A stretch of 64,000 nt of DNA from Thermoanaerobacter ethanolicus JW 200 (GTDB lineage: Bacteria; Bacillota; Thermoanaerobacteria; Thermoanaerobacterales; Thermoanaerobacteraceae): contig NZ_CP033580.1 in NCBI RefSeq assembly GCF_003722315.1, positions 1,177,001 through 1,241,000 of the forward strand. The letters are read 5' to 3'. A program made the translations under genes and the position numbers. The notes beneath the pieces are model-generated. The model made no database searches, was not told the DNA's origin, and was given only the letters and a program-made list of their open reading frames with translations. This document shows, piece after piece, positions 1 to 64,000 of the stretch (the first letter of the stretch is position 1; each line of letters starts with the position of its first letter).

Positions 1-1
1 A

Positions 2-124
2 GGAGACAAAAAGGCTGTGGGAAAAGAATCAGGAAGTTTTTTCCCGTTTTTGGGCGAATTTTTGCCGACTTTTGGATGTTTAGGGAGAAGAACGAGAACA
101 ATAGAAAGAGCATTGCAGATATAA
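2..124 (+). other. possible 3' end of an unidentified gene
   Basis: An open frame enters from the left edge and ends at a TAA just before a strong stem-loop, as the last codons of a gene would. The 40 residues visible (ending RTRTIERALQI) match nothing I recognise. A second frame is also open to position 192, so the coding frame is not certain. Confidence 0.25.
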
Positions 125-129
125 AAAAG

Positions 130-163
130 CACCCCCACTTTTTATGCGTAGAAAGTGGGGGTG
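130..163 (+). terminator. GC-rich stem-loop, probable terminator
   Basis: A 12-bp perfect stem (CACCCCCACTTT with AAAGTGGGGGTG) around a 10-base loop. The following bases are only mildly T-rich, so termination is likely but not certain. It would end the gene entering from the left. Confidence 0.5.
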
Positions 164-284
164 TTGTCATTCTACATATAAGTTACCTATGATGTTAAAG
201 TATCTAACTGTTTTTTTTTTTGCCCACTACATTTAAGTGAAGAATTAACCTAAAAATAATTTATGAATTTTTCATATTAACATA

Positions 285-339
285 TTGCAAAATTAATAAA
301 ATATATTATAATTAACATAACACTCGTAATTTAGGAGTG
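285..339 (+). promoter_or_regulatory. promoter of the glutamate synthase operon with a downstream palindrome
   Basis: TTGCAA at 285-290 and TATAAT at 307-312 with a 16-base spacer form a good sigma-A promoter. A small inverted repeat, CACTC (321-325) and GAGTG (335-339), lies right at the expected transcription start and could be an operator or the first hairpin of a leader of about 130 bases. The regulator is unknown. The rest of 165-448 shows only AT-rich sequence. Confidence 0.55.
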
Positions 340-448
340 ATAAGCATTTTGCCACAATTTGAGGACAATTTTAAACAGTAAACATTTTCGCTTGATGCAA
401 CTTTCAAAAAAAATATTGCATATAAAAATTTTTTAAGGGGGTTATAAA

Positions 449-1573
449 ATGTTGAAGGAAGGTTATGTAAGAATACCTTCGGGATGTGCTATAAGTGGCA
501 TAATTGATCGCACTGGTCGTCTATTTTCGGGGCAATCTATAGCAGATTCCATCGCGACAATGCATGATAGATCAAATGGTCTTGGAGGTGGTTTTGCTGC
601 ATATGGCATTTATCCTGATTTTAAAGATTACTTTGCATTTCATATGTTTTATGATGATTTGATAGCTAAACAGGAAACAGAGAATATTTTAAAAGCAAAT
701 TATATAGTCGCTTTAGAAGAAAAAATACCCACACGAAAAACGGCACATATTAAAAATGCACCATTAATTTACAGATATTTTGCTATACCAAGGCCAGAGA
801 AATTGAAATTATCAGAACTGGATGAAAATGAATTTACAATTAAATTTGTATTTAATATAAACAGTAACATACCAGGCGCATATGTTTTTTCTAGCGGGAA
901 AAATATGGGAGTATTTAAAGCAGTAGGTTACCCAGAAGATGTTGCAAATTTTTATAAATTGGAATCTTACAAAGGATATATGTGGTTGGCTCACGGTAGA
1001 TTTCCAACGAATACACCAGGATGGTGGGGTGGTGCACATCCTTTTAATCTGTTAAATATCTCTGTTGTTCACAATGGCGAGCTTTCTTCGTACGATACTA
1101 ATCGTAAATATTTAGAAGAGTTTGGATATATTTGCACCTTGCAAACTGATACAGAAGTTGCGGCATACATTTTCGATCTTCTATTAAGAAGACATGGTTT
1201 ACCAATAGAACTTGCATGCAAAGTAGTTGCATCGCCTTTGTGGAAGCAGGTTGAAAGGATGTCACCAAAAGAAAAAATTTTATACACTAACCTGAAAATA
1301 ATTTATGGGAGAGCACTCCTAAATGGTCCATTTTCAATGATAATAGCATATGAAGATGGCTTTGTGGCAATAAACGATAGGATTAAACTAAGGCCACTTA
1401 CTGCTGCAAAAAAAGGCGATATGATATATGTAGCCAGCGAAGAGTCAGCAATAAGGCAAGTATGCAAAAATCCTGAAAGCGTATGGATTCCTAGAGGTGG
1501 AGAACCTGTTATAGCTGAGCTCATACGTGACAACGAAAAAGAAATGTATTCTACAAAGGAGGTTACTGCATGA
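449..1573 (+). CDS. class II glutamine amidotransferase subunit of split glutamate synthase
   Basis: Supplies ammonia from glutamine to the synthase core encoded next door. In bacterial GltB this is the N-terminal glutaminase domain; here it is a separate 374-residue protein. Cys13 in the run PSGCAISGI is the likely Ntn-type nucleophile, which implies removal of a short propeptide. The motifs LAHGRFPTNTPG, HPFNLL, HNGELSS and TDTEV are typical class II amidotransferase features. A strong AAGGGGG ribosome site precedes the ATG. The stop overlaps the next start by 4 bases, indicating translational coupling. Family assignment is firm; partnership with the next four genes is inferred from order and overlaps. 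Confidence 0.88.
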   Translation: MLKEGYVRIPSGCAISGIIDRTGRLFSGQSIADSIATMHDRSNGLGGGFAAYGIYPDFKDYFAFHMFYDDLIAKQETENILKANYIVALEEKIPTRKTAHIKNAPLIYRYFAIPRPEKLKLSELDENEFTIKFVFNINSNIPGAYVFSSGKNMGVFKAVGYPEDVANFYKLESYKGYMWLAHGRFPTNTPGWWGGAHPFNLLNISVVHNGELSSYDTNRKYLEEFGYICTLQTDTEVAAYIFDLLLRRHGLPIELACKVVASPLWKQVERMSPKEKILYTNLKIIYGRALLNGPFSMIIAYEDGFVAINDRIKLRPLTAAKKGDMIYVASEESAIRQVCKNPESVWIPRGGEPVIAELIRDNEKEMYSTKEVTA

Positions 1574-3075
1574 GTTTAAGCTACCTTACTCCAGAATTTA
1601 AAGTACTCAGAGATTACGATAAATGCATTAACTGTAAGGTTTGTATGAGACAGTGTTCATTTGAAGTTCACAGTTATGATGAACATCTAGATAAAATGAT
1701 TTCAAATGATATGAATTGTGTAAATTGTCAAAGATGTGTCGTATTGTGTCCAACACAAGCTCTTACAATTATTAAACATCCTCAAACATTTAAAGAACAT
1801 GCCAATTGGACTTACGATGCTATAAGAGATATATACAGACAGGCAGAAACAGGTGGAGTTCTTCTGTCATCCATGGGAAATGATAGGCCTTATCCTGTAT
1901 ATTGGGATAAAATGGTTATAAATGCAAGCCAAGTTACAAACCCCTCTATAGACCCGCTAAGAGAACCTATGGAGTTAAGGGTATATATAGGTAGGAAGCC
2001 TGACAAGATAGAAATAGACGAAAACCTTAATGTTAAAACAAAAATGCCTCCACAACTCAAACTTGAGACACCAATAATGTTTTCAGCAATGTCTTATGGT
2101 TCAATAAGTTACAATGCTCACGCAGCTTTGGCAAGAGCTGCTGAAGAGCTTGGGATACTTTATAATACTGGTGAAGGGGGGCTTCATAAGGACTTCCGGA
2201 AATATGGCAAAAACACAATTGTACAGGTAGCATCAGGACGTTTTGGTGTTGATAGAGAATACCTTAATACTGCGGCGGCTATTGAAATAAAAATTGGTCA
2301 GGGTGCAAAGCCTGGGATAGGTGGTCATCTACCCGGTGAAAAGGTGAGTGAGGACATCTCGGCAACAAGGATGATACCAGCTGGAAGTGATGCTATATCT
2401 CCTGCACCGCATCACGATATCTATTCAATTGAAGACCTTGCGCAATTAATATATTCATTGAAGGAAGCTACCGATTATCAAAAACCTGTTGGTGTTAAAA
2501 TTGCAGCAGTCAATAATGTGGCGGCAATAGCTTCGGGAATAGCAAGAGCTGGAGCAGATTATATAGCAATAGACGGATTTAGAGGCGGTACAGGGGCTGC
2601 TCCAAAGAGAATAAGGGATAACGTAGGAATTCCAATTGAATTTGCAATAGCTGCTGTAGATGCAAGACTCCGTTCTGAAGGTATAAGACATACAATATCT
2701 TTAGTTGCAGCGGGTAGTATTAGAAACAGTGCAGACATAGTCAAAGCAATAGCTCTTGGTGCAGATGCTGTTTACATTGCAACAGCTGCTTTGATTGCTT
2801 TGGGATGTCATATGTGCCAAAAATGCCATACTGGTAAATGCAATTGGGGAATTGCTACTCAAGATCCTAACCTTGTTAAAAGATTAAACCCAGAAATCGG
2901 ATATAAACGTCTTGTTAACCTTGTTCAAGCATGGAGTCATGAAATAAAAGAGATGCTTGGTGGAATGGGTATAAATGATATTGAAAGTCTTAAAGGCAAT
3001 AGGTTAATGCTTCGTGGCATAGGAATGACACAAAAGGAACTTGATATACTTGGCATTCTTGCTGCCGGCGAATAG
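1570..3075 (+). CDS. glutamate synthase FMN/Fe-S core subunit (GltB-like)
   Basis: Catalyses the 2-oxoglutarate plus ammonia to glutamate half reaction on FMN. The N-terminus has two ferredoxin-like Cys sets (Cys19/22/25/29 and Cys50/53/56/60), which would carry electrons inward. The FMN barrel follows, with SAMSYGSIS near 172-180, the run IGQGAKPGIGGHLPGEKV near 242-259 and GFRGGTGAAP near 336-345. A Cys cluster at 413/416/419/424 matches the 3Fe-4S site of the family. The length of 501 residues is normal for the archaeal-type split enzyme that has its own ferredoxin domain. Glutaminase and GXGXG domains are on separate genes of the same operon. Confidence 0.92.
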   Translation: MSLSYLTPEFKVLRDYDKCINCKVCMRQCSFEVHSYDEHLDKMISNDMNCVNCQRCVVLCPTQALTIIKHPQTFKEHANWTYDAIRDIYRQAETGGVLLSSMGNDRPYPVYWDKMVINASQVTNPSIDPLREPMELRVYIGRKPDKIEIDENLNVKTKMPPQLKLETPIMFSAMSYGSISYNAHAALARAAEELGILYNTGEGGLHKDFRKYGKNTIVQVASGRFGVDREYLNTAAAIEIKIGQGAKPGIGGHLPGEKVSEDISATRMIPAGSDAISPAPHHDIYSIEDLAQLIYSLKEATDYQKPVGVKIAAVNNVAAIASGIARAGADYIAIDGFRGGTGAAPKRIRDNVGIPIEFAIAAVDARLRSEGIRHTISLVAAGSIRNSADIVKAIALGADAVYIATAALIALGCHMCQKCHTGKCNWGIATQDPNLVKRLNPEIGYKRLVNLVQAWSHEIKEMLGGMGINDIESLKGNRLMLRGIGMTQKELDILGILAAGE

Positions 3076-3086
3076 GAGGTATATTT

Positions 3087-3536
3087 GTGAAAAAGGTTTA
3101 TGTGAAAGAAGAAGTGTGTGTTGGATGTAGATTATGTGAAGTATACTGTATTACATCTCATTCAAAGTATAAAGATGTTTTAAAAGCATTTAAGTTGGAA
3201 ACCCAGAGGCCGACACCACGAATTGTCATAGAAGAAAATAAACCCGTATCTTTTTCACTCCAGTGTCGGCATTGCAATGACGCTCCATGTGTTAAATCAT
3301 GTATTACAGGAGCGATGCAAAAGGATCCGTCAACTGGTGTTGTAATTTGTGATACAGATAAATGTGTTGGATGCTGGACTTGCGTGCTTGTGTGTGAGTT
3401 TGGTGCAATTATAAGAGATGTAAATAATAAGGTTGCATCAAAATGTGACTTATGTGCTGAAGCGGGAGAGCCGGCTTGTGTCAAGAATTGTCCTAATGAG
3501 GCACTTGTCTATAGTGAAGGAGGCATTTCTGCATGA
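3087..3536 (+). CDS. 4Fe-4S dicluster-type ferredoxin subunit
   Basis: A 149-residue electron-transfer protein of the HycB/DmsB type. Four Cys groups are visible: CVGCRLCEVYC, CRHCNDAPCVKSC, CVGCWTCVLVC and CDLCAEAGEPACVKNC. These predict several [4Fe-4S] clusters. Translation starts at GTG, placed 7 bases after a clear AGGAGGT. It sits between the synthase core and the FAD reductase and probably wires them together. The stop overlaps the following ATG by 4 bases. Function as the glutamate synthase electron conduit is inferred from position. Confidence 0.85.
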   Translation: MKKVYVKEEVCVGCRLCEVYCITSHSKYKDVLKAFKLETQRPTPRIVIEENKPVSFSLQCRHCNDAPCVKSCITGAMQKDPSTGVVICDTDKCVGCWTCVLVCEFGAIIRDVNNKVASKCDLCAEAGEPACVKNCPNEALVYSEGGISA

Positions 3537-4801
3537 GAATAGTAATAATTGGTAATTCTGTTGCGATGGTAGGTGCAGTAGAGGCAATAAGAAAATATGA
3601 TACAAGTTCTGAAATAGTTGTTATTTCGGATGAAACATATCACGTGTATTCAAGGCCCCTTATATCTTATTATCTTGGGAATTTAGTGTCTGAGAACAAA
3701 ATGATATATAGAGAGAAAGATTTTTATCGCAAAAATAAAGTAGAAACTATATTTGGTATTAAAGTTGTTTCTATTGATGAAAGAAAAAAAGAAGTGTATC
3801 TTGAAAACGGGGATAGCATAAGTTTTGACAAACTTCTCATTGCAACGGGCGGGAAACCTATAATACCTCCAGTAGAAGGATTAAACAAAAAAAATGTTCA
3901 TACTTTTATTAAAATGGACGATGCTAAAAAATTAAAGGAAGCTGCCAAGCCGGGTTCAAAAGCTGTAATTGTAGGGGGTGGTCTCATCGGTTTCAAAGCA
4001 GCAGAAGGTCTTCACCATTTAGGGGTAGATGTAACAATAGTTGAACTTGCCGATAGAATTTTAAGTACAATTCTTGATACAGAAGGAGCATCTTTGGTAT
4101 CTCAAAGTCTTCAGAATGACGGCATAAAAATAATTACGGGAACAACAGTGGATAAAATCATAGGAGATGAATATGTTAAAGGGGTTTTGCTCAAAAATGG
4201 GCAGGAATTAGAAGCCGACAATCTTATTATCGCGATAGGCGTTGTGCCAAACGTTGATGTTGTAAAAAACACATCAATTTCTATAAACCGTGGTATTTTA
4301 GTAGATAACACTATGAAAACAAGCGTTGAAGATGTGTATGCAGCAGGAGATGTAGCCGAAGGTTATGATATGCTTGTTGAGTCAAATAGGGTTGTGCCAA
4401 TATGGCCAAATGCATACATGCAAGGGGAAATTGCAGGGCTTAGCATGATTGGCATAAATAAAAGTTTTAAAGGGATTTTCCCTATGAACTCAATAGGTTA
4501 TAAAAATACAAATATGATAACAGCTGGTATAACAAATCCACAACAGGAGGAATTTGAGATTATCTCTAAAATTGATCATAACAGGAGGTCTTATAAAAAA
4601 TTTGTGGTAAAAGAAAATAGGTTAGTAGGATTTATATTAATTAATGATATTGATAGGGCTGGATTATTTACTGGGTTTATAAAAAATGAAACGGATATAA
4701 CTCCATTTAAGAAATATCTTTTAAATGATGATTTTGGATTTATATATTTGCCAAAAGAATTAAGAAAGGCAAAAATGCTTGACCTGGAGGTGGTACGATG
4801 A
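3533..4801 (+). CDS. FAD-dependent NAD(P)H oxidoreductase of the glutamate synthase operon
   Basis: Pyridine-nucleotide-disulfide-type reductase of 422 residues that would feed NAD(P)H electrons to the ferredoxin and FMN subunits. The N-terminal FAD Rossmann motif is IVIIGNSVAMVGA. ATGGKPIIPP is the usual second FAD contact. The NAD(P) motif is VIVGGGLIGFKAAE. VYAAGDVAE is the late FAD-binding motif. No redox-active CxxC pair is seen, so it resembles the NADH oxidase/rubredoxin reductase branch. It overlaps genes on both sides by 4 bases. Coenzyme preference cannot be read from the sequence. Confidence 0.85.
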   Translation: MRIVIIGNSVAMVGAVEAIRKYDTSSEIVVISDETYHVYSRPLISYYLGNLVSENKMIYREKDFYRKNKVETIFGIKVVSIDERKKEVYLENGDSISFDKLLIATGGKPIIPPVEGLNKKNVHTFIKMDDAKKLKEAAKPGSKAVIVGGGLIGFKAAEGLHHLGVDVTIVELADRILSTILDTEGASLVSQSLQNDGIKIITGTTVDKIIGDEYVKGVLLKNGQELEADNLIIAIGVVPNVDVVKNTSISINRGILVDNTMKTSVEDVYAAGDVAEGYDMLVESNRVVPIWPNAYMQGEIAGLSMIGINKSFKGIFPMNSIGYKNTNMITAGITNPQQEEFEIISKIDHNRRSYKKFVVKENRLVGFILINDIDRAGLFTGFIKNETDITPFKKYLLNDDFGFIYLPKELRKAKMLDLEVVR

Positions 4802-5526
4802 AAACCATAAATGCGTCAGGAATTTATTATAGAGACCTTAATGAAATAATTAAAGAGTTAGTTCGTTCAGGTGAAGACATAATTAATTTAAAAAATGTCA
4901 ATGGTCAGCGATATATAGGAGATAATTTATCTGGGACTACAAAAATAAATATCGAAGGTACACCTGGCAATGACATGGCGGCTTTTATGGACGGCCTTAC
5001 AATAGAAGTTTTTGGTAATGGACAGGATGCAATAGGAAATACAATGAACGATGGGAATATTATTATACATGGACATGCAGGTGATGTCGTTGGTTACGGA
5101 ATGAGGGGTGGATCTATCTATATAAAAGATAGTGTTGGTTATAGAGTTGGCATACACATGAAAGAATACAAAGATAAAGTTCCCGTAATAGTTATTGGAG
5201 GAAGTGCAGGAGATTTCTTTGGTGAATATATGGCAGGTGGATGTATGATTGTGCTAAACTTGAAAAATGATGAAAATATAGTTGGAGAATATTGTGGTAC
5301 AGGTATGCATGGAGGAGTTATATATTTGAGAGGAGATGTAGAAGACTATAAACTTGGAAAAGAAGTTATTAAAGAAAAGATAGATGACAAAGATTACGCG
5401 TTTATCCAAAAGTATGTTGAAAATTTTTGTCAATATTTTGATTATGATTTTCAAAAGATTATGAATCATTCTTTTGTCAAATTGCATCCGATAGGCAAAA
5501 GACCCTATGGAAATATGTATGCATAA
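4798..5526 (+). CDS. GXGXG-domain subunit of split glutamate synthase
   Basis: Corresponds to the C-terminal right-handed beta-helix domain of bacterial GltB, here a free 242-residue protein. The repeats with spaced glycines are visible as GNDMAAFMDG, GNAQ-like GNGQDAIGNTMNDG, GHAGDVVGYGMRGG and GGSAGDFFGEYMAGG. The domain has a structural role in holding the glutaminase and FMN domains together and shaping the ammonia tunnel in the large enzyme. It is the last gene of the operon and is followed at once by a terminator. Confidence 0.88.
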   Translation: MKTINASGIYYRDLNEIIKELVRSGEDIINLKNVNGQRYIGDNLSGTTKINIEGTPGNDMAAFMDGLTIEVFGNGQDAIGNTMNDGNIIIHGHAGDVVGYGMRGGSIYIKDSVGYRVGIHMKEYKDKVPVIVIGGSAGDFFGEYMAGGCMIVLNLKNDENIVGEYCGTGMHGGVIYLRGDVEDYKLGKEVIKEKIDDKDYAFIQKYVENFCQYFDYDFQKIMNHSFVKLHPIGKRPYGNMYA

Positions 5527-5528
5527 AA

Positions 5529-5546
5529 GACGGGGAAGACCCCGTC
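5529..5546. terminator. bidirectional terminator between glt operon and hydE
   Basis: GACGGGG and CCCCGTC pair perfectly around a 4-base AAGA loop. T-rich sequence follows on the plus strand, and TTTTAT follows on the minus strand. It lies between two convergent genes and probably serves both. Confidence 0.75.
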
Positions 5547-5548
5547 CC

Positions 5549-6595
5549 TTACTTTTTTGACATGACCTTTTTCCTATAGCCATAATCTTTTGCAATTGGT
5601 CTGCCTATGCTATTTATTTTACCAGTAATACAGCTAAAGCAATGGGCGGGAGTGTCATTTATACAGATTTTGCCTGGATATAATGCGTACAATTTTCTGT
5701 ATTCCCCTTCTGTAACATTTGGCATTACAACATTTGCTCCACTACGAAGTGCTATCAACCTTCCATTAACATTTAGGGTTTCCATTGCTGTAGTTGCCGG
5801 AATATTAATATCAGGCATCAAAAGCCTTGTTATGGCCATAACTTTTAAACTGAGTTCAAATGTGCCTCCCTTTTCATTTTTTAATGGTGTATCGGGATTC
5901 GGGATAAATGGACCAACCCCTATCATATCAGCATCAATTTCTTTAAAAAATAGAATGTCATCTGCAATGGATTCTATAGTTTGTCCAGGAAGTCCTATGA
6001 GACATCCAGTTCCAACTTCGTAACCTAATTCTTTTAAATCTTTAAGACACCTTTTTCTATTTTCATGACTCATATTAGGATCGAGTTTTTCATAAAGTTC
6101 TTTATCCGTTGTTTCTATTCTTAACAAATATCTATCTGCTCCAGCTTCTTTATATGCCTTATATTCTTCTCTTGTTTTTTCGCCTATACTTAGAGTTATT
6201 GCAATATCGAGTTGTTTTATGGATTTTATGATTTTAGTCATCCTTTCAACATTGAAAAAATCATCTTCGCCAGACTGCAATACTACAGTTCTATATCCTA
6301 AATTGCGGGCATTTTTGGCAAAATTAATTATCTGTTCTGGCTTTAATCTATAACGTTTTATATTTTTGTTATCTCTTCTTAGACCACAATATAAGCAATT
6401 TTGCTTACATATATTAGAAAATTCAATAAGTCCTCTTAAATGCACTTCATCTCCCACATATTTTTTTCTTACTCTATCTGCGGCTTTAAATAATTCATCG
6501 TTATATTGATCGTCCTTTAAAAGCTCAACTATTTCATTCTTTGAGAGAGTGTGTGTTTCTTCAGCTTTTTTTATTAGTTCTAACAAAAAGTTCAC
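5549..6595 (-). CDS. hydE: [FeFe]-hydrogenase maturation radical SAM enzyme HydE
   Basis: Radical SAM protein that helps build the dithiomethylamine-bridged diiron subcluster of [FeFe] hydrogenase. Cys63, Cys67 and Cys70 form the CX3CX2C cluster motif (CKQNCLYC). A second triad at Cys311, Cys319 and Cys322 (CX7CX2C) matches the auxiliary cluster known from Thermotoga HydE, and the length of 348 residues also agrees. This separates it from biotin synthase relatives. No hydrogenase or HydF/HydG gene is next to it, so the maturation genes appear dispersed. It is transcribed alone and convergent with the glt operon. Confidence 0.9.
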   Translation of the reverse strand: MNFLLELIKKAEETHTLSKNEIVELLKDDQYNDELFKAADRVRKKYVGDEVHLRGLIEFSNICKQNCLYCGLRRDNKNIKRYRLKPEQIINFAKNARNLGYRTVVLQSGEDDFFNVERMTKIIKSIKQLDIAITLSIGEKTREEYKAYKEAGADRYLLRIETTDKELYEKLDPNMSHENRKRCLKDLKELGYEVGTGCLIGLPGQTIESIADDILFFKEIDADMIGVGPFIPNPDTPLKNEKGGTFELSLKVMAITRLLMPDINIPATTAMETLNVNGRLIALRSGANVVMPNVTEGEYRKLYALYPGKICINDTPAHCFSCITGKINSIGRPIAKDYGYRKKVMSKK

Positions 6596-6863
6596 CTACC
6601 TCAATAAATTTAAACTTCAAATTGGCAAATAAAATTATTAAAAAGATAGCAAAGTTTTTTGTGGCTAAATAAAAATGAGTAATTTTTTAAAATATGCGTG
6701 AAAGTACCGTATTTCTCTAATATTAGTTGTTAAAGCTAAAAACATTGATAGAAGGAGAAACCTTTACGATATGAGTTTAACATTTAATGCTCTAAAAGAA
6801 AAGATGTTTTTAAAATATATTTGTTATCGTCAATATATCCATTCACATTACTTTAATGTTGTG

Positions 6864-7117
6864 ATATGGTGTTATTATATTATTGTAGATACTTTAACTC
6901 GAACAGGTTAAAATAAAAATATAAAGAGAGAAAGTGTCACAAAATGCCAAGAGGTCAAAGAAAATATAGTGAAGAGTTCAAAAACACTATAGTAGAGTTG
7001 AAGCTTGGTATAATAGAAAAAGACTACATAGCAGTATAGGGTATATGACTCCGCAACAATTTGAGGATTTGATTAAAAAATCTGCATAAAAATTTCGAGT
7101 TTTTGTGTCTACCATAT
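6864..7117 (+). mobile_element. IS3-family remnant with internal deletion
   Basis: An OrfA-like start (MPRGQRKYSEEFK, ATG at 6944, TAG at 7037) is fused out of frame to the tail of OrfB (RLHSSIGYMTPQQFE, ending with TAA at 7087-7089). Almost all of the transposase is gone. The outer ends share short inverted motifs: ATATGGT at 6864 with ACCATAT at 7111, and ACTCGA at 6897 with TCGAGT at 7095. It is a dead, MITE-like derivative. The flanking bases 6596-6863 hold nothing I can support as a gene. Confidence 0.65.
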
Positions 7118-7182
7118 TGACATAAATCCACTGGTACAGCTACTGTAATTGTAGACTAGCAAACGTGAGACAAAAATATGTT

Positions 7183-7223
7183 AAAAGTCAGGGAAGCTTG
7201 ATAATTTCAAGCCCATGACTTTT
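7183..7223. repeat. imperfect inverted repeat
   Basis: AAAAGTCA (7183-7190) pairs with TGACTTTT (7216-7223), and inner CTTGA and TCAAG also pair. It may be a terminator-like hairpin or an end of a lost element. No gene is attached to it. Confidence 0.35.
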
Positions 7224-7263
7224 AATATTATTAGTATACGCCGATTATTAACATTCATTTAGC

Positions 7264-7329
7264 AGTAAAGGATGTCCTTATGATAATGCATGTATAGAAT
7301 CCTTTCATACTTCTTTAAAGAAAGAATAA
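7264..7329 (+). pseudogene. IS3-family OrfB (DDE) fragment
   Basis: The reading SKGCPYDNACIESFHTSLKKE followed by a stop matches the region around the last catalytic Glu of IS3/IS150-type transposases (consensus SRKGNPYDNA..ESFFKTLK). Only about 22 codons survive. It lies after the tail fragment of the other IS3 remnant, so it comes from a second element. Confidence 0.6.
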
Positions 7330-7414
7330 GTAAATATAGTTACTTACTATACTATAAGGATTTATAAATGGGGCAATAAAGGCAATAGATAAGAATAGAT
7401 GTTATAACTTGGAG

Positions 7415-7443
7415 TTGACCATTTTCTAAGATAGTGCTATAAT
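7415..7443 (+). promoter_or_regulatory. strong sigma-A promoter of adhA
   Basis: TTGACC at 7415-7420 and TATAAT at 7438-7443 with an ideal 17-base spacer. The predicted start of transcription is near 7450, leaving a leader of about 40 bases that contains the Rex-like dyad and the ribosome-binding site. Confidence 0.8.
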
Positions 7444-7455
7444 TGTATACAGAGA

Positions 7456-7473
7456 TTGTTATAAATTTAACAA
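7456..7473. promoter_or_regulatory. Rex-like operator in the adhA leader
   Basis: TTGTTATAAATTTAACAA is an 18-bp dyad with perfect 6-base arms. It closely resembles the clostridial Rex consensus TTGTTAANNNNTTAACAA. Rex is the NADH/NAD-sensing repressor of fermentation genes. The site starts a few bases after the predicted transcription start, so binding would block initiation or early elongation. The match is seen; the regulator is inferred. Confidence 0.7.
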
Positions 7474-7488
7474 TAGGAGGTAATTAAA

Positions 7489-8688
7489 GTGTGGGAAACA
7501 AAAATAAATCCAAATAAGGTTTTTGAACTTCGCTGCAAAAACACGACTTATTTTGGAATAGGTAGTATAAAAAAGATAAAAGATATTCTAGAAGTTCTTA
7601 AAAACAAAGGTATCAACAATGTCATTCTTGTAACCGGTAAAGGTTCCTATAAAGCCAGTGGGGCCTGGGATGTGGTAAAACCGGCTCTTGAGACACTCGG
7701 ATTCAAATATTCACTTTATGACAAAGTTGGGCCCAATCCTACTGTTGACATGATCGATGAGGCGGCCAAAATCGGCCGGGAAACCGGGGCAAAAGCTGTT
7801 ATCGGCATTGGCGGTGGCAGCCCTATAGATACCGCGAAAAGTGTGGCTGTACTGCTGGAATACACTGATAAAAATGCAAGAGAACTTTATGAACAGAAAT
7901 TCATACCTGAAAAAGCTGCTCCTATTATAGCTATAAACCTTACTCATGGTACTGGTACCGAAGTAGACAGATTTGCGGTGGCTACAATCCCAGAAAAAAA
8001 TTATAAGCCTGCAATTGCTTATGATTGCCTGTATCCTATGTATGCCATAGATGACCCTTCCCTTATGACAAAGCTTGACAAAAAACAGACAATAGCGGTT
8101 ACTATAGATGCTTTAAACCACGTTACCGAAGCTGCTACCACTCTTGTAGCGTCACCTTACAGCGTCCTAATGGCAAAAGAAACAGTGAGGCTGATAGTTC
8201 GTTACCTACCCGCTGCTGTAAATGACCCTGAAAACCTTGTGGCCAGATACTATTTGCTTTACGCTTCTGCTTTAGCTGGTATTTCTTTTGACAATGGCCT
8301 TTTGCACCTTACCCATGCGCTAGAGCATCCTCTGAGTGCAGTAAAACCCGAGATAGCTCATGGTCTTGGACTTGGTGCTATACTGCCTGCGGTGGTAAAG
8401 GCTATTTATCCATCTGTTGCAGAAGTTCTGGCTGAAGTATATAGTCCTATAGTGCCTGGGCTAAAAGGTCTGCCTGCTGAAGCAGAATATGTAGCTAAAA
8501 AGGTTGAAGAATGGCTCTTTAAGGTAGGATGCACCCAAAAACTTTCGGACTTTGGATTCACAAAAGAGGATATTCCGACTCTGGTAAGGCTTGCTAAAAC
8601 TACGCCTTCTCTGGACGGATTGCTTTCTAATGCACCAGTGGAAGCAACTGAAGCTGTTATTGCCAAGATTTATGAAGAATCTTTCTAA
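7489..8688 (+). CDS. adhA: iron-containing (group III) alcohol dehydrogenase AdhA
   Basis: NAD(P)H-dependent reduction of acetaldehyde and other aldehydes to primary alcohols in fermentation. The 399 residues match my memory of Thermoanaerobacter AdhA. The nucleotide-binding motif GGGSPID is at 108-114. The metal site is probably Asp207, His211, His276 or His280, and His291. Translation starts at GTG, 7 bases after AGGAGGT (7475-7481). The gene has higher GC than its surroundings and stands alone between IS debris and a gene fragment. A near-consensus promoter and a Rex-like site suggest high, redox-controlled expression. Exact substrate preference is not visible. Confidence 0.9.
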   Translation: MWETKINPNKVFELRCKNTTYFGIGSIKKIKDILEVLKNKGINNVILVTGKGSYKASGAWDVVKPALETLGFKYSLYDKVGPNPTVDMIDEAAKIGRETGAKAVIGIGGGSPIDTAKSVAVLLEYTDKNARELYEQKFIPEKAAPIIAINLTHGTGTEVDRFAVATIPEKNYKPAIAYDCLYPMYAIDDPSLMTKLDKKQTIAVTIDALNHVTEAATTLVASPYSVLMAKETVRLIVRYLPAAVNDPENLVARYYLLYASALAGISFDNGLLHLTHALEHPLSAVKPEIAHGLGLGAILPAVVKAIYPSVAEVLAEVYSPIVPGLKGLPAEAEYVAKKVEEWLFKVGCTQKLSDFGFTKEDIPTLVRLAKTTPSLDGLLSNAPVEATEAVIAKIYEESF

Positions 8689-8722
8689 AATTTAATTTAA
8701 AAATTTCACAGCAAGCAGATAG

Positions 8723-8857
8723 ACAATAGGCAATGAACAAGAACAGTATAGTTATTATTTTAACCATGTTGAAGGCAAAGAAATTTTAATCTTTGCAGAC
8801 AGCGAAGGACAAACAATAGCACAACAAGTTCAAATAGGATATCTTTTTGATAAATAA
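8723..8857 (+). pseudogene. short open fragment without a start codon
   Basis: A frame reading TIGNEQEQYSYYFNHVEGKEILIFADSEG and ending YLFDK before TAA looks protein-like, but it has a stop just upstream and no start codon or ribosome site. It is probably the 3' end of a gene lost by deletion. I do not recognise the family. It is followed by a terminator-like hairpin, which fits the end of a former transcription unit. Confidence 0.35.
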
Positions 8858-8884
8858 GAAATGAAGACTGAGAAATTGAGGAGA

Positions 8885-8914
8885 GCCCTTAGCTTACAAA
8901 AATGAGCTAAGGGC
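8885..8914 (+). terminator. rho-independent terminator
   Basis: GCCCTTAGCT and AGCTAAGGGC pair as a 10-bp stem with a 10-base loop, followed by a T-rich run to 8933. It could end the adhA transcript or the fragment before it. Confidence 0.7.
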
Positions 8915-9013
8915 AGTAATTTTATGTTTTTTTGTTAACACTTAAATTTTATCAGAAAAAGGGGAATTTATAACTTAACTCATTAAATATTGATATCATT
9001 TTCAAAATAATTG

Positions 9014-9041
9014 TTGAATTCTTTTGCGTTTGTGGTATAAT
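9014..9041 (+). promoter_or_regulatory. promoter of the thiamine operon
   Basis: TTGAAT at 9014-9019 and TATAAT at 9036-9041 with a 16-base spacer, placed about 30 bases before the TPP aptamer. This is where a riboswitch-controlled transcript should start. Confidence 0.7.
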
Positions 9042-9072
9042 TAGTTTAAGCAATTTACTTAAAACTAAATAT

Positions 9073-9166
9073 GACAAGTGCTAGGGGAGCCAAAAAGTGG
9101 CTGAGAGGGGATTCGTTCCCGACCCTTTGAACCTGTCAGGGTAATGCCTGCGTAGGGAAGCATGCT
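9073..9166 (+). promoter_or_regulatory. TPP (THI-box) riboswitch aptamer
   Basis: Contains the conserved TPP aptamer parts in order: GGGGAGC, CTGAGAGG, ACCCTTTGAACCTG and GGGTAATGCCTGCGTAGGGA. The 5' AAGTGC and 3' GCATGCTT can close helix P1 with a small bulge. It precedes thiamine salvage genes. Together with the terminator downstream it should switch the operon off when TPP is plentiful. Confidence 0.95.
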
Positions 9167-9187
9167 TTTTAAAACATTTGTAAAAAT

Positions 9188-9206
9188 GCTCACCTCACAG
9201 GTGGGC
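9188..9206 (+). terminator. riboswitch-controlled terminator
   Basis: GCTCACCT pairs with AGGTGGGC around a 3-base loop and is followed by a T-rich tract to 9220. ATGCT at 9186-9190 overlaps its left arm and can instead pair with AGCAT at 9159-9163 of the aptamer's P1 strand. This gives a mutually exclusive antiterminator. Confidence 0.8.
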
Positions 9207-9232
9207 TTATTTTATTATTTGGAGGTGTTTTT

Positions 9233-10027
9233 ATGAAATTAGCCCTTACTATTGCCGGCTCTGACTCTGGGGGAGGAGCAGGTATACAGGCAGATTTAAA
9301 GACTTTTTCAGCCCATGGAGTATACGGCATGAGTGTCATTACTTCAATAACAGCGCAAAATACAATGGGGGTTTTGGGAATTGAGGATATAAGTCCTGAT
9401 ATGGTGTATTTGCAGATGAAGACAATTTTTGAGGATTTATATCCAGATGCAGTGAAGATAGGTATGGTGTCTAATGAAGACATAATTAAAATGGTTGCAA
9501 AAGGGTTAAAAGATTACAATGTAAAAAATATTGTGTTGGACCCTGTTATGATTTCAAAAAGTGGAAGCTATTTATTGAAGCCGGAAGCAGTGGAGGCTTT
9601 GAAAGAGGAACTGATTCCTTTAAGCCTTGTAGTTACGCCAAATCTTATGGAGGCAGGAGAGCTAATTGGAAGGGAAATCAAAAGTGTGTATGACATGAAA
9701 GAGGCAGCTAAAAGAATTTTAGATTTTGGTGCAAAAACAGTGGTGGTAAAAGGTGGACATCTTACAGGAGATGCTTTAGATGTATTTTTCGATGGAAAAG
9801 AGTTTTATGAAATTACATCAGAGAGAATCGATACTAAAAACACGCATGGTACAGGCTGCACATTTTCCTCAGCTATAGCTGCCAATATCGCTTTAGGCTA
9901 TGATTTAGTTGAGTCAATAAAAAGAGCGAAGTCATACATTACAGGGGCTATAAAACATTCGTTGGCCATAGGGCATGGAGTAGGTCCCACTAACCATTTT
10001 TGGAATATAGAAATAAGGAAGGTGTGA
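9233..10027 (+). CDS. thiD: hydroxymethylpyrimidine / phosphomethylpyrimidine kinase
   Basis: Phosphorylates HMP and HMP-P to HMP-PP, the pyrimidine half of thiamine. The 264-residue ribokinase-fold protein starts [21 protein letters not shown], the ThiD signature. [19 protein letters not shown] and [20 protein letters not shown] contain the ATP-site and catalytic-base motifs. A GGAGGTG ribosome site precedes the ATG. It is the first gene behind the riboswitch, and only 3 bases separate it from thiE. Confidence 0.95.
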
Positions 10028-10030
10028 GAT

Positions 10031-10672
10031 ATGGACTTAACCCTTTATGCTATAACGGATAGGTCTTACATAAAGGATATGGATATTGCTGACGCAGTAG
10101 AATTAGCAATAAAAGGCGGTGCAACAGTAATTCAACTGAGAGAAAAAGACATATCAAGTAGGGAATTTTATGAAATTGCTCTCAAAGTTAAAGAAGTGAC
10201 AAAAAGAAATAGAATCCCTCTCATTATTAACGACAGAGTGGATATAGCTTTGGCAGTAGATGCAGATGGAGTTCACGTTGGACAGGAGGATTTGCCGGCA
10301 GATGTTGTAAGAAAAGTAATAGGTCATGATAAAATAGTAGGGGTATCAGCGAGGACAGTGGAAGAAGCTTTAAAAGCACAAAGAGATGGAGCGGATTATT
10401 TAGGAGTGGGAGCGGTGTTTAAGACTCCTACAAAGCCGGAGGCGGAAGCTATTGGAATAGAAGGGCTGAAAAAGATAAAAGAGGCAGTCACTATTCCCGT
10501 AGTTGCAATAGGAGGTATAACAAAAGATAATGCTTATGAAGTCATGTTAAAGTCGGGAGTAGACGGGATATCTTCAGTTTCAGCTGTGTTTTATGGGGAT
10601 ATAGAAAACAATACAAGAAAACTTTTGGAGGTTATAGCAAAAGCGATAAACGATAGGAGGAATTTGAAATGA
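10031..10672 (+). CDS. thiE: thiamine-phosphate synthase
   Basis: Joins HMP-PP and thiazole phosphate to thiamine phosphate. This 213-residue TIM barrel shows the family blocks IQLREKD near 36-42, [19 protein letters not shown] with the following [30 protein letters not shown] and [11 protein letters not shown]. The stop overlaps the thiM start by 4 bases, so the two are probably coupled. With ThiD and ThiM it completes salvage of both thiamine halves. Confidence 0.95.
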
Positions 10673-11463
10673 AAAAAGAATTGTTGAAAATTTTAAGAGA
10701 GAAAAAACCTTTAGTTCACCATATTACAAATATAGTTACTGTCAATGATTGTGCTAATATAACACTGGCTATAGGAGCATTGCCAGTCATGGCACATGCC
10801 TTGGAAGAAGTAGAAGAAATGGTAAGTGCAGCAGATGCTTTAGTTTTAAATATAGGCACTCTTACAAATGAACAAGTAGAAGCGATGATAAAGGCAGGAA
10901 AGGCTGCAAATAGACTTAAAGTACCAGTTATATTAGACCCTGTTGGAGCGGGAGCTACGAAGCTTAGGACACAAAGCTCAAAAAAGATATTAGAAGAGGT
11001 AAAAATTTCTGTGATAAAAGGGAATAGTGCTGAGATTTCAATACTTGCAGGCAAAGGTGGGAAGATACGCGGTGTAGAATCTCAAAGCGGAGCAGATGAT
11101 ATTTCTGAAGCTGCAAAAGATTTAGCAAACGCGTACAACGTTGTAGTAGCAGTGTCAGGTGTTACTGACATAATTACTGATGGAAAAAGAATTGCGTATG
11201 TAAAAAATGGGCATCCTATGATGGGCACTGTTACTGGCACAGGTTGTATGCTTACCTCTGTAGTAGCGAGCTTCTGCGGAGTATGTGAAGATTATTTTGC
11301 AGCTACAGTAGAAGCTTTTGTAGCTTTTGGAATAGCAGGTGAAAGAGCCGCTCAAAGCAGCAATGTCAAAGGGCCCGGCAGTTTTAAAGTGACATTTTTT
11401 GATGAGATATATAATCTCACGCCGGAGATAATAGAAAAAGATAAGAAGGTGGAGTATGAATAA
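10669..11463 (+). CDS. thiM: hydroxyethylthiazole kinase
   Basis: Phosphorylates the thiazole alcohol for ThiE. The family features seen in its 264 residues are [21 protein letters not shown] at the N-terminus, [40 protein letters not shown] and [14 protein letters not shown]. It overlaps thiE by 4 bases and thiW by 8. No de novo thiamine genes (thiC, thiG, thiH) are in the window, so the operon looks built for salvage of precursors. Confidence 0.95.
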
Positions 11464-11941
11464 AATACATCGTATGGCTTTTATGGCACTTATTATTGCT
11501 ATAGGCACCTTTGCTTCTCAATATGTATGGTTTAGTGTAGGTGCTGCCAAAGTTACACCTGTTCAACATGCTATTAATGTTATTTCAGCAGTTTTTTTGG
11601 GCCCTTGGGGAGCGTTAGAAGTAGCTTTTATTATAGGACTTTTGAGGAACATCCTTGGTGTTGGATCGCTTTTGGCATTTCCAGGAGGAATGGTTGGTGC
11701 GTTCATTGCTGGATATCTTTATAGATTTACACGTAAATTTTATTTTGCCTCTATAGGAGAAGTTATAGGTACAGGCATTATAGGGGCTTTGCTTTCTTAT
11801 CCTATAGCTAAGTATATACTTGGAAGTTCCGGTGCGGCTTTTATGTTTGTCATTCCATTTTCGCTTTCCAGTACAATAGGCTCGGTTATAGGATATGTAG
11901 TGGTATTGGTTTTAGTAAAATATAAGAAATTTATCTCATAA
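11456..11941 (+). CDS. thiW: ThiW, thiazole-specific ECF transporter S component
   Basis: A 161-residue integral membrane protein with about five hydrophobic segments. It is the substrate-binding subunit of an energy-coupling-factor importer for hydroxyethylthiazole. Support is its family resemblance (N-terminal [20 protein letters not shown], central [17 protein letters not shown]) and its place in a TPP-regulated operon right after thiM. The ECF energising module must be encoded elsewhere. The start overlaps the end of thiM. Confidence 0.88.
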
Positions 11942-11969
11942 ACTTACTTTAGAAAGGCGGGTGTGAATC

Positions 11970-13148
11970 ATGAAAATTAAAAATTTTACCCTTTTTCTAA
12001 TATGGGCAGGTGCAGCAATCTCAATTGCTGAAATCTATACAGGTTCGCTATTTGCACCTCTAGGTTTAACTAAAGGCTTGTTGGCTATTTTAATAGGCCA
12101 TATCATTGGTACATTATTTTTCTCGCTTGGGGGGCTTATGTCATACATCCTTAAGTTGCCAGCAATAAAATCAACAAAAGTTGTTTTGGGCAATAAAGGT
12201 ACAATTTTTTTAGGAGCACTAAACATTCTACAATTGATTGGATGGACAGCAGTCATGATTATACAATCAGCAAAAGCTTTTAATGGTGCCATTGGTATGT
12301 CTGTTGGTGTAGGAATACTTTTTGTAGGCACATCTGTTTTATTATGGTCACTATTTTTTGAAAGTGAAGCATACTGGGTAAATAACATTGCAGTAATATT
12401 GTTGTTTATATTGACTATTGGTGTTGTAGTATTTTTAAAGGGCGGGAAAATTTTAACACCAACAGGTAATATAAGTTTTGTAGATGCAATCGAACTTGCC
12501 GTTGCTATGCCTGTATCATGGCTGCCTTTAGTAGGAGATTATACGATCAACAGTGAAAATAGAAAATCTAGCTTTATATATACATTTTTAGGTTATTTTA
12601 TTGCAAGCTGTTTTATGTATTTTATAGGTCTTTTTGTTTCATTGAAAACGGAAGGAAAAGATATAATTTCATATTTTGCATCAATAAAAACTGGGTTTGT
12701 ACCATTGCTAATAATACTTTTATCAACAGTGACGACTACTTTTATGGATGTATACTCTGCTGCGATATCTACAATGGCAGTTATTAAAACAAGGCTCAGT
12801 AAAAAAGAGCTATTAATAATTTATTCGCTGATAGGTATCATAGCAGCATATTTATTCCCAATTGATAAATATCAAAACTTTTTATATGCTATCGGTAGTG
12901 TATTTATTCCAGTATACACAGTAGTTTTTGTAGGCTTCTTTATATTAAAATATGAAGAAAGTGGGTACCTTAATATTCCTGCAGTTGTATCATCTATCAT
13001 TGGAATTATTACGTATAATTACATGGTATATAACGGTACTTCATTATTAAAATGGTATCTAACTCCCACCATAACAACAATATTTTTGACTGCTGTAATT
13101 TATACTGTAACACAAACTTTTTTTAAAAGAAAAGAGAAAATTTTATGA
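11970..13148 (+). CDS. cytX: CytX-like hydroxymethylpyrimidine permease (NCS1 family)
   Basis: A 392-residue membrane protein with about 11-12 hydrophobic segments, of the nucleobase/cation symporter-1 type. N-terminal WAGAAISIAEIYTGSLFAPLGL and the later MPVSWLPLVGDYT region are typical of CytX. In thiamine-regulated operons CytX is predicted to bring in HMP, which ThiD would use. It is the last gene of the riboswitch operon, with a gap of 28 bases from thiW. Substrate is inferred from context. Confidence 0.85.
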   Translation: MKIKNFTLFLIWAGAAISIAEIYTGSLFAPLGLTKGLLAILIGHIIGTLFFSLGGLMSYILKLPAIKSTKVVLGNKGTIFLGALNILQLIGWTAVMIIQSAKAFNGAIGMSVGVGILFVGTSVLLWSLFFESEAYWVNNIAVILLFILTIGVVVFLKGGKILTPTGNISFVDAIELAVAMPVSWLPLVGDYTINSENRKSSFIYTFLGYFIASCFMYFIGLFVSLKTEGKDIISYFASIKTGFVPLLIILLSTVTTTFMDVYSAAISTMAVIKTRLSKKELLIIYSLIGIIAAYLFPIDKYQNFLYAIGSVFIPVYTVVFVGFFILKYEESGYLNIPAVVSSIIGIITYNYMVYNGTSLLKWYLTPTITTIFLTAVIYTVTQTFFKRKEKIL

Positions 13149-13151
13149 TTG

Positions 13152-13280
13152 ATGAAATTGCAAAAACTCTTGAACGAGTTTGACTTAGATTACTTCAAAA
13201 ACGTAAATAACCGTTTTGGGCATGCTGTGGGAGATAAAATCCTTATTTATCAAGGCTTAGAAGCATTCTTGACATATTAA
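13152..13280 (+). pseudogene. fragment of a GGDEF-domain protein
   Basis: A 42-codon frame reads ...NEFDLDYFKNVNNRFGHAVGDKIL... and then stops. The DxDxFKxxNxxxGHxxGDxxL pattern is the central part of a diguanylate cyclase domain, just before where GGDEF itself would come. The signature motif, the N-terminus and the C-terminus are all missing, so this is a remnant and not an active enzyme. It lies directly upstream of a broken tRNA gene. Confidence 0.6.
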
Positions 13281-13308
13281 AAAAACTTTGATAAAATGGT
13301 CTTGCGTA

Positions 13309-13355
13309 AACTCTTAATCAGCGGGGCTGGGGTTCGAGTCCCTAATGGCGCACCA
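13309..13355 (+). pseudogene. 3' part of a tRNA-Lys(CTT) gene
   Basis: From an anticodon loop CT-CTT-AA (anticodon 13313-13315) through a normal T arm (TGGGG, TTCGAGT, CCCTA) to the acceptor strand ATGGCGC and ACCA. The matching 5' half (GCGCCAT, D arm) is absent upstream. A truncated tRNA 3' half is what remains beside integrated elements that use tRNA 3' ends as attachment sites. Confidence 0.65.
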
Positions 13356-13364
13356 TTTTAATAT

Positions 13365-13449
13365 GCGGGCATGGCGGAACTGGCAGACGCGCCAGACTTA
13401 GGATCTGGTGGGGTTACCCGTGGGGGTTCAAGTCCCTTTGCCCGCACCA
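13365..13449 (+). tRNA. tRNA-Leu (anticodon TAG)
   Basis: Acceptor stem GCGGGCA/TGCCCGC, anticodon stem CCAGA/TCTGG around loop CTTAGGA with anticodon TAG (13399-13401), a long variable arm (GGTGGGGTTACCCGT region), T loop TTCAAGT and encoded CCA. All features of a class II leucine tRNA are present. Confidence 0.95.
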
Positions 13450-13488
13450 ATAAAAATTTAAGGGAGAAAAATATATATTTGACAGGAA

Positions 13489-13515
13489 AATAATGCAGTA
13501 GGCATTATTTTTTTT
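13489..13515 (+). terminator. terminator after tRNA-Leu
   Basis: AATAATGC and GCATTATT pair perfectly around AGTAG and run into eight consecutive T residues. It ends the tRNA transcript before the tig promoter. Confidence 0.85.
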
Positions 13516-13539
13516 GCATAAAATTATGACAACTTGAGT

Positions 13540-13567
13540 TTGATTCACCGTTTTTTTATGTTATAAT
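13540..13567 (+). promoter_or_regulatory. promoter of the tig-clp-lon region
   Basis: TTGATT at 13540-13545 and TATAAT at 13562-13567 with a 16-base spacer, about 55 bases before the tig start. No CtsR- or CIRCE-like operator was recognised around it. Confidence 0.65.
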
Positions 13568-13621
13568 ATTATAAGTTTAGAAGACTTTATACGAAAGAAA
13601 GAGAATAGGAGGATTTACTTA

Positions 13622-14920
13622 ATGGGTGCGAGTCTTAAAAAATTAGAGAAAAGTATTGCGACGATTGAACTTACAATACCAAGTGAAAAGTTTGAAGAGG
13701 GTTTAAATTTTGCTTTTAAAAAGAATGCTTCAAAATTTAATGTACCGGGTTTTAGAAGAGGGAAAGCGCCAAGAGCTATTGTAGAAAGATATTATGGTGA
13801 AGGTGTCCTTTACGAAGATGCTGTAGAGTATGTTTTTGACGAAGTGTACAAGGAAGCTCTTAAAACGTTTGATTTAGAGCCAGTAGATTATCCGGATATT
13901 AACATTTTACAAATCGGCAAAGGAAAAGACTTGATTTTAGAAGCAACTGTACCTGTCATGCCTGAGGTAGAGTTAGGTGAATATAAAGGCATAGAAATTG
14001 AAAAAATAGAGTATGATGTGTACGATGGGGATGTAGAATACGAATTAGAAAAATTAAGGCAGCAAAATGCGAGAATTATACCTATTGAAGGAAGAGCAGC
14101 AGAAAGTGGAGATATTGCTGTAATAGACTTTGAAGGCTTTATAGATGGCAAGCCTTTTGAAGGCGGCAAGGCGGAAAATTATGAATTAGAATTAGGTAGC
14201 AATACTTTTATTCCTGGCTTTGAAGACCAAATAATAGGCCATAATGTAAATGACACTTTTGATGTAAGTGTAACTTTCCCTGAAGATTATAGGGTAGAAG
14301 AATTAAGAGGCAAATCGGCTGTTTTTAAAGTCACTCTTAAGGCTTTAAATAAAAAGGAATTGCCTGAATTGGATGATGAGTTTGCGAAAGATGTAAGTGA
14401 GTTTGAGACATTAGAAGAGTTAAAAGCCGACATAAGAAAGAAATTAGAAGAGAAAAATAGATTAGATGCAGAAAATGAGATGAAAGAAAAAGCAGTAATG
14501 AAAGTTGTGGAAAATGCAAAAGTTGATATACCAGATGTTATGGTGGAAAGGCAAATAGATATTTCTTTGAGGGATTTAGATTATAATTTGAGATATCAAG
14601 GTTTGGATTTAAATAGCTATTTATCAATTACAGGGAAGACCTTAGAAAATTTAAGAAAAGAGATGTGGGATGGAGCTTTAAATAGAGTAAAAACTCAACT
14701 TGTCATAGACAAAATTGCCAAAGTGGAAAATATTCAAGTTACAGAGGAAGAATTAGAAAACAGATTAAAGGAAATGGCAGAGAGTTACAGAATAAATCTG
14801 GAAGAATTCAAGAAAAGCTTGACTGAAAGCCAGATAAACGGCATAAAAGAAGATATAGCGTATTATAAGACGATTGACTTTATTTTTAGTGAGTGTAAAA
14901 TAATAAGTAAAGAGGAGTGA
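13622..14920 (+). CDS. tig: trigger factor, ribosome-bound chaperone
   Basis: Folding helper and peptidyl-prolyl isomerase that binds near the peptide exit of the ribosome. It has 432 residues, the normal family length. The ribosome-binding signature is GFRRGKAP near 42-49. The FKBP-type domain follows around 150-245 ([26 protein letters not shown]). The C-terminal chaperone arms are rich in charged helices. AGGAGG precedes the ATG. It is first in the conserved order tig-clpP-clpX-lon-engB. Confidence 0.95.
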
Positions 14921-14925
14921 TTATT

Positions 14926-15513
14926 ATGAGTCTTGTACCTATTGTTGTAGAGCAGACAAATAGAGGCGAACGTTCTTACGATATATTTTCTCGCCTTTTG
15001 AAAGACAGAATTGTATTTTTAGGAGAAGAAATAAATGATACTACAGCAAGTTTAGTTATTGCTCAGCTTTTGTTCTTGGAAGCTGAGGACCCCGACAAAG
15101 ACATTTGGCTTTATATAAACAGTCCAGGCGGTTCAATAACTGCAGGATTTGCAATTTACGATACCATGCAGTATATAAAGCCAGATGTAGTGACTTTGTG
15201 CGTTGGAATGGCTGCGTCTATGGCTGCATTTTTACTAGCAGCAGGTGCAAAAGGAAAGAGGTTTGCACTTCCTAACAGTGAAATAATGATTCATCAACCT
15301 TTAGGAGGAATGCAAGGCCAAGCTACAGACATAAAAATTCATGCAGAAAGGATTTTGAAATTAAGAGATAAGCTGGATAAAATATTAGCAGAAAATACGG
15401 GGCAACCTATTGAAAAGATAAAAGCTGATACTGAAAGAGACTTTTTCATGGACGCGGAGGAGGCAAAAGCTTACGGCATTATCGACGAAGTGCTTATCAG
15501 GAACAAAAAGTGA
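14926..15513 (+). CDS. clpP: ATP-dependent Clp protease proteolytic subunit
   Basis: Serine peptidase that forms the tetradecameric chamber used with ClpX. Counting from the chosen ATG, the triad falls at Ser98 (GMAASMA), His123 (MIHQPLGG) and Asp172, the textbook numbering, and the length is 195. A GTG 9 bases earlier overlaps the tig stop, but AGAGGAG is spaced correctly for the ATG at 14926. It sits between trigger factor and clpX as in many Firmicutes. Confidence 0.95.
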
Positions 15514-15534
15514 TGCCCCAGAAGAGGTGAAATT

Positions 15535-16809
15535 ATGGCTAAATACGATAATCAAAAGCAATTAAAGTGTTCTTTTTGCGGAAAGACACAGGACCAGGTA
15601 AAGAGACTAGTTGCAGGGCCTGGCGTGTATATTTGTGATGAATGCATTGAACTTTGCCAAGAAATCATAAATGAAGAATTTGAAGAAGATATGGATATGG
15701 GAATTGGAGAACTTCCGAAGCCAAAGGAAATAAAAGAATTTCTTGACCAATATGTAATTGGACAGGAAAAAGCTAAAAAAGCTTTAGCTGTTGCTGTTTA
15801 CAATCACTACAAGAGAATTAACAGCAGGATAAAGCCAGACGATGTAGAACTTCAAAAGAGCAATATTTTACTTTTAGGTCCCACAGGTTCTGGGAAAACC
15901 TTATTGGCTCAGACACTGGCAAAACTTCTAAATGTTCCTTTTGCAATAGCTGATGCAACTTCTCTAACTGAGGCTGGATATGTCGGTGAAGACGTAGAGA
16001 ATATACTTTTAAAACTCATACAAGCAGCAGATTATGACATAGAAAAAGCTGAAAAAGGTATAATTTACATTGACGAAATAGATAAAATAGCGAGAAAGTC
16101 AGAAAATCCTTCTATTACTCGTGACGTCTCAGGAGAAGGCGTACAACAGGCTTTGTTAAAAATTTTAGAAGGGACCATTGCAAATGTGCCGCCACAAGGT
16201 GGAAGAAAACATCCTCATCAAGAGTTTATACAAATTGACACAACTAATATATTGTTTATATGTGGTGGCGCTTTTGAAGGCATAGAAAAAATAATAGAAT
16301 CCCGAATAGGGAAAAAGAGCTTAGGATTTGGCGCAGAAGTACAGAGCAGAAAAGAAAAAGACTTAAGCGAAATTTTAAGTCATATAATGCCACAGGACCT
16401 TCTTAAATTCGGTATGATACCCGAGTTTATAGGAAGGGTGCCAATAGTAGTTACATTAGACCCATTGAGTAAGGATGACTTAGTAAGGATTTTGACAGAG
16501 CCCAAAAATGCGCTGACAAAACAATACGAAAAATTGTTTGAATTAGATGGTGTAAAGCTTGAATTTGATAAGAAAGCTTTAGGGCTCATTGCAGATATGG
16601 CTTTGGAGAGAAAGACCGGCGCAAGAGGACTGAGGGCAATCTTAGAGGAAATTATGTTGGATGTGATGTACGAAATACCATCCAGTGACAACATAGAAAA
16701 GTGTATAATTACAGAGGAGACGGTACTAAAGAAGGCTCCGCCAACATTGGTTTACTCAGATGCTCAAAAAGCCAAAAAGAAAATAAAAAAGACGGAGTCT
16801 GTTTCGTAA
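15535..16809 (+). CDS. clpX: ClpX, unfoldase ATPase of the ClpXP protease
   Basis: AAA+ unfoldase of 424 residues that recognises substrates and threads them into ClpP. The N-terminal zinc-binding domain has Cys12, Cys15, Cys34 and Cys37. Walker A GPTGSGKT is at 115-122, Walker B is [11 protein letters not shown], and the sensor/arginine region follows. The ClpP-binding IGF-type loop is seen as [14 protein letters not shown]. It starts 21 bases after clpP and belongs to the same transcription unit. Confidence 0.95.
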
Positions 16810-16832
16810 AAAAATAAAATTTTTACATCAAT

Positions 16833-16875
16833 CCCCCTTCTCCTTCACATACTAAAATAGTGAATGGGAAGGGGG
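16833..16875 (+). promoter_or_regulatory. long stem-loop between clpX and lon
   Basis: CCCCCTTC (16833-16840) pairs with GAAGGGGG (16868-16875), and inner TTCAC (16844-16848) pairs with GTGAA (16860-16864). There is no T run behind it. It may act as an attenuator, a processing site or a weak terminator upstream of lon. Confidence 0.5.
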
Positions 16876-16908
16876 CTTGGATTATATTGCATAAAAGAGG
16901 GTGAAGAT

Positions 16909-19245
16909 ATGACAGAAAAAAAGTATATATTGCCAATGATTCCTTTAAGAGGATTAACTATTTTTCCATACATGGTGCTTCATTTTGACATAGGAAGAGA
17001 AAAGTCAATTAGGGCTTTGGAAGAAGCTTTTATGAAAAATCAGTTGATATTTGTTACAACGCAAAAAGAAGCTGAGATAGAAGACCCTTCTATTGACGAC
17101 GTCTACAAAGTTGGCACTATTACAAAAGTCAAACAAATGTTAAAACTGCCAGGAGAACTTATAAGAGTTTTGGTAGAAGGGATAAGTCGTGCTGAAATTC
17201 AGCAAGTGACAAGAGATGATGAATTTTTTGAGGTAGAAGTTATAGAAAAAGAAGAGCAAAAAGAAATTGAAAAGACACCAGAGCTTGAAGCTTTAATGAG
17301 AAGTGTTATTTCTGCTTTTGAAGAATATGTAAATTTGACTTCGAGACTGCCTATAGATAGTTTATACAGTGTTATAAGCATAGAAGAGCCTGGAAGACTT
17401 GCAGATATGATTGCGGCTCACATATCTTTAAATACAAATCAAAGTCAGCAGCTTTTGGAGTGTTTTGATGTAAATAAAAGGTTAGAAACTCTTTTAGGGT
17501 TTTTAATGAAGGAATTAGAAATACTAAACATTGAAAGAGAGATAAATGCCAAAGTTAGAAGTCAAATTGACAAATTACAGAAGGAATATTATTTAAGAGA
17601 ACAGTTAAAAGCTATAAAAGCTGAATTAGGAGAGACAGATGAGATTGACCAAGAGATTGAGGAGTATGAAAAGAAAATAAATGAAAAAGATTTACCCGAA
17701 GAGGTTAGAAAAAAGGCGAAAGAAGAATTAAAACGCCTTTCTAAAATGGCGCCTGGTTCTGCAGAAGCTTCTGTAGTGCGAACTTATTTGGATTGGATTT
17801 TGGATTTGCCATGGAATTACGAAACAGAAGATATTTTAGATTTAAAAAGAGCACAAAAAATATTGGATGAGGACCATTACGGCTTAAAGAAAGTAAAAGA
17901 GAGGATAATAGAGTTTTTAGCAGTTAGAAGTTTTTACAACAAAATTAAAAGTCCTATTTTATGCCTTGTAGGTCCTCCAGGTGTTGGTAAGACTTCATTA
18001 GGCAGGTCTATAGCGCGGGCTATGAACAGAAAATTTGTCAGATTATCCCTTGGTGGAGTGAGAGATGAAGCAGAAATAAGGGGACATAGGCGTACCTACG
18101 TCGGAGCTATACCAGGAGGTATTATAAATTCCATAAAAATAGCCGGTTCAAAAAATCCTGTGTTTTTACTGGATGAAATAGATAAAATGAGCTCAGATTT
18201 TAGAGGAGACCCTGCTTCTGCAATGCTTGAAGTTCTTGACCCAGAACAAAACTCCACTTTTAGAGACCATTATCTTGATTTACCTTTTGACCTTTCAAAG
18301 GTATTGTTTATAACAACGGCTAATACGGTAGATACCATACCGGCACCTCTTTTAGATAGAATGGAAGTTATATATGTTTCTGGATATACTGAAGAAGAAA
18401 AACTTCACATTGCAAAAGATTATTTAATACCTAAGATTTTAAAAGAACATGGGGTGTCAGATAACAAAATAATAATCCAAGAATCTGCTATTTACGGAAT
18501 AATTTCAGAATATACTCGCGAAGCAGGAGTAAGAGGCTTAGAAAAGAATTTATCTCAAATTGTGAGGAAGGCTATAAAGAAGATAGTTGAAGAAAACGCA
18601 CAAGTAGTAAAAGTGGGAAAAAGAAATCTACAGTCTTATTTAGGCAAGCCTATTTACCGCCCTGATAAAGCAGATCAAAAAGACGAAGTAGGGATAGTTT
18701 TTGGACTTGCATGGACAAGGGTAGGAGGAGAAATTTTAACTGTAGAAGCTTCTATAATGCCAGGAAGTGGCAAGCTCAATCTCACAGGGCAATTAGGGGA
18801 TGTGATGAAGGAATCTGCACAAGCTGGTTTTAGCTATATAAGGGCGAATGCCGAGAAACTGAATATAGATAAAGATTTTTACAAAAATGTCGATATACAT
18901 ATACATGTGCCTGAAGGTGCAATTCCAAAAGATGGTCCTTCAGCGGGAATAACTATGGTTACTGCTATGGTGTCTGCACTTAAAAAAGTTCCTGTAAAAA
19001 AAGATGTAGCTATGACAGGAGAAATAACTTTAACCGGCAAAGTTTTACCTATAGGAGGAGTAAAGGAAAAAGTTTTAGCAGCTCACAGAGCAGGGATACG
19101 CAAGGTTATACTTCCTTTGGAAAATAAAAGAGATTTGGATGAAATTCCTCAAAGCGTAAAGAAAAAATTAGAATTTAAATTTGTTGAAAAAATTGATGAA
19201 GTTCTTGACTATGCCTTGTCTAAGGAGGGCATTTATGAAAATTAA
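16909..19245 (+). CDS. lon: ATP-dependent protease Lon
   Basis: Homo-oligomeric AAA+ serine protease that degrades damaged and regulatory proteins. From ATG 16909 it has 778 residues: a substrate-binding N-domain (about 1-200), a coiled coil, an AAA+ core with GPPGVGKT at 355-362, and a protease domain with the Ser678-Lys721 dyad (DGPSAG and GGVKEK). An in-frame ATG 45 bases upstream lies inside the preceding hairpin and lacks a ribosome site. The chosen ATG follows AGAGGGTG. Its end overlaps engB by 11 bases. Confidence 0.95.
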
Positions 19246-19819
19246 AACTGTAGAGCTGGTTCGTACTGCCTTTAATGAAGAGCAGTATCCTAAAGATAAT
19301 TTTCCTCAGATAGTAATCGTAGGAAGGTCAAACGTGGGCAAATCCACTTTGATAAATACTGTATTAAACAGAAAAAATCTCGCAAAGACAAGTTCTAAAC
19401 CTGGAAAAACTAGGGGCATAAATTTTTATTTGATAAATAATGGCTTTTATTTAGTAGACTTGCCGGGATATGGATATGCAAAAGTTTCAAAAGAAATGAA
19501 GAAACAGTGGGCACATAACATAGAGACTTTTCTAAATACTTCTAAGAATCTGCGGCATGCTTTGCTTTTAATAGATATACGTCGAACTCCTACAGAAGAC
19601 GATTTTTTAATGGTAAATTGGTTTAGACATAAAGAGTTACCTTTTACAGTGGTATTAACAAAAGCTGATAAGGTCAATAAATCAGAGATAGTAAATGCGG
19701 TAGAAGGCATTTGTAAAACTTTTAACATTGATAGCGAAAGAATTATAGTTTTTTCTTCTTTAAAGAAAATGGGAGTATCCCAAGTATTATCAATTTTTGA
19801 GGAGTGGACAAAAAAATAA
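19235..19819 (+). CDS. engB: ribosome biogenesis GTPase EngB (YsxC/YihA)
   Basis: Essential small GTPase for 50S subunit assembly. From the ATG at 19235 (after GGAGGG) it has 194 residues. The G motifs are GRSNVGKS (G1), the TRG region (G2), DLPGYGYAK (G3) and TKAD (G4). A longer frame upstream lies inside lon and lacks a ribosome site. The lon-engB overlap is the usual Firmicute arrangement. Confidence 0.93.
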
Positions 19820-19906
19820 ATTTTTAATTTTGTAAAAAAACACGAGAAAATCGTTAAATTTTTGATTATTTTTGATGAAATAAAAAATTTAGCAGCATTA
19901 AAATTG

Positions 19907-19935
19907 TTGTGTTAGAACATTATAAGGGGTATAAT
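19907..19935 (+). promoter_or_regulatory. promoter upstream of the MpsC-like gene
   Basis: TTGTGT at 19907-19912 and TATAAT at 19930-19935 with a 17-base spacer, about 55 bases before the start codon. Confidence 0.55.
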
Positions 19936-19990
19936 TTTTATTAACTATTGATAAAAATTTTTGTTTTTATTTGTGCGGAGGGAGAAAATA

Positions 19991-20353
19991 ATGAAAGGGG
20001 TATTAGAAAGTAAAATAAACGAAGAAATGATAAAACTCACAAAAGAAGCAATTGGAAGAGGTGCAGAGGCAGCAAAAACCCGAATTTGCGAGGATATGAT
20101 TATTGTAAGGCTTAGTAAATCTTTGAGCCATGAGGAGATGCAAATTATATCTACTGAAGAGGGTAAAAGGCTGGTAAAACAATTAAGGGAGTTGTTGGAT
20201 GAAATATTAAAACCCAAGTTTAAGGAGATGATAATGCGCCTTACAGGTTGTAATGTTATAAGTATCTATAAGGATATGAATCCTCAAAAAGGAGAATACG
20301 TCTATCTATTTGTGTTAGACAAAAATCTAGAAGAAGAGTTGCGAAGTAGGTAA
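19991..20353 (+). CDS. MpsC-like (DUF2294) small protein
   Basis: A 120-residue soluble-looking protein beginning MKGVLESKINEEMIKLTKEAIGRG after GGAGGG. The pattern with RICEDMIIVRL, LTREE-like LSHEEMQIIS and a late Y-Y motif (GEYVYLFVLD) is that of the DUF2294 family, now named for MpsC of a cation-translocating membrane-potential system in staphylococci. No MpsA or MpsB partner is nearby. It lies directly before the ATP synthase operon, where atpI often sits, so a link to membrane energetics is possible but unproven. Confidence 0.65.
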   Translation: MKGVLESKINEEMIKLTKEAIGRGAEAAKTRICEDMIIVRLSKSLSHEEMQIISTEEGKRLVKQLRELLDEILKPKFKEMIMRLTGCNVISIYKDMNPQKGEYVYLFVLDKNLEEELRSR

Positions 20354-20402
20354 AAAACTGTAACAAATTGCTTATTTTTAACAACAAAGTAAATATACTA
20401 AA

Positions 20403-20431
20403 TTGAAAATCTTTCTTAATAAGTATATAAT
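20403..20431 (+). promoter_or_regulatory. promoter of the ATP synthase operon
   Basis: TTGAAA at 20403-20408 and TATAAT at 20426-20431 with a 17-base spacer. A strong GAGGAGGTGAGG ribosome site follows just before atpB. Confidence 0.7.
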
Positions 20432-20468
20432 TATACATGTTGGGGGTATATAAGAGGAGGTGAGGTAA

Positions 20469-21122
20469 TTGGAGATAGGGTCTTCAGTGGTATTTACCAT
20501 ACCGCTATTTGGAGGTATTCCTATTACAGAAACAATAGTAGTAGAATGGATTATAATGGCTGTACTAATTTTGGGTGCTGCTGTTGTTACTAAGGGATGG
20601 AAACTAGTTCCTGAGGGTGCACAAAATGTTGTAGAGCTTATGGTGGAGGAATTTAATAAATTTGTGGAAGGTGCTTTAGGAGAGCATTGGAGAGATTACG
20701 CTCCTTATTTAGGAACTGTAGCAGCTTTTTTGATTTTAGCCAACACTATAAGCATTTTTGGCTTAACACCTCCTACTAAAGATATTAGTACAACTTCAGC
20801 CCTTGCCATTATGTCGATTACTACTGTTATTATAGCTTCCATAAGAGCAAGAGGGCTTAAAGGGTACGTAAAGCACTTTTTTAAGTCTCCTATAAACCTT
20901 TTTATCAATGTTTTGGATTTATTTACAAGACCTTTGTCGCTGGCAGCCCGACTTTTTGGCAACATATTTGCAGCAGTTACGATAATGGAACTTATTGAAA
21001 GGGCTGTGCCAATAGTAGTTCCTGCAGTATTTAGTTTATATTTTGACCTTTTTGATGGATTATTACAGATGTTGGTATTTGTGTTTTTGACCATGTTATA
21101 TATTGAAGAAGCTATAGAATAA
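20469..21122 (+). CDS. atpB: F-type ATP synthase subunit a
   Basis: Membrane stator subunit that forms the two ion half-channels against the c ring. The 217-residue protein has about five membrane helices. The conserved helix containing the essential arginine is seen as SLAARLFGNIFAA. Translation appears to start at TTG, well placed behind GGAGGTGAGG. It is the first gene of the atpBEFHAGDC operon. No atpI is present upstream. Confidence 0.92.
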   Translation: MEIGSSVVFTIPLFGGIPITETIVVEWIIMAVLILGAAVVTKGWKLVPEGAQNVVELMVEEFNKFVEGALGEHWRDYAPYLGTVAAFLILANTISIFGLTPPTKDISTTSALAIMSITTVIIASIRARGLKGYVKHFFKSPINLFINVLDLFTRPLSLAARLFGNIFAAVTIMELIERAVPIVVPAVFSLYFDLFDGLLQMLVFVFLTMLYIEEAIE

Positions 21123-21191
21123 TGTATAATAAAAATAATGAAATGATTAAAAAATTTTAATAAAAATAAAAAAGAAAAGGAGAGGATTTAA

Positions 21192-21413
21192 ATGGATTTA
21201 TTAGCTATAGGAGCAGCTATTGCTGCATTAACAGGGATAGGTGCAGGTATTGGTATAGGTCTTGCGACAGGAAAGGCAGTTGAAGCTGTATCAAGACAGC
21301 CAGAAGCAGGTGGAAGGATTATGCAGCTTCTTTTATTGGGAGGCGCGCTTGCAGAGGCAACAGCTATTTACGGTTTGTTGGTGGCATTCCTGATAATAAT
21401 ATTAAAGCCATAA
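21192..21413 (+). CDS. atpE: F-type ATP synthase subunit c
   Basis: Two-helix rotor-ring subunit of 73 residues, with the polar loop SRQPEAGGR between the helices. The ion-binding carboxylate is Glu55 in ALAEATAIY. The residue after it is Ala instead of Ser/Thr, and helix 1 ([13 protein letters not shown]) lacks the Gln found in Na+-binding c subunits. A proton-coupled ring is therefore more likely. The coupling ion is inferred, not shown. Confidence 0.93.
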
Positions 21414-21450
21414 GTTTGAGACAAATTTCCTGATGAAAGAAGGGAAAAAA

Positions 21451-21942
21451 TTGGGCATTTTTAATATATCGACTTTCATCTTTACAATAATTAATTTACT
21501 AGTTCTTTATTTTATTTTGAAATGGCTTCTATTCAAACCTGTTACACAATTTCTTGAAAATAGAGAAAACAAAATTAAATCCTCCTTAGAAGAAGCAAAT
21601 AGAGAAAGGCAAGAAGCTCATAATTTAAAAGCTAAGTACGAAGAAATACTAAAAAATGCTGATAATGAAGGAAAAGCTATTATTGAGAAGGCACAAAAGG
21701 CAGCAGAAGACAAAGCAAACAAAATTATAGAAAATGCCAATAAAGAGGCAGAAAATATAATAGAAAAGGCAAAAGAAGAGGCAATGTTAGAGAAAATCAA
21801 AGCTATGCATGATTTAAGGACAGAGATATCGCAATTAGTCATAGATGCCGCTTCCCGTGTGCTGGAGAAAAAGCTACCTGTTGCTGACGAAGACCTCATC
21901 AATGAGGTTATCGAGGAGGCGGGGGCATCATGGCACAAATAA
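21451..21942 (+). CDS. atpF: F-type ATP synthase subunit b
   Basis: Peripheral stalk subunit: one N-terminal membrane helix (about residues 5-28) followed by a long charged coiled coil. The start is uncertain. ATG at 21433 has no visible ribosome site, while TTG at 21451 lies 6 bases after AGAAGGG and gives 163 residues beginning MGIFNIST. I chose the TTG. The C-terminus overlaps atpH by 13 bases. Confidence 0.88.
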   Translation: MGIFNISTFIFTIINLLVLYFILKWLLFKPVTQFLENRENKIKSSLEEANRERQEAHNLKAKYEEILKNADNEGKAIIEKAQKAAEDKANKIIENANKEAENIIEKAKEEAMLEKIKAMHDLRTEISQLVIDAASRVLEKKLPVADEDLINEVIEEAGASWHK

Positions 21943-22463
21943 TTGCGAAGAGATACGCTTATGCCTTTTTTGATGTTGCGAAGCAGCAAAATAAAGTGAA
22001 AGAGTATTATGAGGAGTTAAATAAAGCAATTGAAATTCTTCAAGTGGATAAAGTAAAGCGGATTTTTAAGAATAAAAGTATTGATAAAACAAAGAAAATA
22101 GAATTTGTGGAGCAGATTTTAAAGGATACCGATAAAGAAGTTATCAATTTTATCAAAATAATAATATCAAAACATAGAGAAGATCTAATTGAAGACATTG
22201 GAAAGGAGTTTAAAAAGCTATACAAAGAGTATTTTAATATTACAGATGTAAAAGTCGTTTCTGCATATCCACTAAAAGAAGAAGTATTGCAAAAGCTTCA
22301 AGAAAAATTAGAGAAAAAGTTAGAAAAACATATCAATATCGAACCAATAGTAGATAAAAGCATATTAGGCGGTTTAAAACTTATTATTGGGAATACAATA
22401 ATCGATGGTTCAGTCAAAGCAAGACTTACTGCACTTCTAAAAAATATGCAACAAGCTGTGTAA
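21930..22463 (+). CDS. atpH: F-type ATP synthase subunit delta
   Basis: Connects the peripheral stalk to the top of the alpha/beta ring. The 177-residue protein starts MAQIIAKRYAYAFFDVAKQ, the family's N-terminal signature, and ends with the conserved LGGLKLIIGNTIIDGSVKARL motif that contacts subunit b. Its start overlaps atpF, so the two are translationally coupled. Confidence 0.92.
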   Translation: MAQIIAKRYAYAFFDVAKQQNKVKEYYEELNKAIEILQVDKVKRIFKNKSIDKTKKIEFVEQILKDTDKEVINFIKIIISKHREDLIEDIGKEFKKLYKEYFNITDVKVVSAYPLKEEVLQKLQEKLEKKLEKHINIEPIVDKSILGGLKLIIGNTIIDGSVKARLTALLKNMQQAV

Positions 22464-22488
22464 AATGAATTTAAGAAGGTGAAAAAGT

Positions 22489-24008
22489 ATGAGCATAAGA
22501 CCTGAAGAAATAAGCTCAGTTATAGAAGAAAAAATAAAAAATTTCGATTTTAACCTTGAAACTCAGGAAATTGGACACGTCATCCAATCAGGTGATGGAA
22601 TAGCGAAGATTTATGGCCTTGACAATGCTATTTACGGAGAAATGGTGGAGTTTGAAAGTGGAGTTGTAGGAATGGTCTTAAATCTTGAAGAAGATACCGT
22701 GGGTGTTGTTGTCCTTGGAGACCCCGAAAAAGTTAAAGAAGGGGATATAGTAAAAAGAACAGGCAGAATCATGGAAGTGCCTGTTGGAAAAGAAATGTTG
22801 GGAAGAGTTGTAAATCCTTTAGGAGAACCTATAGATGGTAAAGGACCTATAAATTATGAAACAAAACGTCCAATTGAATACCCAGCTCCACCAATAGTAA
22901 GAAGGAAATCTGTGGATACACCTTTACAGACAGGTATTTTAGCTATAGATTCTATGATTCCTATAGGAAGAGGGCAGAGAGAATTAATAATTGGAGATAG
23001 GCAAACAGGTAAAACTGCTATTGCTATAGATACTATAATAAATCAAAAAGACAAAGGAGTATATTGTATATATGTAGCTATAGGACAAAAGGCTTCAACT
23101 GTTGCAGGAATTGTAAACATGTTAGAAAAGTATGGGGCTATGGAATATACAACAGTTGTCGCATCAACTGCCAGTGATTCAGCTGCACTTCAGTATATTG
23201 CTCCGTATGCAGGTTGCGCTATGGGAGAACATTTTATGTATCAAGGCAAAGATGTACTTGTAGTTTATGATGATCTTTCAAAGCATGCTATTGCTTATAG
23301 AACTATATCTTTGCTTTTGAGAAGACCACCTGGAAGAGAAGCATACCCTGGTGATGTATTTTACCTTCATTCAAGACTTCTTGAACGTTCTGCAAGGCTT
23401 GCAGATGAATACGGGGGAGGTTCGTTGACGGCACTCCCAATTGTTGAGACATTGGCGGGAGATATATCTGCATACATTCCTACAAATGTAATTTCAATCA
23501 CAGATGGACAAATATACCTTGAGTCAGAGCTTTTCTATTCAGGAATAAGACCAGCTATAAATGTGGGTCTATCTGTATCCCGTGTTGGCGGTGCCGCACA
23601 AATAAAGGCCATGAAAAAAGTAGCTGGCCGATTAAGATTGGAACTTTCCCAGTATAGAGAGCTACAAGTTTTTGCTAGATTTGGTTCGGATTTGGATAAA
23701 GCAACACTTGAAGTTTTAAGACAAGGAGAAAGGATTGTTGAAATTACCAAACAGCCTCAATATCAACCTATGCCTGTTGAAGACCAAGTAATAGCTATAT
23801 ACACAGTGATGAATCGATATGTTACTGATATTGAAGTAGAGCAGGTGAGACCTTTTGTAAAAGGGCTCTTAGAATTTTTAGATTCAAATTATCCGGAAAT
23901 AAAGCAATCTATAAGAGAGACAAAAGATTTAACTCAAGAAACAGAAGAAAAATTAAAAGCTGCAATTGTAGAGTATAAGGAAAAGTACGCCGCAAAGGGT
24001 GATAATTA

Positions 24009-24009
<1 letters not shown>
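22489..24009 (+). CDS. atpA: F-type ATP synthase subunit alpha
   Basis: Non-catalytic nucleotide-binding subunit of F1, 506 residues. Walker A GDRQTGKT is at 169-176. [27 protein letters not shown] contains the region around the arginine-finger side and the [17 protein letters not shown] signature follows. It ends one base into the atpG start, so expression is coupled. Confidence 0.96.
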
Positions 24010-26290
<2,281 letters not shown>

Positions 26291-26300
26291 GGTGAAAAGA

Positions 26301-26714
26301 ATGGATAAAAATTTTCACCTCGAGGTTTTAACTCCTCATAGAAAATTTTACGAAGGGGATGTGGAAGAAATAATAGTGACCATAACCACAGGTCAAATAG
26401 GTATTTTAAAAGGCCACATCCCTCTGACAGCAGCCGTAGGTACAGGTACTTTACAGATAAAAAAAGACGGACAGTGGAGAGAGGCATTTATTTCCGGCGG
26501 CTTTATGGAAGTCAAAAGAGACAGTGTGACAATCTTGTCCAGTGCAGTAGAATGGCCCGAAGAAATTGATATAGCTCGTGCTCAAGCAGCCAAAGAAAGA
26601 GCAGAAGAAAAACTTAGGCAAAAAAGAAGCAAACAGGAACATCTTTTGGCAGAAGCAGCCTTAAAGAGGGCTTTGATGAGATTGCAAATTGCTAGCAAAT
26701 ATCAAAAAATGTAA
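26301..26714 (+). CDS. atpC: F-type ATP synthase subunit epsilon
   Basis: Regulatory rotor subunit with an N-terminal beta sandwich (FHLEVLTPHRKFYEGDVEEIIV, GQIGILKGHIPLTAAVG) and a C-terminal helical hairpin rich in Ala, Arg and Lys. A GTG 9 bases upstream is really part of the GAGGTG ribosome site, so the ATG at 26301 gives the natural 137-residue protein. It is the last gene of the operon. Confidence 0.94.
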   Translation: MDKNFHLEVLTPHRKFYEGDVEEIIVTITTGQIGILKGHIPLTAAVGTGTLQIKKDGQWREAFISGGFMEVKRDSVTILSSAVEWPEEIDIARAQAAKERAEEKLRQKRSKQEHLLAEAALKRALMRLQIASKYQKM

Positions 26715-26720
26715 AAATAA

Positions 26721-26758
26721 AACTTCCTACTGATGATTTTTAAAAGCAGTAGGAAGTT
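26721..26758. terminator. bidirectional terminator after atpC
   Basis: AACTTCCTACTG pairs perfectly with CAGTAGGAAGTT around a 14-base loop. A T run follows on both strands. It separates the convergent atp operon and the DMT exporter gene. Confidence 0.85.
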
Positions 26759-26763
26759 TTTTA

Positions 26764-27627
26764 TTATTTACTCACTTCCTTTTCAGGCAGTTCGGAAAGC
26801 ACTATACCTGCAAACATAAAAATTCCGCCTATTATTGCTCTAAAAGACATCACTTCTCCGGCAATTAAAAAAGCAGCTATTGCAGCGAAAACTGGCTCCA
26901 GTGCGAATATCAAAGCTGTATGAGTGGCAGTAGTGTAGGCTTGCATCGTGTTTTGGGCAACATATGCAAAAGCAGTTGCGAATACCCCTGTTATTATTAT
27001 AGCTGACCATACATCAAGAGAAGTGGGTATAAAAGGCTTTTCAAATATTAAACTCACAATTCCGCTTAAAACAGCAACTACTCCGATTTGAATAGTAGCA
27101 AGTAAATAAGTATCTAAAGTAGAAGCGTATTTTGCTATCAAAACAATCTGCATTCCAAAAGCAAAGGCACACAAAAGTGTCAAAAAGTCACCTATGTTAA
27201 TAGATAAGTCAATATTTGTAGTGAGCAGTATAAGTCCTATAAAAGCGAGGACAATTCCTAAAATTGCAGGCTTTGAAGGCTTTCTTTTAAGAAGCACTGC
27301 TTCTAAAATTGGCACTAACACTACGCTAAACCCTGTTATAAATCCTGATTTAGATGCTGTAGTGTATTTAAGTCCCATTGTCTGAAAGGCATAACCTAAA
27401 AAAAGCATTGTCCCAATTACTGAAGCAGCAGCCAATGTTTTATTGTCAATGTTTTTTAACTTTTTATGGAAGATTATTGCCAGAAGCAAAAAAGCCAATA
27501 AAAAGCGTATAAAAAGAAAATTGTACACAGGAAGTGTCTGTATAGCGTTTTTGACTATTATAAATGTAGCCCCCCACACCATAGTTACTCCGGTGAGCAC
27601 AATGTCGCTTTTTAATTGTTTGGACAA
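26764..27627 (-). CDS. EamA/DMT-superfamily transporter
   Basis: A 287-residue membrane protein with about ten hydrophobic helices arranged as two EamA repeats (MVWGATFIIVKNAI near the start, then the second half from about 145). Family members export metabolites or amino acids, but the substrate cannot be told. Translation starts at TTG, 8 bases after GAGGAGG. It begins 31 bases after nadE, so both are probably cotranscribed. Confidence 0.8.
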   Translation of the reverse strand: MSKQLKSDIVLTGVTMVWGATFIIVKNAIQTLPVYNFLFIRFLLAFLLLAIIFHKKLKNIDNKTLAAASVIGTMLFLGYAFQTMGLKYTTASKSGFITGFSVVLVPILEAVLLKRKPSKPAILGIVLAFIGLILLTTNIDLSINIGDFLTLLCAFAFGMQIVLIAKYASTLDTYLLATIQIGVVAVLSGIVSLIFEKPFIPTSLDVWSAIIITGVFATAFAYVAQNTMQAYTTATHTALIFALEPVFAAIAAFLIAGEVMSFRAIIGGIFMFAGIVLSELPEKEVSK

Positions 27628-27658
27628 CTTAAATTCCTCCTCAGAAGTTACTTAAAAA

Positions 27659-29290
27659 TCATAGTTTAAAGTTGTGAACGATTGGCATACGTCTTCCTGT
27701 TCCAAAGGCTTTGGTGGTGACTTTGAGTCCAGGTGCTGCTTGTTTTCTTTTGTACTCTACTCTGTTGACTTTATTTATAACATCTTTTACTAATCTTTCA
27801 TCATATCCTTTTTCTATTATTTCTTTTGCTGACCTGTTTTCCTCTATATACATTTTTAATATTTCATCCAAAATCTTGTAAGGAGGCAATGAGTCTTCAT
27901 CTTTTTGATTAGGTCTTAATTCTGCAGAAGGAACTTTTTCAATTATAGAAATTGGAATTATTTCTCTTTCTCTGTTTATATACCTCGCAAGCTCGTATAC
28001 CATTGTCTTAGGTACATCTGCAATTGGTGCAAGGCTTCCGCTCATATCTCCGTAAAGAGTGCAATATCCCATTGCCAATTCTGATTTATTTCCGGTAGTT
28101 AAAACAATGTGCCCTTCCCTATTTGATATAAACATTAAATAATTACCTCTTATTCTTGCCTGTATGTTTTCTTCTGCCAGGTCACCTATAACGCTGTTAT
28201 CCCCATTGAAAACGGATAAATAACTTTTGAACACAGGCTCTATTGGGATTACTCTAAATTCAACTCCCAAATTTTCAGCCAGTATTCTTGCATCAGTTTT
28301 ACTTCCTTCAGAGGAATATCTTGAAGGCATTGAAACTGCAAGAACATTTTCTTTTCCTAAAGCTTCTACTGCAATGGCACAAACTACTGCAGAATCTATT
28401 CCTCCGCTTAAGCCTACTACTGCCTTTTTAAAACCTGATTTTTTACAATAATCTCTTACACCAACTACGAGAGCATTGTATACCCATGATATATCCTCTT
28501 TTATCTCAGGTAACTCTTTAAAATTTTTAAGCTCTTCCATATCGACAATTTTAATGTCTTCCTCAAAAGCTTTAAGCTGCACAACTCTTTTGCCTTCTTC
28601 ATTTACTACAAAGCTAGAACCGTCAAATATCAATTCATCATTTGCACCAACTTGATTCACGTAAACAAAAGGAATTGCGTACTTTTTTATTTTTTTCTCT
28701 ATCATTTCTACTCTCATATTTTGCTTACCCAAGTAGTAAGGAGATGCTGAAATATTTATAAAAATATCAGGTTTTAGCTTAAATTGTTCTTCTAAAACAT
28801 CAACAGAATAATCTACATTTGGCTCAAAAACATAATCTTTCCATATGTCTTCACATATATTAACTCCTAATTTTATCCCTTTAAAAGAAGCTACCTTTCT
28901 TATTTGTGCTGGTTTGAAATACCTTTTTTCATCAAATACGTCATAGTTGGGAAGTAAAGTCTTATCAAAAACCTCGACTATTTTACCGTCATAAATAAAA
29001 AAAGCAGAATTATAAAGATTGCCTTCTGTGTCTTGCCTTACAGTACCAAGTATTACTCCGATTTGATAAGTAGCGGGCAAGACTATTTCATTTATATATT
29101 TTTCATTGGCCTCTAAAAAATCTTGCATAAACAAAAAGTCTTTAGGAGGATAACCTACAGTAGCTAGTTCAGGGAACACCACAAGGTCAGCTTTTTGGTA
29201 TTTTGCTGTATTTATAAACTCTACTATCTTTTCAAAGTTTCCTTTTATATCTCCTACAACTGGATTTATTTGTGCTAATGCAATTTTCAT
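27659..29290 (-). CDS. nadE: glutamine-dependent NAD+ synthetase
   Basis: Makes NAD+ from nicotinate adenine dinucleotide using glutamine as the nitrogen donor. The N-terminal nitrilase-type glutaminase has the triad Glu41, Lys110 and Cys146 (GVNICEDIW). The C-terminal synthetase has the ATP-pyrophosphatase loop SGGIDS at 295-300 and the later TTGNKSELAMGYCTLYGDM motif. At 543 residues it is a complete two-domain enzyme. A GGGGTG ribosome site precedes the ATG. Upstream is a short gap to the ABC transporter operon. Confidence 0.94.
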   Translation of the reverse strand: MKIALAQINPVVGDIKGNFEKIVEFINTAKYQKADLVVFPELATVGYPPKDFLFMQDFLEANEKYINEIVLPATYQIGVILGTVRQDTEGNLYNSAFFIYDGKIVEVFDKTLLPNYDVFDEKRYFKPAQIRKVASFKGIKLGVNICEDIWKDYVFEPNVDYSVDVLEEQFKLKPDIFINISASPYYLGKQNMRVEMIEKKIKKYAIPFVYVNQVGANDELIFDGSSFVVNEEGKRVVQLKAFEEDIKIVDMEELKNFKELPEIKEDISWVYNALVVGVRDYCKKSGFKKAVVGLSGGIDSAVVCAIAVEALGKENVLAVSMPSRYSSEGSKTDARILAENLGVEFRVIPIEPVFKSYLSVFNGDNSVIGDLAEENIQARIRGNYLMFISNREGHIVLTTGNKSELAMGYCTLYGDMSGSLAPIADVPKTMVYELARYINREREIIPISIIEKVPSAELRPNQKDEDSLPPYKILDEILKMYIEENRSAKEIIEKGYDERLVKDVINKVNRVEYKRKQAAPGLKVTTKAFGTGRRMPIVHNFKL

Positions 29291-29361
29291 TAGTTTTCAC
29301 CCCGCATTTATAGTACTACAATACATATTTTAGCACATAAAAAGACAAAAAACACTGTTTT

Positions 29362-30180
29362 CTATCTCCACCTTATCAGCTTTTTTTCAAGATACACTAT
29401 AAAAATGTACATCAAGGCAGAAAGTATTGAGAGTATCAGGACACTTGTCATTACCAAATCCAACTTAAAAATTTGACCGCCGTAGACAATCAAATATCCC
29501 AAACCTGCTTTAGAAACTAAGAATTCTCCTGTAATTACTCCCACCCAGGAAAGTCCGATGTTTATTTTTATGGCGGAAATAATCGTTGGGACACTGGCGG
29601 GAAGAATACATTTTGTAAGTATTTGCATTTTCGTGGCACCAAAAGTCTTTAAAAGTTTTATTTTTTCTTCGTCTACTTCTTTAAAACCCGTTTGCAAGCT
29701 GATTATAGTTACTATCAATGAAATAGCGAGAGCCATTGTAATTATTGGAGCTTCTCCATTTCCCATCCAAACTATAAATATAGGACCCAGTGCAATTTTA
29801 GGTAGGCTATTAAGTACAACCAAATAAGGTTCTGCTACTTTTGACAAAAAGTCTGACCACCACAGAAGTATAGCGATTATCATGCCAATTACTGTGCCAA
29901 GAGTAAAACCTATTATCGTTTCACTCAAAGTTACCCATATGTGCATAAAAAGAGAACCATTCTGGCTTAAGGCTATCATAGTTTTTAACATTCTTGAAGG
30001 CTGGCTGACCAAAAAAGGGTCTACAATTTTATACCTTGCGACAATTTCCCATGTAGCGAAAAAGACGATTAATAGCGCAAATTGAGTAACTCGTATTAAT
30101 ACATTTTTTCTCTTTACTTTTTTTAGAAATTCCCTGTGCTCTTTTGAAATATAAGGGGTTGCTGCTTCATACATGGACAT
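29362..30180 (-). CDS. ABC transporter permease (SsuC/ThiX-like)
   Basis: A 272-residue inner-membrane protein with about six helices of the binding-protein-dependent permease family. The cytoplasmic EAA-type loop that docks on the ATPase is visible as LLKTFGATKMQILTKCILPASVP. Its start overlaps the ATPase gene by 14 bases. With the ATPase and binding protein it forms an importer of the nitrate/sulfonate/pyrimidine-precursor class. The ligand is not known. Confidence 0.85.
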   Translation of the reverse strand: MSMYEAATPYISKEHREFLKKVKRKNVLIRVTQFALLIVFFATWEIVARYKIVDPFLVSQPSRMLKTMIALSQNGSLFMHIWVTLSETIIGFTLGTVIGMIIAILLWWSDFLSKVAEPYLVVLNSLPKIALGPIFIVWMGNGEAPIITMALAISLIVTIISLQTGFKEVDEEKIKLLKTFGATKMQILTKCILPASVPTIISAIKINIGLSWVGVITGEFLVSKAGLGYLIVYGGQIFKLDLVMTSVLILSILSALMYIFIVYLEKKLIRWR

Positions 30181-30913
30181 CCAACTCCTTCCAAATAGAA
30201 TTAAAATATTCTCTAAACTCAGGAGCTTTTCTGCAGCCTATGGGAGATCGATCTTCGCAGGTTAAGACAATGTCATAAATCTTTTTTACGTAGGCTGGTC
30301 TGTTTGATAGTACTACAATTCTGTCACACATAGAAATTGCCTCTGAGATATCGTGAGTTACTATGACCGCAGTTTTTTGCTCATATTTAAGAATTTTATA
30401 CACTTCATCGGATATAGCAAGTCTTGTTTGGTAGTCTAAAGCAGAAAAGGCCTCATCTAGTAAAAGTATGTCTGGTTTTAAAGCCAATGTCCTTATGAGA
30501 GCGGCTCTTTGTCGCATCCCACCTGACAATTGATTAGGATAATGGTTTTTAAACTCGCCGAGGCCGTATTTTACAAGCAAACCTTCTACGTATTTTTTAG
30601 ACTCTTCTGTTAGACTTTTTTGTATTTCAAGTCCAAGTAGCGCATTTTGCCATATATTTCGCCATTCAAAAAGGTGGTCTTTTTGGAGCATATAGCCTAT
30701 TTTTCCATTTACCTCTACACTTCCGTAAGAAGGCTTTAAAAGACCAGAAATAATAGAAAGAAGAGTAGATTTGCCACAACCAGAAGGGCCTATAATCCCT
30801 ATAAATTCTCCTTCATACACATCAAAAGAAATATTTTTTAAAGCTTCTGTTTCACCGTCTAAAGTGTGATAATTAAAGGATACATCTTTGAGGCTTACCA
30901 TTATTTTATTCAT
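30167..30913 (-). CDS. ABC transporter ATP-binding protein
   Basis: The 248-residue motor of the importer. It has Walker A GPSGCGKST, Q-loop MLQKDHLFEW, signature LSGGMRQRAA, Walker B ILLLDEAFSALD and H-loop VTHDISEA. It resembles SsuB/TauB/ThiZ ATPases. It lies between the binding protein and the permease and overlaps the latter. An inverted repeat upstream, just after the binding-protein gene, may lower its expression relative to that protein. Confidence 0.88.
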   Translation of the reverse strand: MNKIMVSLKDVSFNYHTLDGETEALKNISFDVYEGEFIGIIGPSGCGKSTLLSIISGLLKPSYGSVEVNGKIGYMLQKDHLFEWRNIWQNALLGLEIQKSLTEESKKYVEGLLVKYGLGEFKNHYPNQLSGGMRQRAALIRTLALKPDILLLDEAFSALDYQTRLAISDEVYKILKYEQKTAVIVTHDISEAISMCDRIVVLSNRPAYVKKIYDIVLTCEDRSPIGCRKAPEFREYFNSIWKELDVHV

Positions 30914-30956
30914 AAAAGCACTCCCTTCTATGTGAAAAGTCAGTTAATAAAAGGGG

Positions 30957-30995
30957 AATTGTGCTCAATATGGGAGGGACATATTGAACACAATT
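30957..30995 (-). promoter_or_regulatory. intercistronic stem-loop after the binding-protein gene
   Basis: AATTGTGCTCAATATG and CATATTGAACACAATT form a 16-bp stem with one mismatch and a 7-base loop. On the transcribed (minus) strand it is followed by CCCCTTTTATT. Such hairpins behind substrate-binding-protein genes often stabilise the upstream mRNA or partly stop transcription. Confidence 0.6.
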
Positions 30996-31002
30996 TAAAA
31001 CT

Positions 31003-32013
31003 TTACTTTTTGATCATTTTTTCACCTTTTTCAGCGAAAGTGTTGTTGATTAGAAGATGTGAGTCCACCTTTTCTTTTATTACACCTGCATCTAAAAGTA
31101 TATTTTGTAGAAAATCAAAGTCCTCAACTTTCATTTTTAGAGTAGTGCCCCAGGTGTTTTGATTTTTGTACCTTTCAATTGCTGTTGCCATAAGGTCTAC
31201 ATCAGCATCTGGGAAGAAAGGCTTAATTGCTTCCGCTACTTCTTTAGGAGAATGAGATTCCACCCACAGCATTCCTTTATACACTGCATTCACAAAACGC
31301 TGTATTATATCGGGATGTTTTTCAATGTAGCTTTTTCTTGCATTAAAAGTCGTATAAGGGACTTCATGACTGGAAGCGCCAACTGATGCTACAATGTATC
31401 CACCTTTTTGTTTTTCAACTAGGGAAGCTGTAGGTTCAAATAACGCCACGTAATCAGCATCGGAAGACATAAAAGCTCCCGCTGCAGCTGTAAATTGAAG
31501 ATTGGTGATAAGGGTTAAATCTGTCTTTGGGTTTATGCCGTGTTCTTTTAAAATGTATTCCAGTGTCATTTGAGGCATTCCGCCAGGCCTTCCACCTATA
31601 ACCTTTTTACCTCTTAAATTTTCCCATTTAAAGTCCGGTTCAGGCTTTTTCCCCAAAAGGAAAGATCCATCTTTTCTTGTCAATTGCCCAAAATTTACAA
31701 GATAATCATCTCTACCTTCTTTAAGTACGTATACAGTAGTTTCAGGCCCTTGAAGTCCTATGTCTGCTGTGCCAGATAAAACAGCCGTTGCTGCTTTATC
31801 TGACCCTTGAGCAGTTGTAATGACGAGTTCCAGTCCCTGTTCTTTAAAAAAGCCTTGGCTTACAGATACGTAATAGGGTGCATAAAAAATAGAATGAACT
31901 GTCTCTACAAAATTAATTTTTGTAAGTTTTTGACTTTTATTTGTACACCCTGCAAATAAAGAAACTGTAAGGGCTAATACTAACAGGAATACAATTAAGT
32001 ACTTAAGCCTCAT
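31003..32013 (-). CDS. substrate-binding lipoprotein, NMT1/THI5-SsuA family
   Basis: Extracellular ligand-binding subunit of the ABC importer, 336 residues. A lipoprotein signal peptide ends LFAGC, with Cys23 as the lipid anchor. The mature part begins like other THI5/SsuA proteins: HSIFYAPYYVSVSQGFFKEQGLELVI, and later GSDKAATAVLSGTADIGLQGPE. The ATG used is the second of two, because the first touches AAGGAGG. Ligand could be a sulfonate, nitrate-like ion or thiamine precursor. No riboswitch was seen upstream that would decide. Confidence 0.83.
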   Translation of the reverse strand: MRLKYLIVFLLVLALTVSLFAGCTNKSQKLTKINFVETVHSIFYAPYYVSVSQGFFKEQGLELVITTAQGSDKAATAVLSGTADIGLQGPETTVYVLKEGRDDYLVNFGQLTRKDGSFLLGKKPEPDFKWENLRGKKVIGGRPGGMPQMTLEYILKEHGINPKTDLTLITNLQFTAAAGAFMSSDADYVALFEPTASLVEKQKGGYIVASVGASSHEVPYTTFNARKSYIEKHPDIIQRFVNAVYKGMLWVESHSPKEVAEAIKPFFPDADVDLMATAIERYKNQNTWGTTLKMKVEDFDFLQNILLDAGVIKEKVDSHLLINNTFAEKGEKMIKK

Positions 32014-32210
32014 ACCCATCCTCCTTTTTCTATTTTCACTTTATTATATTCTTTCAATTAAAATGTGTGATTGAGGCAAATTGTGCGTTTTTGTGATTTT
32101 AAATTTGTAATTGATAGTTTGATAAAAAGAAGGAAAAGTGAAATTTTTGTCGAATATGTATATACTGTGGTCTTAATGGATTAAAATGCTACAAGAAAAG
32201 GGGATTGAAA

Positions 32211-34697
32211 ATGGCGCAAAAAGTAGCTGTAAAAAAGGGCAAGACATTAAAAAAACAAACAAAAAAGGCATACAGAAGTTTTGTAAGCATAGACACAATA
32301 TTTTATATATTGCTTTTAGTTCTCGTATTTTATCCACCTTTTTTTAGAGGCATGTACTTTGAAAAAGAAATGTTTCCAACAATTGCATTGACTTCTGCGG
32401 TATTTATTATATGGGCTATTTTTAAAATTGTGCAAAAAGAACCCATAATAAGTACTACCTTAGACTATGCTGCTTTATCTCTTGTAGGGGCGTATATAAT
32501 CTCTAGTTTTTTTGCAGTAAATATAAGGGCGAGCATAGGGGAAGTTTTGAGATATTTTGATTATTTGTTTATATATTTCATAGTTAGTAGGACTGTAAGA
32601 GATAACAAAAAAATTTTTATACTGTTAAATGTGTTAGTTTTAAGCTCTTTTGTAGTAGCGGTTGTGGGGCTGGGATCTTCAGTTAATCTCATCCATTACA
32701 ACGGTTCATGGGTAGGAGGCAGGATAAACTCTACTTTTCAGTACCCAAATACAACAGCTTCATTTTTGATGGCTTTCTTCCTTGTCAATTTAGCTTTAAT
32801 TTCTTACACTGACAATAAATATTTAAAGTCAATATACGGCGTAACCGCTTATACACAGTTTTACGCTTATGTATTTACCTTGTCTCGCGGCGCATGGCTT
32901 ATGCTTCCTTTTCTTGGCTTTATCCTTATGCTTTTGATGCCAAGGGGTAAAAGAATAGAACCTTTTATGTATTTTGTAGGGGTTTTAATTGCTTCAGCAC
33001 TCCCTATAGTAAAGTTTAATTCGGCAGTTGCCAGCGGGGCAGCTCTCAATTTAATCAAATGGTATTTGACTGGGGTTTTTGCTTCACTAATTGTTACATA
33101 CGCAATAAGCTTTATTGTGAGTATTGTAAATAAAATAAATGTGAAAGCTGGAATAACTGTTGCTGCTGCAATTGGAATCTTTGTGTTAGCAGCTGGATAC
33201 ATAGTTTTTACAACTCAAGTTCCTTTGACTTTGAAACATGATGTAGAGGAGCCTGACAGCATAAAAAGCGTCACGAGATTTGTGAGTGCAGAACCTGATA
33301 GAGTTTATGTGTTAAAATACGATGTTGTAGCCAAAAATCCCTTAAATAAGGATTGGGCTTACGGCATAATAATAAACAGCAGAAATGGAAATGACCAGGA
33401 GACTAAAATTGCAGAATTCTACGACAAAGACAATTTCATAGGAGAAAAAACAATAGAATTTTCTACTTTAAAAGACACAAAAAGGCTTGCCATAACATTT
33501 GTGAATAACTTCCAAAATACATCAGTAACTTTTACAAAGGCGCAAATATATCCTAAAAATGCTCCTTATGAAGTACAAAACATAATGTTAAAATATAAAT
33601 ACTTGCCGGAGGATATTGCATCCCGCGTGCAAGATATAGACTTTACCAGCCGCAGTAGTTCACAGAGGATGCAATTTTATAAAGATGGATTTAAAATTTT
33701 CAAAGATTATCCTATATTTGGAGCAGGTGGCGGTGCATGGGCATCACTATATTTCAAATACCAATCTTACCTGTATTGGACTACTCAGACTCATAACTAT
33801 TTCATGCAGGTACTTTTAGATACGGGTATTATTGGAGCTATCGCTATAATGTTTTTGCTTTTGTCACTATTTAGGGGTATGTACAGAGTGTATAAGGGAT
33901 ATTTGGAGGAAAAAGACAGAATATTAATTTCTGCTGTTATAACAGCAATAGTAAGTCTTTACGCTCATGCTGCAATGGATTTTGACCTGTCGCTTTCTGC
34001 AGTATCTATTGCACTTTGGGCGTTAATTGGTGTAATAAATTCTTTGGACATACTAAAAGTTAAAGTAAAAAACAAAAAAATTTACTTAAACTATTTAGCG
34101 ATAGTTGTAGCCTTTGTTGTAATGTTTATGTCTACTTCTATGTCAGTAGCGTTAAGTTATGCCGTAAAAGGGGATAACTTTTTGAGACAACAAAATCTTA
34201 TTTTGGCGGAACAAAATTATGAAAAAGCAGTATCCTATGACCCGTGGAACGCAAAATACAGAATGACATACGGGCAAATTCTCACCGCCCTTGGTGACCA
34301 GTTAAAGGATGCTGCAAAGCTTCAAAAAGCGATGTTTGAGGAAGAAAAAGCCGTGCAATTAGAGCCTTTTAATTCTCAACTTAATGCCCAACTGGGAGCT
34401 TTCTATCTTGCTCATGGACAAATTGACCTTGGCCTTAAATATGTATTAAAAGCAGTGGAAGTACAACCATTGAGGCCAGAAAATTACCAGCAATTAGCTG
34501 ATGCTTATAACAAAGTTGGTATGTATTATTTAAACAATGGAGATAAAGAAAAGGCAAAAGAATTTTTGCAAAAAGCGGTAGATGTACAAAAAATGTTTGA
34601 CAAAGCAAATTCCAAATCATTAGAGCCAAAGCCTATGACTGAAATGACCAAACAGATAATAGAAGAATCCCAAAAGACGCTTCAAGAGATACATTAA
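32211..34697 (+). CDS. O-antigen ligase family membrane protein with C-terminal TPR repeats
   Basis: Large integral membrane protein (828 residues) of the Wzy/WaaL fold. About 11-12 hydrophobic helices are spread over residues 30-640, with an extracytoplasmic stretch near 350-500 that includes GAGGGAWASLYFKYQSY. From about 655 to 800 the sequence turns into helical tetratricopeptide repeats (AEQNYEKAVSYDPWNAKYR, GLKYVLKAVEVQPLRPENYQ). The upstream TTG is rejected because ATG 32211 is spaced 7 bases after AAAGGGG. It is monocistronic and ends in a terminator. Possible role: transfer or polymerisation of surface glycan. Confidence 0.78.
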   Translation: MAQKVAVKKGKTLKKQTKKAYRSFVSIDTIFYILLLVLVFYPPFFRGMYFEKEMFPTIALTSAVFIIWAIFKIVQKEPIISTTLDYAALSLVGAYIISSFFAVNIRASIGEVLRYFDYLFIYFIVSRTVRDNKKIFILLNVLVLSSFVVAVVGLGSSVNLIHYNGSWVGGRINSTFQYPNTTASFLMAFFLVNLALISYTDNKYLKSIYGVTAYTQFYAYVFTLSRGAWLMLPFLGFILMLLMPRGKRIEPFMYFVGVLIASALPIVKFNSAVASGAALNLIKWYLTGVFASLIVTYAISFIVSIVNKINVKAGITVAAAIGIFVLAAGYIVFTTQVPLTLKHDVEEPDSIKSVTRFVSAEPDRVYVLKYDVVAKNPLNKDWAYGIIINSRNGNDQETKIAEFYDKDNFIGEKTIEFSTLKDTKRLAITFVNNFQNTSVTFTKAQIYPKNAPYEVQNIMLKYKYLPEDIASRVQDIDFTSRSSSQRMQFYKDGFKIFKDYPIFGAGGGAWASLYFKYQSYLYWTTQTHNYFMQVLLDTGIIGAIAIMFLLLSLFRGMYRVYKGYLEEKDRILISAVITAIVSLYAHAAMDFDLSLSAVSIALWALIGVINSLDILKVKVKNKKIYLNYLAIVVAFVVMFMSTSMSVALSYAVKGDNFLRQQNLILAEQNYEKAVSYDPWNAKYRMTYGQILTALGDQLKDAAKLQKAMFEEEKAVQLEPFNSQLNAQLGAFYLAHGQIDLGLKYVLKAVEVQPLRPENYQQLADAYNKVGMYYLNNGDKEKAKEFLQKAVDVQKMFDKANSKSLEPKPMTEMTKQIIEESQKTLQEIH

Positions 34698-34709
34698 AAG
34701 TGTATCTCT
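34685..34709 (+). terminator. terminator overlapping the stop of the ligase-like gene
   Basis: AGAGATACA and TGTATCTCT pair perfectly and are followed by CTTTTTTTT. The stop codon lies in the loop. Confidence 0.85.
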
Positions 34710-34721
34710 CTTTTTTTTATC

Positions 34722-34750
34722 TTGATTTACCATAAAAGGAATGGTATGAT
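34722..34750 (+). promoter_or_regulatory. promoter of the GNAT gene
   Basis: TTGATT at 34722-34727 and TATGAT at 34745-34750 with a 17-base spacer. A small hairpin (GGCATCT at 34776, AGATGCC at 34790) follows in the leader. The promoter closely resembles a second one at 35401. Confidence 0.6.
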
Positions 34751-34856
34751 AAAATCAATAAAGGCTTTTGAAAAGGGCATCTATATTTGAGATGCCAGTC
34801 ATCGAACTATATAAATAGTCTTAATATTATGATATCTTTTAGCTGGAGGAAGAATA

Positions 34857-35387
34857 ATGAAAAGAATTACTAAAAAAGGGAAAAATATTTATATAAGACC
34901 TCCTAAATACGAGGAAACTGCTTATATAAATAAATTATGGTCCGATGTGGATACAACAGGTGAAGTTGGTGGACCTTTTTTCTTACCAGAGGAGAAAGTA
35001 TCATCTTGGTTTCAAAAAATGGTTGATCCTACGGATGGACATAATTTCTATTGTCTAATTTTTAACAATAAAGATGAACCTGTAGGTGAAGTAAGTTTCC
35101 ATCGATTTGACGATTCAACTAAAACGGCAGAACTGAATATTAAAATTGAAAGAATACACAGAGGAAAAGGTTATGCAAAAGAAGCACTATTTTTACTTTT
35201 GGACTACTATTTTAATGAGTTTGGTGGAGAAATAATGATCGACCCGGTCCTTCTAAGCAATAAAAGGGCGCAAAAAATGTTATTATCATTTGGATTTGAA
35301 CATGACCCTTCAAACAAGGAAGTATTCCTGTTAAAAATGACAAAGGATATGTTTAATAAAATTAAAGATGGTATTTTACACACATAA
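34857..35387 (+). CDS. GNAT-family N-acetyltransferase
   Basis: A 176-residue acetyltransferase of the RimJ/RimL-like branch. The acetyl-CoA loop is IERIHRGKGYAKEALFLLLDYYF near 101-123, and PVLLSNKRAQKMLLSFGFEHD is the usual C-terminal half. The acceptor could be an amine on a small molecule or a protein N-terminus and cannot be told. GGAGGAAG precedes the ATG. It is flanked by its own promoter and is monocistronic. Confidence 0.8.
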   Translation: MKRITKKGKNIYIRPPKYEETAYINKLWSDVDTTGEVGGPFFLPEEKVSSWFQKMVDPTDGHNFYCLIFNNKDEPVGEVSFHRFDDSTKTAELNIKIERIHRGKGYAKEALFLLLDYYFNEFGGEIMIDPVLLSNKRAQKMLLSFGFEHDPSNKEVFLLKMTKDMFNKIKDGILHT

Positions 35388-35400
35388 ACATGATTTAACC

Positions 35401-35429
35401 TTGATTACTTGTAATAAGAATGGTATGAT
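35401..35429 (+). promoter_or_regulatory. promoter of the decayed coiled-coil gene
   Basis: TTGATT at 35401-35406 and TATGAT at 35424-35429 with a 17-base spacer. It is very similar to the promoter at 34722, including the shared block AATGGTATGAT. Confidence 0.6.
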
Positions 35430-35465
35430 GAAGCTAGTAAATGGTTTTTATATGGGGGCCATGAA

Positions 35466-35711
35466 ATGACAAATGAAGATTTTGTGAATTTTATTGTTGA
35501 CAAATTTAATAGTTTTGAAAAAAGGTTTGACAACTTTGAAAAAAGATTGGATGGATTTGAAGAAAGATTTGATGAAGCTATTACAAAAATAAAGATGAAG
35601 TTAGAGAAAACACTAGATTAGAATGATAAAAAGATTACCGAATTAAACCAAAAATCACAGGAAGTAAAGCTGGATAGACAGCTTTTAAAGAGAGCAGTAG
35701 TAAATTTGTAG
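35466..35711 (+). pseudogene. small coiled-coil protein gene with in-frame stop
   Basis: MTNEDFVNFIVDKFNSFEKRFDNFEKR... is a heptad-rich small protein that stops at TAG 35619. The same frame resumes as NDKKITELNQKSQEVKLDRQ and ends at 35709. The short stretch in between reads more naturally in another frame (KDEVRENTRLE), which suggests two compensating frameshifts. An intact relative would be about 80 residues. Function unknown; such proteins are often paired with phage or regulatory genes. Confidence 0.5.
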
Positions 35712-35717
35712 ACATCG

Positions 35718-35745
35718 AGATACACTATAAAGTGTGTCTTTTTTT
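35718..35745 (+). terminator. terminator after the coiled-coil gene
   Basis: AGATACACT and AGTGTGTCT pair (with one G-T) around ATAA and run into seven T residues. Confidence 0.75.
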
Positions 35746-35757
35746 GTAAAGTGTAGC

Positions 35758-35865
35758 AGTAAATCCTGAGCCGAAGTGAAACGAAGCCTTAAGCCGAAGT
35801 GAATGGTCTCCGAAGAATCTTTGTCTTCTGTCATTCTGAGGTGAAGCCGAAGAATCTCATGCATA
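35758..35865. repeat. dispersed intergenic repeat with GAAGAATCT motifs
   Basis: The stretch repeats short units: GCCGAAGTGAA twice (35768, 35791 areas), CCGAAGAATCT twice, and GTCATTCTGAGG. This is the look of a small non-coding repeat scattered through many clostridial genomes. It is non-coding and lies just upstream of the IS110 element. Confidence 0.4.
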
Positions 35866-35962
35866 AAGGAATACAAAAAATGCAAAAAAGTATTAAAAAA
35901 GAAAGGTAGGAGCATTCCTGTAATGAATAAAAAATAAGGAAGAATGAACTTTGAAAAAATAA

Positions 35963-36033
35963 GTACCTCCTGATAAAATACAGAGTGTAAGTTCTAGAAC
36001 TTACCTCGAATTATCAAAATAAACAGGAGGTAC
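35963..36033 (+). promoter_or_regulatory. leader hairpin that covers the IS110 recombinase ribosome site
   Basis: GTACCTCCTG (35963-35972) is a perfect complement of CAGGAGGTAC (36024-36033), which contains the AGGAGGT ribosome site. TGATAA and TTATCA extend the pairing. In the loop is the 18-bp palindrome GTAAGTTCTAGAACTTAC (35987-36004). Transcripts entering from outside would hide the ribosome site. Confidence 0.6.
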
Positions 36034-36038
36034 CTAAA

Positions 36039-37322
36039 ATGAAGTATACACAAAATGAAAAGATTTTGCAAGTAACAGAAGACACATTAATTGCGGGAGT
36101 AGACATAGCAAAAGAAAGCCATTATGCCAGAGCATTTGACTACAGAGGAGTAGAATATGGGAAATACCTAAGATTTGAAAACAATAGAGAAGGTATGACA
36201 AAATTTTTTAGATGGGCAAAAGAGTTGATGGAGAGACATAAGAAAAACAAACTAATAGTAGGGATAGAACCGACAGGGCAATATTGGCTATGTTTTGCCC
36301 AATACCTTAAAGACAATAACATAAAGGTAGTATTGGTTAATCCATTTCATGTAAAGAGGAGCAAAGAATTAGATGACAATTCTCCCACAAAAAGCGATAA
36401 AAAAGACCCAAAAACAATAGCAATGCTAGTAAAAGATGGGAGATATGTAGAGCCGACAATACCTGAAGGAGTATATGCAGAATTAAGGGTAGCGATGGAC
36501 ATAAAAGACAGGTTGAACAAACAAATAGGGATGACAAAAAATCAAATAACAAGATGGATGGACATATACTTTCCGGAGTTTAACACCGTATTTTCAGACT
36601 GGGAAGGGAAAGCAGCACTTATCACATTAAGAGAATTTCCAACGCCTGAGAAGATAGCAAAAAAGAGTGCTGAAGAAATAATATCGATATGGAAGAAAGA
36701 AGTACAAAGAGGGGTAGGAGAAAAAAGGGCTATAAAGCTGATAGAAACTGCTAAGGAGAGCATAGGGAAGAAGCAGGGCATAAAGATGGCGGAATACGAG
36801 ATAAAGACTCTCATTGAACAATACGAATTTCTCAAAAAACAAATTGAAGAAATAGAGAAGAAGATAGAAGAATTAATAGTTGAGATACCAGGGGTTAAAG
36901 AACTACTAGAAATCAAAGGGATAGGAGTAAATACAGTAGCAGGTTTTATTGCAGAAGTAGGAGATATTGAGAAATATGAACATCCAAAACAGATACAAAA
37001 ACTAGGAGGATTAAACCTAGTAGAGAATAGCTCTGGTAAACATAAAGGAGAAACGACAATAAGTAAAAGAGGGAGGAAGCGATTGAGGAGAGTACTATTT
37101 AATGCAGTAATGGCCTTGGTTGCAAAAAACGAAGAGTTTCGTGAACTACACAAATATTACACTACCAGAGCGCAAAACCCGCTAAAAAAGAAGCAATCAC
37201 TAATAGTATTGTGCAACAAACTGATAAGGGTATTTTATGTCATATTAAAAAAAGGAGTAAAATATGACCCAATCAAGATGATGAAGGACATAAAGAGGCC
37301 AGCCTTACAGGAAGCTGCATAA
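36039..37322 (+). CDS. IS110-family recombinase (transposase)
   Basis: A 427-residue DEDD/serine recombinase. The N-terminal RuvC-like acidic residues are probably Asp22 (GVDIAKESHYA), Glu77 (VGIEPTGQYW), Asp120 and Asp123 (SDKKDPKTIAML). A coiled-coil linker runs from about 250 to 282. The C-terminal Tnp20 domain has IPGVKELLEIKGIGVNTVAGFIAEVGDI and a Ser331/Ser332 pair (ENSSGKHKG), one of which would be the nucleophile. It appears intact. IS110 recombinases are guided by element-encoded bridge RNA, so the flanking structure matters. Confidence 0.92.
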   Translation: MKYTQNEKILQVTEDTLIAGVDIAKESHYARAFDYRGVEYGKYLRFENNREGMTKFFRWAKELMERHKKNKLIVGIEPTGQYWLCFAQYLKDNNIKVVLVNPFHVKRSKELDDNSPTKSDKKDPKTIAMLVKDGRYVEPTIPEGVYAELRVAMDIKDRLNKQIGMTKNQITRWMDIYFPEFNTVFSDWEGKAALITLREFPTPEKIAKKSAEEIISIWKKEVQRGVGEKRAIKLIETAKESIGKKQGIKMAEYEIKTLIEQYEFLKKQIEEIEKKIEELIVEIPGVKELLEIKGIGVNTVAGFIAEVGDIEKYEHPKQIQKLGGLNLVENSSGKHKGETTISKRGRKRLRRVLFNAVMALVAKNEEFRELHKYYTTRAQNPLKKKQSLIVLCNKLIRVFYVILKKGVKYDPIKMMKDIKRPALQEAA

Positions 37323-37348
37323 AAAGTGCTAACATACTATCAAATCAA

Positions 37349-37410
37349 TTAAGGGTTAATCATCTTCTCTTCAGCTTTAAATTACTCACATCTAAAAAGC
37401 TGACCCTTAA
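37349..37410 (+). repeat. two-step hairpin just after the IS110 recombinase gene
   Basis: Outer arms TTAAGGGT (37349-37356) and ACCCTTAA (37403-37410), and inner arms TCAGCTTT (37371-37378) and AAAGCTGA (37396-37403 area), form a long hairpin with a 14-base bulge on the 5' side. There is no T run, so it is not a standard terminator. Confidence 0.55.
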
Positions 37411-37506
37411 GAAGAATTAATTTTTAGGGAAAACGAAAGTGTGAACGACGTGACCTAAAAGGTAAAGTAAGGAATAAAACAAAAACAACTAGTCAAGATG
37501 GTATAT

Positions 37507-37677
37507 TGACAACAAGAGCGGGAATTGTCATACAAGAATAATCACCATACGGGCAAAGACCCTGCAATGGAGCAGAAATGACATCCACCTCATGGCAGGT
37601 AGAACGAAGGAATTAAGGACTAAGATCCAGTAAGACATGGGAGGGTAAACCCCATGAGATAAGTGGAGCTATCCCGC
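37507..37677 (+). ncRNA. candidate structured RNA 3' of the IS110 recombinase
   Basis: GCGGGA (37518-37523) can pair with TCCCGC (37672-37677) and close a multibranch fold. Inside are GGG-CAAAGA-CCC (37551-37562), CCTGC with GCAGG (37561-37565, 37595-37599) and CATGGG with CCCATG (37636-37641, 37651-37656). TGACAA and TTGTCA (37507-37530) give an alternative first hairpin. The region has no open frame of note. It could be a bridge/seekRNA or a leader of the genes that follow. Existence as an RNA is inferred. Confidence 0.35.
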
Positions 37678-37843
37678 CATAATATGGAAATAGGATATGA
37701 GGTTTATTAAACTTACCTATTTAATGGTTAGATAAGTAAGAAATGATAATATAAGCCATGAGATGCTCTTGTTGTGATGAGAAAATTAAAGAAAAACTAA
37801 GATATTAAGAGAAAATAAAAGATAATAGAGGGAGGGTGTAGAG

Positions 37844-39538
37844 ATGAAGAAAATACCCTATGGGATGTCCAATTTCAGAGCGATGAGAGAAGAAGGATAC
37901 CTGTATGTAGACAAAACGATGTATATAGAGAAGATAGAGAACTTAAATAGCAAATACCTGTTTTTCATAAGGCCGAGGAGGTTTGGGAAAAGTCTTTTTC
38001 TTTCCACATTGGAGAACTACTATGACATAAACAATGAGAAAGATTTTGAGAAACTGTTTGGTGACTTATATATAGGGAAGAACCCAACAAAGCTAAAGAA
38101 CAGTTATATGGTATTAGAGCTTGACTTTTCGGGATTAGATACAGGCGATAGAGAAAGATTAGAAAAATCCTTTAAACAAAACCTAATTGATTCAATAAGC
38201 AGCTTTTTAAACAAATACCACAGCATATTTAAAGAGATAAACGAAATAAAAGAGCATATCAAAGAGAAGCCGGATATAAAATCAATAATAAACCAGCTAA
38301 TTGAGGAAGTAGAGAAAGTAGGTAAAAAGATATACCTAATAATAGACGAATATGACCATTTTGCCAATGACATAATAGCGATGGGGGACAGTGAATTTTA
38401 TAGAGAGATAGTGAGGGCATCAGGTTTTGTAAGAGACTTTTATGAGACATTGAAGATAGGGACAAAAAGCGTAATAGACAGGATATTCATAACAGGGATA
38501 TCTCCAATAATGTTGGACGACTTAACAAGTGGATTTAACATAGCATTAAATGTCACAATGGATTTAAGCTTAAATGAGATGTTGGGATTTACAGAAGAAG
38601 AAGTGGTGAAGATACTAGAAGAAGTAGGGATAGAGGAAAAAGAGAATTTAATAAATAACTTAAGGGAATTATACGATGGCTATAAATTCAACAAAAATGC
38701 CAAGACAAGGGTATACAATCCAGACATGGTACTATACTTTTTAGCACAATACAAAAACACAGGAGGATATCCAGAGTATTTAATAGACGACAATGTAAAG
38801 ACAGACTATGGCAGACTAAACAGGCTTACAATGAATGAAGAGAACAAGGCATTGCTAGAGAGGATCATAAAAGAGGAAGGGATAGTAGCGGAGATAGTAA
38901 CAAAATTTTCATTTGACAGGATGTACGACGAAGAATACTTTGTATCACTGCTATTCTATATGGGATTACTCACGATAGAGAGGCAAGAAAAAACGAGATT
39001 ATTTTTAAAAATACCCAATTACGTAATCAAGACAATAATGTGGGAATATATAGAAACGAATTTAAAGAAAGAATACAAAATTAATCTTGACCTAAATGAG
39101 TTAAGGAAGACCATAGAAGAGATGGCGTATGAAGGGAGAATAAAACCGTATATAGAGTATATAAGCCAGAACGTGCTAAAGGTGCTTTCGAACAGGGACA
39201 TAATAAACTTTGATGAAAAATATATCAAAGTGATATTAATTACGTATCTTGTAAACAGTAAAGCCTATAGGCCAATAAGTGAGAGGGAGACAGAAGGAGG
39301 GTATATAGACATATACTTGGAGAGGGACATAAGGATACCAGATATAAAATACGAGTGGTTGATAGAGCTAAAATATGTAAAGAAGAGTGAGAAAGACAAG
39401 GTAGACAAGATAAAAGAAGAAGGAATAAAGCAGCTTAAGAGGTATAGAGAAAGTAAAGGGCTAAAAGAGAGAAAAGATGTAAAGCAGGCGCTAATCATAT
39501 TCATAGGCAAGGACGAATACCAAGTAATTGAAGTGTAA
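37844..39538 (+). CDS. AAA-ATPase-like / PD-(D/E)XK nuclease protein, copy 1
   Basis: A 564-residue protein of the AAA-ATPase-like (PF09820) plus DUF1703 type. Residues 43-50 (RPRRFGKS) form a P-loop-like motif and IIDEYDH (166-172) a Walker B-like motif. The C-terminal nuclease-like core has Asp489 (GGYIDIYLE) and Glu508-Leu-Lys510. The family is common in anaerobes, but its role is not established; defence or toxin-like activity has been proposed for relatives. This is the first of three tandem near-copies and differs from the others in residues 90-158. A GGGAGGGTG ribosome site precedes the ATG. Confidence 0.82.
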   Translation: MKKIPYGMSNFRAMREEGYLYVDKTMYIEKIENLNSKYLFFIRPRRFGKSLFLSTLENYYDINNEKDFEKLFGDLYIGKNPTKLKNSYMVLELDFSGLDTGDRERLEKSFKQNLIDSISSFLNKYHSIFKEINEIKEHIKEKPDIKSIINQLIEEVEKVGKKIYLIIDEYDHFANDIIAMGDSEFYREIVRASGFVRDFYETLKIGTKSVIDRIFITGISPIMLDDLTSGFNIALNVTMDLSLNEMLGFTEEEVVKILEEVGIEEKENLINNLRELYDGYKFNKNAKTRVYNPDMVLYFLAQYKNTGGYPEYLIDDNVKTDYGRLNRLTMNEENKALLERIIKEEGIVAEIVTKFSFDRMYDEEYFVSLLFYMGLLTIERQEKTRLFLKIPNYVIKTIMWEYIETNLKKEYKINLDLNELRKTIEEMAYEGRIKPYIEYISQNVLKVLSNRDIINFDEKYIKVILITYLVNSKAYRPISERETEGGYIDIYLERDIRIPDIKYEWLIELKYVKKSEKDKVDKIKEEGIKQLKRYRESKGLKERKDVKQALIIFIGKDEYQVIEV

Positions 39539-39563
39539 AAAAGAAAAGAAAGAGGTGGTAAAG

Positions 39564-41264
39564 ATGAAGAAAATACCCTATGGGATGTCCAATTTCAGAG
39601 CGATGAGAGAAGAAGGATATCTGTATGTAGATAAAACGATGTATATAGAGAAGATAGAGAACTTAAATAGCAAATACCTGTTTTTCATAAGGCCGAGGAG
39701 GTTTGGGAAAAGTCTCTTTCTTTCCACATTAGAGAACTACTATGACATAAACAATGAGAAAGACTTTGAGAAACTATTTGGCGACTTATATATAGGGAAG
39801 AATCCAACAAAGCTAAAGAACAGTTATATGATACTCAAACTGAATTTTTCAGGCCTAAACACAGAAAACAAAGACCAACTAAAAGAGTCCTTTTTGTTAA
39901 GTGTGAAAAATTCAATAAATGCTTTATTAGGCAGATACGAGGGTATATTAGAAAATACGGAAGAAATAAGGAAGAAAATTGACCAAATAACTGATATAAA
40001 TGCGGTTATAATCACGATAATAAATGAAGTAAAAAAAGTAGGTAAAAAGATATACCTAATAATAGACGAATATGACCATTTTGCCAATGACATAATAGCG
40101 ATGGGTGAGAGTGAATTTTACAGAGAGATAGTGAGGGCATCAGGTTTTGTAAGAGACTTTTATGAGACATTGAAGATAGGGACAGAGAGTGTAATAGACA
40201 GGATATTCATAACAGGGATATCCCCGATAATGCTGGATGACTTAACGAGTGGATTTAACATAGCATTAAATGTCACAATGGATTTAAGCTTAAATGAGAT
40301 GCTGGGATTTACAGAAGAAGAAGTGGTGAAGATACTAGAAGAAGTAGGGATAGAGGAAAAAGAAAGAGAAAAATCATCAGAAGAATTAAAAGAATTATAT
40401 GATGGTTATTTATTTAGTGCAGAAGCGGAGAAGAGGATATACAATCCCGACATGGTATTGTATTATCTTGACAGCATAGTAAGATACAAAAAACCGCCTA
40501 GAAATTTAATAGACGACAATGTAAAGACAGACTATGGCAGACTAAACAGGCTTACAATGAATGAAGAGAACAGGGCATTATTAGAGAGAATCATAAAAGA
40601 GGAAGGGATAGTAGCGGAGATAGTAACAAAATTTTCATTTGACAGGATGTACGACGAAGAATACTTTATATCGTTGTTATTCTATATGGGGTTACTAACG
40701 ATAGAGAGGCAAGAAAAAACGAGATTATTTTTAAAAATACCCAATTATGTAATCAAGACAATAATGTGGGAATATATAGAAACGAATTTAAAGAAAGAAT
40801 ACAAAATTAATCTTGACCTAAATGAGTTAAGGAAGACCATAGAAGAGATGGCGTATGAAGGGAGAATAAAACCATATATAGAGTATATAAGCCAGAATGT
40901 GCTAAAGGTGCTTTCGAACAGGGATATAATAAACTTTGATGAAAAATATATCAAAGTGATATTAATTACGTATCTTGTAAACAGTAAAGCCTATAGGCCA
41001 ATAAGTGAGAGGGAGACAGAAGGAGGGTATATAGACATATACTTGGAGAGGGACATAAGGATACCAGATATAAAATACGAGTGGTTGATAGAGCTAAAGT
41101 ATGTAAAGAAGAGTGAGAAAGACAAGGTAGACAAGATAAAAGAAGAAGGAATAAAGCAGCTTAAGAGGTATAGAGAAAGTAAAGGGCTAAAAGAGAGAAA
41201 AGATGTAAAGCAGGCGCTAATCATATTCATAGGCAAGGACGAATACCAAGTAATTGAAGTGTAA
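39564..41264 (+). CDS. AAA-ATPase-like / PD-(D/E)XK nuclease protein, copy 2
   Basis: A 566-residue copy with the same P-loop, DEYDH and ELK motifs. Its first 89 residues are almost identical to copy 1. Residues about 90-158 switch to another version shared with copy 3 (KLNFSGLNTENKDQ...). About 265-313 is unique (EREKSSEELKELYDGYLF). The last 185 residues match copy 1. An in-frame ATG 36 bases upstream lies before the GAGGTGGT ribosome site, so 39564 is the start. Only 25 bases separate it from copy 1, so the array is one operon. Confidence 0.82.
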   Translation: MKKIPYGMSNFRAMREEGYLYVDKTMYIEKIENLNSKYLFFIRPRRFGKSLFLSTLENYYDINNEKDFEKLFGDLYIGKNPTKLKNSYMILKLNFSGLNTENKDQLKESFLLSVKNSINALLGRYEGILENTEEIRKKIDQITDINAVIITIINEVKKVGKKIYLIIDEYDHFANDIIAMGESEFYREIVRASGFVRDFYETLKIGTESVIDRIFITGISPIMLDDLTSGFNIALNVTMDLSLNEMLGFTEEEVVKILEEVGIEEKEREKSSEELKELYDGYLFSAEAEKRIYNPDMVLYYLDSIVRYKKPPRNLIDDNVKTDYGRLNRLTMNEENRALLERIIKEEGIVAEIVTKFSFDRMYDEEYFISLLFYMGLLTIERQEKTRLFLKIPNYVIKTIMWEYIETNLKKEYKINLDLNELRKTIEEMAYEGRIKPYIEYISQNVLKVLSNRDIINFDEKYIKVILITYLVNSKAYRPISERETEGGYIDIYLERDIRIPDIKYEWLIELKYVKKSEKDKVDKIKEEGIKQLKRYRESKGLKERKDVKQALIIFIGKDEYQVIEV

Positions 41265-41289
41265 AAAAGAAAAGAAAGAGGTGGTAAAG

Positions 41290-42984
41290 ATGAAGAAAAT
41301 ACCCTATGGGATGTCCAATTTCAGAGCGATGAGAGAAGAAGGATACCTGTATGTAGACAAAACGATGTATATAGAGAAGATAGAGAACTTAAATAGCAAA
41401 TACCTGTTTTTCATAAGGCCGAGGAGGTTTGGGAAAAGTCTCTTTCTTTCCACATTAGAGAACTACTATGACATAAACAATGAGAAAGACTTTGAGAAAC
41501 TATTTGGCGACTTATATATAGGGAAGAATCCAACAAAGCTAAAGAACAGTTATATGATACTCAAACTGAATTTTTCAGGCCTAAACACAGAAAACAAAGA
41601 CCAACTAAAAGAGTCCTTTTTGTTAAGTGTGAAAAATTCAATAAATGCTTTATTAGGCAGATACGAGGGTATATTAGAAAATACGGAAGAAATAAGGAAG
41701 AAAATTGACCAAATAACTGATATAAATGCGGTTATAATCACGATAATAAATGAAGTAAAAAAAGTAGGTAAAAAGATATACCTAATAATAGACGAATATG
41801 ACCATTTTGCCAATGACATAATAGCGATGGGTGAGAGTGAATTTTACAGAGAGATAGTGAGGGCATCAGGTTTTGTAAGAGACTTTTATGAGACATTGAA
41901 GATAGGGACAGAGAGTGTAATAGACAGGATATTCATAACAGGGATATCCCCGATAATGCTGGATGACTTAACGAGTGGATTTAACATAGCATTAAATGTC
42001 ACAATGGATTTAAGCTTAAATGAGATGCTGGGATTTACAGAAGAAGAAGTGGTGAAGATACTAGAAGAAGTAGGGATAGAGGAAAAAGAGAATTTAATAA
42101 ATAACTTAAGGGAATTATACGATGGCTATAAATTCAACAAAAATGCCAAGACAAGGGTATACAATCCAGACATGGTACTATACTTTTTAGCACAATACAA
42201 AAACACAGGAGGATATCCAGAGTATCTAATAGATGACAATGTAAAGACAGACTATGGTAGGTTAAACAGGCTTACAATGAATGAAGAGAACAAGGCATTG
42301 TTAGAGAGGATCATAAAAGAGGAAAGGATAGTAGCGGAGATAGTAACAAAATTTTCATTTGACAGAATGTACGACGAAGAATACTTTATTTCTCTTCTAT
42401 TTTATATGGGCTTATTAACAATAAAAGATTACAGGTACAATATCTTAGAACTTGGCATACCTAATTACGTAATAAAAACAATGTATTGGGAGTACTTCGG
42501 TAGAAAATTAAAGGAAGAAAACAACATAAAATATGAAATGCTGGAAATAGCAAAAGCCATATGGGAAATGGCATTTGAAGGAAAAATAAAGAACTTTATA
42601 AAATTTATAAGTGAAAAAGTTCTAAAAGTATTATCCAATAGAGATACAATAAAATTTGATGAAAAATATATAAAAATAATACTCTTTTCATACTTGACAA
42701 TGAGTAACATATACAAGCCTATAAGTGAGAAAGAAACAGAGGGAGGTTATATAGATATTTATTTAGAAAAAGACATAAGAATGCCAGATGTAAAATACGA
42801 ATGGTTGATAGAGCTAAAGTATGTAAAGAAAAGTGACGAAAAATATATTGGGGAGATAATAGAAAAAGGGAAAGAACAATTAAAGAGATACCGTGAAAGT
42901 ATGCAATTTAAAGATAAACAAAATTTAAAGAAAGCATTAGTGGTATTTATAGGAAAAGGAGATTACAAAATATTTGAAGAGTAA
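41290..42984 (+). CDS. AAA-ATPase-like / PD-(D/E)XK nuclease protein, copy 3
   Basis: A 564-residue copy. Residues 90-158 match copy 2, residues 267-313 match copy 1, and from about residue 365 onward the gene diverges from both in codons and then in protein sequence (KDYRYNILELGIPNYVIKTMYWEY...). The nuclease core is kept (GGYIDIYLEKDIRMPDVKYEWLIELKY). The 25-base spacer and ribosome site before it are identical to those of copy 2, showing recent tandem duplication. It is the last of the array. Confidence 0.82.
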   Translation: MKKIPYGMSNFRAMREEGYLYVDKTMYIEKIENLNSKYLFFIRPRRFGKSLFLSTLENYYDINNEKDFEKLFGDLYIGKNPTKLKNSYMILKLNFSGLNTENKDQLKESFLLSVKNSINALLGRYEGILENTEEIRKKIDQITDINAVIITIINEVKKVGKKIYLIIDEYDHFANDIIAMGESEFYREIVRASGFVRDFYETLKIGTESVIDRIFITGISPIMLDDLTSGFNIALNVTMDLSLNEMLGFTEEEVVKILEEVGIEEKENLINNLRELYDGYKFNKNAKTRVYNPDMVLYFLAQYKNTGGYPEYLIDDNVKTDYGRLNRLTMNEENKALLERIIKEERIVAEIVTKFSFDRMYDEEYFISLLFYMGLLTIKDYRYNILELGIPNYVIKTMYWEYFGRKLKEENNIKYEMLEIAKAIWEMAFEGKIKNFIKFISEKVLKVLSNRDTIKFDEKYIKIILFSYLTMSNIYKPISEKETEGGYIDIYLEKDIRMPDVKYEWLIELKYVKKSDEKYIGEIIEKGKEQLKRYRESMQFKDKQNLKKALVVFIGKGDYKIFEE

Positions 42985-43157
42985 TGAGAAGAAAGTTATC
43001 CAGCATCAGGAAGGAATAATATCAGACTTCAAAGGTTTATTATAATCTTTTCATGGAATATCATTCTATAAAATTATAAAAAATTCCTTTGGAAAAGAAG
43101 GAAAATGTAAATTTACGTCGAATATATATTATTGTTCACGCTAAATTTTGACATGAT

Positions 43158-43203
43158 CCGATAGGACTTATGAGGCTGTTTCGGCGCCCATAAGTTCTAT
43201 TGG
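43158..43203. repeat. 15-bp hairpin between the ATPase array and the Rpn-like gene
   Basis: CCGATAGGACTTATG pairs with CATAAGTTCTATTGG over all 15 positions, counting two G-T pairs, around a GC-rich loop. No T run follows on either side. It resembles a small mobile or processed element more than a terminator. Confidence 0.5.
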
Positions 43204-43221
43204 TGGTAATATAGATACAGA

Positions 43222-43257
43222 AGCGGAGGCGGTGCTTTTTAAGCACTTGCGCCCGCA
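43222..43257. repeat. GC-rich compound hairpin upstream of the Rpn-like gene
   Basis: GTGCTT-TTT-AAGCAC forms a perfect inner hairpin, and the flanking GCGGAGGCG and GCGCCCGC can pair outside it. Its GC content is far above the surroundings. The rest of 42985-43313 is AT-rich and shows no gene. Confidence 0.45.
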
Positions 43258-43313
43258 AGGCGAAGCATTGGCTTTTTTAATCTTTAAAATGATATAATAA
43301 TAGGTGAAGTATA

Positions 43314-44381
43314 ATGGGGAATGGTGAAAATAAAAAAACTTTAAACAATCAACATGATAAAGGCTATAAATACCTACTTTCTCATAAAAAAGTATTCATA
43401 CAGCTTTTAAGAAGTTTTGTCAAAAAGGATTGGGTAAATGAAATAGATGAATCCAGTGTAATGCGCATAAACAAATCTTTTATATTGCAGGATTTTAAAA
43501 ATAAAGAAGCTGATCTGATTTATCGAGCGAAATTGAAAGATAAAGATGTTTTCTTTTATATATTGATGGAATTGCAATCAAAAGTCGATTTTCAAATGCC
43601 TTACAGATTGCTTCTATATATAATTGAAGTTTGGAGAGAAATCCTTAGAGATATACCGTTGAAAGAACAAAAAAGAAAAGATTTTAAATTACCGGCTATT
43701 ATTCCAATTGTATTGTATAATGGAATCAATAAATGGACTGCTTTTTTAAGCTTTAAGGAAACGATAGACTCATACCAATTGTTTGGCGAAAATATAATAG
43801 ATTTCAAGTATATTCTAATTGACGTAAACAGATATAATGAAGAAGAACTTTTACAGCTGTCAAATTTGATAAGCAGTATATTTCTATTGGATAGAAAAAT
43901 AGACAAGGAAGAGCTGACAGAAAAATTGGGGAAATTAGCAGATGTTTTAAAGGACATATCGGAAGAAGAATTCATAATACTTAGAAATTGGCTTTTCTCA
44001 GTTGTATCGAGATTTTTACCAGAGGATAAAGAAAAAGAGATAAAAGAAATTTTAGTACAAAGTGAGGGGGTGGAAGAGATGATTTCAAATTTAGAACGAA
44101 GCTTAAGAGAAGAGTTTAGGAAAACGAGAAGAGAAGGATTAAAAGAAGGACTTAAAAAAGGGAAGTTGGAAGGCTTAAAAATAGGAAAAATGGAAGGGAG
44201 AATGGAAGGCAAAATAGAAGGAATACGCATGGTAGTGTTTGAGCAACTCAAGGAAAAATTCACAGATATTCCAGCAGAATATTTGGAAGGTATTGCAAAA
44301 TTGGATGATAAAACTTTACTTCAGTTAGCAAAAGACATTTTAAAGATAGAGAAATTAGAAGAGTTGAAGAAATATATATAA
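43314..44381 (+). CDS. Rpn-family (YhgA-like) PD-(D/E)XK nuclease
   Basis: A 355-residue protein of the recombination-promoting nuclease family (transposase_31). The N-terminal domain reads HDKGYKYLLSHKKVFIQLLRSFV and then EADLIYR...FFYILMELQSKVD, which fits the D-x(n)-ExK/Q nuclease core. The C-terminal third holds the typical Glu/Gly/Lys repeats (EGLKEGLKKGKLEGLKIGKMEGRMEGK) followed by a helical tail. Rpn proteins promote RecA-independent horizontal exchange in E. coli. It lies next to the ATPase/nuclease array and opposite no partner. Confidence 0.8.
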   Translation: MGNGENKKTLNNQHDKGYKYLLSHKKVFIQLLRSFVKKDWVNEIDESSVMRINKSFILQDFKNKEADLIYRAKLKDKDVFFYILMELQSKVDFQMPYRLLLYIIEVWREILRDIPLKEQKRKDFKLPAIIPIVLYNGINKWTAFLSFKETIDSYQLFGENIIDFKYILIDVNRYNEEELLQLSNLISSIFLLDRKIDKEELTEKLGKLADVLKDISEEEFIILRNWLFSVVSRFLPEDKEKEIKEILVQSEGVEEMISNLERSLREEFRKTRREGLKEGLKKGKLEGLKIGKMEGRMEGKIEGIRMVVFEQLKEKFTDIPAEYLEGIAKLDDKTLLQLAKDILKIEKLEELKKYI

Positions 44382-44477
44382 ATTGAGATGAGTTTGAATT
44401 ATTTTCTCTTACCTAAGGGAGAAAAAGCGAGAAAGAGAAACTAATTGTACGAAATCATAATTTAGTATAATTGTAAG

Positions 44478-45905
44478 GTGGTAGAAGGTAAAGTGATTAT
44501 AACACCATTAGGATATATTTTAATACCGATGGGTTTTTTTGTATTTTTTTCATATCCATCATATTTGTTAGGATTGTTGGTATTTTTTTCGCCTTTTCAA
44601 GCGGCATCAGTTATTAATTTTAAAAATTTAAATTTTGGTGTGCAACCGGGTTATTTTTTTGCAATATTGTGGATTATACATGAAATAATTAATATTCTTA
44701 GAGGGAAAAAATTTACGATAGTAAAGGAACAAAAAATGATAATTATGTTGTTAATTAATTTCTTTGTTGTATCAGCGTCCAGTATTCTCATGCCGTTGTT
44801 TTTAAGTGATAAAAATATAACTGTCCATAATCCAAAAGGATATGACGTATTACTTTCCTTTAGCAGGACGAATATTACACAATTGCTATATTTATTAACA
44901 AATTTAACTGTAACAATATTAATAGTATTAGGGTTGAGGAATTTATCCGAAGTGAAGAAATTAATAAAAATATTACTATATTCTTGTTTTTTTGCGCTGG
45001 TATATGGTATATATCAATTAATGTGTTATCTCTTAAAGTTACATTTTCCGTATTGGCTATTCAATAATAATATTGGATATAGCCAAGGCTTTAACCAAAT
45101 GGTTGGAAATATAAAAAGAATTAGTTCTATAGCAACTGAACCTTCTATGTATGCGTTTTTTTTGCTTATGATGATTCCAATAATTTTAAGTGTAAGAATA
45201 AGTAAAAATAACATAATTAGCAAAAAAATGGTTACTGTTTTATTGTATTTAACTATTGCAGAAATTATTTTAACTACGAGTTCTACCGGTTATATTGGTT
45301 TACTATTTTTTATTTCAATCTATACTATATATAATTTTCTGCATAGTATAAGAGGAGGAAGAAAATATCAACAAAGTCTTTATTACATAATTAGAACAGT
45401 TGGTATTATTACAGGGCTGAGTATTATTTCATTAAATATATATATATTTGTATTTGGATTAGCTAATGTAATTAATGCACTTGCCTCACTAACAGTTGAC
45501 AAGTTTAATACTCTTTCTGGGCAAGAAAGGTTACAAGGTTTTTTAAATGGTTTAAATTTATTCATTAATTATCCTGTTTTTGGGGTGGGATATGGTTCAA
45601 ATAGAACATATGATTTGATAACAACAATATTATCGAATACCGGTATACTGGGGTTTATTTCATTTTCAATGATAATTATTATTGCGATAAAGATTTTGAT
45701 GAAGTATATTAAAGTTGCTAGGAATGATGAAAAATTTATAATGATTGGCTTATTGTTTTCTTTATTAAATGCAATATTTGCATTTACAATATCAATACCC
45801 GATTTAATTTTTCTTTATTTTTGGATTATATTAGGATTTATTTTTACTATACCAAAAGTTGTGGAGGTTTCAAATGAGAATAGCCATAAACGCTTCGATT
45901 CTTGA
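44478..45905 (+). CDS. O-antigen polymerase/ligase-like membrane protein
   Basis: A 475-residue membrane protein with about 12 hydrophobic helices, of the Wzy/WaaL fold. The hallmark loop with NYPVFGVGYGSNRTYDLITTILSNTG lies near 355-385. It probably polymerises or ligates the glycan made by the following genes. The GTG start at 44478 is uncertain; a second GTG at 44493 is also possible behind GAAGGT. Its end overlaps the next glycosyltransferase gene. It is the first gene of the polysaccharide region. Confidence 0.75.
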   Translation: MVEGKVIITPLGYILIPMGFFVFFSYPSYLLGLLVFFSPFQAASVINFKNLNFGVQPGYFFAILWIIHEIINILRGKKFTIVKEQKMIIMLLINFFVVSASSILMPLFLSDKNITVHNPKGYDVLLSFSRTNITQLLYLLTNLTVTILIVLGLRNLSEVKKLIKILLYSCFFALVYGIYQLMCYLLKLHFPYWLFNNNIGYSQGFNQMVGNIKRISSIATEPSMYAFFLLMMIPIILSVRISKNNIISKKMVTVLLYLTIAEIILTTSSTGYIGLLFFISIYTIYNFLHSIRGGRKYQQSLYYIIRTVGIITGLSIISLNIYIFVFGLANVINALASLTVDKFNTLSGQERLQGFLNGLNLFINYPVFGVGYGSNRTYDLITTILSNTGILGFISFSMIIIIAIKILMKYIKVARNDEKFIMIGLLFSLLNAIFAFTISIPDLIFLYFWIILGFIFTIPKVVEVSNENSHKRFDS

Positions 45906-47010
45906 TGACAGGCCATCAGGCTTGGGAATATATACTTTAAACGTGATAAATCATTTATGCCAAATTATTGATAAAAATGATGAGCTAGTTATCTATACTT
46001 CTGTGCCACAATACTTTGCAGAGCAAGGTAATATAAAAATAAAAAAAATACCCGAAATGACACAGCCTAAATATGGCAAGCAAGCTGCAATTAATAGGTT
46101 TATATGGACAAATACTTCGTTGTTAAAAGATCTAAAAGAAGAAAAAGTTGATTTGCTTTACTCTACTACTCATCATGGACCGTTGATTTATAAAAACCAA
46201 GTAATAACTATTCATGATTTATTGCCAATTCATTTTAATTATAAGGATTCTTTACAGAGAATATTGCAGACAAATTATTTTAAATTTATATTACCTCAAA
46301 TAATTGGAAGAGCAAAAAAAATAATAACTATTTCGGACTGTACTAAAAGTGATATAATAAAATATTTCAACGTGCAAGAGGAAAAAATTGCAAGGATATA
46401 TAATGGATATGATAAGAATTTGTTTTTTCCAAGAAATAATGCAAGAAGTTATATTTATGGAAAATATAAGATAGAAGATTATATATTAGCTGTTGGTGCA
46501 TCTTATCCTCATAAGAATTACGATAATTTAATTAAAGCTATTACTTTAACATTAGATAAAAATATCAAATTAATCATTGCTGGTGGCAAAGACGAGTATA
46601 GAAATTATTTAAAAAAATTGACAAAAGAATTAAATTTGGCAGACAGAGTTTTGTTTATTAATTATGTTCCTCAAGAAGATTTACCATATATGTACTCTGC
46701 TGCAAAATGTTTGGTTTATCCATCTTTGTACGAAGGTTTTGGGTTACCACCTTTAGAGGCTATGGCTTGTGGATGTCCAGTAATAACATCAAGTACTTCG
46801 TCATTACCAGAGGTTGTAGGCGATGCTGGTATTATGGTTAAACCTTTTGATGTAGAAGAAATAGCTAGAGCTATTGATTTAGTGCTGTCGAATGAAAATT
46901 TACGGAAGGAAATGATCGAAAAAGGATTAAAACAAGCTCAAAATTTTTCATGGAGAAAAACAGCAAAAGAAATTTATAAAGTGATAAAAGAAATAGGTGA
47001 GAAGAAATGA
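45874..47010 (+). CDS. GT4-family glycosyltransferase
   Basis: GT-B fold enzyme of 378 residues. N-terminal MRIAINASILDDRPSGLGIYT is the acceptor domain start, and SLYEGFGLPPLEAMACGCPVITSSTSSLPEVVGDAG contains the nucleotide-sugar EX7E motif typical of GT4 mannosyl- and rhamnosyl-transferases. The ATG at 45874 follows GGAGGT; an upstream in-frame ATG lies within the preceding gene. It overlaps the next gene by 4 bases. Donor sugar is unknown; GDP-mannose from manC in this cluster is a candidate. Confidence 0.85.
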   Translation: MRIAINASILDDRPSGLGIYTLNVINHLCQIIDKNDELVIYTSVPQYFAEQGNIKIKKIPEMTQPKYGKQAAINRFIWTNTSLLKDLKEEKVDLLYSTTHHGPLIYKNQVITIHDLLPIHFNYKDSLQRILQTNYFKFILPQIIGRAKKIITISDCTKSDIIKYFNVQEEKIARIYNGYDKNLFFPRNNARSYIYGKYKIEDYILAVGASYPHKNYDNLIKAITLTLDKNIKLIIAGGKDEYRNYLKKLTKELNLADRVLFINYVPQEDLPYMYSAAKCLVYPSLYEGFGLPPLEAMACGCPVITSSTSSLPEVVGDAGIMVKPFDVEEIARAIDLVLSNENLRKEMIEKGLKQAQNFSWRKTAKEIYKVIKEIGEKK

Positions 47011-47924
47011 AAATATCGGTTATTATTCCTGTGCTAAATTGCGAAAATGTTATCAATCTATTATTAGAAAAATTATGGAATCAAACAATAAAACCGCTGG
47101 AAGTTATAGTAATAGATTCTGAATCTGATGATAATACACGCGAAATTGCTAGAAAAGCAGGAGCAAATGTTATAGAAATTAAAAGAAAAGACTTTAATCA
47201 TGGTGGTACAAGAAATTTAGCTGTTGAACATACAGTTGGAGATATATTAGTATTTCTAACACAAGACGCGTTACCAACAAATGAACATTTTTTAGAAAAC
47301 CTAATTAAACCACTGGAAGATCCTATGATTGCGGCTTCATATGGTAGGCAGGTCCCTAGAGATGAGGCAATTCCAACAGAAAAGTTTTCAAGACTGTTTA
47401 ATTATCCACCAGAGGATAAAATTAAATCAAAAGATGATATAAAAACAACGGGTATTAAAACATTTTTTTTCACAAATGTATGTTCTGCAATTAAGAAAAA
47501 AGAATTTTATGAGGTTGGAAAGTTTCCCCACAATACGATATTAAATGAAGATATGATACTAGCTTCAAAATTGATTTTAAGAGGATACAAGATAGCTTAT
47601 GTTTCAACTGCTGAAGTATTGCATTCTCATAATTATGGCTTAAAAAAACAATTTCAACGGAATTTTGATATAGGCGTTTCATTAATAGAAAATGATTTTA
47701 TATTAAAATATGCAACTGCTGAAAGTGAAGGTGTCAGATTTTTAATAAATGAGCTAAAATATTTAATTGAAAAGAAACATTTTTTTTGGATACCGTATGC
47801 CATTGCAGAAAACGGAAGCAGATTTATAGGTTATAGATTAGGGCTGAAACATAAAAGTATTCCATTGTTTTTAAAAAAGAAATTAAGTATGAATCCAAAT
47901 TATTGGACAAAAGGAAGTGATTGA
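47007..47924 (+). CDS. GT2-family glycosyltransferase, rhamnosyltransferase-like
   Basis: GT-A fold enzyme of 305 residues. It has the N-terminal ISVIIPVLNCENVINLLLEKLWNQ, the VIDSESDDNT donor site, the diagnostic FNHGGTRNLAVEH stretch of rhamnosyltransferases, FLTQDALP (DXD-like) and NEDMILASKLILRGYKIAY (ED motif). Together with rmlBADC downstream, use of dTDP-rhamnose is the best guess. It overlaps the upstream GT4 gene by 4 bases. Confidence 0.82.
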   Translation: MKISVIIPVLNCENVINLLLEKLWNQTIKPLEVIVIDSESDDNTREIARKAGANVIEIKRKDFNHGGTRNLAVEHTVGDILVFLTQDALPTNEHFLENLIKPLEDPMIAASYGRQVPRDEAIPTEKFSRLFNYPPEDKIKSKDDIKTTGIKTFFFTNVCSAIKKKEFYEVGKFPHNTILNEDMILASKLILRGYKIAYVSTAEVLHSHNYGLKKQFQRNFDIGVSLIENDFILKYATAESEGVRFLINELKYLIEKKHFFWIPYAIAENGSRFIGYRLGLKHKSIPLFLKKKLSMNPNYWTKGSD

Positions 47925-47945
47925 TATAGATAATTTCAAAGCTGA

Positions 47946-48086
47946 ATTATTATTGTAAATTACAATGGAGAAAAGTACATAAATGAGTGTATTCGCTTTG
48001 TTTTTTAGCTAAAAAGTTTTAATCTTTTAAGTCCAAATAGACATAGATTATTAAAAGTTATAAGAAAAGAAATGATTGAATTTTAA
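47946..48086 (+). pseudogene. internally deleted GT2 glycosyltransferase remnant
   Basis: The first piece reads IIIVNYNGEKYINECIRFVF and stops; this is the N-terminal donor-binding start of a GT2 enzyme. It runs straight into a C-terminal-looking piece, SFNLLSPNRHRLLKVIRKEMIEF, before TAA. The catalytic middle is gone, so the gene is dead. Confidence 0.6.
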
Positions 48087-48121
48087 AGATTATTTAAAGC
48101 ATTAAAGGAAAGGAGTTTCAA

Positions 48122-49180
48122 ATGAAAGTAAGATTTATAAGTCCTAAGCCATTTTCAATAGCTTATGGGGGGTTAGAAATTCAATTAAAAAAATTTAAAG
48201 AATATCTTGAATATAATAAGATTGAAGTTGACTTTTTAGATTTTTATAATCAAAATCTTTTAAACGATATTGACATTTTGCATTTTAATGGTTTTTCAAA
48301 CTGGTATGCTGAATTAATTCCATTATTGAAAAATAAATATCCAAATTTAAAGTTAGTTATTTTACCTACATATTTTGTACCAAATCTATTAAAATATTAT
48401 TTTGCAAAGAAATTATCAAAGCTATGTTTTATACCTAATTATTTCTCATATAAACGAAAGATTTTATTACATGCAGATGCAATAATCACCAATAGTATAT
48501 CAGAAAAGAAACAACTTTTAAAATTATTCAATGCTGATTCAAAAAAGATTCATGTTGTTTATAATGCAGTGGATGAGAATTTTTGTAATATCAAAAAAGA
48601 GGATGAAGATGTTTTTATAAAAAAATATAATATTGATAGAGGTTATTTATTGTGTGTAGGTTATCTTGATGAAAGAAAGAATTCTTTAAATTTAATTAGA
48701 GCTTATTTAAATATATATAACAAAATAAAAAGAAAATTAGTTTTGATTGGAGATATTAGAACTTCAAATATCCATTATAAACGAGAGATTATGACTTTAA
48801 TTGAAAAAAACACAGATAAAATTTTATGGATAAAATTTATTGAACATGATTCTACTATTTTAAAGTCGGCGTATTATAATTGTGAGTTACATGTTTTACC
48901 AAGTAAAATTGAGACTCCCGGATTAAGTAATTTGGAAGCTGGCATATTTGGTAAAAAAATAGTAGTAGGTGATTGCGCTCCAGTAAGAGAATATTTTGGT
49001 GATTATGCATATTATTGTAAATCAAGTAGCATAAAGAGCATTGAGACAGCTATTATAAATGCAATAAATGACTATAATTATAATCCTAATGAGTTACAGC
49101 GATTTATCTTATCAAATTATACATGGAAAAAATCTGTCGATAAATTAATATCGATATATAATTATTTAATTACGGGATAG
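48122..49180 (+). CDS. GT4-like glycosyltransferase
   Basis: GT-B type glycosyltransferase of 352 residues. The N-terminus MKVRFISPKPFSIAYGGLEIQLKKF has the GG-E acceptor-side motif. The C-terminal half has VVYNAVDENF, LLCVGYLDERKNSLNLIRAYLNI, and LPSKIETPGLSNLEAGIFGKKIVVGD in the EX7E position. AT content and Lys/Asn/Ile codon use are higher than in the rml genes downstream, as is common for transferred polysaccharide genes. Substrate unknown. Confidence 0.75.
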   Translation: MKVRFISPKPFSIAYGGLEIQLKKFKEYLEYNKIEVDFLDFYNQNLLNDIDILHFNGFSNWYAELIPLLKNKYPNLKLVILPTYFVPNLLKYYFAKKLSKLCFIPNYFSYKRKILLHADAIITNSISEKKQLLKLFNADSKKIHVVYNAVDENFCNIKKEDEDVFIKKYNIDRGYLLCVGYLDERKNSLNLIRAYLNIYNKIKRKLVLIGDIRTSNIHYKREIMTLIEKNTDKILWIKFIEHDSTILKSAYYNCELHVLPSKIETPGLSNLEAGIFGKKIVVGDCAPVREYFGDYAYYCKSSSIKSIETAIINAINDYNYNPNELQRFILSNYTWKKSVDKLISIYNYLITG

Positions 49181-49439
49181 TAGAATAGAGATAACAAAAT
49201 TAGAATAATGTTTATACACTTTACTGTTTTACCGAAACATGAGGTTCTTTTACTACTGAGATTGCTGAAAATACTCGTGCTACGTGTATAAGAATTTAAC
49301 TGTCCTTTTAAAAAGTTTGGTTATAAAAACTAAATAAAAAGAAAGCTTTATAGGTTTTATGTTATGTAAAGAAATGGGCCATCTATTACTTGGAGAAAGG
49401 CATTATCAGTCAGAGCAGTTTCTGATAGTTTTCAAAAAA

Positions 49440-49630
49440 GTTGTAGTCACATCAAATAATCCTTATATGTAACATTGTTTCCAAGATAATCTTTGCACCC
49501 ATTGATGATTGTAGATCTTATACTGTAATTTCTGATAGTCTTCAGTATCTTTACCAAAGCTGTGCAAATAGTCGGTAGGAGCACCACACAGGACATTCAT
49601 CGACATCTATTTCAAGAGGTTTAATGCGTC
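49440..49630 (-). pseudogene. degenerate transposase-like fragment with zinc-ribbon traces
   Basis: On the minus strand several frames give pieces such as RRIKPLEIDVDECPVWC, CGAPTDYLHSFGKDTEDYQKLQ and YNHQWVQR. In a repaired frame these would make a CPxCG...C.xC zinc-ribbon of a transposase N-terminus. Frameshifts and stops make it non-functional. The rest of 49181-49712 shows no gene I can support. Confidence 0.4.
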
Positions 49631-49767
49631 TTACAGGAGTGATTAAGGTTTGATATCTAATAAAATGAGGGGTTTATCTGACATAACTAACTAAATATGG
49701 GAGGCCCGAATTATGAATGAATACAAAAGCGGTATAAGTGTTGTGACTATAGCAATGAACGAAGAAA

Positions 49768-49782
49768 AAAATATAATTAGTT
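49768..49782. repeat. left 15-bp direct repeat flanking the IS30 element
   Basis: AAAATATAATTAGTT, identical to 51125-51139. It is the target-site duplication inferred from frame restoration in the interrupted glycosyltransferase gene. Confidence 0.8.
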
Positions 49783-49822
49783 GGTTAGTTGTATAATTAA
49801 ATGCAACAGATAAAAAAATAGA

Positions 49823-51049
<1,227 letters not shown>

Positions 51050-51124
51050 GGTTATATATGATTTGTTCCAAATCCTATATCTACATGATTTTCATTAGGT
51101 GTTGCATTTAATATTGCAATTTAT

Positions 51125-51139
51125 AAAATATAATTAGTT
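51125..51139. repeat. right 15-bp direct repeat flanking the IS30 element
   Basis: AAAATATAATTAGTT, the second copy of the repeat at 49768-49782. Confidence 0.8.
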
Positions 51140-52269
51140 TCATAAACTCTCATAAACTTGTTGCTGATGAAATTATAGTAGTTGATGGTGGTAGTAATGA
51201 TAATACGGTTAAGATTGCGAAAGAATTAGGTGCTCGAGTAATAGAAAACAAATGGCTAGGTTATGCAAAACAGTGGAATGTAGGCATAAAAAATGCAAGA
51301 TATAAATGGATTAGATCATATAATAACTGAGAAACTGGCGAATGAAATTAAATTTATGATCTATAATTTTTCTGAGAAGTATGATGCTTTTTTTATTCCT
51401 AGGAGAAATATAATGTTTGGGAAATGGGTAAAATATGGAGGATTTTATCCCGATATACCATATCCAAGACTTTTTAAAAATGGACTTGGGTATTTTGATG
51501 AGGGTAACTTAGTACATGAAAAACTAATTATAAACCAGCGATAAAGTGGGAAAATTGAAAAATGATATAATACACAATACTTTTATGAATGTGGAAAGGT
51601 ATATTGAAAAAATTAATAAATATACAACATTAGAAGCCAAAATGTTATTAGAAAAAAATAATACCTATAAACATAAGGGATTTTTTAACATAAAACTTTA
51701 CAAAGATAAATCTTTTATTAGAATGAAATTACCCTTAAGACCAATTGTCGTATTCATTAATAGGTACTTTCTGAAATTAGGTTTTTTGGATGGGAAAATT
51801 GGGTTGTATATGGCTATATTTTGTCCGCAATTTATGAGTATATTACTATTATGAAGTTATGGGAGTATAATAAGGAACTGAAATTAAAAAATCGTGATTA
51901 AAATGTATACTTATAACTAGGAGATGCAAATTTTTTATTAGAATTCCATAAAATTCAAACAATTAAGACTTATAGACTTTCTAATCCTAATTGTTATATC
52001 GTTTATTTGAAAATGAATAAAAATAAAAATAGAGTTTAAAAGTAATAATATTGAAATTTGGTAGTCTTTCAAGCAAATTGGACTAAAACGCATAACATAA
52101 TAAAATTTCTTATTAAGATGTCTATATCAATAGTATCACATGAAAATTTTACCATTAAGGTAAGGGAAAGTTTGTTATTTCAGTATAACCAAAAATTTCT
52201 TCTATTGCTATAAAAATATGGTATATTAAAACTATTCTAGATTATTGGAGAATAGAGCTTAGAATTATA

Positions 52270-52428
52270 TCAGTTTATATTAATTATGGTTTGTTTTTTG
52301 AAAAGCTTGATGAGTTTCTTGTCAGAGTCTATATAGTCATTAGGATATGTACCGCCAAGTAAGTTTTTATAAAGAAATTTTGCGAGATAATAGGAGTTGC
52401 GAAGCTTTAATTTTTTGAGTCCAAGTAA
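52270..52428 (-). pseudogene. protein-like minus-strand fragment, unidentified
   Basis: A 52-codon frame without a start codon reads LLGLKKLKLRNSYYLAKFLYK... and later GGTYPNDYIDSDKKLIKLFKKQ before TGA. The composition looks coding, like the C-terminus of a polysaccharide-related protein, but I do not recognise it. The rest of 51855-52482 is very AT-rich with stops in all frames and shows no other gene. Confidence 0.3.
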
Positions 52429-52482
52429 TCAGAAATTAGTATTTAATTTTTGGAAAAAACAAATGTGAAAGGATGAATAAAT

Positions 52483-53532
52483 GTGAAAATATTAGTTACA
52501 GGTGGGGCAGGATTTATAGGAAGTAATTTTATCAAGTATATGCTTTCAAAGTACAAAGATTACAAAATTATAAACCTTGATAAACTTACATATGCAGGAA
52601 ATCTGGAGAATTTGAAAGATGTAGAAGATAATCCTAACTATACTTTTATCAAGGGAGATATATGTGATAAAGAGCTTGTAGAAGAGATATTTTCACAGGA
52701 TATTGATTATGTAGTCAATTTTGCAGCAGAATCTCATGTAGACAGAAGCATTATGGACCCTGAAATATTTGTAAAAACTAATGTACTTGGAACAGTGACT
52801 TTGCTTAATGCAGCCAAAAAGGCATGGGAAGAGGGAGATAGTTTTAAAGAGGGGAAAAAGTTTTTACAGGTATCGACAGATGAAGTTTATGGTTCTTTAG
52901 GTGAGACAGGCTATTTTACAGAAAATACACCACTTGACCCTCATAGTCCATATTCATCGAGTAAAGCAGCGGCTGATTTAATAGTCAAAGCCTACTATGA
53001 TACATATAAAATGCCTATAAATATAACGAGATGTTCAAATAACTATGGACCATATCAATTTCCGGAAAAACTGATACCATTAATGATAAATAATTGTTTA
53101 AATAAAAAACCTCTTCCTGTTTATGGAGATGGGCTTAATATAAGAGACTGGCTTTATGTAGAGGATCACTGTAAAGCAATAGATCTAGTTCTTCATAAAG
53201 GAAGAGTAGGAGAAGTATATAATATTGGTGGCAATAATGAAAAGACAAATATAGAGATAGTGAAGTTAATTGTATCATATATTCACGACAATGTAGATCC
53301 AACTGTAGATGAAAGCTTGATTACATATGTAGCAGATAGAAAGGGACATGATAGAAGATATGCTATTGATGCGACAAAAATTAAGGAAGAGTTGGGATGG
53401 TATCCTGAAACTAAATTTGAGGACGGCATTAAAAAAACGATAGAATGGTATCTTCAAAACAGAGAATGGCTTAAAAATGTTACATCTGGAGAGTATCAAA
53501 AATATTACGAAAGAATGTATTCCAATAGATAG
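52483..53532 (+). CDS. rfbB: dTDP-glucose 4,6-dehydratase
   Basis: Second step of dTDP-L-rhamnose synthesis: dTDP-glucose to the 4-keto-6-deoxy sugar. The 349-residue extended SDR starts KILVTGGAGFIGSNFIKYML (GxxGxxG NAD site). FAAESHVDRSI, QVSTDEVYGSLGE and YSSSKAAADLIV (YxxxK catalytic pair) are the RmlB signatures. Translation starts at GTG behind GAAAGGATG. It leads the rmlB-A-D-C block. GC content rises here compared with the AT-rich genes upstream, so the block may have a separate origin. Confidence 0.95.
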   Translation: MKILVTGGAGFIGSNFIKYMLSKYKDYKIINLDKLTYAGNLENLKDVEDNPNYTFIKGDICDKELVEEIFSQDIDYVVNFAAESHVDRSIMDPEIFVKTNVLGTVTLLNAAKKAWEEGDSFKEGKKFLQVSTDEVYGSLGETGYFTENTPLDPHSPYSSSKAAADLIVKAYYDTYKMPINITRCSNNYGPYQFPEKLIPLMINNCLNKKPLPVYGDGLNIRDWLYVEDHCKAIDLVLHKGRVGEVYNIGGNNEKTNIEIVKLIVSYIHDNVDPTVDESLITYVADRKGHDRRYAIDATKIKEELGWYPETKFEDGIKKTIEWYLQNREWLKNVTSGEYQKYYERMYSNR

Positions 53533-53544
53533 GAGGAAATGCAA

Positions 53545-54462
53545 ATGAAAGGTATAATTCTAGCAGGTGGGTCAGGTACGAGGCTTTATCCTATAACAAA
53601 AGCCATATCAAAGCAAATTTTGCCTATCTATGATAAGCCAATGATATATTATCCTTTGTCTGTTCTTATGCTTGCAGGAATTAGAGAAATACTGATTATA
53701 TCCACTCCAAGGGACATAAACACCTTTAAAGAGCTTCTGGAAGATGGAAGCCAGTTAGGATTACGCTTTGAATATGCTGTACAGGAGGCACCTCGTGGGA
53801 TTGCTGAGGCCTTTATCATTGGAGAAGATTTTATTGGCAAAGACAACGTTGCTCTTATATTGGGTGATAACATTTTTTACGGCTATGGATTTACTGAAAG
53901 ACTTGAAAGAGCAGCGAGCAGAAAAGAAGGAGCTACTATATTTGGCTATTATGTGAGCAACCCGAGTGATTATGGTGTTGTAGAATTTGATGAAAACTTT
54001 AATGTTATATCAATTGAAGAAAAACCAAAACATCCCAAGTCCAATTATGCTGTACCTGGGCTTTATTTTTATGATAATGAAGTGATTGAAATAGCCAAAA
54101 GTATTAAACCCTCTGCAAGAGGAGAACTTGAGATTACCTCAGTTAATAATGAATATCTAAAAAGAGGAAAACTCAAAGTTGAATTATTGGGCAGAGGGAT
54201 GGCATGGTTTGATACTGGTACGCCGAGTGGGCTTTTAAATGCTGCTAATTTTGTTGAAGCGATTCAAACGAGACAGGGACTGTATATTGCCTGCATTGAA
54301 GAAATTGCCTATAGAAAAGGCTTTATAGATAAGGAACAGCTATTAAAACTTGCTGAACCTTTAAAAAAAGTTGAATATGGGAAATATCTTTTAAAGTTAA
54401 TAAATGAAGAGGAAAATGATGCAATCAAAGAAGTAGCGGCTACAAGTGAGATCTTTTATTAA
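53545..54462 (+). CDS. rfbA: glucose-1-phosphate thymidylyltransferase
   Basis: First step of dTDP-rhamnose synthesis: glucose-1-phosphate plus dTTP to dTDP-glucose. It has the nucleotide-binding [31 protein letters not shown], then LGDNIFYG with the metal-binding Asp, and [20 protein letters not shown]. The second ATG (53545) is better spaced from AGGAGG than the first 6 bases upstream, giving 305 residues. It begins 12 bases after rfbB. Confidence 0.95.
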
Positions 54463-54481
54463 AAGGAGTTGATTTGGCAGA

Positions 54482-55378
54482 ATGAGGCTACTTATTACAG
54501 GGGCTAGAGGGCAATTAGCTTTGCAACTTCGCTCAATTATAGAAAAAGGCAGAAGTGAGATTGGAGAAATAGACCCCATATATAAAGAGGCTGTAATAAA
54601 GTATACATCTCATGATGAACTGGATATTACTGATTTAAAGAGTGTTTTAAGATTCGTAGATGAGTATAGACCAGATGTTATAATAAATTGTGCAGCTTAT
54701 ACTAATGTAGATAAATGTGAGAGTGATATTGATACTGCCTTCAAAGTAAATGCTATAGGACCAAGGAATCTGGCAATAGCAGCTCAAAAGATTGGAGCGA
54801 GATTATTACATGTATCTACAGATTATGTTTTTAATGGAACGGGAGATATTCCTTTTAGGGAATATGATATTCCACAACCGATAAATGTATATGGAAAAAC
54901 GAAACTTCTTGGGGAACAGTATGTAAGAGAGTTTTGTGATAGGTACTTTATAGTAAGAACAGCATGGCTCTATGGGAAATACGGAAAAAATTTTGTGTAC
55001 ACTATTCTGAAAGCAGCAAAGGAGAAGGGATATTTAGAAGTTGTGAATGATCAGAAAGGGAATCCAACAAATGCGGAAGATTTAGCCCATCACATTTTGA
55101 AACTGGTACTTACGGAAGAATATGGAATATATCATTGTACAGGAAAAGGCGAATGCAGTTGGTATGATTTTGCCTGCAAAATTGTAGAATATGCGGGAAT
55201 AAATTGCACTGTAGTTCCTATTACTTCTGATAAAATAGATAGGCCTGCCAAAAGACCTTTTTATTCCTCTCTGGATAATATGATGTTAAGATGTACTATT
55301 GGGGATGAAATGAGAAACTGGGAAGATGCATTAAAAGCTTTTATTGAGGATTTAAAAAATACAGGACAGGAGGGCTGA
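54482..55378 (+). CDS. rfbD: dTDP-4-dehydrorhamnose reductase
   Basis: Last step of the pathway: NAD(P)H reduction of the 4-keto sugar to dTDP-L-rhamnose. The 298-residue SDR starts RLLITGARGQLALQL. NCAAYTNVDKCESD, HVSTDYVFNGTG and VYGKTKLLGEQYV (YxxxK) are the RmlD features. It is followed by rfbC with a single base between stop and start. Length is slightly above the usual 280-295. Confidence 0.94.
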   Translation: MRLLITGARGQLALQLRSIIEKGRSEIGEIDPIYKEAVIKYTSHDELDITDLKSVLRFVDEYRPDVIINCAAYTNVDKCESDIDTAFKVNAIGPRNLAIAAQKIGARLLHVSTDYVFNGTGDIPFREYDIPQPINVYGKTKLLGEQYVREFCDRYFIVRTAWLYGKYGKNFVYTILKAAKEKGYLEVVNDQKGNPTNAEDLAHHILKLVLTEEYGIYHCTGKGECSWYDFACKIVEYAGINCTVVPITSDKIDRPAKRPFYSSLDNMMLRCTIGDEMRNWEDALKAFIEDLKNTGQEG

Positions 55379-55379
55379 T

Positions 55380-55931
55380 ATGGGAAAGTTTAAGTTCATA
55401 GAGACAGAAATAGAAGGATTGTACATAATAGAGACGGGAATTTTTGAAGATAATAGAGGGTATTTTATGGAATCGTACAATTACAGAGATTTTAAAGCCG
55501 CAGGAATTGATGCGGTGTTTGTCCAGGATAATCAATCAAAATCCAAAAAAGGTGTTTTAAGGGGATTGCATTTTCAGAAGAAACATCCGCAAGGTAAACT
55601 GGTGAGAGTTTTAAAGGGAGAGGTTTTTGATGTAGCGGTTGATTTAAGAAAAGACTCCAAAACTTATGGTAAATGGGTAGGGGTTATTTTGTCTGACAAA
55701 AACAAAAGGCAGTTTTATATTCCAGAGGGGTTTGCCCATGGTTTTTTAGTTTTGTCTGATGAAGCAGAGTTTTTCTATAAATGTACCGATTTTTATTATC
55801 CTGACGATGAGGGCGGGATAATATGGAATGACCCTGATATAAATATACAATGGCCTTTAGATGGCATTGAAGAAATAATTTTATCAGAAAAAGATAAAAA
55901 ATGGCCAAGGTTAAGAGATTTAGCGTTTTAA
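55380..55931 (+). CDS. rfbC: dTDP-4-dehydrorhamnose 3,5-epimerase
   Basis: Third step of the pathway: double epimerisation at C3 and C5. The 183-residue cupin has VFVQDNQSKSKKGVLRGLHFQ with the catalytic His, LVRVLKGEVFDVAVDLRKDS and IPEGFAHGFLVLSDEAEFFYK. All four Rml enzymes are therefore present side by side, in the order B-A-D-C. Confidence 0.95.
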   Translation: MGKFKFIETEIEGLYIIETGIFEDNRGYFMESYNYRDFKAAGIDAVFVQDNQSKSKKGVLRGLHFQKKHPQGKLVRVLKGEVFDVAVDLRKDSKTYGKWVGVILSDKNKRQFYIPEGFAHGFLVLSDEAEFFYKCTDFYYPDDEGGIIWNDPDINIQWPLDGIEEIILSEKDKKWPRLRDLAF

Positions 55932-55952
55932 TATTATTGAAGGGGTGGAATA

Positions 55953-57323
55953 ATGTGGTATAGAAGATGGAGTATTGCGCTTGATATTAGCGCATTCATT
56001 TTAGCTTTTGCACTTGCTCTATATATTAGATTTGACAACTTAAAAATGTTGTCACAGTTTTGGTATATTACTACTTTTGTTATTTTGCTTACTCTTGATT
56101 TTCTGATTTTGTATTTTAAAGGATTATATGATAAAAAACATAAGCCTTTATTTAATCAAATAGGTATAGTAATAGATGGTCTTGTTTATTCTGTATTTAT
56201 ATATTTACTGATATCTTATTTTACCAAGATGACGGATTTTTCAAGATTAACGCTTATATACATATTTATTATAGGATTAACTTTGCAGATTACATTTAAG
56301 GTACTCTTAGCGTATTTGCAAAAAAGGAGATACAAAAAAGGATTGGATTTGAGCAATGCATTAGTAATAGGCGATTATACAAAGATACCAAAAGAGCTAA
56401 TGGATAAACTTAAAACACGTGAATATGGAATAAATATAGTGGGATATTTGTCTAATGATATAAATGGTAACGATTTGAATAGATTAGGGAGTATAAAAGA
56501 TTTTAGTGAAATTGTTGATAAATATAACGTTGAGATGATATTTATAGTTTCTAAGGTAGAAAATGTAGAAGAAGTTATAAATATTAGTCTGGATAAGTAC
56601 ATAAGTATATATTCTATCAACAACAGTATAAATCTTCCGAATTATCCTATGGAAATAGAGATTATTAATGATATGCCAATTTTGAAGTTGAAAGATGTAT
56701 TTATAAGTGGATTTGAAGGGCATATGAAAAGACTTTTGGATTTCACACTGTCACTTATTGCTTTAATCATTCTATCACCATTGTTTGTTGTAATATCGCT
56801 TTTAATAAAACTAACTTCTCCTGGGCCGGTATTTTTTGTTCAAGATAGAATAGGATTAAATGGAAAGTTGTTTAAAGCGTACAAGTTTAGGACAATGGTC
56901 ATAAATGCCGAAGAGATTTTATTAAAGTGGTTAGATGAGAATCCTGAAATTAGAGAGGAATATTTGGTACATCATAAACTTAAAAACGATCCAAGAGTAA
57001 CAAAAATAGGTAAATTTTTAAGAAAAACAAGTCTAGACGAGTTGCCGCAATTATTTAATGTGCTAAAAGGTGATATGAGCTTGGTAGGTCCCAGACCTTA
57101 TCTTGTAAGAGAATTGAATGATACCAAGCATTATGCAAGGTTCTTATGGAGAGTCCCACCAGGAATTACAGGCTTATGGCAAATAAGTGGGCGGAATGAG
57201 GTAGATTTTGAAGGCAGATTAGAAATGGACATGCAGTATATATCCAATTGGAACTTATGGCTTGATATAAATATTCTCTTTAAGACTATTCCCGCGGTAC
57301 TTAAAAGAGATGGTGCGTATTAA
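55953..57323 (+). CDS. polyprenyl-phosphate sugar-1-phosphate transferase (initiating enzyme)
   Basis: Membrane enzyme of 456 residues that starts glycan assembly by moving a hexose-1-phosphate onto a polyprenyl phosphate carrier. It has four to five N-terminal helices, a cytoplasmic CoA-binding-like domain (LVIGDYTKIPKEL) and the C-terminal bacterial sugar-transferase domain from about 257: KRLLDFTLSLIALIILSPLFV, FKAYKFRTM, KTSLDELPQLFNVLKGDMSLVGPRP and GITGLWQISGRN. It resembles WbaP/WcaJ. It follows the rml genes directly. Confidence 0.88.
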   Translation: MWYRRWSIALDISAFILAFALALYIRFDNLKMLSQFWYITTFVILLTLDFLILYFKGLYDKKHKPLFNQIGIVIDGLVYSVFIYLLISYFTKMTDFSRLTLIYIFIIGLTLQITFKVLLAYLQKRRYKKGLDLSNALVIGDYTKIPKELMDKLKTREYGINIVGYLSNDINGNDLNRLGSIKDFSEIVDKYNVEMIFIVSKVENVEEVINISLDKYISIYSINNSINLPNYPMEIEIINDMPILKLKDVFISGFEGHMKRLLDFTLSLIALIILSPLFVVISLLIKLTSPGPVFFVQDRIGLNGKLFKAYKFRTMVINAEEILLKWLDENPEIREEYLVHHKLKNDPRVTKIGKFLRKTSLDELPQLFNVLKGDMSLVGPRPYLVRELNDTKHYARFLWRVPPGITGLWQISGRNEVDFEGRLEMDMQYISNWNLWLDINILFKTIPAVLKRDGAY

Positions 57324-57520
57324 CAAATTTAATGAGAATAAAAATAAGAATCCACAATATGGTACTGTATAATAGACCATTTAAAAGACCTTTATAAAAT
57401 TTTTCGTTAAACATATACTCACATTCCTTATTTTTTATTTATATTTTGCTTTTTCATTAAATTTTATTCGTGGTTGATGGAAAGTATTAATTAAAAACTT
57501 TTGCTTGTATATTGAGTAAG

Positions 57521-57543
57521 CTTAGTTGAACAAATTAACTAAG
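57521..57543 (+). promoter_or_regulatory. small hairpin next to the manC ribosome site
   Basis: CTTAGTT (57521-57527) pairs with AACTAAG (57537-57543), immediately before AAGGA. It could affect translation of manC. The rest of 57324-57520 is AT-rich and shows nothing clear. Confidence 0.35.
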
Positions 57544-57556
57544 AAGGATGATGCAA

Positions 57557-58630
57557 ATGATAACAGGTGTTATTATGGCGGGTGGCAAAGGTGAAAGGTT
57601 TTGGCCTAAAAGCAGGATGAAAATGCCAAAGCAGTTTTTGAATCTTTATGGAGATAAAACAATGATTCAACAAACTGTGGAGAGACTAAAGAGAATCATG
57701 CCTGTAGAAAATATTTTTGTTGTTACTAATATCGATTATGCGGGAATAATTAGTGATCAAATTCCTGATTTACCAACAGAAAATATTTTGATAGAACCTA
57801 TGGCTAAAAATACTGCAGCTTGTATAGGCCTTGCAGCACTGCACACAGAAAGGCTTGATAAAGAGTCTATAATGGTTGTTGTACCATCTGACCATGTTAT
57901 AAAAGACGAAGAAACATATATTGAGATATTAAAAACAGCAATAGAAAAAGCAAAAGCAGGGGATAATCTTGTGACAATAGGTATAAAACCTACGCGTCCT
58001 GAAACAGGATATGGTTATATAAAATTCAGGAAAGTAACGAGAGAAATAATAAATAAAAATCCTGTGCATAAAGTGGAAAGATTTGTAGAAAAACCTGATT
58101 ATGATACAGCAGTAAAATATGTGGAAAGTGGAGATTATCTTTGGAATAGCGGTATGTTTATATGGAAGACATCATCAATATTAAACGCTATACAAAAATA
58201 CATGCCTGAATTACATAAAGCATTGGAGAATATAAGGAAAAATTTTGATGCAGATGATGTAGAAAAAGCGTTATACGATGAATACTCAAAACTTGAAAGC
58301 ATATCAATAGATTACGGCGTAATGGAAAAAGCTAAAAATGTCTATGTCGTGCCAGGAGATTTTGGCTGGGATGATGTGGGAAGCTGGACATCTATTGAAA
58401 GGCTCTATGAAAAAGATGATAATGGCAATGTCATAAAAGGCAATGTAGTAAGTGTAGATACAAAGAAATGCATAATAACCGGTAATGAAAGGCTCATTGC
58501 GACATTGGGTATAGAAGATGTAATAATTGTAGATACAGAAGATGCACTTTTAATTTGTTCAAAAGATAAGGCACAGAATGTGAAAGAGATATTGAAGGAG
58601 TTGAAAGAGAAAAAGAGTGAGTATTTGTAG
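57557..58630 (+). CDS. manC: mannose-1-phosphate guanylyltransferase
   Basis: Makes GDP-mannose from mannose-1-phosphate and GTP. The 358 residues start ITGVIMAGGKGERFWPKSRMKMPKQFL, the nucleotide-binding signature. EPMAKNTAACIG, VVPSDHVI and FVEKPDYDTAVKYVESGDYLWNSGMF with GDFGWDDVGSW complete the family pattern. No C-terminal isomerase domain is present. Three closely spaced ATGs exist; the last (57557) lies 8 bases after AAGGA. The 3' end has a decayed duplicate near 60971. Confidence 0.92.
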   Translation: MITGVIMAGGKGERFWPKSRMKMPKQFLNLYGDKTMIQQTVERLKRIMPVENIFVVTNIDYAGIISDQIPDLPTENILIEPMAKNTAACIGLAALHTERLDKESIMVVVPSDHVIKDEETYIEILKTAIEKAKAGDNLVTIGIKPTRPETGYGYIKFRKVTREIINKNPVHKVERFVEKPDYDTAVKYVESGDYLWNSGMFIWKTSSILNAIQKYMPELHKALENIRKNFDADDVEKALYDEYSKLESISIDYGVMEKAKNVYVVPGDFGWDDVGSWTSIERLYEKDDNGNVIKGNVVSVDTKKCIITGNERLIATLGIEDVIIVDTEDALLICSKDKAQNVKEILKELKEKKSEYL

Positions 58631-58640
58631 GAGGGGATTT

Positions 58641-59687
58641 ATGGAAAACCAAAATAAGTATTGGCTTATCCCTTTTAGTTTTGCTGTAATAATTGTTTTT
58701 GCATTAGTAGTTTATGTTTTTTATGAAATAGGGATCGATAAAAGGGTAGAGGAAATGAGAATAAAAGCGGAAGAAATGGCTTTAGAAGGGAATTTTGATG
58801 CTGCTTTAAATCTTGTCAAATCAGGTTTAGCTTTGCGTCCTAACCATAAGGTATTGCAACAAGACTTGACTTTAATAAATTTTGGGAAGACATTGTATCA
58901 AAAGCTAGAAACAGCTAAAAAGGATGCAGATGATAAAGAATTTGATAAAGCATTGGAAACTGTTTCTACCGTTGAGAAAGAACTTGAAAATCGAAATGGC
59001 GAATATTTTGATATGCTTCGAAAGCTTGTTAATAAATATAAAGGAGAGATAGAAGTAAAGCAAATTTATTACCTTGTTGCTGATAAAAATACGATTGATG
59101 AATTAGCTGATGCATTATCTAGATTAGCCTATATAGACAATCCAGAAGCAAAGAAGGTTGATAAATTAATACGTGAAAAAATAGTTAATATAGCTTATTC
59201 CACTGCTAATGAAATGTTAAAAGATAAGCAGTACAATAAGGCTTTAGAAGTGATAGAAAAAGCTTTGCAATATGATAGCTCTAATGATAAGCTTATTTCA
59301 TTTAAAAAAACTATAATAGAACAAAAAACTGCTTTTGAAAAAGCAGAAGCTCAGAGGATGGAGGAAGCTTTGATTGCTGCGGCACAAGAAGAAGCTATAA
59401 ATAGAACTAATGCTGTTCGGGTATTGAGTATCAAAGGTTATACCAACGAATATGGAGATTTAATCATAGAAGGAGAAATTGAAAATGTGGCCAAAAGACC
59501 TATATATGCGGTGGAGGTTTATTACAATATATATGACGCTGATGGCAATGTTGTTGGTTATGGAAGTGCTTATGTATATCCGAGTTATCTGATGCCTTTG
59601 CAAAGAGGTAGTTTTTCTAATATGCATTATGGAATTTTCAATGCAGCGCATGTTACAGTAACTCGAGTAACATGGTATCTCAACTGA
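58641..59687 (+). CDS. membrane-anchored helical-repeat protein with FxLYD domain
   Basis: A 348-residue protein with one N-terminal membrane helix (about 8-30), then a long helical part with TPR-like pairs (AALNLVKSGLALRPNHKVLQQ, ALEVIEKALQYDSSNDKL), then a beta domain from about 258 (VRVLSIKGYTNEYGDLIIEGEIENVAKRPI...) of the FxLYD kind. It probably faces outward. ATG 58641 follows GGAGGGG. It sits between manC and an HtrA-like protease; a role in cell-surface assembly is possible but not shown. Confidence 0.7.
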   Translation: MENQNKYWLIPFSFAVIIVFALVVYVFYEIGIDKRVEEMRIKAEEMALEGNFDAALNLVKSGLALRPNHKVLQQDLTLINFGKTLYQKLETAKKDADDKEFDKALETVSTVEKELENRNGEYFDMLRKLVNKYKGEIEVKQIYYLVADKNTIDELADALSRLAYIDNPEAKKVDKLIREKIVNIAYSTANEMLKDKQYNKALEVIEKALQYDSSNDKLISFKKTIIEQKTAFEKAEAQRMEEALIAAAQEEAINRTNAVRVLSIKGYTNEYGDLIIEGEIENVAKRPIYAVEVYYNIYDADGNVVGYGSAYVYPSYLMPLQRGSFSNMHYGIFNAAHVTVTRVTWYLN

Positions 59688-59703
59688 AAAAGGGGTAGTA
59701 GAT

Positions 59704-60861
59704 ATGACTCGCTCTAAGAATTCTCTGATTTTTTACCTAGCTCTCACAATTATAGTAGTGGACATTGGACTTATTGCTTTCTTTTTTATTAATAAACAGT
59801 TTCATCAACAAGTAATTACAGGAAGCTCCAGATTAGGTTCTCTTATTGACGAAAATCCGCAGGTAGAAAACAGTAAAGGGAATAATATAAAAGCTATAAT
59901 AGCTGAGAATCAGGAAAAAGTTATGTATATTGAAGTAGATAATGGAGGGGATGTGGTTTCAGGCTCTGGTTTTTTGTATAACACTAATGGTGACGTTATA
60001 ACAAATGCTCACGTGGTTGGAGATGCTGGTGAAGTGAAAGTAAAAACCTATGATGGTCATGAATATATCGGTACAGTAATAGGTAGAGGGAGAGACGTGG
60101 ATGTGGCATTAATACGTGTGCCTGGACTAGCAGGAAAGACTCCCGTTAAAATTTCTTCTAGGAAAGCGGAAGTTGGTGACCCTGTAATTGCTTTAGGAAG
60201 TCCATTGGGATTACAGAATACAGTTACAACAGGGATAATAAGTGGTGTGGGAAGGACTTTCACGATTCCTCCTTATGAGTACAAAGATGTGTATCAAATA
60301 TCTGCTCCTATTGCTCATGGAAGTAGCGGAGGCCCCTTAATAGATCAAAATACAGGAGAAGTTTTAGGTATAAATTCAGCTGGTGCCAGTGAAGGGAGTG
60401 TAGGATTTTCGATACCCATAGGTCAAGTATTACCTCTTGTTGAAAATTGGTCGAAGAATCCATCAAAATCTCAACCAAATGAGTATGCTGTTAGTGTTCA
60501 AGATCAATTTAATGAGGGGCAAAGTATTAAAGACGAAGCGATAGTTTTAATTGAGTATTTTTATGAATGTATCAATTCTCATGATTATGTTAGTGCTTAT
60601 GCACTTTTAGGTAGTGACTGGCAAAGTAGAATTTCTTATCAGAATTTTCGGGATGGTTACCTTAGAACAAAATATGTCAGTATTCTAGATATTATGGCTA
60701 ATGAGAAATATAATAACCGTGTAGAAGTTATTGTAACCATAGAGGCTTTAGAAATTACAACAGAAGGTACTGAACGAGTAAGTCAATATTTGTGTACATA
60801 TGAAGTGGGTTATGAAAATGATCAGTTAAAAATTTTAAAAGGAGAGTTTAAGAAGATTTAA
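59704..60861 (+). CDS. HtrA/DegP-like trypsin-type serine protease, membrane anchored
   Basis: S1C-type protease of 385 residues with an N-terminal membrane helix (about 9-30). The triad is His103 (TNAHVVGD), Asp133 (DVDVALIRV) and Ser208 (HGSSGGPL). There is no PDZ domain. The region from about 268 onward (IEYFYECINSHDYVSAYALLG...) looks like a small NTF2-like extracellular domain. It starts 16 bases after the FxLYD gene, so the two form a pair that may act in surface protein quality control. Confidence 0.85.
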   Translation: MTRSKNSLIFYLALTIIVVDIGLIAFFFINKQFHQQVITGSSRLGSLIDENPQVENSKGNNIKAIIAENQEKVMYIEVDNGGDVVSGSGFLYNTNGDVITNAHVVGDAGEVKVKTYDGHEYIGTVIGRGRDVDVALIRVPGLAGKTPVKISSRKAEVGDPVIALGSPLGLQNTVTTGIISGVGRTFTIPPYEYKDVYQISAPIAHGSSGGPLIDQNTGEVLGINSAGASEGSVGFSIPIGQVLPLVENWSKNPSKSQPNEYAVSVQDQFNEGQSIKDEAIVLIEYFYECINSHDYVSAYALLGSDWQSRISYQNFRDGYLRTKYVSILDIMANEKYNNRVEVIVTIEALEITTEGTERVSQYLCTYEVGYENDQLKILKGEFKKI

Positions 60862-60970
60862 GAACTTGTACAAGAAGTGATGGCAGTTTAATTTAGATAG
60901 TATGTAGTTATAAGCTAATTCTAGTATTTCAAATATAAAGGGTACTTTTAATTTATTTGAAGAGTAAAGT

Positions 60971-61027
60971 ATGGAAGGAAAAGAAGTATTGAAGGAATCG
61001 AAAGAGAAAAAGGGTGAGTATTTGTAA
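60971..61027 (+). pseudogene. duplicate of the manC 3' end
   Basis: EGKEVLKESKEKKGEYL and stop mirrors the manC C-terminus VKEILKELKEKKSEYL and stop, and the DNA is also similar (AAGAGAAAAA.GGTGAGTATTTGTA). Only about 18 codons remain. Confidence 0.6.
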
Positions 61028-61049
61028 GGCTTTAAAGGCAATTTTAGCA

Positions 61050-61076
61050 AACAGGATTATTCCTGTTTTTATTTTT
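61050..61076 (+). terminator. terminator of the polysaccharide/protease region
   Basis: AACAGGA and TCCTGTT form a 7-bp stem with a TTAT loop, followed by TTTATTTTT. Confidence 0.8.
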
Positions 61077-61180
61077 GTCGATATATGTCGAAATATTTTC
61101 AATATTTGTGTTGTTTTTTGAAAAATAAAATGGTAGAATATAGATGGATAAAAATATATTTTCACTTTTTAAAGGTTTTG

Positions 61181-61191
61181 ATTTTAAGATA
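61181..61191. repeat. left 11-bp direct repeat of the DDE insertion sequence
   Basis: ATTTTAAGATA, identical to 62836-62846, bounding the element. Confidence 0.65.
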
Positions 61192-61393
61192 GGGATGTGC
61201 AAAATTAATTAAAATAGTTACGACCAAAAGCCAGAATATGTATAACATACAATATATAGTAATCAAGACTGACAATCAAACATAAAGTAAGGGATAAGGG
61301 AAAAGAAAAGACAAAAAGAGGAGCTAAAAAAGGGCATAAATATCCTGTAGAAGTCAAATGTTAAAAAGTGGCATGAACTAAATTCAGCAAAAG

Positions 61394-62671
61394 TTAAGCC
61401 GATTGCATCAGAGCACTAAGAGACTTAAACTCATCAAATTTACCCAGTTTAATAGCTACAATAGCGACAGTAAGCAAAGTAATATGGCCAAAAGTATTAA
61501 GGTTGCTGACAGAATTAATATTTCTAACATAAGCCTTTTCAAAATCTAGAGCTTTAAATCGAGAATTATATCTTTCTGATTCTACTCTTAGTCTATAGAC
61601 AGCCTTAAAATATAGGGAGTCTCTATTAATAGAAGACCTATAATCAGAAGATATAATAGCATACTTAGTACAGCCTCTATGCTTTTTGCCATTAAAATAT
61701 TTAGGATGCTTTATAGGGCAGGCAGAGTCATCTTTAGAATTACAGAACTTGCAAACAAATTTTTGCTTAATAAAACCATCAAAATACTGCTTGCCGTCTT
61801 TGAGCATTTTAATACCTGCTTCACAAACCATATAACCATCATCAGTCAGTGGAGGATTTTTAGAATTACGCTTGTTAAGAGGAATAAAACAATGACCATG
61901 GAGAGTATCTCTAACAAAATTATAAACTCTCTTAACATCATACCCCTTATCGGCAATAAAATTAACATACTTAAGGTTAAACCACTTATTAGTCTTTTCA
62001 AGTAAAGACAAAGCAACTTCAAAATCGGGGACATCAGCAGGAGTAGTAGTTTCAGCGATAGGCAATCCAGAGATAGCATCAACAATAATATGATTTTTAT
62101 AGCCCCAATAAAACTTATAACGTTTATTAGAAGAATCATTAGAAGCAGAATAAACGCCTAATTTACAATCCTTATCAGACTTAGGCTGATTATCTTTAGA
62201 GAATTTATTTTTAGAAAAAGACTTAGGGTTATTTAACTTAGTGTTAGCTTTAATAGGGGTAGAGTCCATGGAAATAAACTCACCGGAGATAATACCCATA
62301 TTTTTGAGGATATTGACCTGATTTTGAAAAATAGAGGTCAAATAATCATGAGAGAAGTCATTAATAAAACGGCGAAAAGTCCAATAAGAAGGAAGAGGTT
62401 TAGAAATGTCGAAGCCACAAAGATGAGCAATGATAAGATTATTGCGGAGATAATCTAAAAGATCAGAAATTGTGCCGAATCTTTCAGCTTTCATGACAAT
62501 AAAAGCTCTAAAAAGTGCATGATGAGAATAACCCTTACGGCCAGGACTAGAGGAAGGGAATTCAGGTATTAAAGACAGGTCAAGATTTTCAAACATAGAA
62601 GAATAGAAATCAATTTTAGACTGAGAGGTAAAGAGTTCAGGTATATTTAAAAGTAATTGAAGCTGGTACAT
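61394..62671 (-). CDS. DDE transposase, DUF772 type (IS1182/IS4-like)
   Basis: A 425-residue transposase. An N-terminal DUF772-type domain (SHHALFRAFIVMKAERFGTISDLLDYL) is followed by the DDE core: SMDSTPIKAN (first Asp), FIADKGYDVKRVY (second Asp) and YRLRVESERYNSRFK (Glu). A Cys-rich insert is also seen (CKFCNSKDDSACPIKHP). The start codon follows AAGGAGGGGG, and both lie in an inverted repeat. Family name between IS1182 and IS4 groups is not certain. Confidence 0.85.
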   Translation of the reverse strand: MYQLQLLLNIPELFTSQSKIDFYSSMFENLDLSLIPEFPSSSPGRKGYSHHALFRAFIVMKAERFGTISDLLDYLRNNLIIAHLCGFDISKPLPSYWTFRRFINDFSHDYLTSIFQNQVNILKNMGIISGEFISMDSTPIKANTKLNNPKSFSKNKFSKDNQPKSDKDCKLGVYSASNDSSNKRYKFYWGYKNHIIVDAISGLPIAETTTPADVPDFEVALSLLEKTNKWFNLKYVNFIADKGYDVKRVYNFVRDTLHGHCFIPLNKRNSKNPPLTDDGYMVCEAGIKMLKDGKQYFDGFIKQKFVCKFCNSKDDSACPIKHPKYFNGKKHRGCTKYAIISSDYRSSINRDSLYFKAVYRLRVESERYNSRFKALDFEKAYVRNINSVSNLNTFGHITLLTVAIVAIKLGKFDEFKSLSALMQSA

Positions 62672-62749
62672 GTAGGATTTCCCCCTCCTTAAAAAATATT
62701 TTCATGCGGTATATATAATAATTCGACAAATGGGAGGGGAAATCCTACA
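62671..62749 (-). promoter_or_regulatory. inverted repeat covering the transposase ribosome site and start
   Basis: TGTAGGATTTCCCCCTCC (62671-62688) pairs with GGAGGGGAAATCCTACA (62733-62749) with one bulged base. On the transcribed minus strand the arm next to the gene contains both the ribosome site and the ATG. Transcripts entering from outside the element would be untranslatable if folded. Confidence 0.65.
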
Positions 62750-62835
62750 TAAAAGATAAAAAATTCAAGAGTGATAGAAAAAAAGCATGTCTGTGGAATG
62801 GCTTAAATGAAGGCTTTTGAATTTTGCACAAGTCT

Positions 62836-62846
62836 ATTTTAAGATA
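62836..62846. repeat. right 11-bp direct repeat of the DDE insertion sequence
   Basis: ATTTTAAGATA, second copy of the repeat at 61181-61191. Confidence 0.65.
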
Positions 62847-62867
62847 TTAAAGAGGTGAAAGATATAT

Positions 62868-64000
62868 ATGTCTAACAAATGGTATAAAAAGGGCATAGAT
62901 TTAATGAAAAAAATCGATGATACTTTAGCTTCTTATGCTGTGAAAAATTTAAACAAAAATATTAGAAGAAGGTATAGTGAAAATATTATAAACGAAAATG
63001 ATAACAGGACGTGCTTTCAACATGATCGAGATAGAATAATACATTCAAGAGCATTTAGAAGATTAAGAAGTAAGACACAAGTTTTTCTATCAGCTAAAGG
63101 AGATCATTACAGAACAAGATTGAGCCATACTCTAGAAGTATCGCAAATTGCCAGAAGTATTGCAAGAGTTTTTTCGTTAAATGAAGATTTAGTAGAAGCA
63201 ATAGCATTGGGACATGATTTAGGTCATACTCCATTTGGACATATTGGAGAGCGAATATTAAATGAAATTTTGAGTGGAGATAAAATGATTACGCAGAAGT
63301 GCGGTGGATTTAAACATAATTATAATAGTTTAAAAGTGGTAGATTCTTTTGAAAAATCTTATAATGATTTTAGAGGTTTGAATTTAACAAACTATACGCG
63401 AGAAGGCATTTTAAAACACACAAATCTATATTTTAATGGATCTAGGATATATGATCCTAAATTAGATTTAGATGAACTAAATACTGATTTGGATGTACCA
63501 ACTTTTCTTGAAGGACAAGTTGTTGCTATTGCAGATGAAATAGCTCAAATTACTCATATTTAGAAGATGCATTTAGAGCCGGTATAATTTCAATAGATGA
63601 TAAGGATTTAAACGAAATAAAAATATTTAACCAAGCTAGAGAAAATACTCAAACAAAAGTTGATATGAATGCACAACAAATAAGAAGTGGTCTAATAAGG
63701 GATATGATAAATAGGTTAATTCAAGATGTAATAAATGCAACAGCAGTAAATTTAGAAAAAATGAGTTTCAATCCTGAGAATGACAAACTATTTTATTGGA
63801 TAGTGGATTTTTCTGAAGAAATGAAAAAACAATACGAGATCATTAAAAAGATATTAACTGTTTAATGTATTCTTTTGAAATAAACAGAATGGATAAAAAG
63901 GGCAAAATGTATATAGAAAAATTATTTGAAGCATATTATCTAAATCCAGATAGGTTGCCAGATTATGTTTTTGAAAAGTATAATTATTTGAGTGGAGACC
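62868..64000 (+). pseudogene. dgt: frameshifted dGTP triphosphohydrolase gene, runs off the window
   Basis: An HD-domain dNTPase would hydrolyse dGTP to deoxyguanosine and triphosphate. The first piece (62868-63563) has [46 protein letters not shown] and [10 protein letters not shown] frameshift near 63558 moves the reading to [20 protein letters not shown]... up to a stop at 63863. A second shift leads to NRMDKKGKMYIEKLFEAYY to the window edge. The homology across all three pieces is continuous, so this looks like one gene with two indels (or sequencing errors). An IS lies about 30 bases upstream. Confidence 0.8.

Follow-up and report, generated by a model that had tools for sequence, protein, structure and literature searches.

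Results and Discussion

Positions 37514-37681 very probably encode the bispecific guide RNA (bridge RNA or seekRNA) of an IS110-family element that occupies positions 35911-37834 of the window, as judged from sequence comparison. The window is the whole stretch of DNA that was analysed, 64,000 nucleotides (G000:C1:1177001-1241000) of a 2.9-Mb host genome, and all coordinates are window positions. Downstream of the IS110-family transposase gene (36039-37322) come 512 non-coding bases and, from 37844, an array of AAA-ATPase/PD-(D/E)XK genes. The array (37844-42984) consists of three tandem, very similar genes with mosaic differences, and the element lies in front of the first. The first-pass annotation had proposed a bridge RNA or seekRNA 3' of the recombinase gene, and this proposal was borne out: the element ends include the region, its stems covary, and its loops match target flanks and donor ends. 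It had also seen no convincing frame there, in agreement with the lack of any listed open reading frame of at least 80 amino acids in 37323-37843.

Element Ends and Insertion Product

The ends of the element and its flanks are as follows.

35901-35910, +, left target flank, host DNA, ending in AAAGGTAGG; joined through one AG to 37835 in the empty site of relatives
35911-35912, +, AG core dinucleotide, left copy; AG present once in empty sites and twice in the filled site
35913-35930, +, left end CATTCCTGTAATGAATAA; AGCATTCCTGT is near-universal in the family
37819-37832, +, right end, closing in GATAATAGAGGG; boundary of seven copies
37833-37834, +, AG core, right copy, and end of the element; from copy boundaries and empty sites
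37835-37843, +, right target flank GGTGTAGAG, host DNA that forms the leader of the AAA-ATPase/PD-(D/E)XK gene; from the empty site

Seven near-identical copies of the element were recovered from the host genome, each with the non-coding region. The aligned copies had identical ends, with the left boundary at AGCATTCCTG and the right boundary at GAGGGAG. The protein identity of the IS copies of this genome to those of Thermoanaerobacter wiegelii was 91-93%. In two of the seven (L006 and L007, G000:C1:1470642-1475478 and 2450324-2455160) the transposase frame contains a late stop and the guide RNA is intact.

For the empty-site search, the flanks of single copies were joined and then sought across the genus. 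The empty site of the window copy was found in two relatives (L252 and L254) and reads AAAGGTAGG-AG-GGTGTAGAGATG; exact empty sites were obtained for four copies in all, the window copy and three others. Since the empty sites contain a single, target-derived AG and the filled site has an AG at each of its junctions, the element was defined as 35911-37834. In a relative carrying a tandem copy (L128), the right end is joined to the left end via one AG. The exact single-AG empty sites show that target duplication is limited to the AG core and that insertion is site- and orientation-specific.

Positions 37323-37834 are inside the mobile element and travel with it. Other copies had been suggested as the means of defining the ends, and both the seven copies and the empty sites place the region within the element. 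The non-coding region delimited in the first-pass annotation (37323-37843) is real and lies in the element, except for its last nine bases, 37835-37843, which are target DNA on the ATPase gene side, the element ending at 37834.

Transposase Gene and Left End

36039-37322, +, IS110-family transposase/recombinase of 427 amino acids (DEDD_Tnp_IS110 and Transposase_20); Pfam, NCBIfam and match to IS621
35951-35979, +, putative promoter-like TTGAAA-N17-TAAAAT, 5' of the transposase gene within the left end; sequence match, also in relatives
35963-36033, +, inverted repeat GTACCTCCTG (35963-35972) and CAGGAGGTAC (36024-36033); from the sequence

The transposase scored 96.8 bits with PF01548 and 83.4 bits with PF02371, corresponding to a RuvC-like DEDD domain and a C-terminal Transposase_20 domain, and 238 bits with NF033542 (IS110 family RNA-guided transposase; cut-off 140). 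Pairwise scores, which come from different programs, were 57.8 bits to IS621 (8wt6) and 51.6 bits to IS4321. In the left end, GTACCTCCTG lies in the spacer of the promoter-like motif and CAGGAGGTAC is the ribosome-binding site of the transposase gene; both motif and repeat are retained in relatives. The repeat would mask this ribosome-binding site in read-through transcripts only, not in the element's own, and might plausibly serve as a guard against transcription from outside.

Distribution and Structure of the Predicted Guide RNA

37514-37681, +, bridge/seekRNA core (covariance model R1, positions 1-167); covariance model and alignments
37518-37677, +, closing stem P1, GCGGGA (37518-37523) and TCCCGC (37672-37677); alignment and covariation test
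37526-37583, +, stem P2, TGTCA (37526-37530) and TGACA (37579-37583), base of the target loop; alignment and covariation test
37537-37545, +, right target guide, on the 5' side of loop 1; complements the top strand beyond the core; permutation test
37551-37562, +, apical hairpin GGGCAAAGACCC of the target loop; alignment and covariation test
37566-37574, +, left target guide AATGG, core AG and CA, 3' side of loop 1; permutation test
37584-37667, +, stems P4, TCCAC (37584-37588) and GTGGA (37663-37667), and P5, CTCATGG (37589-37595) and CCATGAG (37652-37658); covariation test
37608-37613, +, right donor guide AGGAAT, on the 5' side of loop 2; complements ATTCCT of the left-end top strand; conserved complementarity
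37617-37628, +, apical hairpin P6 of the donor loop, GGA...TCC; compensation between G-C and A-U
37639-37644, +, left donor guide GGG-AG-G, on the 3' side of loop 2 and identical to right end and core; triplet equal to that of the right end in three sequence classes

In Blast searches, about 120 bases of the non-coding region were located on Bacillaceae plasmids, downstream of IS110 transposase genes, and the conserved core 37514-37681 emerged from alignments of diverse members. With a covariance model of this core, the RNA was detected in 75 of 399 Bacillota genomes. A transposase gene was present on the same strand just 5' of the RNA in 135 of the 149 aligned matches, with transposase identities of 30-100%; for the remaining 14, no same-strand transposase gene was found upstream within the fetched stretch.

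Covariation was tested on a 27-pair structure in 24 distinct sequences, with shuffles and slid structures as controls. Of all cells, 93.3% were paired, and compensatory cells, with both sides changed, numbered 47 as compared with 15.8 ± 3.0 after shuffling and at most 9 for slid structures. P5 covaries and P4 is invariant. The covariance analysis that had been suggested thus supported the stems. The folding energy of 37500-37690 did not exceed chance expectation (z = −0.54, with 59 of 200 shuffles folding as well), and that of the whole stretch was marginal (z = −1.83); the case for structure is made by covariation and not by energy. The earlier 160-base domain is indeed closed by GCGGGA and TCCCGC, but its interior is made up of two guide loops with their stems rather than simply three stems. 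No Rfam match at E ≤ 1 was found within 37323-37843. The sole match in a scan of 35500-38600, a turnip yellow mosaic virus pseudoknot (E 0.2) on the other strand and outside the region, was rejected as due to chance.

Upstream Domain of the Non-Coding Region

37349-37410, +, upstream two-step hairpin of the non-coding region; counterpart hairpins in relatives with a long non-coding region

The first 180 nucleotides or so (37323-37505) form a separate region, common in full only to close relatives, and represent a second structured domain upstream of the guide RNA. The two-step hairpin reported there earlier has both arm pairs in the sequence, TTAAGGGT (37349-37356) with ACCCTTAA (37403-37410) and CAGCTTT (37372-37378) with AAAGCTG (37396-37402); the guide model does not need it. 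A further proposed helix, TTTTAGG with CCTAAAA (37422-37460), was not upheld, since two near relatives (L089 and L091) have ATAAAA as its 3' arm in their copies. In Thermoanaerobacterium-like relatives (L097 and L102) and in L026 the upstream domain folds as GCACCGC...GTCAAGGG...CCCTTGAC...GCGGTGC. Readings of the domain as an already known RNA or as a self-standing repeat were rejected, as it had no Rfam match and was found only in these elements.

Donor Loop

Loop 2, which lies between P5 and P6, has on its 5' side the sequence (A)GGAAT(T/G), complementary to CATTCCT of the left end. Both sequences are nearly invariant, so that this side of the loop offers complementarity and no covariation. 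On the 3' side is NNN-AG-G, in which NNN repeats the final three bases of the element's right end: the pairs of RNA and right-end triplets were GGG/GGG in 41 genomes, GAG/GAG in 9 and GAT/GAT in 3, with a few exceptions, mostly at uncertain ends. Within each loop, the segment that pairs with the top (right) strand precedes the other.

The invariance of the left-end half of loop 2 would also suit a short seekRNA in which loop 1 guides the target only, loop 2 is structural or protein-binding and the donor ends are recognised by protein, and published seekRNAs of 70-100 nt suffice for transposition (PMC11187229). This is nevertheless unlikely, as right-end triplet and loop 2 vary in concert across three classes and AGGAAT complements the left end in nearly all members.

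Target Loop

Loop 1 is located between stem P2 and the GGGC...ACCC hairpin, and its 3' side has the same sequence as the left target flank, core and left end of insertions. The left guide was compared with the six bases left of the core in 107 insertions from 43 genomes, guides being permuted among genomes 5000 times. On average 4.21 of 6 bases matched the element's own flank, as against 2.43 ± 0.17 (maximum 3.17) for permuted guides, and the match fell to 2.15 when the guide was slid by one base; positions −5 to −1 matched at 70-92%. The right guide matched its own right flank more loosely, at about 4 of 8 bases (3.95; permuted 3.13 ± 0.13, maximum 3.60), at one register. The match of the left guide cannot have travelled along with the element, since the flank is host DNA. 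The comparison of loops with target flanks and donor ends, as proposed in the first-pass annotation, hence gave matches for both loops.

Some insertions in the window genome fit the guide poorly, one (L003) having AAAAAG where the guide has AATGG. In a natural form of retargeting, lineages whose guides differ occupy targets that differ accordingly: ACGGGC-AG-TTTAGTTGAA on a Peribacillus plasmid, TAGGAA-AG-TATAAAT (G165), TTTTGT-AG (G158) and ACGAA (G188), and a right flank ...-AG-TTGAACAA agreed with the guide at 8 of 8 bases (G418).

That the conserved structure, which sits in the right end of the element, acts as DNA, in recombination or as a transposase-binding site, is very improbable: its single-stranded loops carry guides matching the host flanks of each insertion, which a protein-DNA site would not need, and the closest known systems employ RNA (PMC11187229, PMC11208160). 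Least tenable is the earlier alternative that the region, being structured and directly 5' of the ATPase gene, is a leader or riboswitch-like RNA controlling the ATPase/nuclease array from 37844, which fails because 37323-37834 belongs to the element, ends at 37834 and precedes unrelated genes in six other copies, the same ATPase gene being without it in the empty-site relatives L252 and L254, so that only a regulatory role gained at this one locus would remain.

Proposed Mechanism and Shine-Dalgarno Targeting

As a bispecific guide, the RNA would presumably be transcribed, processed and bound by the 427-residue recombinase. The 5' side of loop 1 would pair with the target top strand to the right of the AG core and its 3' side with the bottom strand to the left, and loop 2 would pair in the same strand order with the joined ends (right end-AG-left end). 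The recombinase would then exchange strands at the AG core, the product of this putative chemistry being the one observed, and the element would insert with duplication of that AG only.

Most guides spell the Shine-Dalgarno motif (A/T)RGG-AG-G(T/A); that of the window element is AATGG-AG-GTGATTATT, and its right end carries GAGGGAGG. With such a guide, insertions tend to fall at ribosome-binding sites. An open reading frame started 3-15 nt after the core in 44 of 80 distinct insertions with Shine-Dalgarno guides, as against 14.3% at shifted control positions, usually with ATG at 7-10. The right end (GAGGGAG) is predicted to rebuild a ribosome-binding site for the downstream gene, so that insertions at these sites would hand that gene a new one, which would probably be of benefit to it. 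Site choice follows sequence and not gene position; in one copy (L004) an open reading frame that is intact in relatives is interrupted at AAAGGAGGTAATAGG.

One copy, L097 (G020:C1:315400-318700), is inserted in a CRISPR array, with Rfam-recognised direct repeats on both sides, at a spacer sequence resembling a gene start (AGGGAGGTAATAGTATG). Two Caldicellulosiruptor-like copies (L118 and L228) have the right flanks GGATGTAAAC; at L118 the unit GAACTATG-AG-GGATGTAAAC, which forms the site, occurs repeatedly and resembles a CRISPR repeat, with GGATGTA matched by the right guide. Five copies of one genome (L260-L264, G026) have different right flanks and a common left flank of about 1.88 kb, which is a second IS110-family element in inverse orientation. 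Their left guide (ATACG) matches the end of this neighbour, and one element may here be targeting the edge of another.

Relation to Known Systems

By protein domains and insertion product the element is a member of the IS110 superfamily, and covariation and guides characterise its predicted RNA as a bridge/seekRNA. Like IS621 (Durrant et al. 2024, PMC11208160; 8wt6-8wt9), it combines a DEDD/Transposase_20 recombinase with one RNA bearing a target loop and then a donor loop, and has a dinucleotide core within the pairings with one core copy per junction in the product. Unlike IS621, its RNA is 3' and not 5' of the gene, its core is AG instead of CT, the recombinase has 427 rather than 328 residues, and the order of left guide first and right guide second is reversed in both loops. 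The features of the IS110 group (IS621/ISEc21 type), an RNA upstream and a bottom-strand-first order, were thus not found.

In IS1111 elements such as ISEc11, ISPa11 and ISKpn4 (Siddiquee et al. 2024, PMC11187229), the non-coding region is likewise downstream of the transposase gene and the target part of the seekRNA has the top-strand complement before the bottom-strand complement, the order being reversed in ISEc21; that of the IS621 bridge RNA is also the reverse (PMC11208160). These two features of IS1111 are shared by the element. The same study gives, for IS1111, subterminal inverted repeats of 11-13 bp and a transposase of about 330-350 amino acids, as against 427 here. No exact repeat of at least 6 bp was found between the ends, nor of at least 8 between the whole left end and right end, in a scan that detected the 11-bp repeat of IS4321. 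Since it is without subterminal inverted repeats, the element is not of the IS1111 type by the defining feature, and membership was rejected. The first-pass annotation had named the IS1111 branch for an RNA position 3' of the gene, and this position was confirmed.

A subset of IS110-type elements with a downstream non-coding region is mentioned in PMC11187229 (Figure 1b); these are likewise without long subterminal repeats and carry that region 3' of the gene, and the element, compared by these features, may belong with them. For IS900 of Mycobacterium avium subsp. paratuberculosis, another IS110-family element, targeting of translation initiation signals has been reported (Doran et al. 1997, cited in PMC8141618). 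IS900 was interpreted as expressing hed, a gene of its own, from the complementary strand, whereas here a same-strand host gene would regain a ribosome-binding site. In the literature searched at the level of main texts, no paper was found that treats this element or, for IS110-type elements whose non-coding region is 3', the order of the seekRNA.

Somewhat short of even confidence is placed in the broader proposal of a third IS110-superfamily design, in which a long recombinase without subterminal repeats is combined with a 3' bridge RNA having both loops in the reverse of the IS621 strand order, and which would have spread across the Bacillota by a Shine-Dalgarno target guide that regenerates a ribosome-binding site with each insertion, some lineages being re-aimed at unrelated sites.

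Programmable DNA recombination of the kind represented by the element was discovered recently, and the design seen here is unlike that of the two described subgroups. The element adds a guide-RNA architecture that is widespread among the sampled Bacillota genomes (75 of 399), thermophiles included, and that allows target and donor guides to be recognised from the sequence. As a laboratory tool, a thermophilic bridge recombinase could be of use. An IS1111-like order is here joined to ends that are not IS1111-like, which puts to the test how RNA position, strand order and end structure go together in the IS110 superfamily. The Shine-Dalgarno guide would offer a simple idea of how such an element may multiply at many sites with limited damage.
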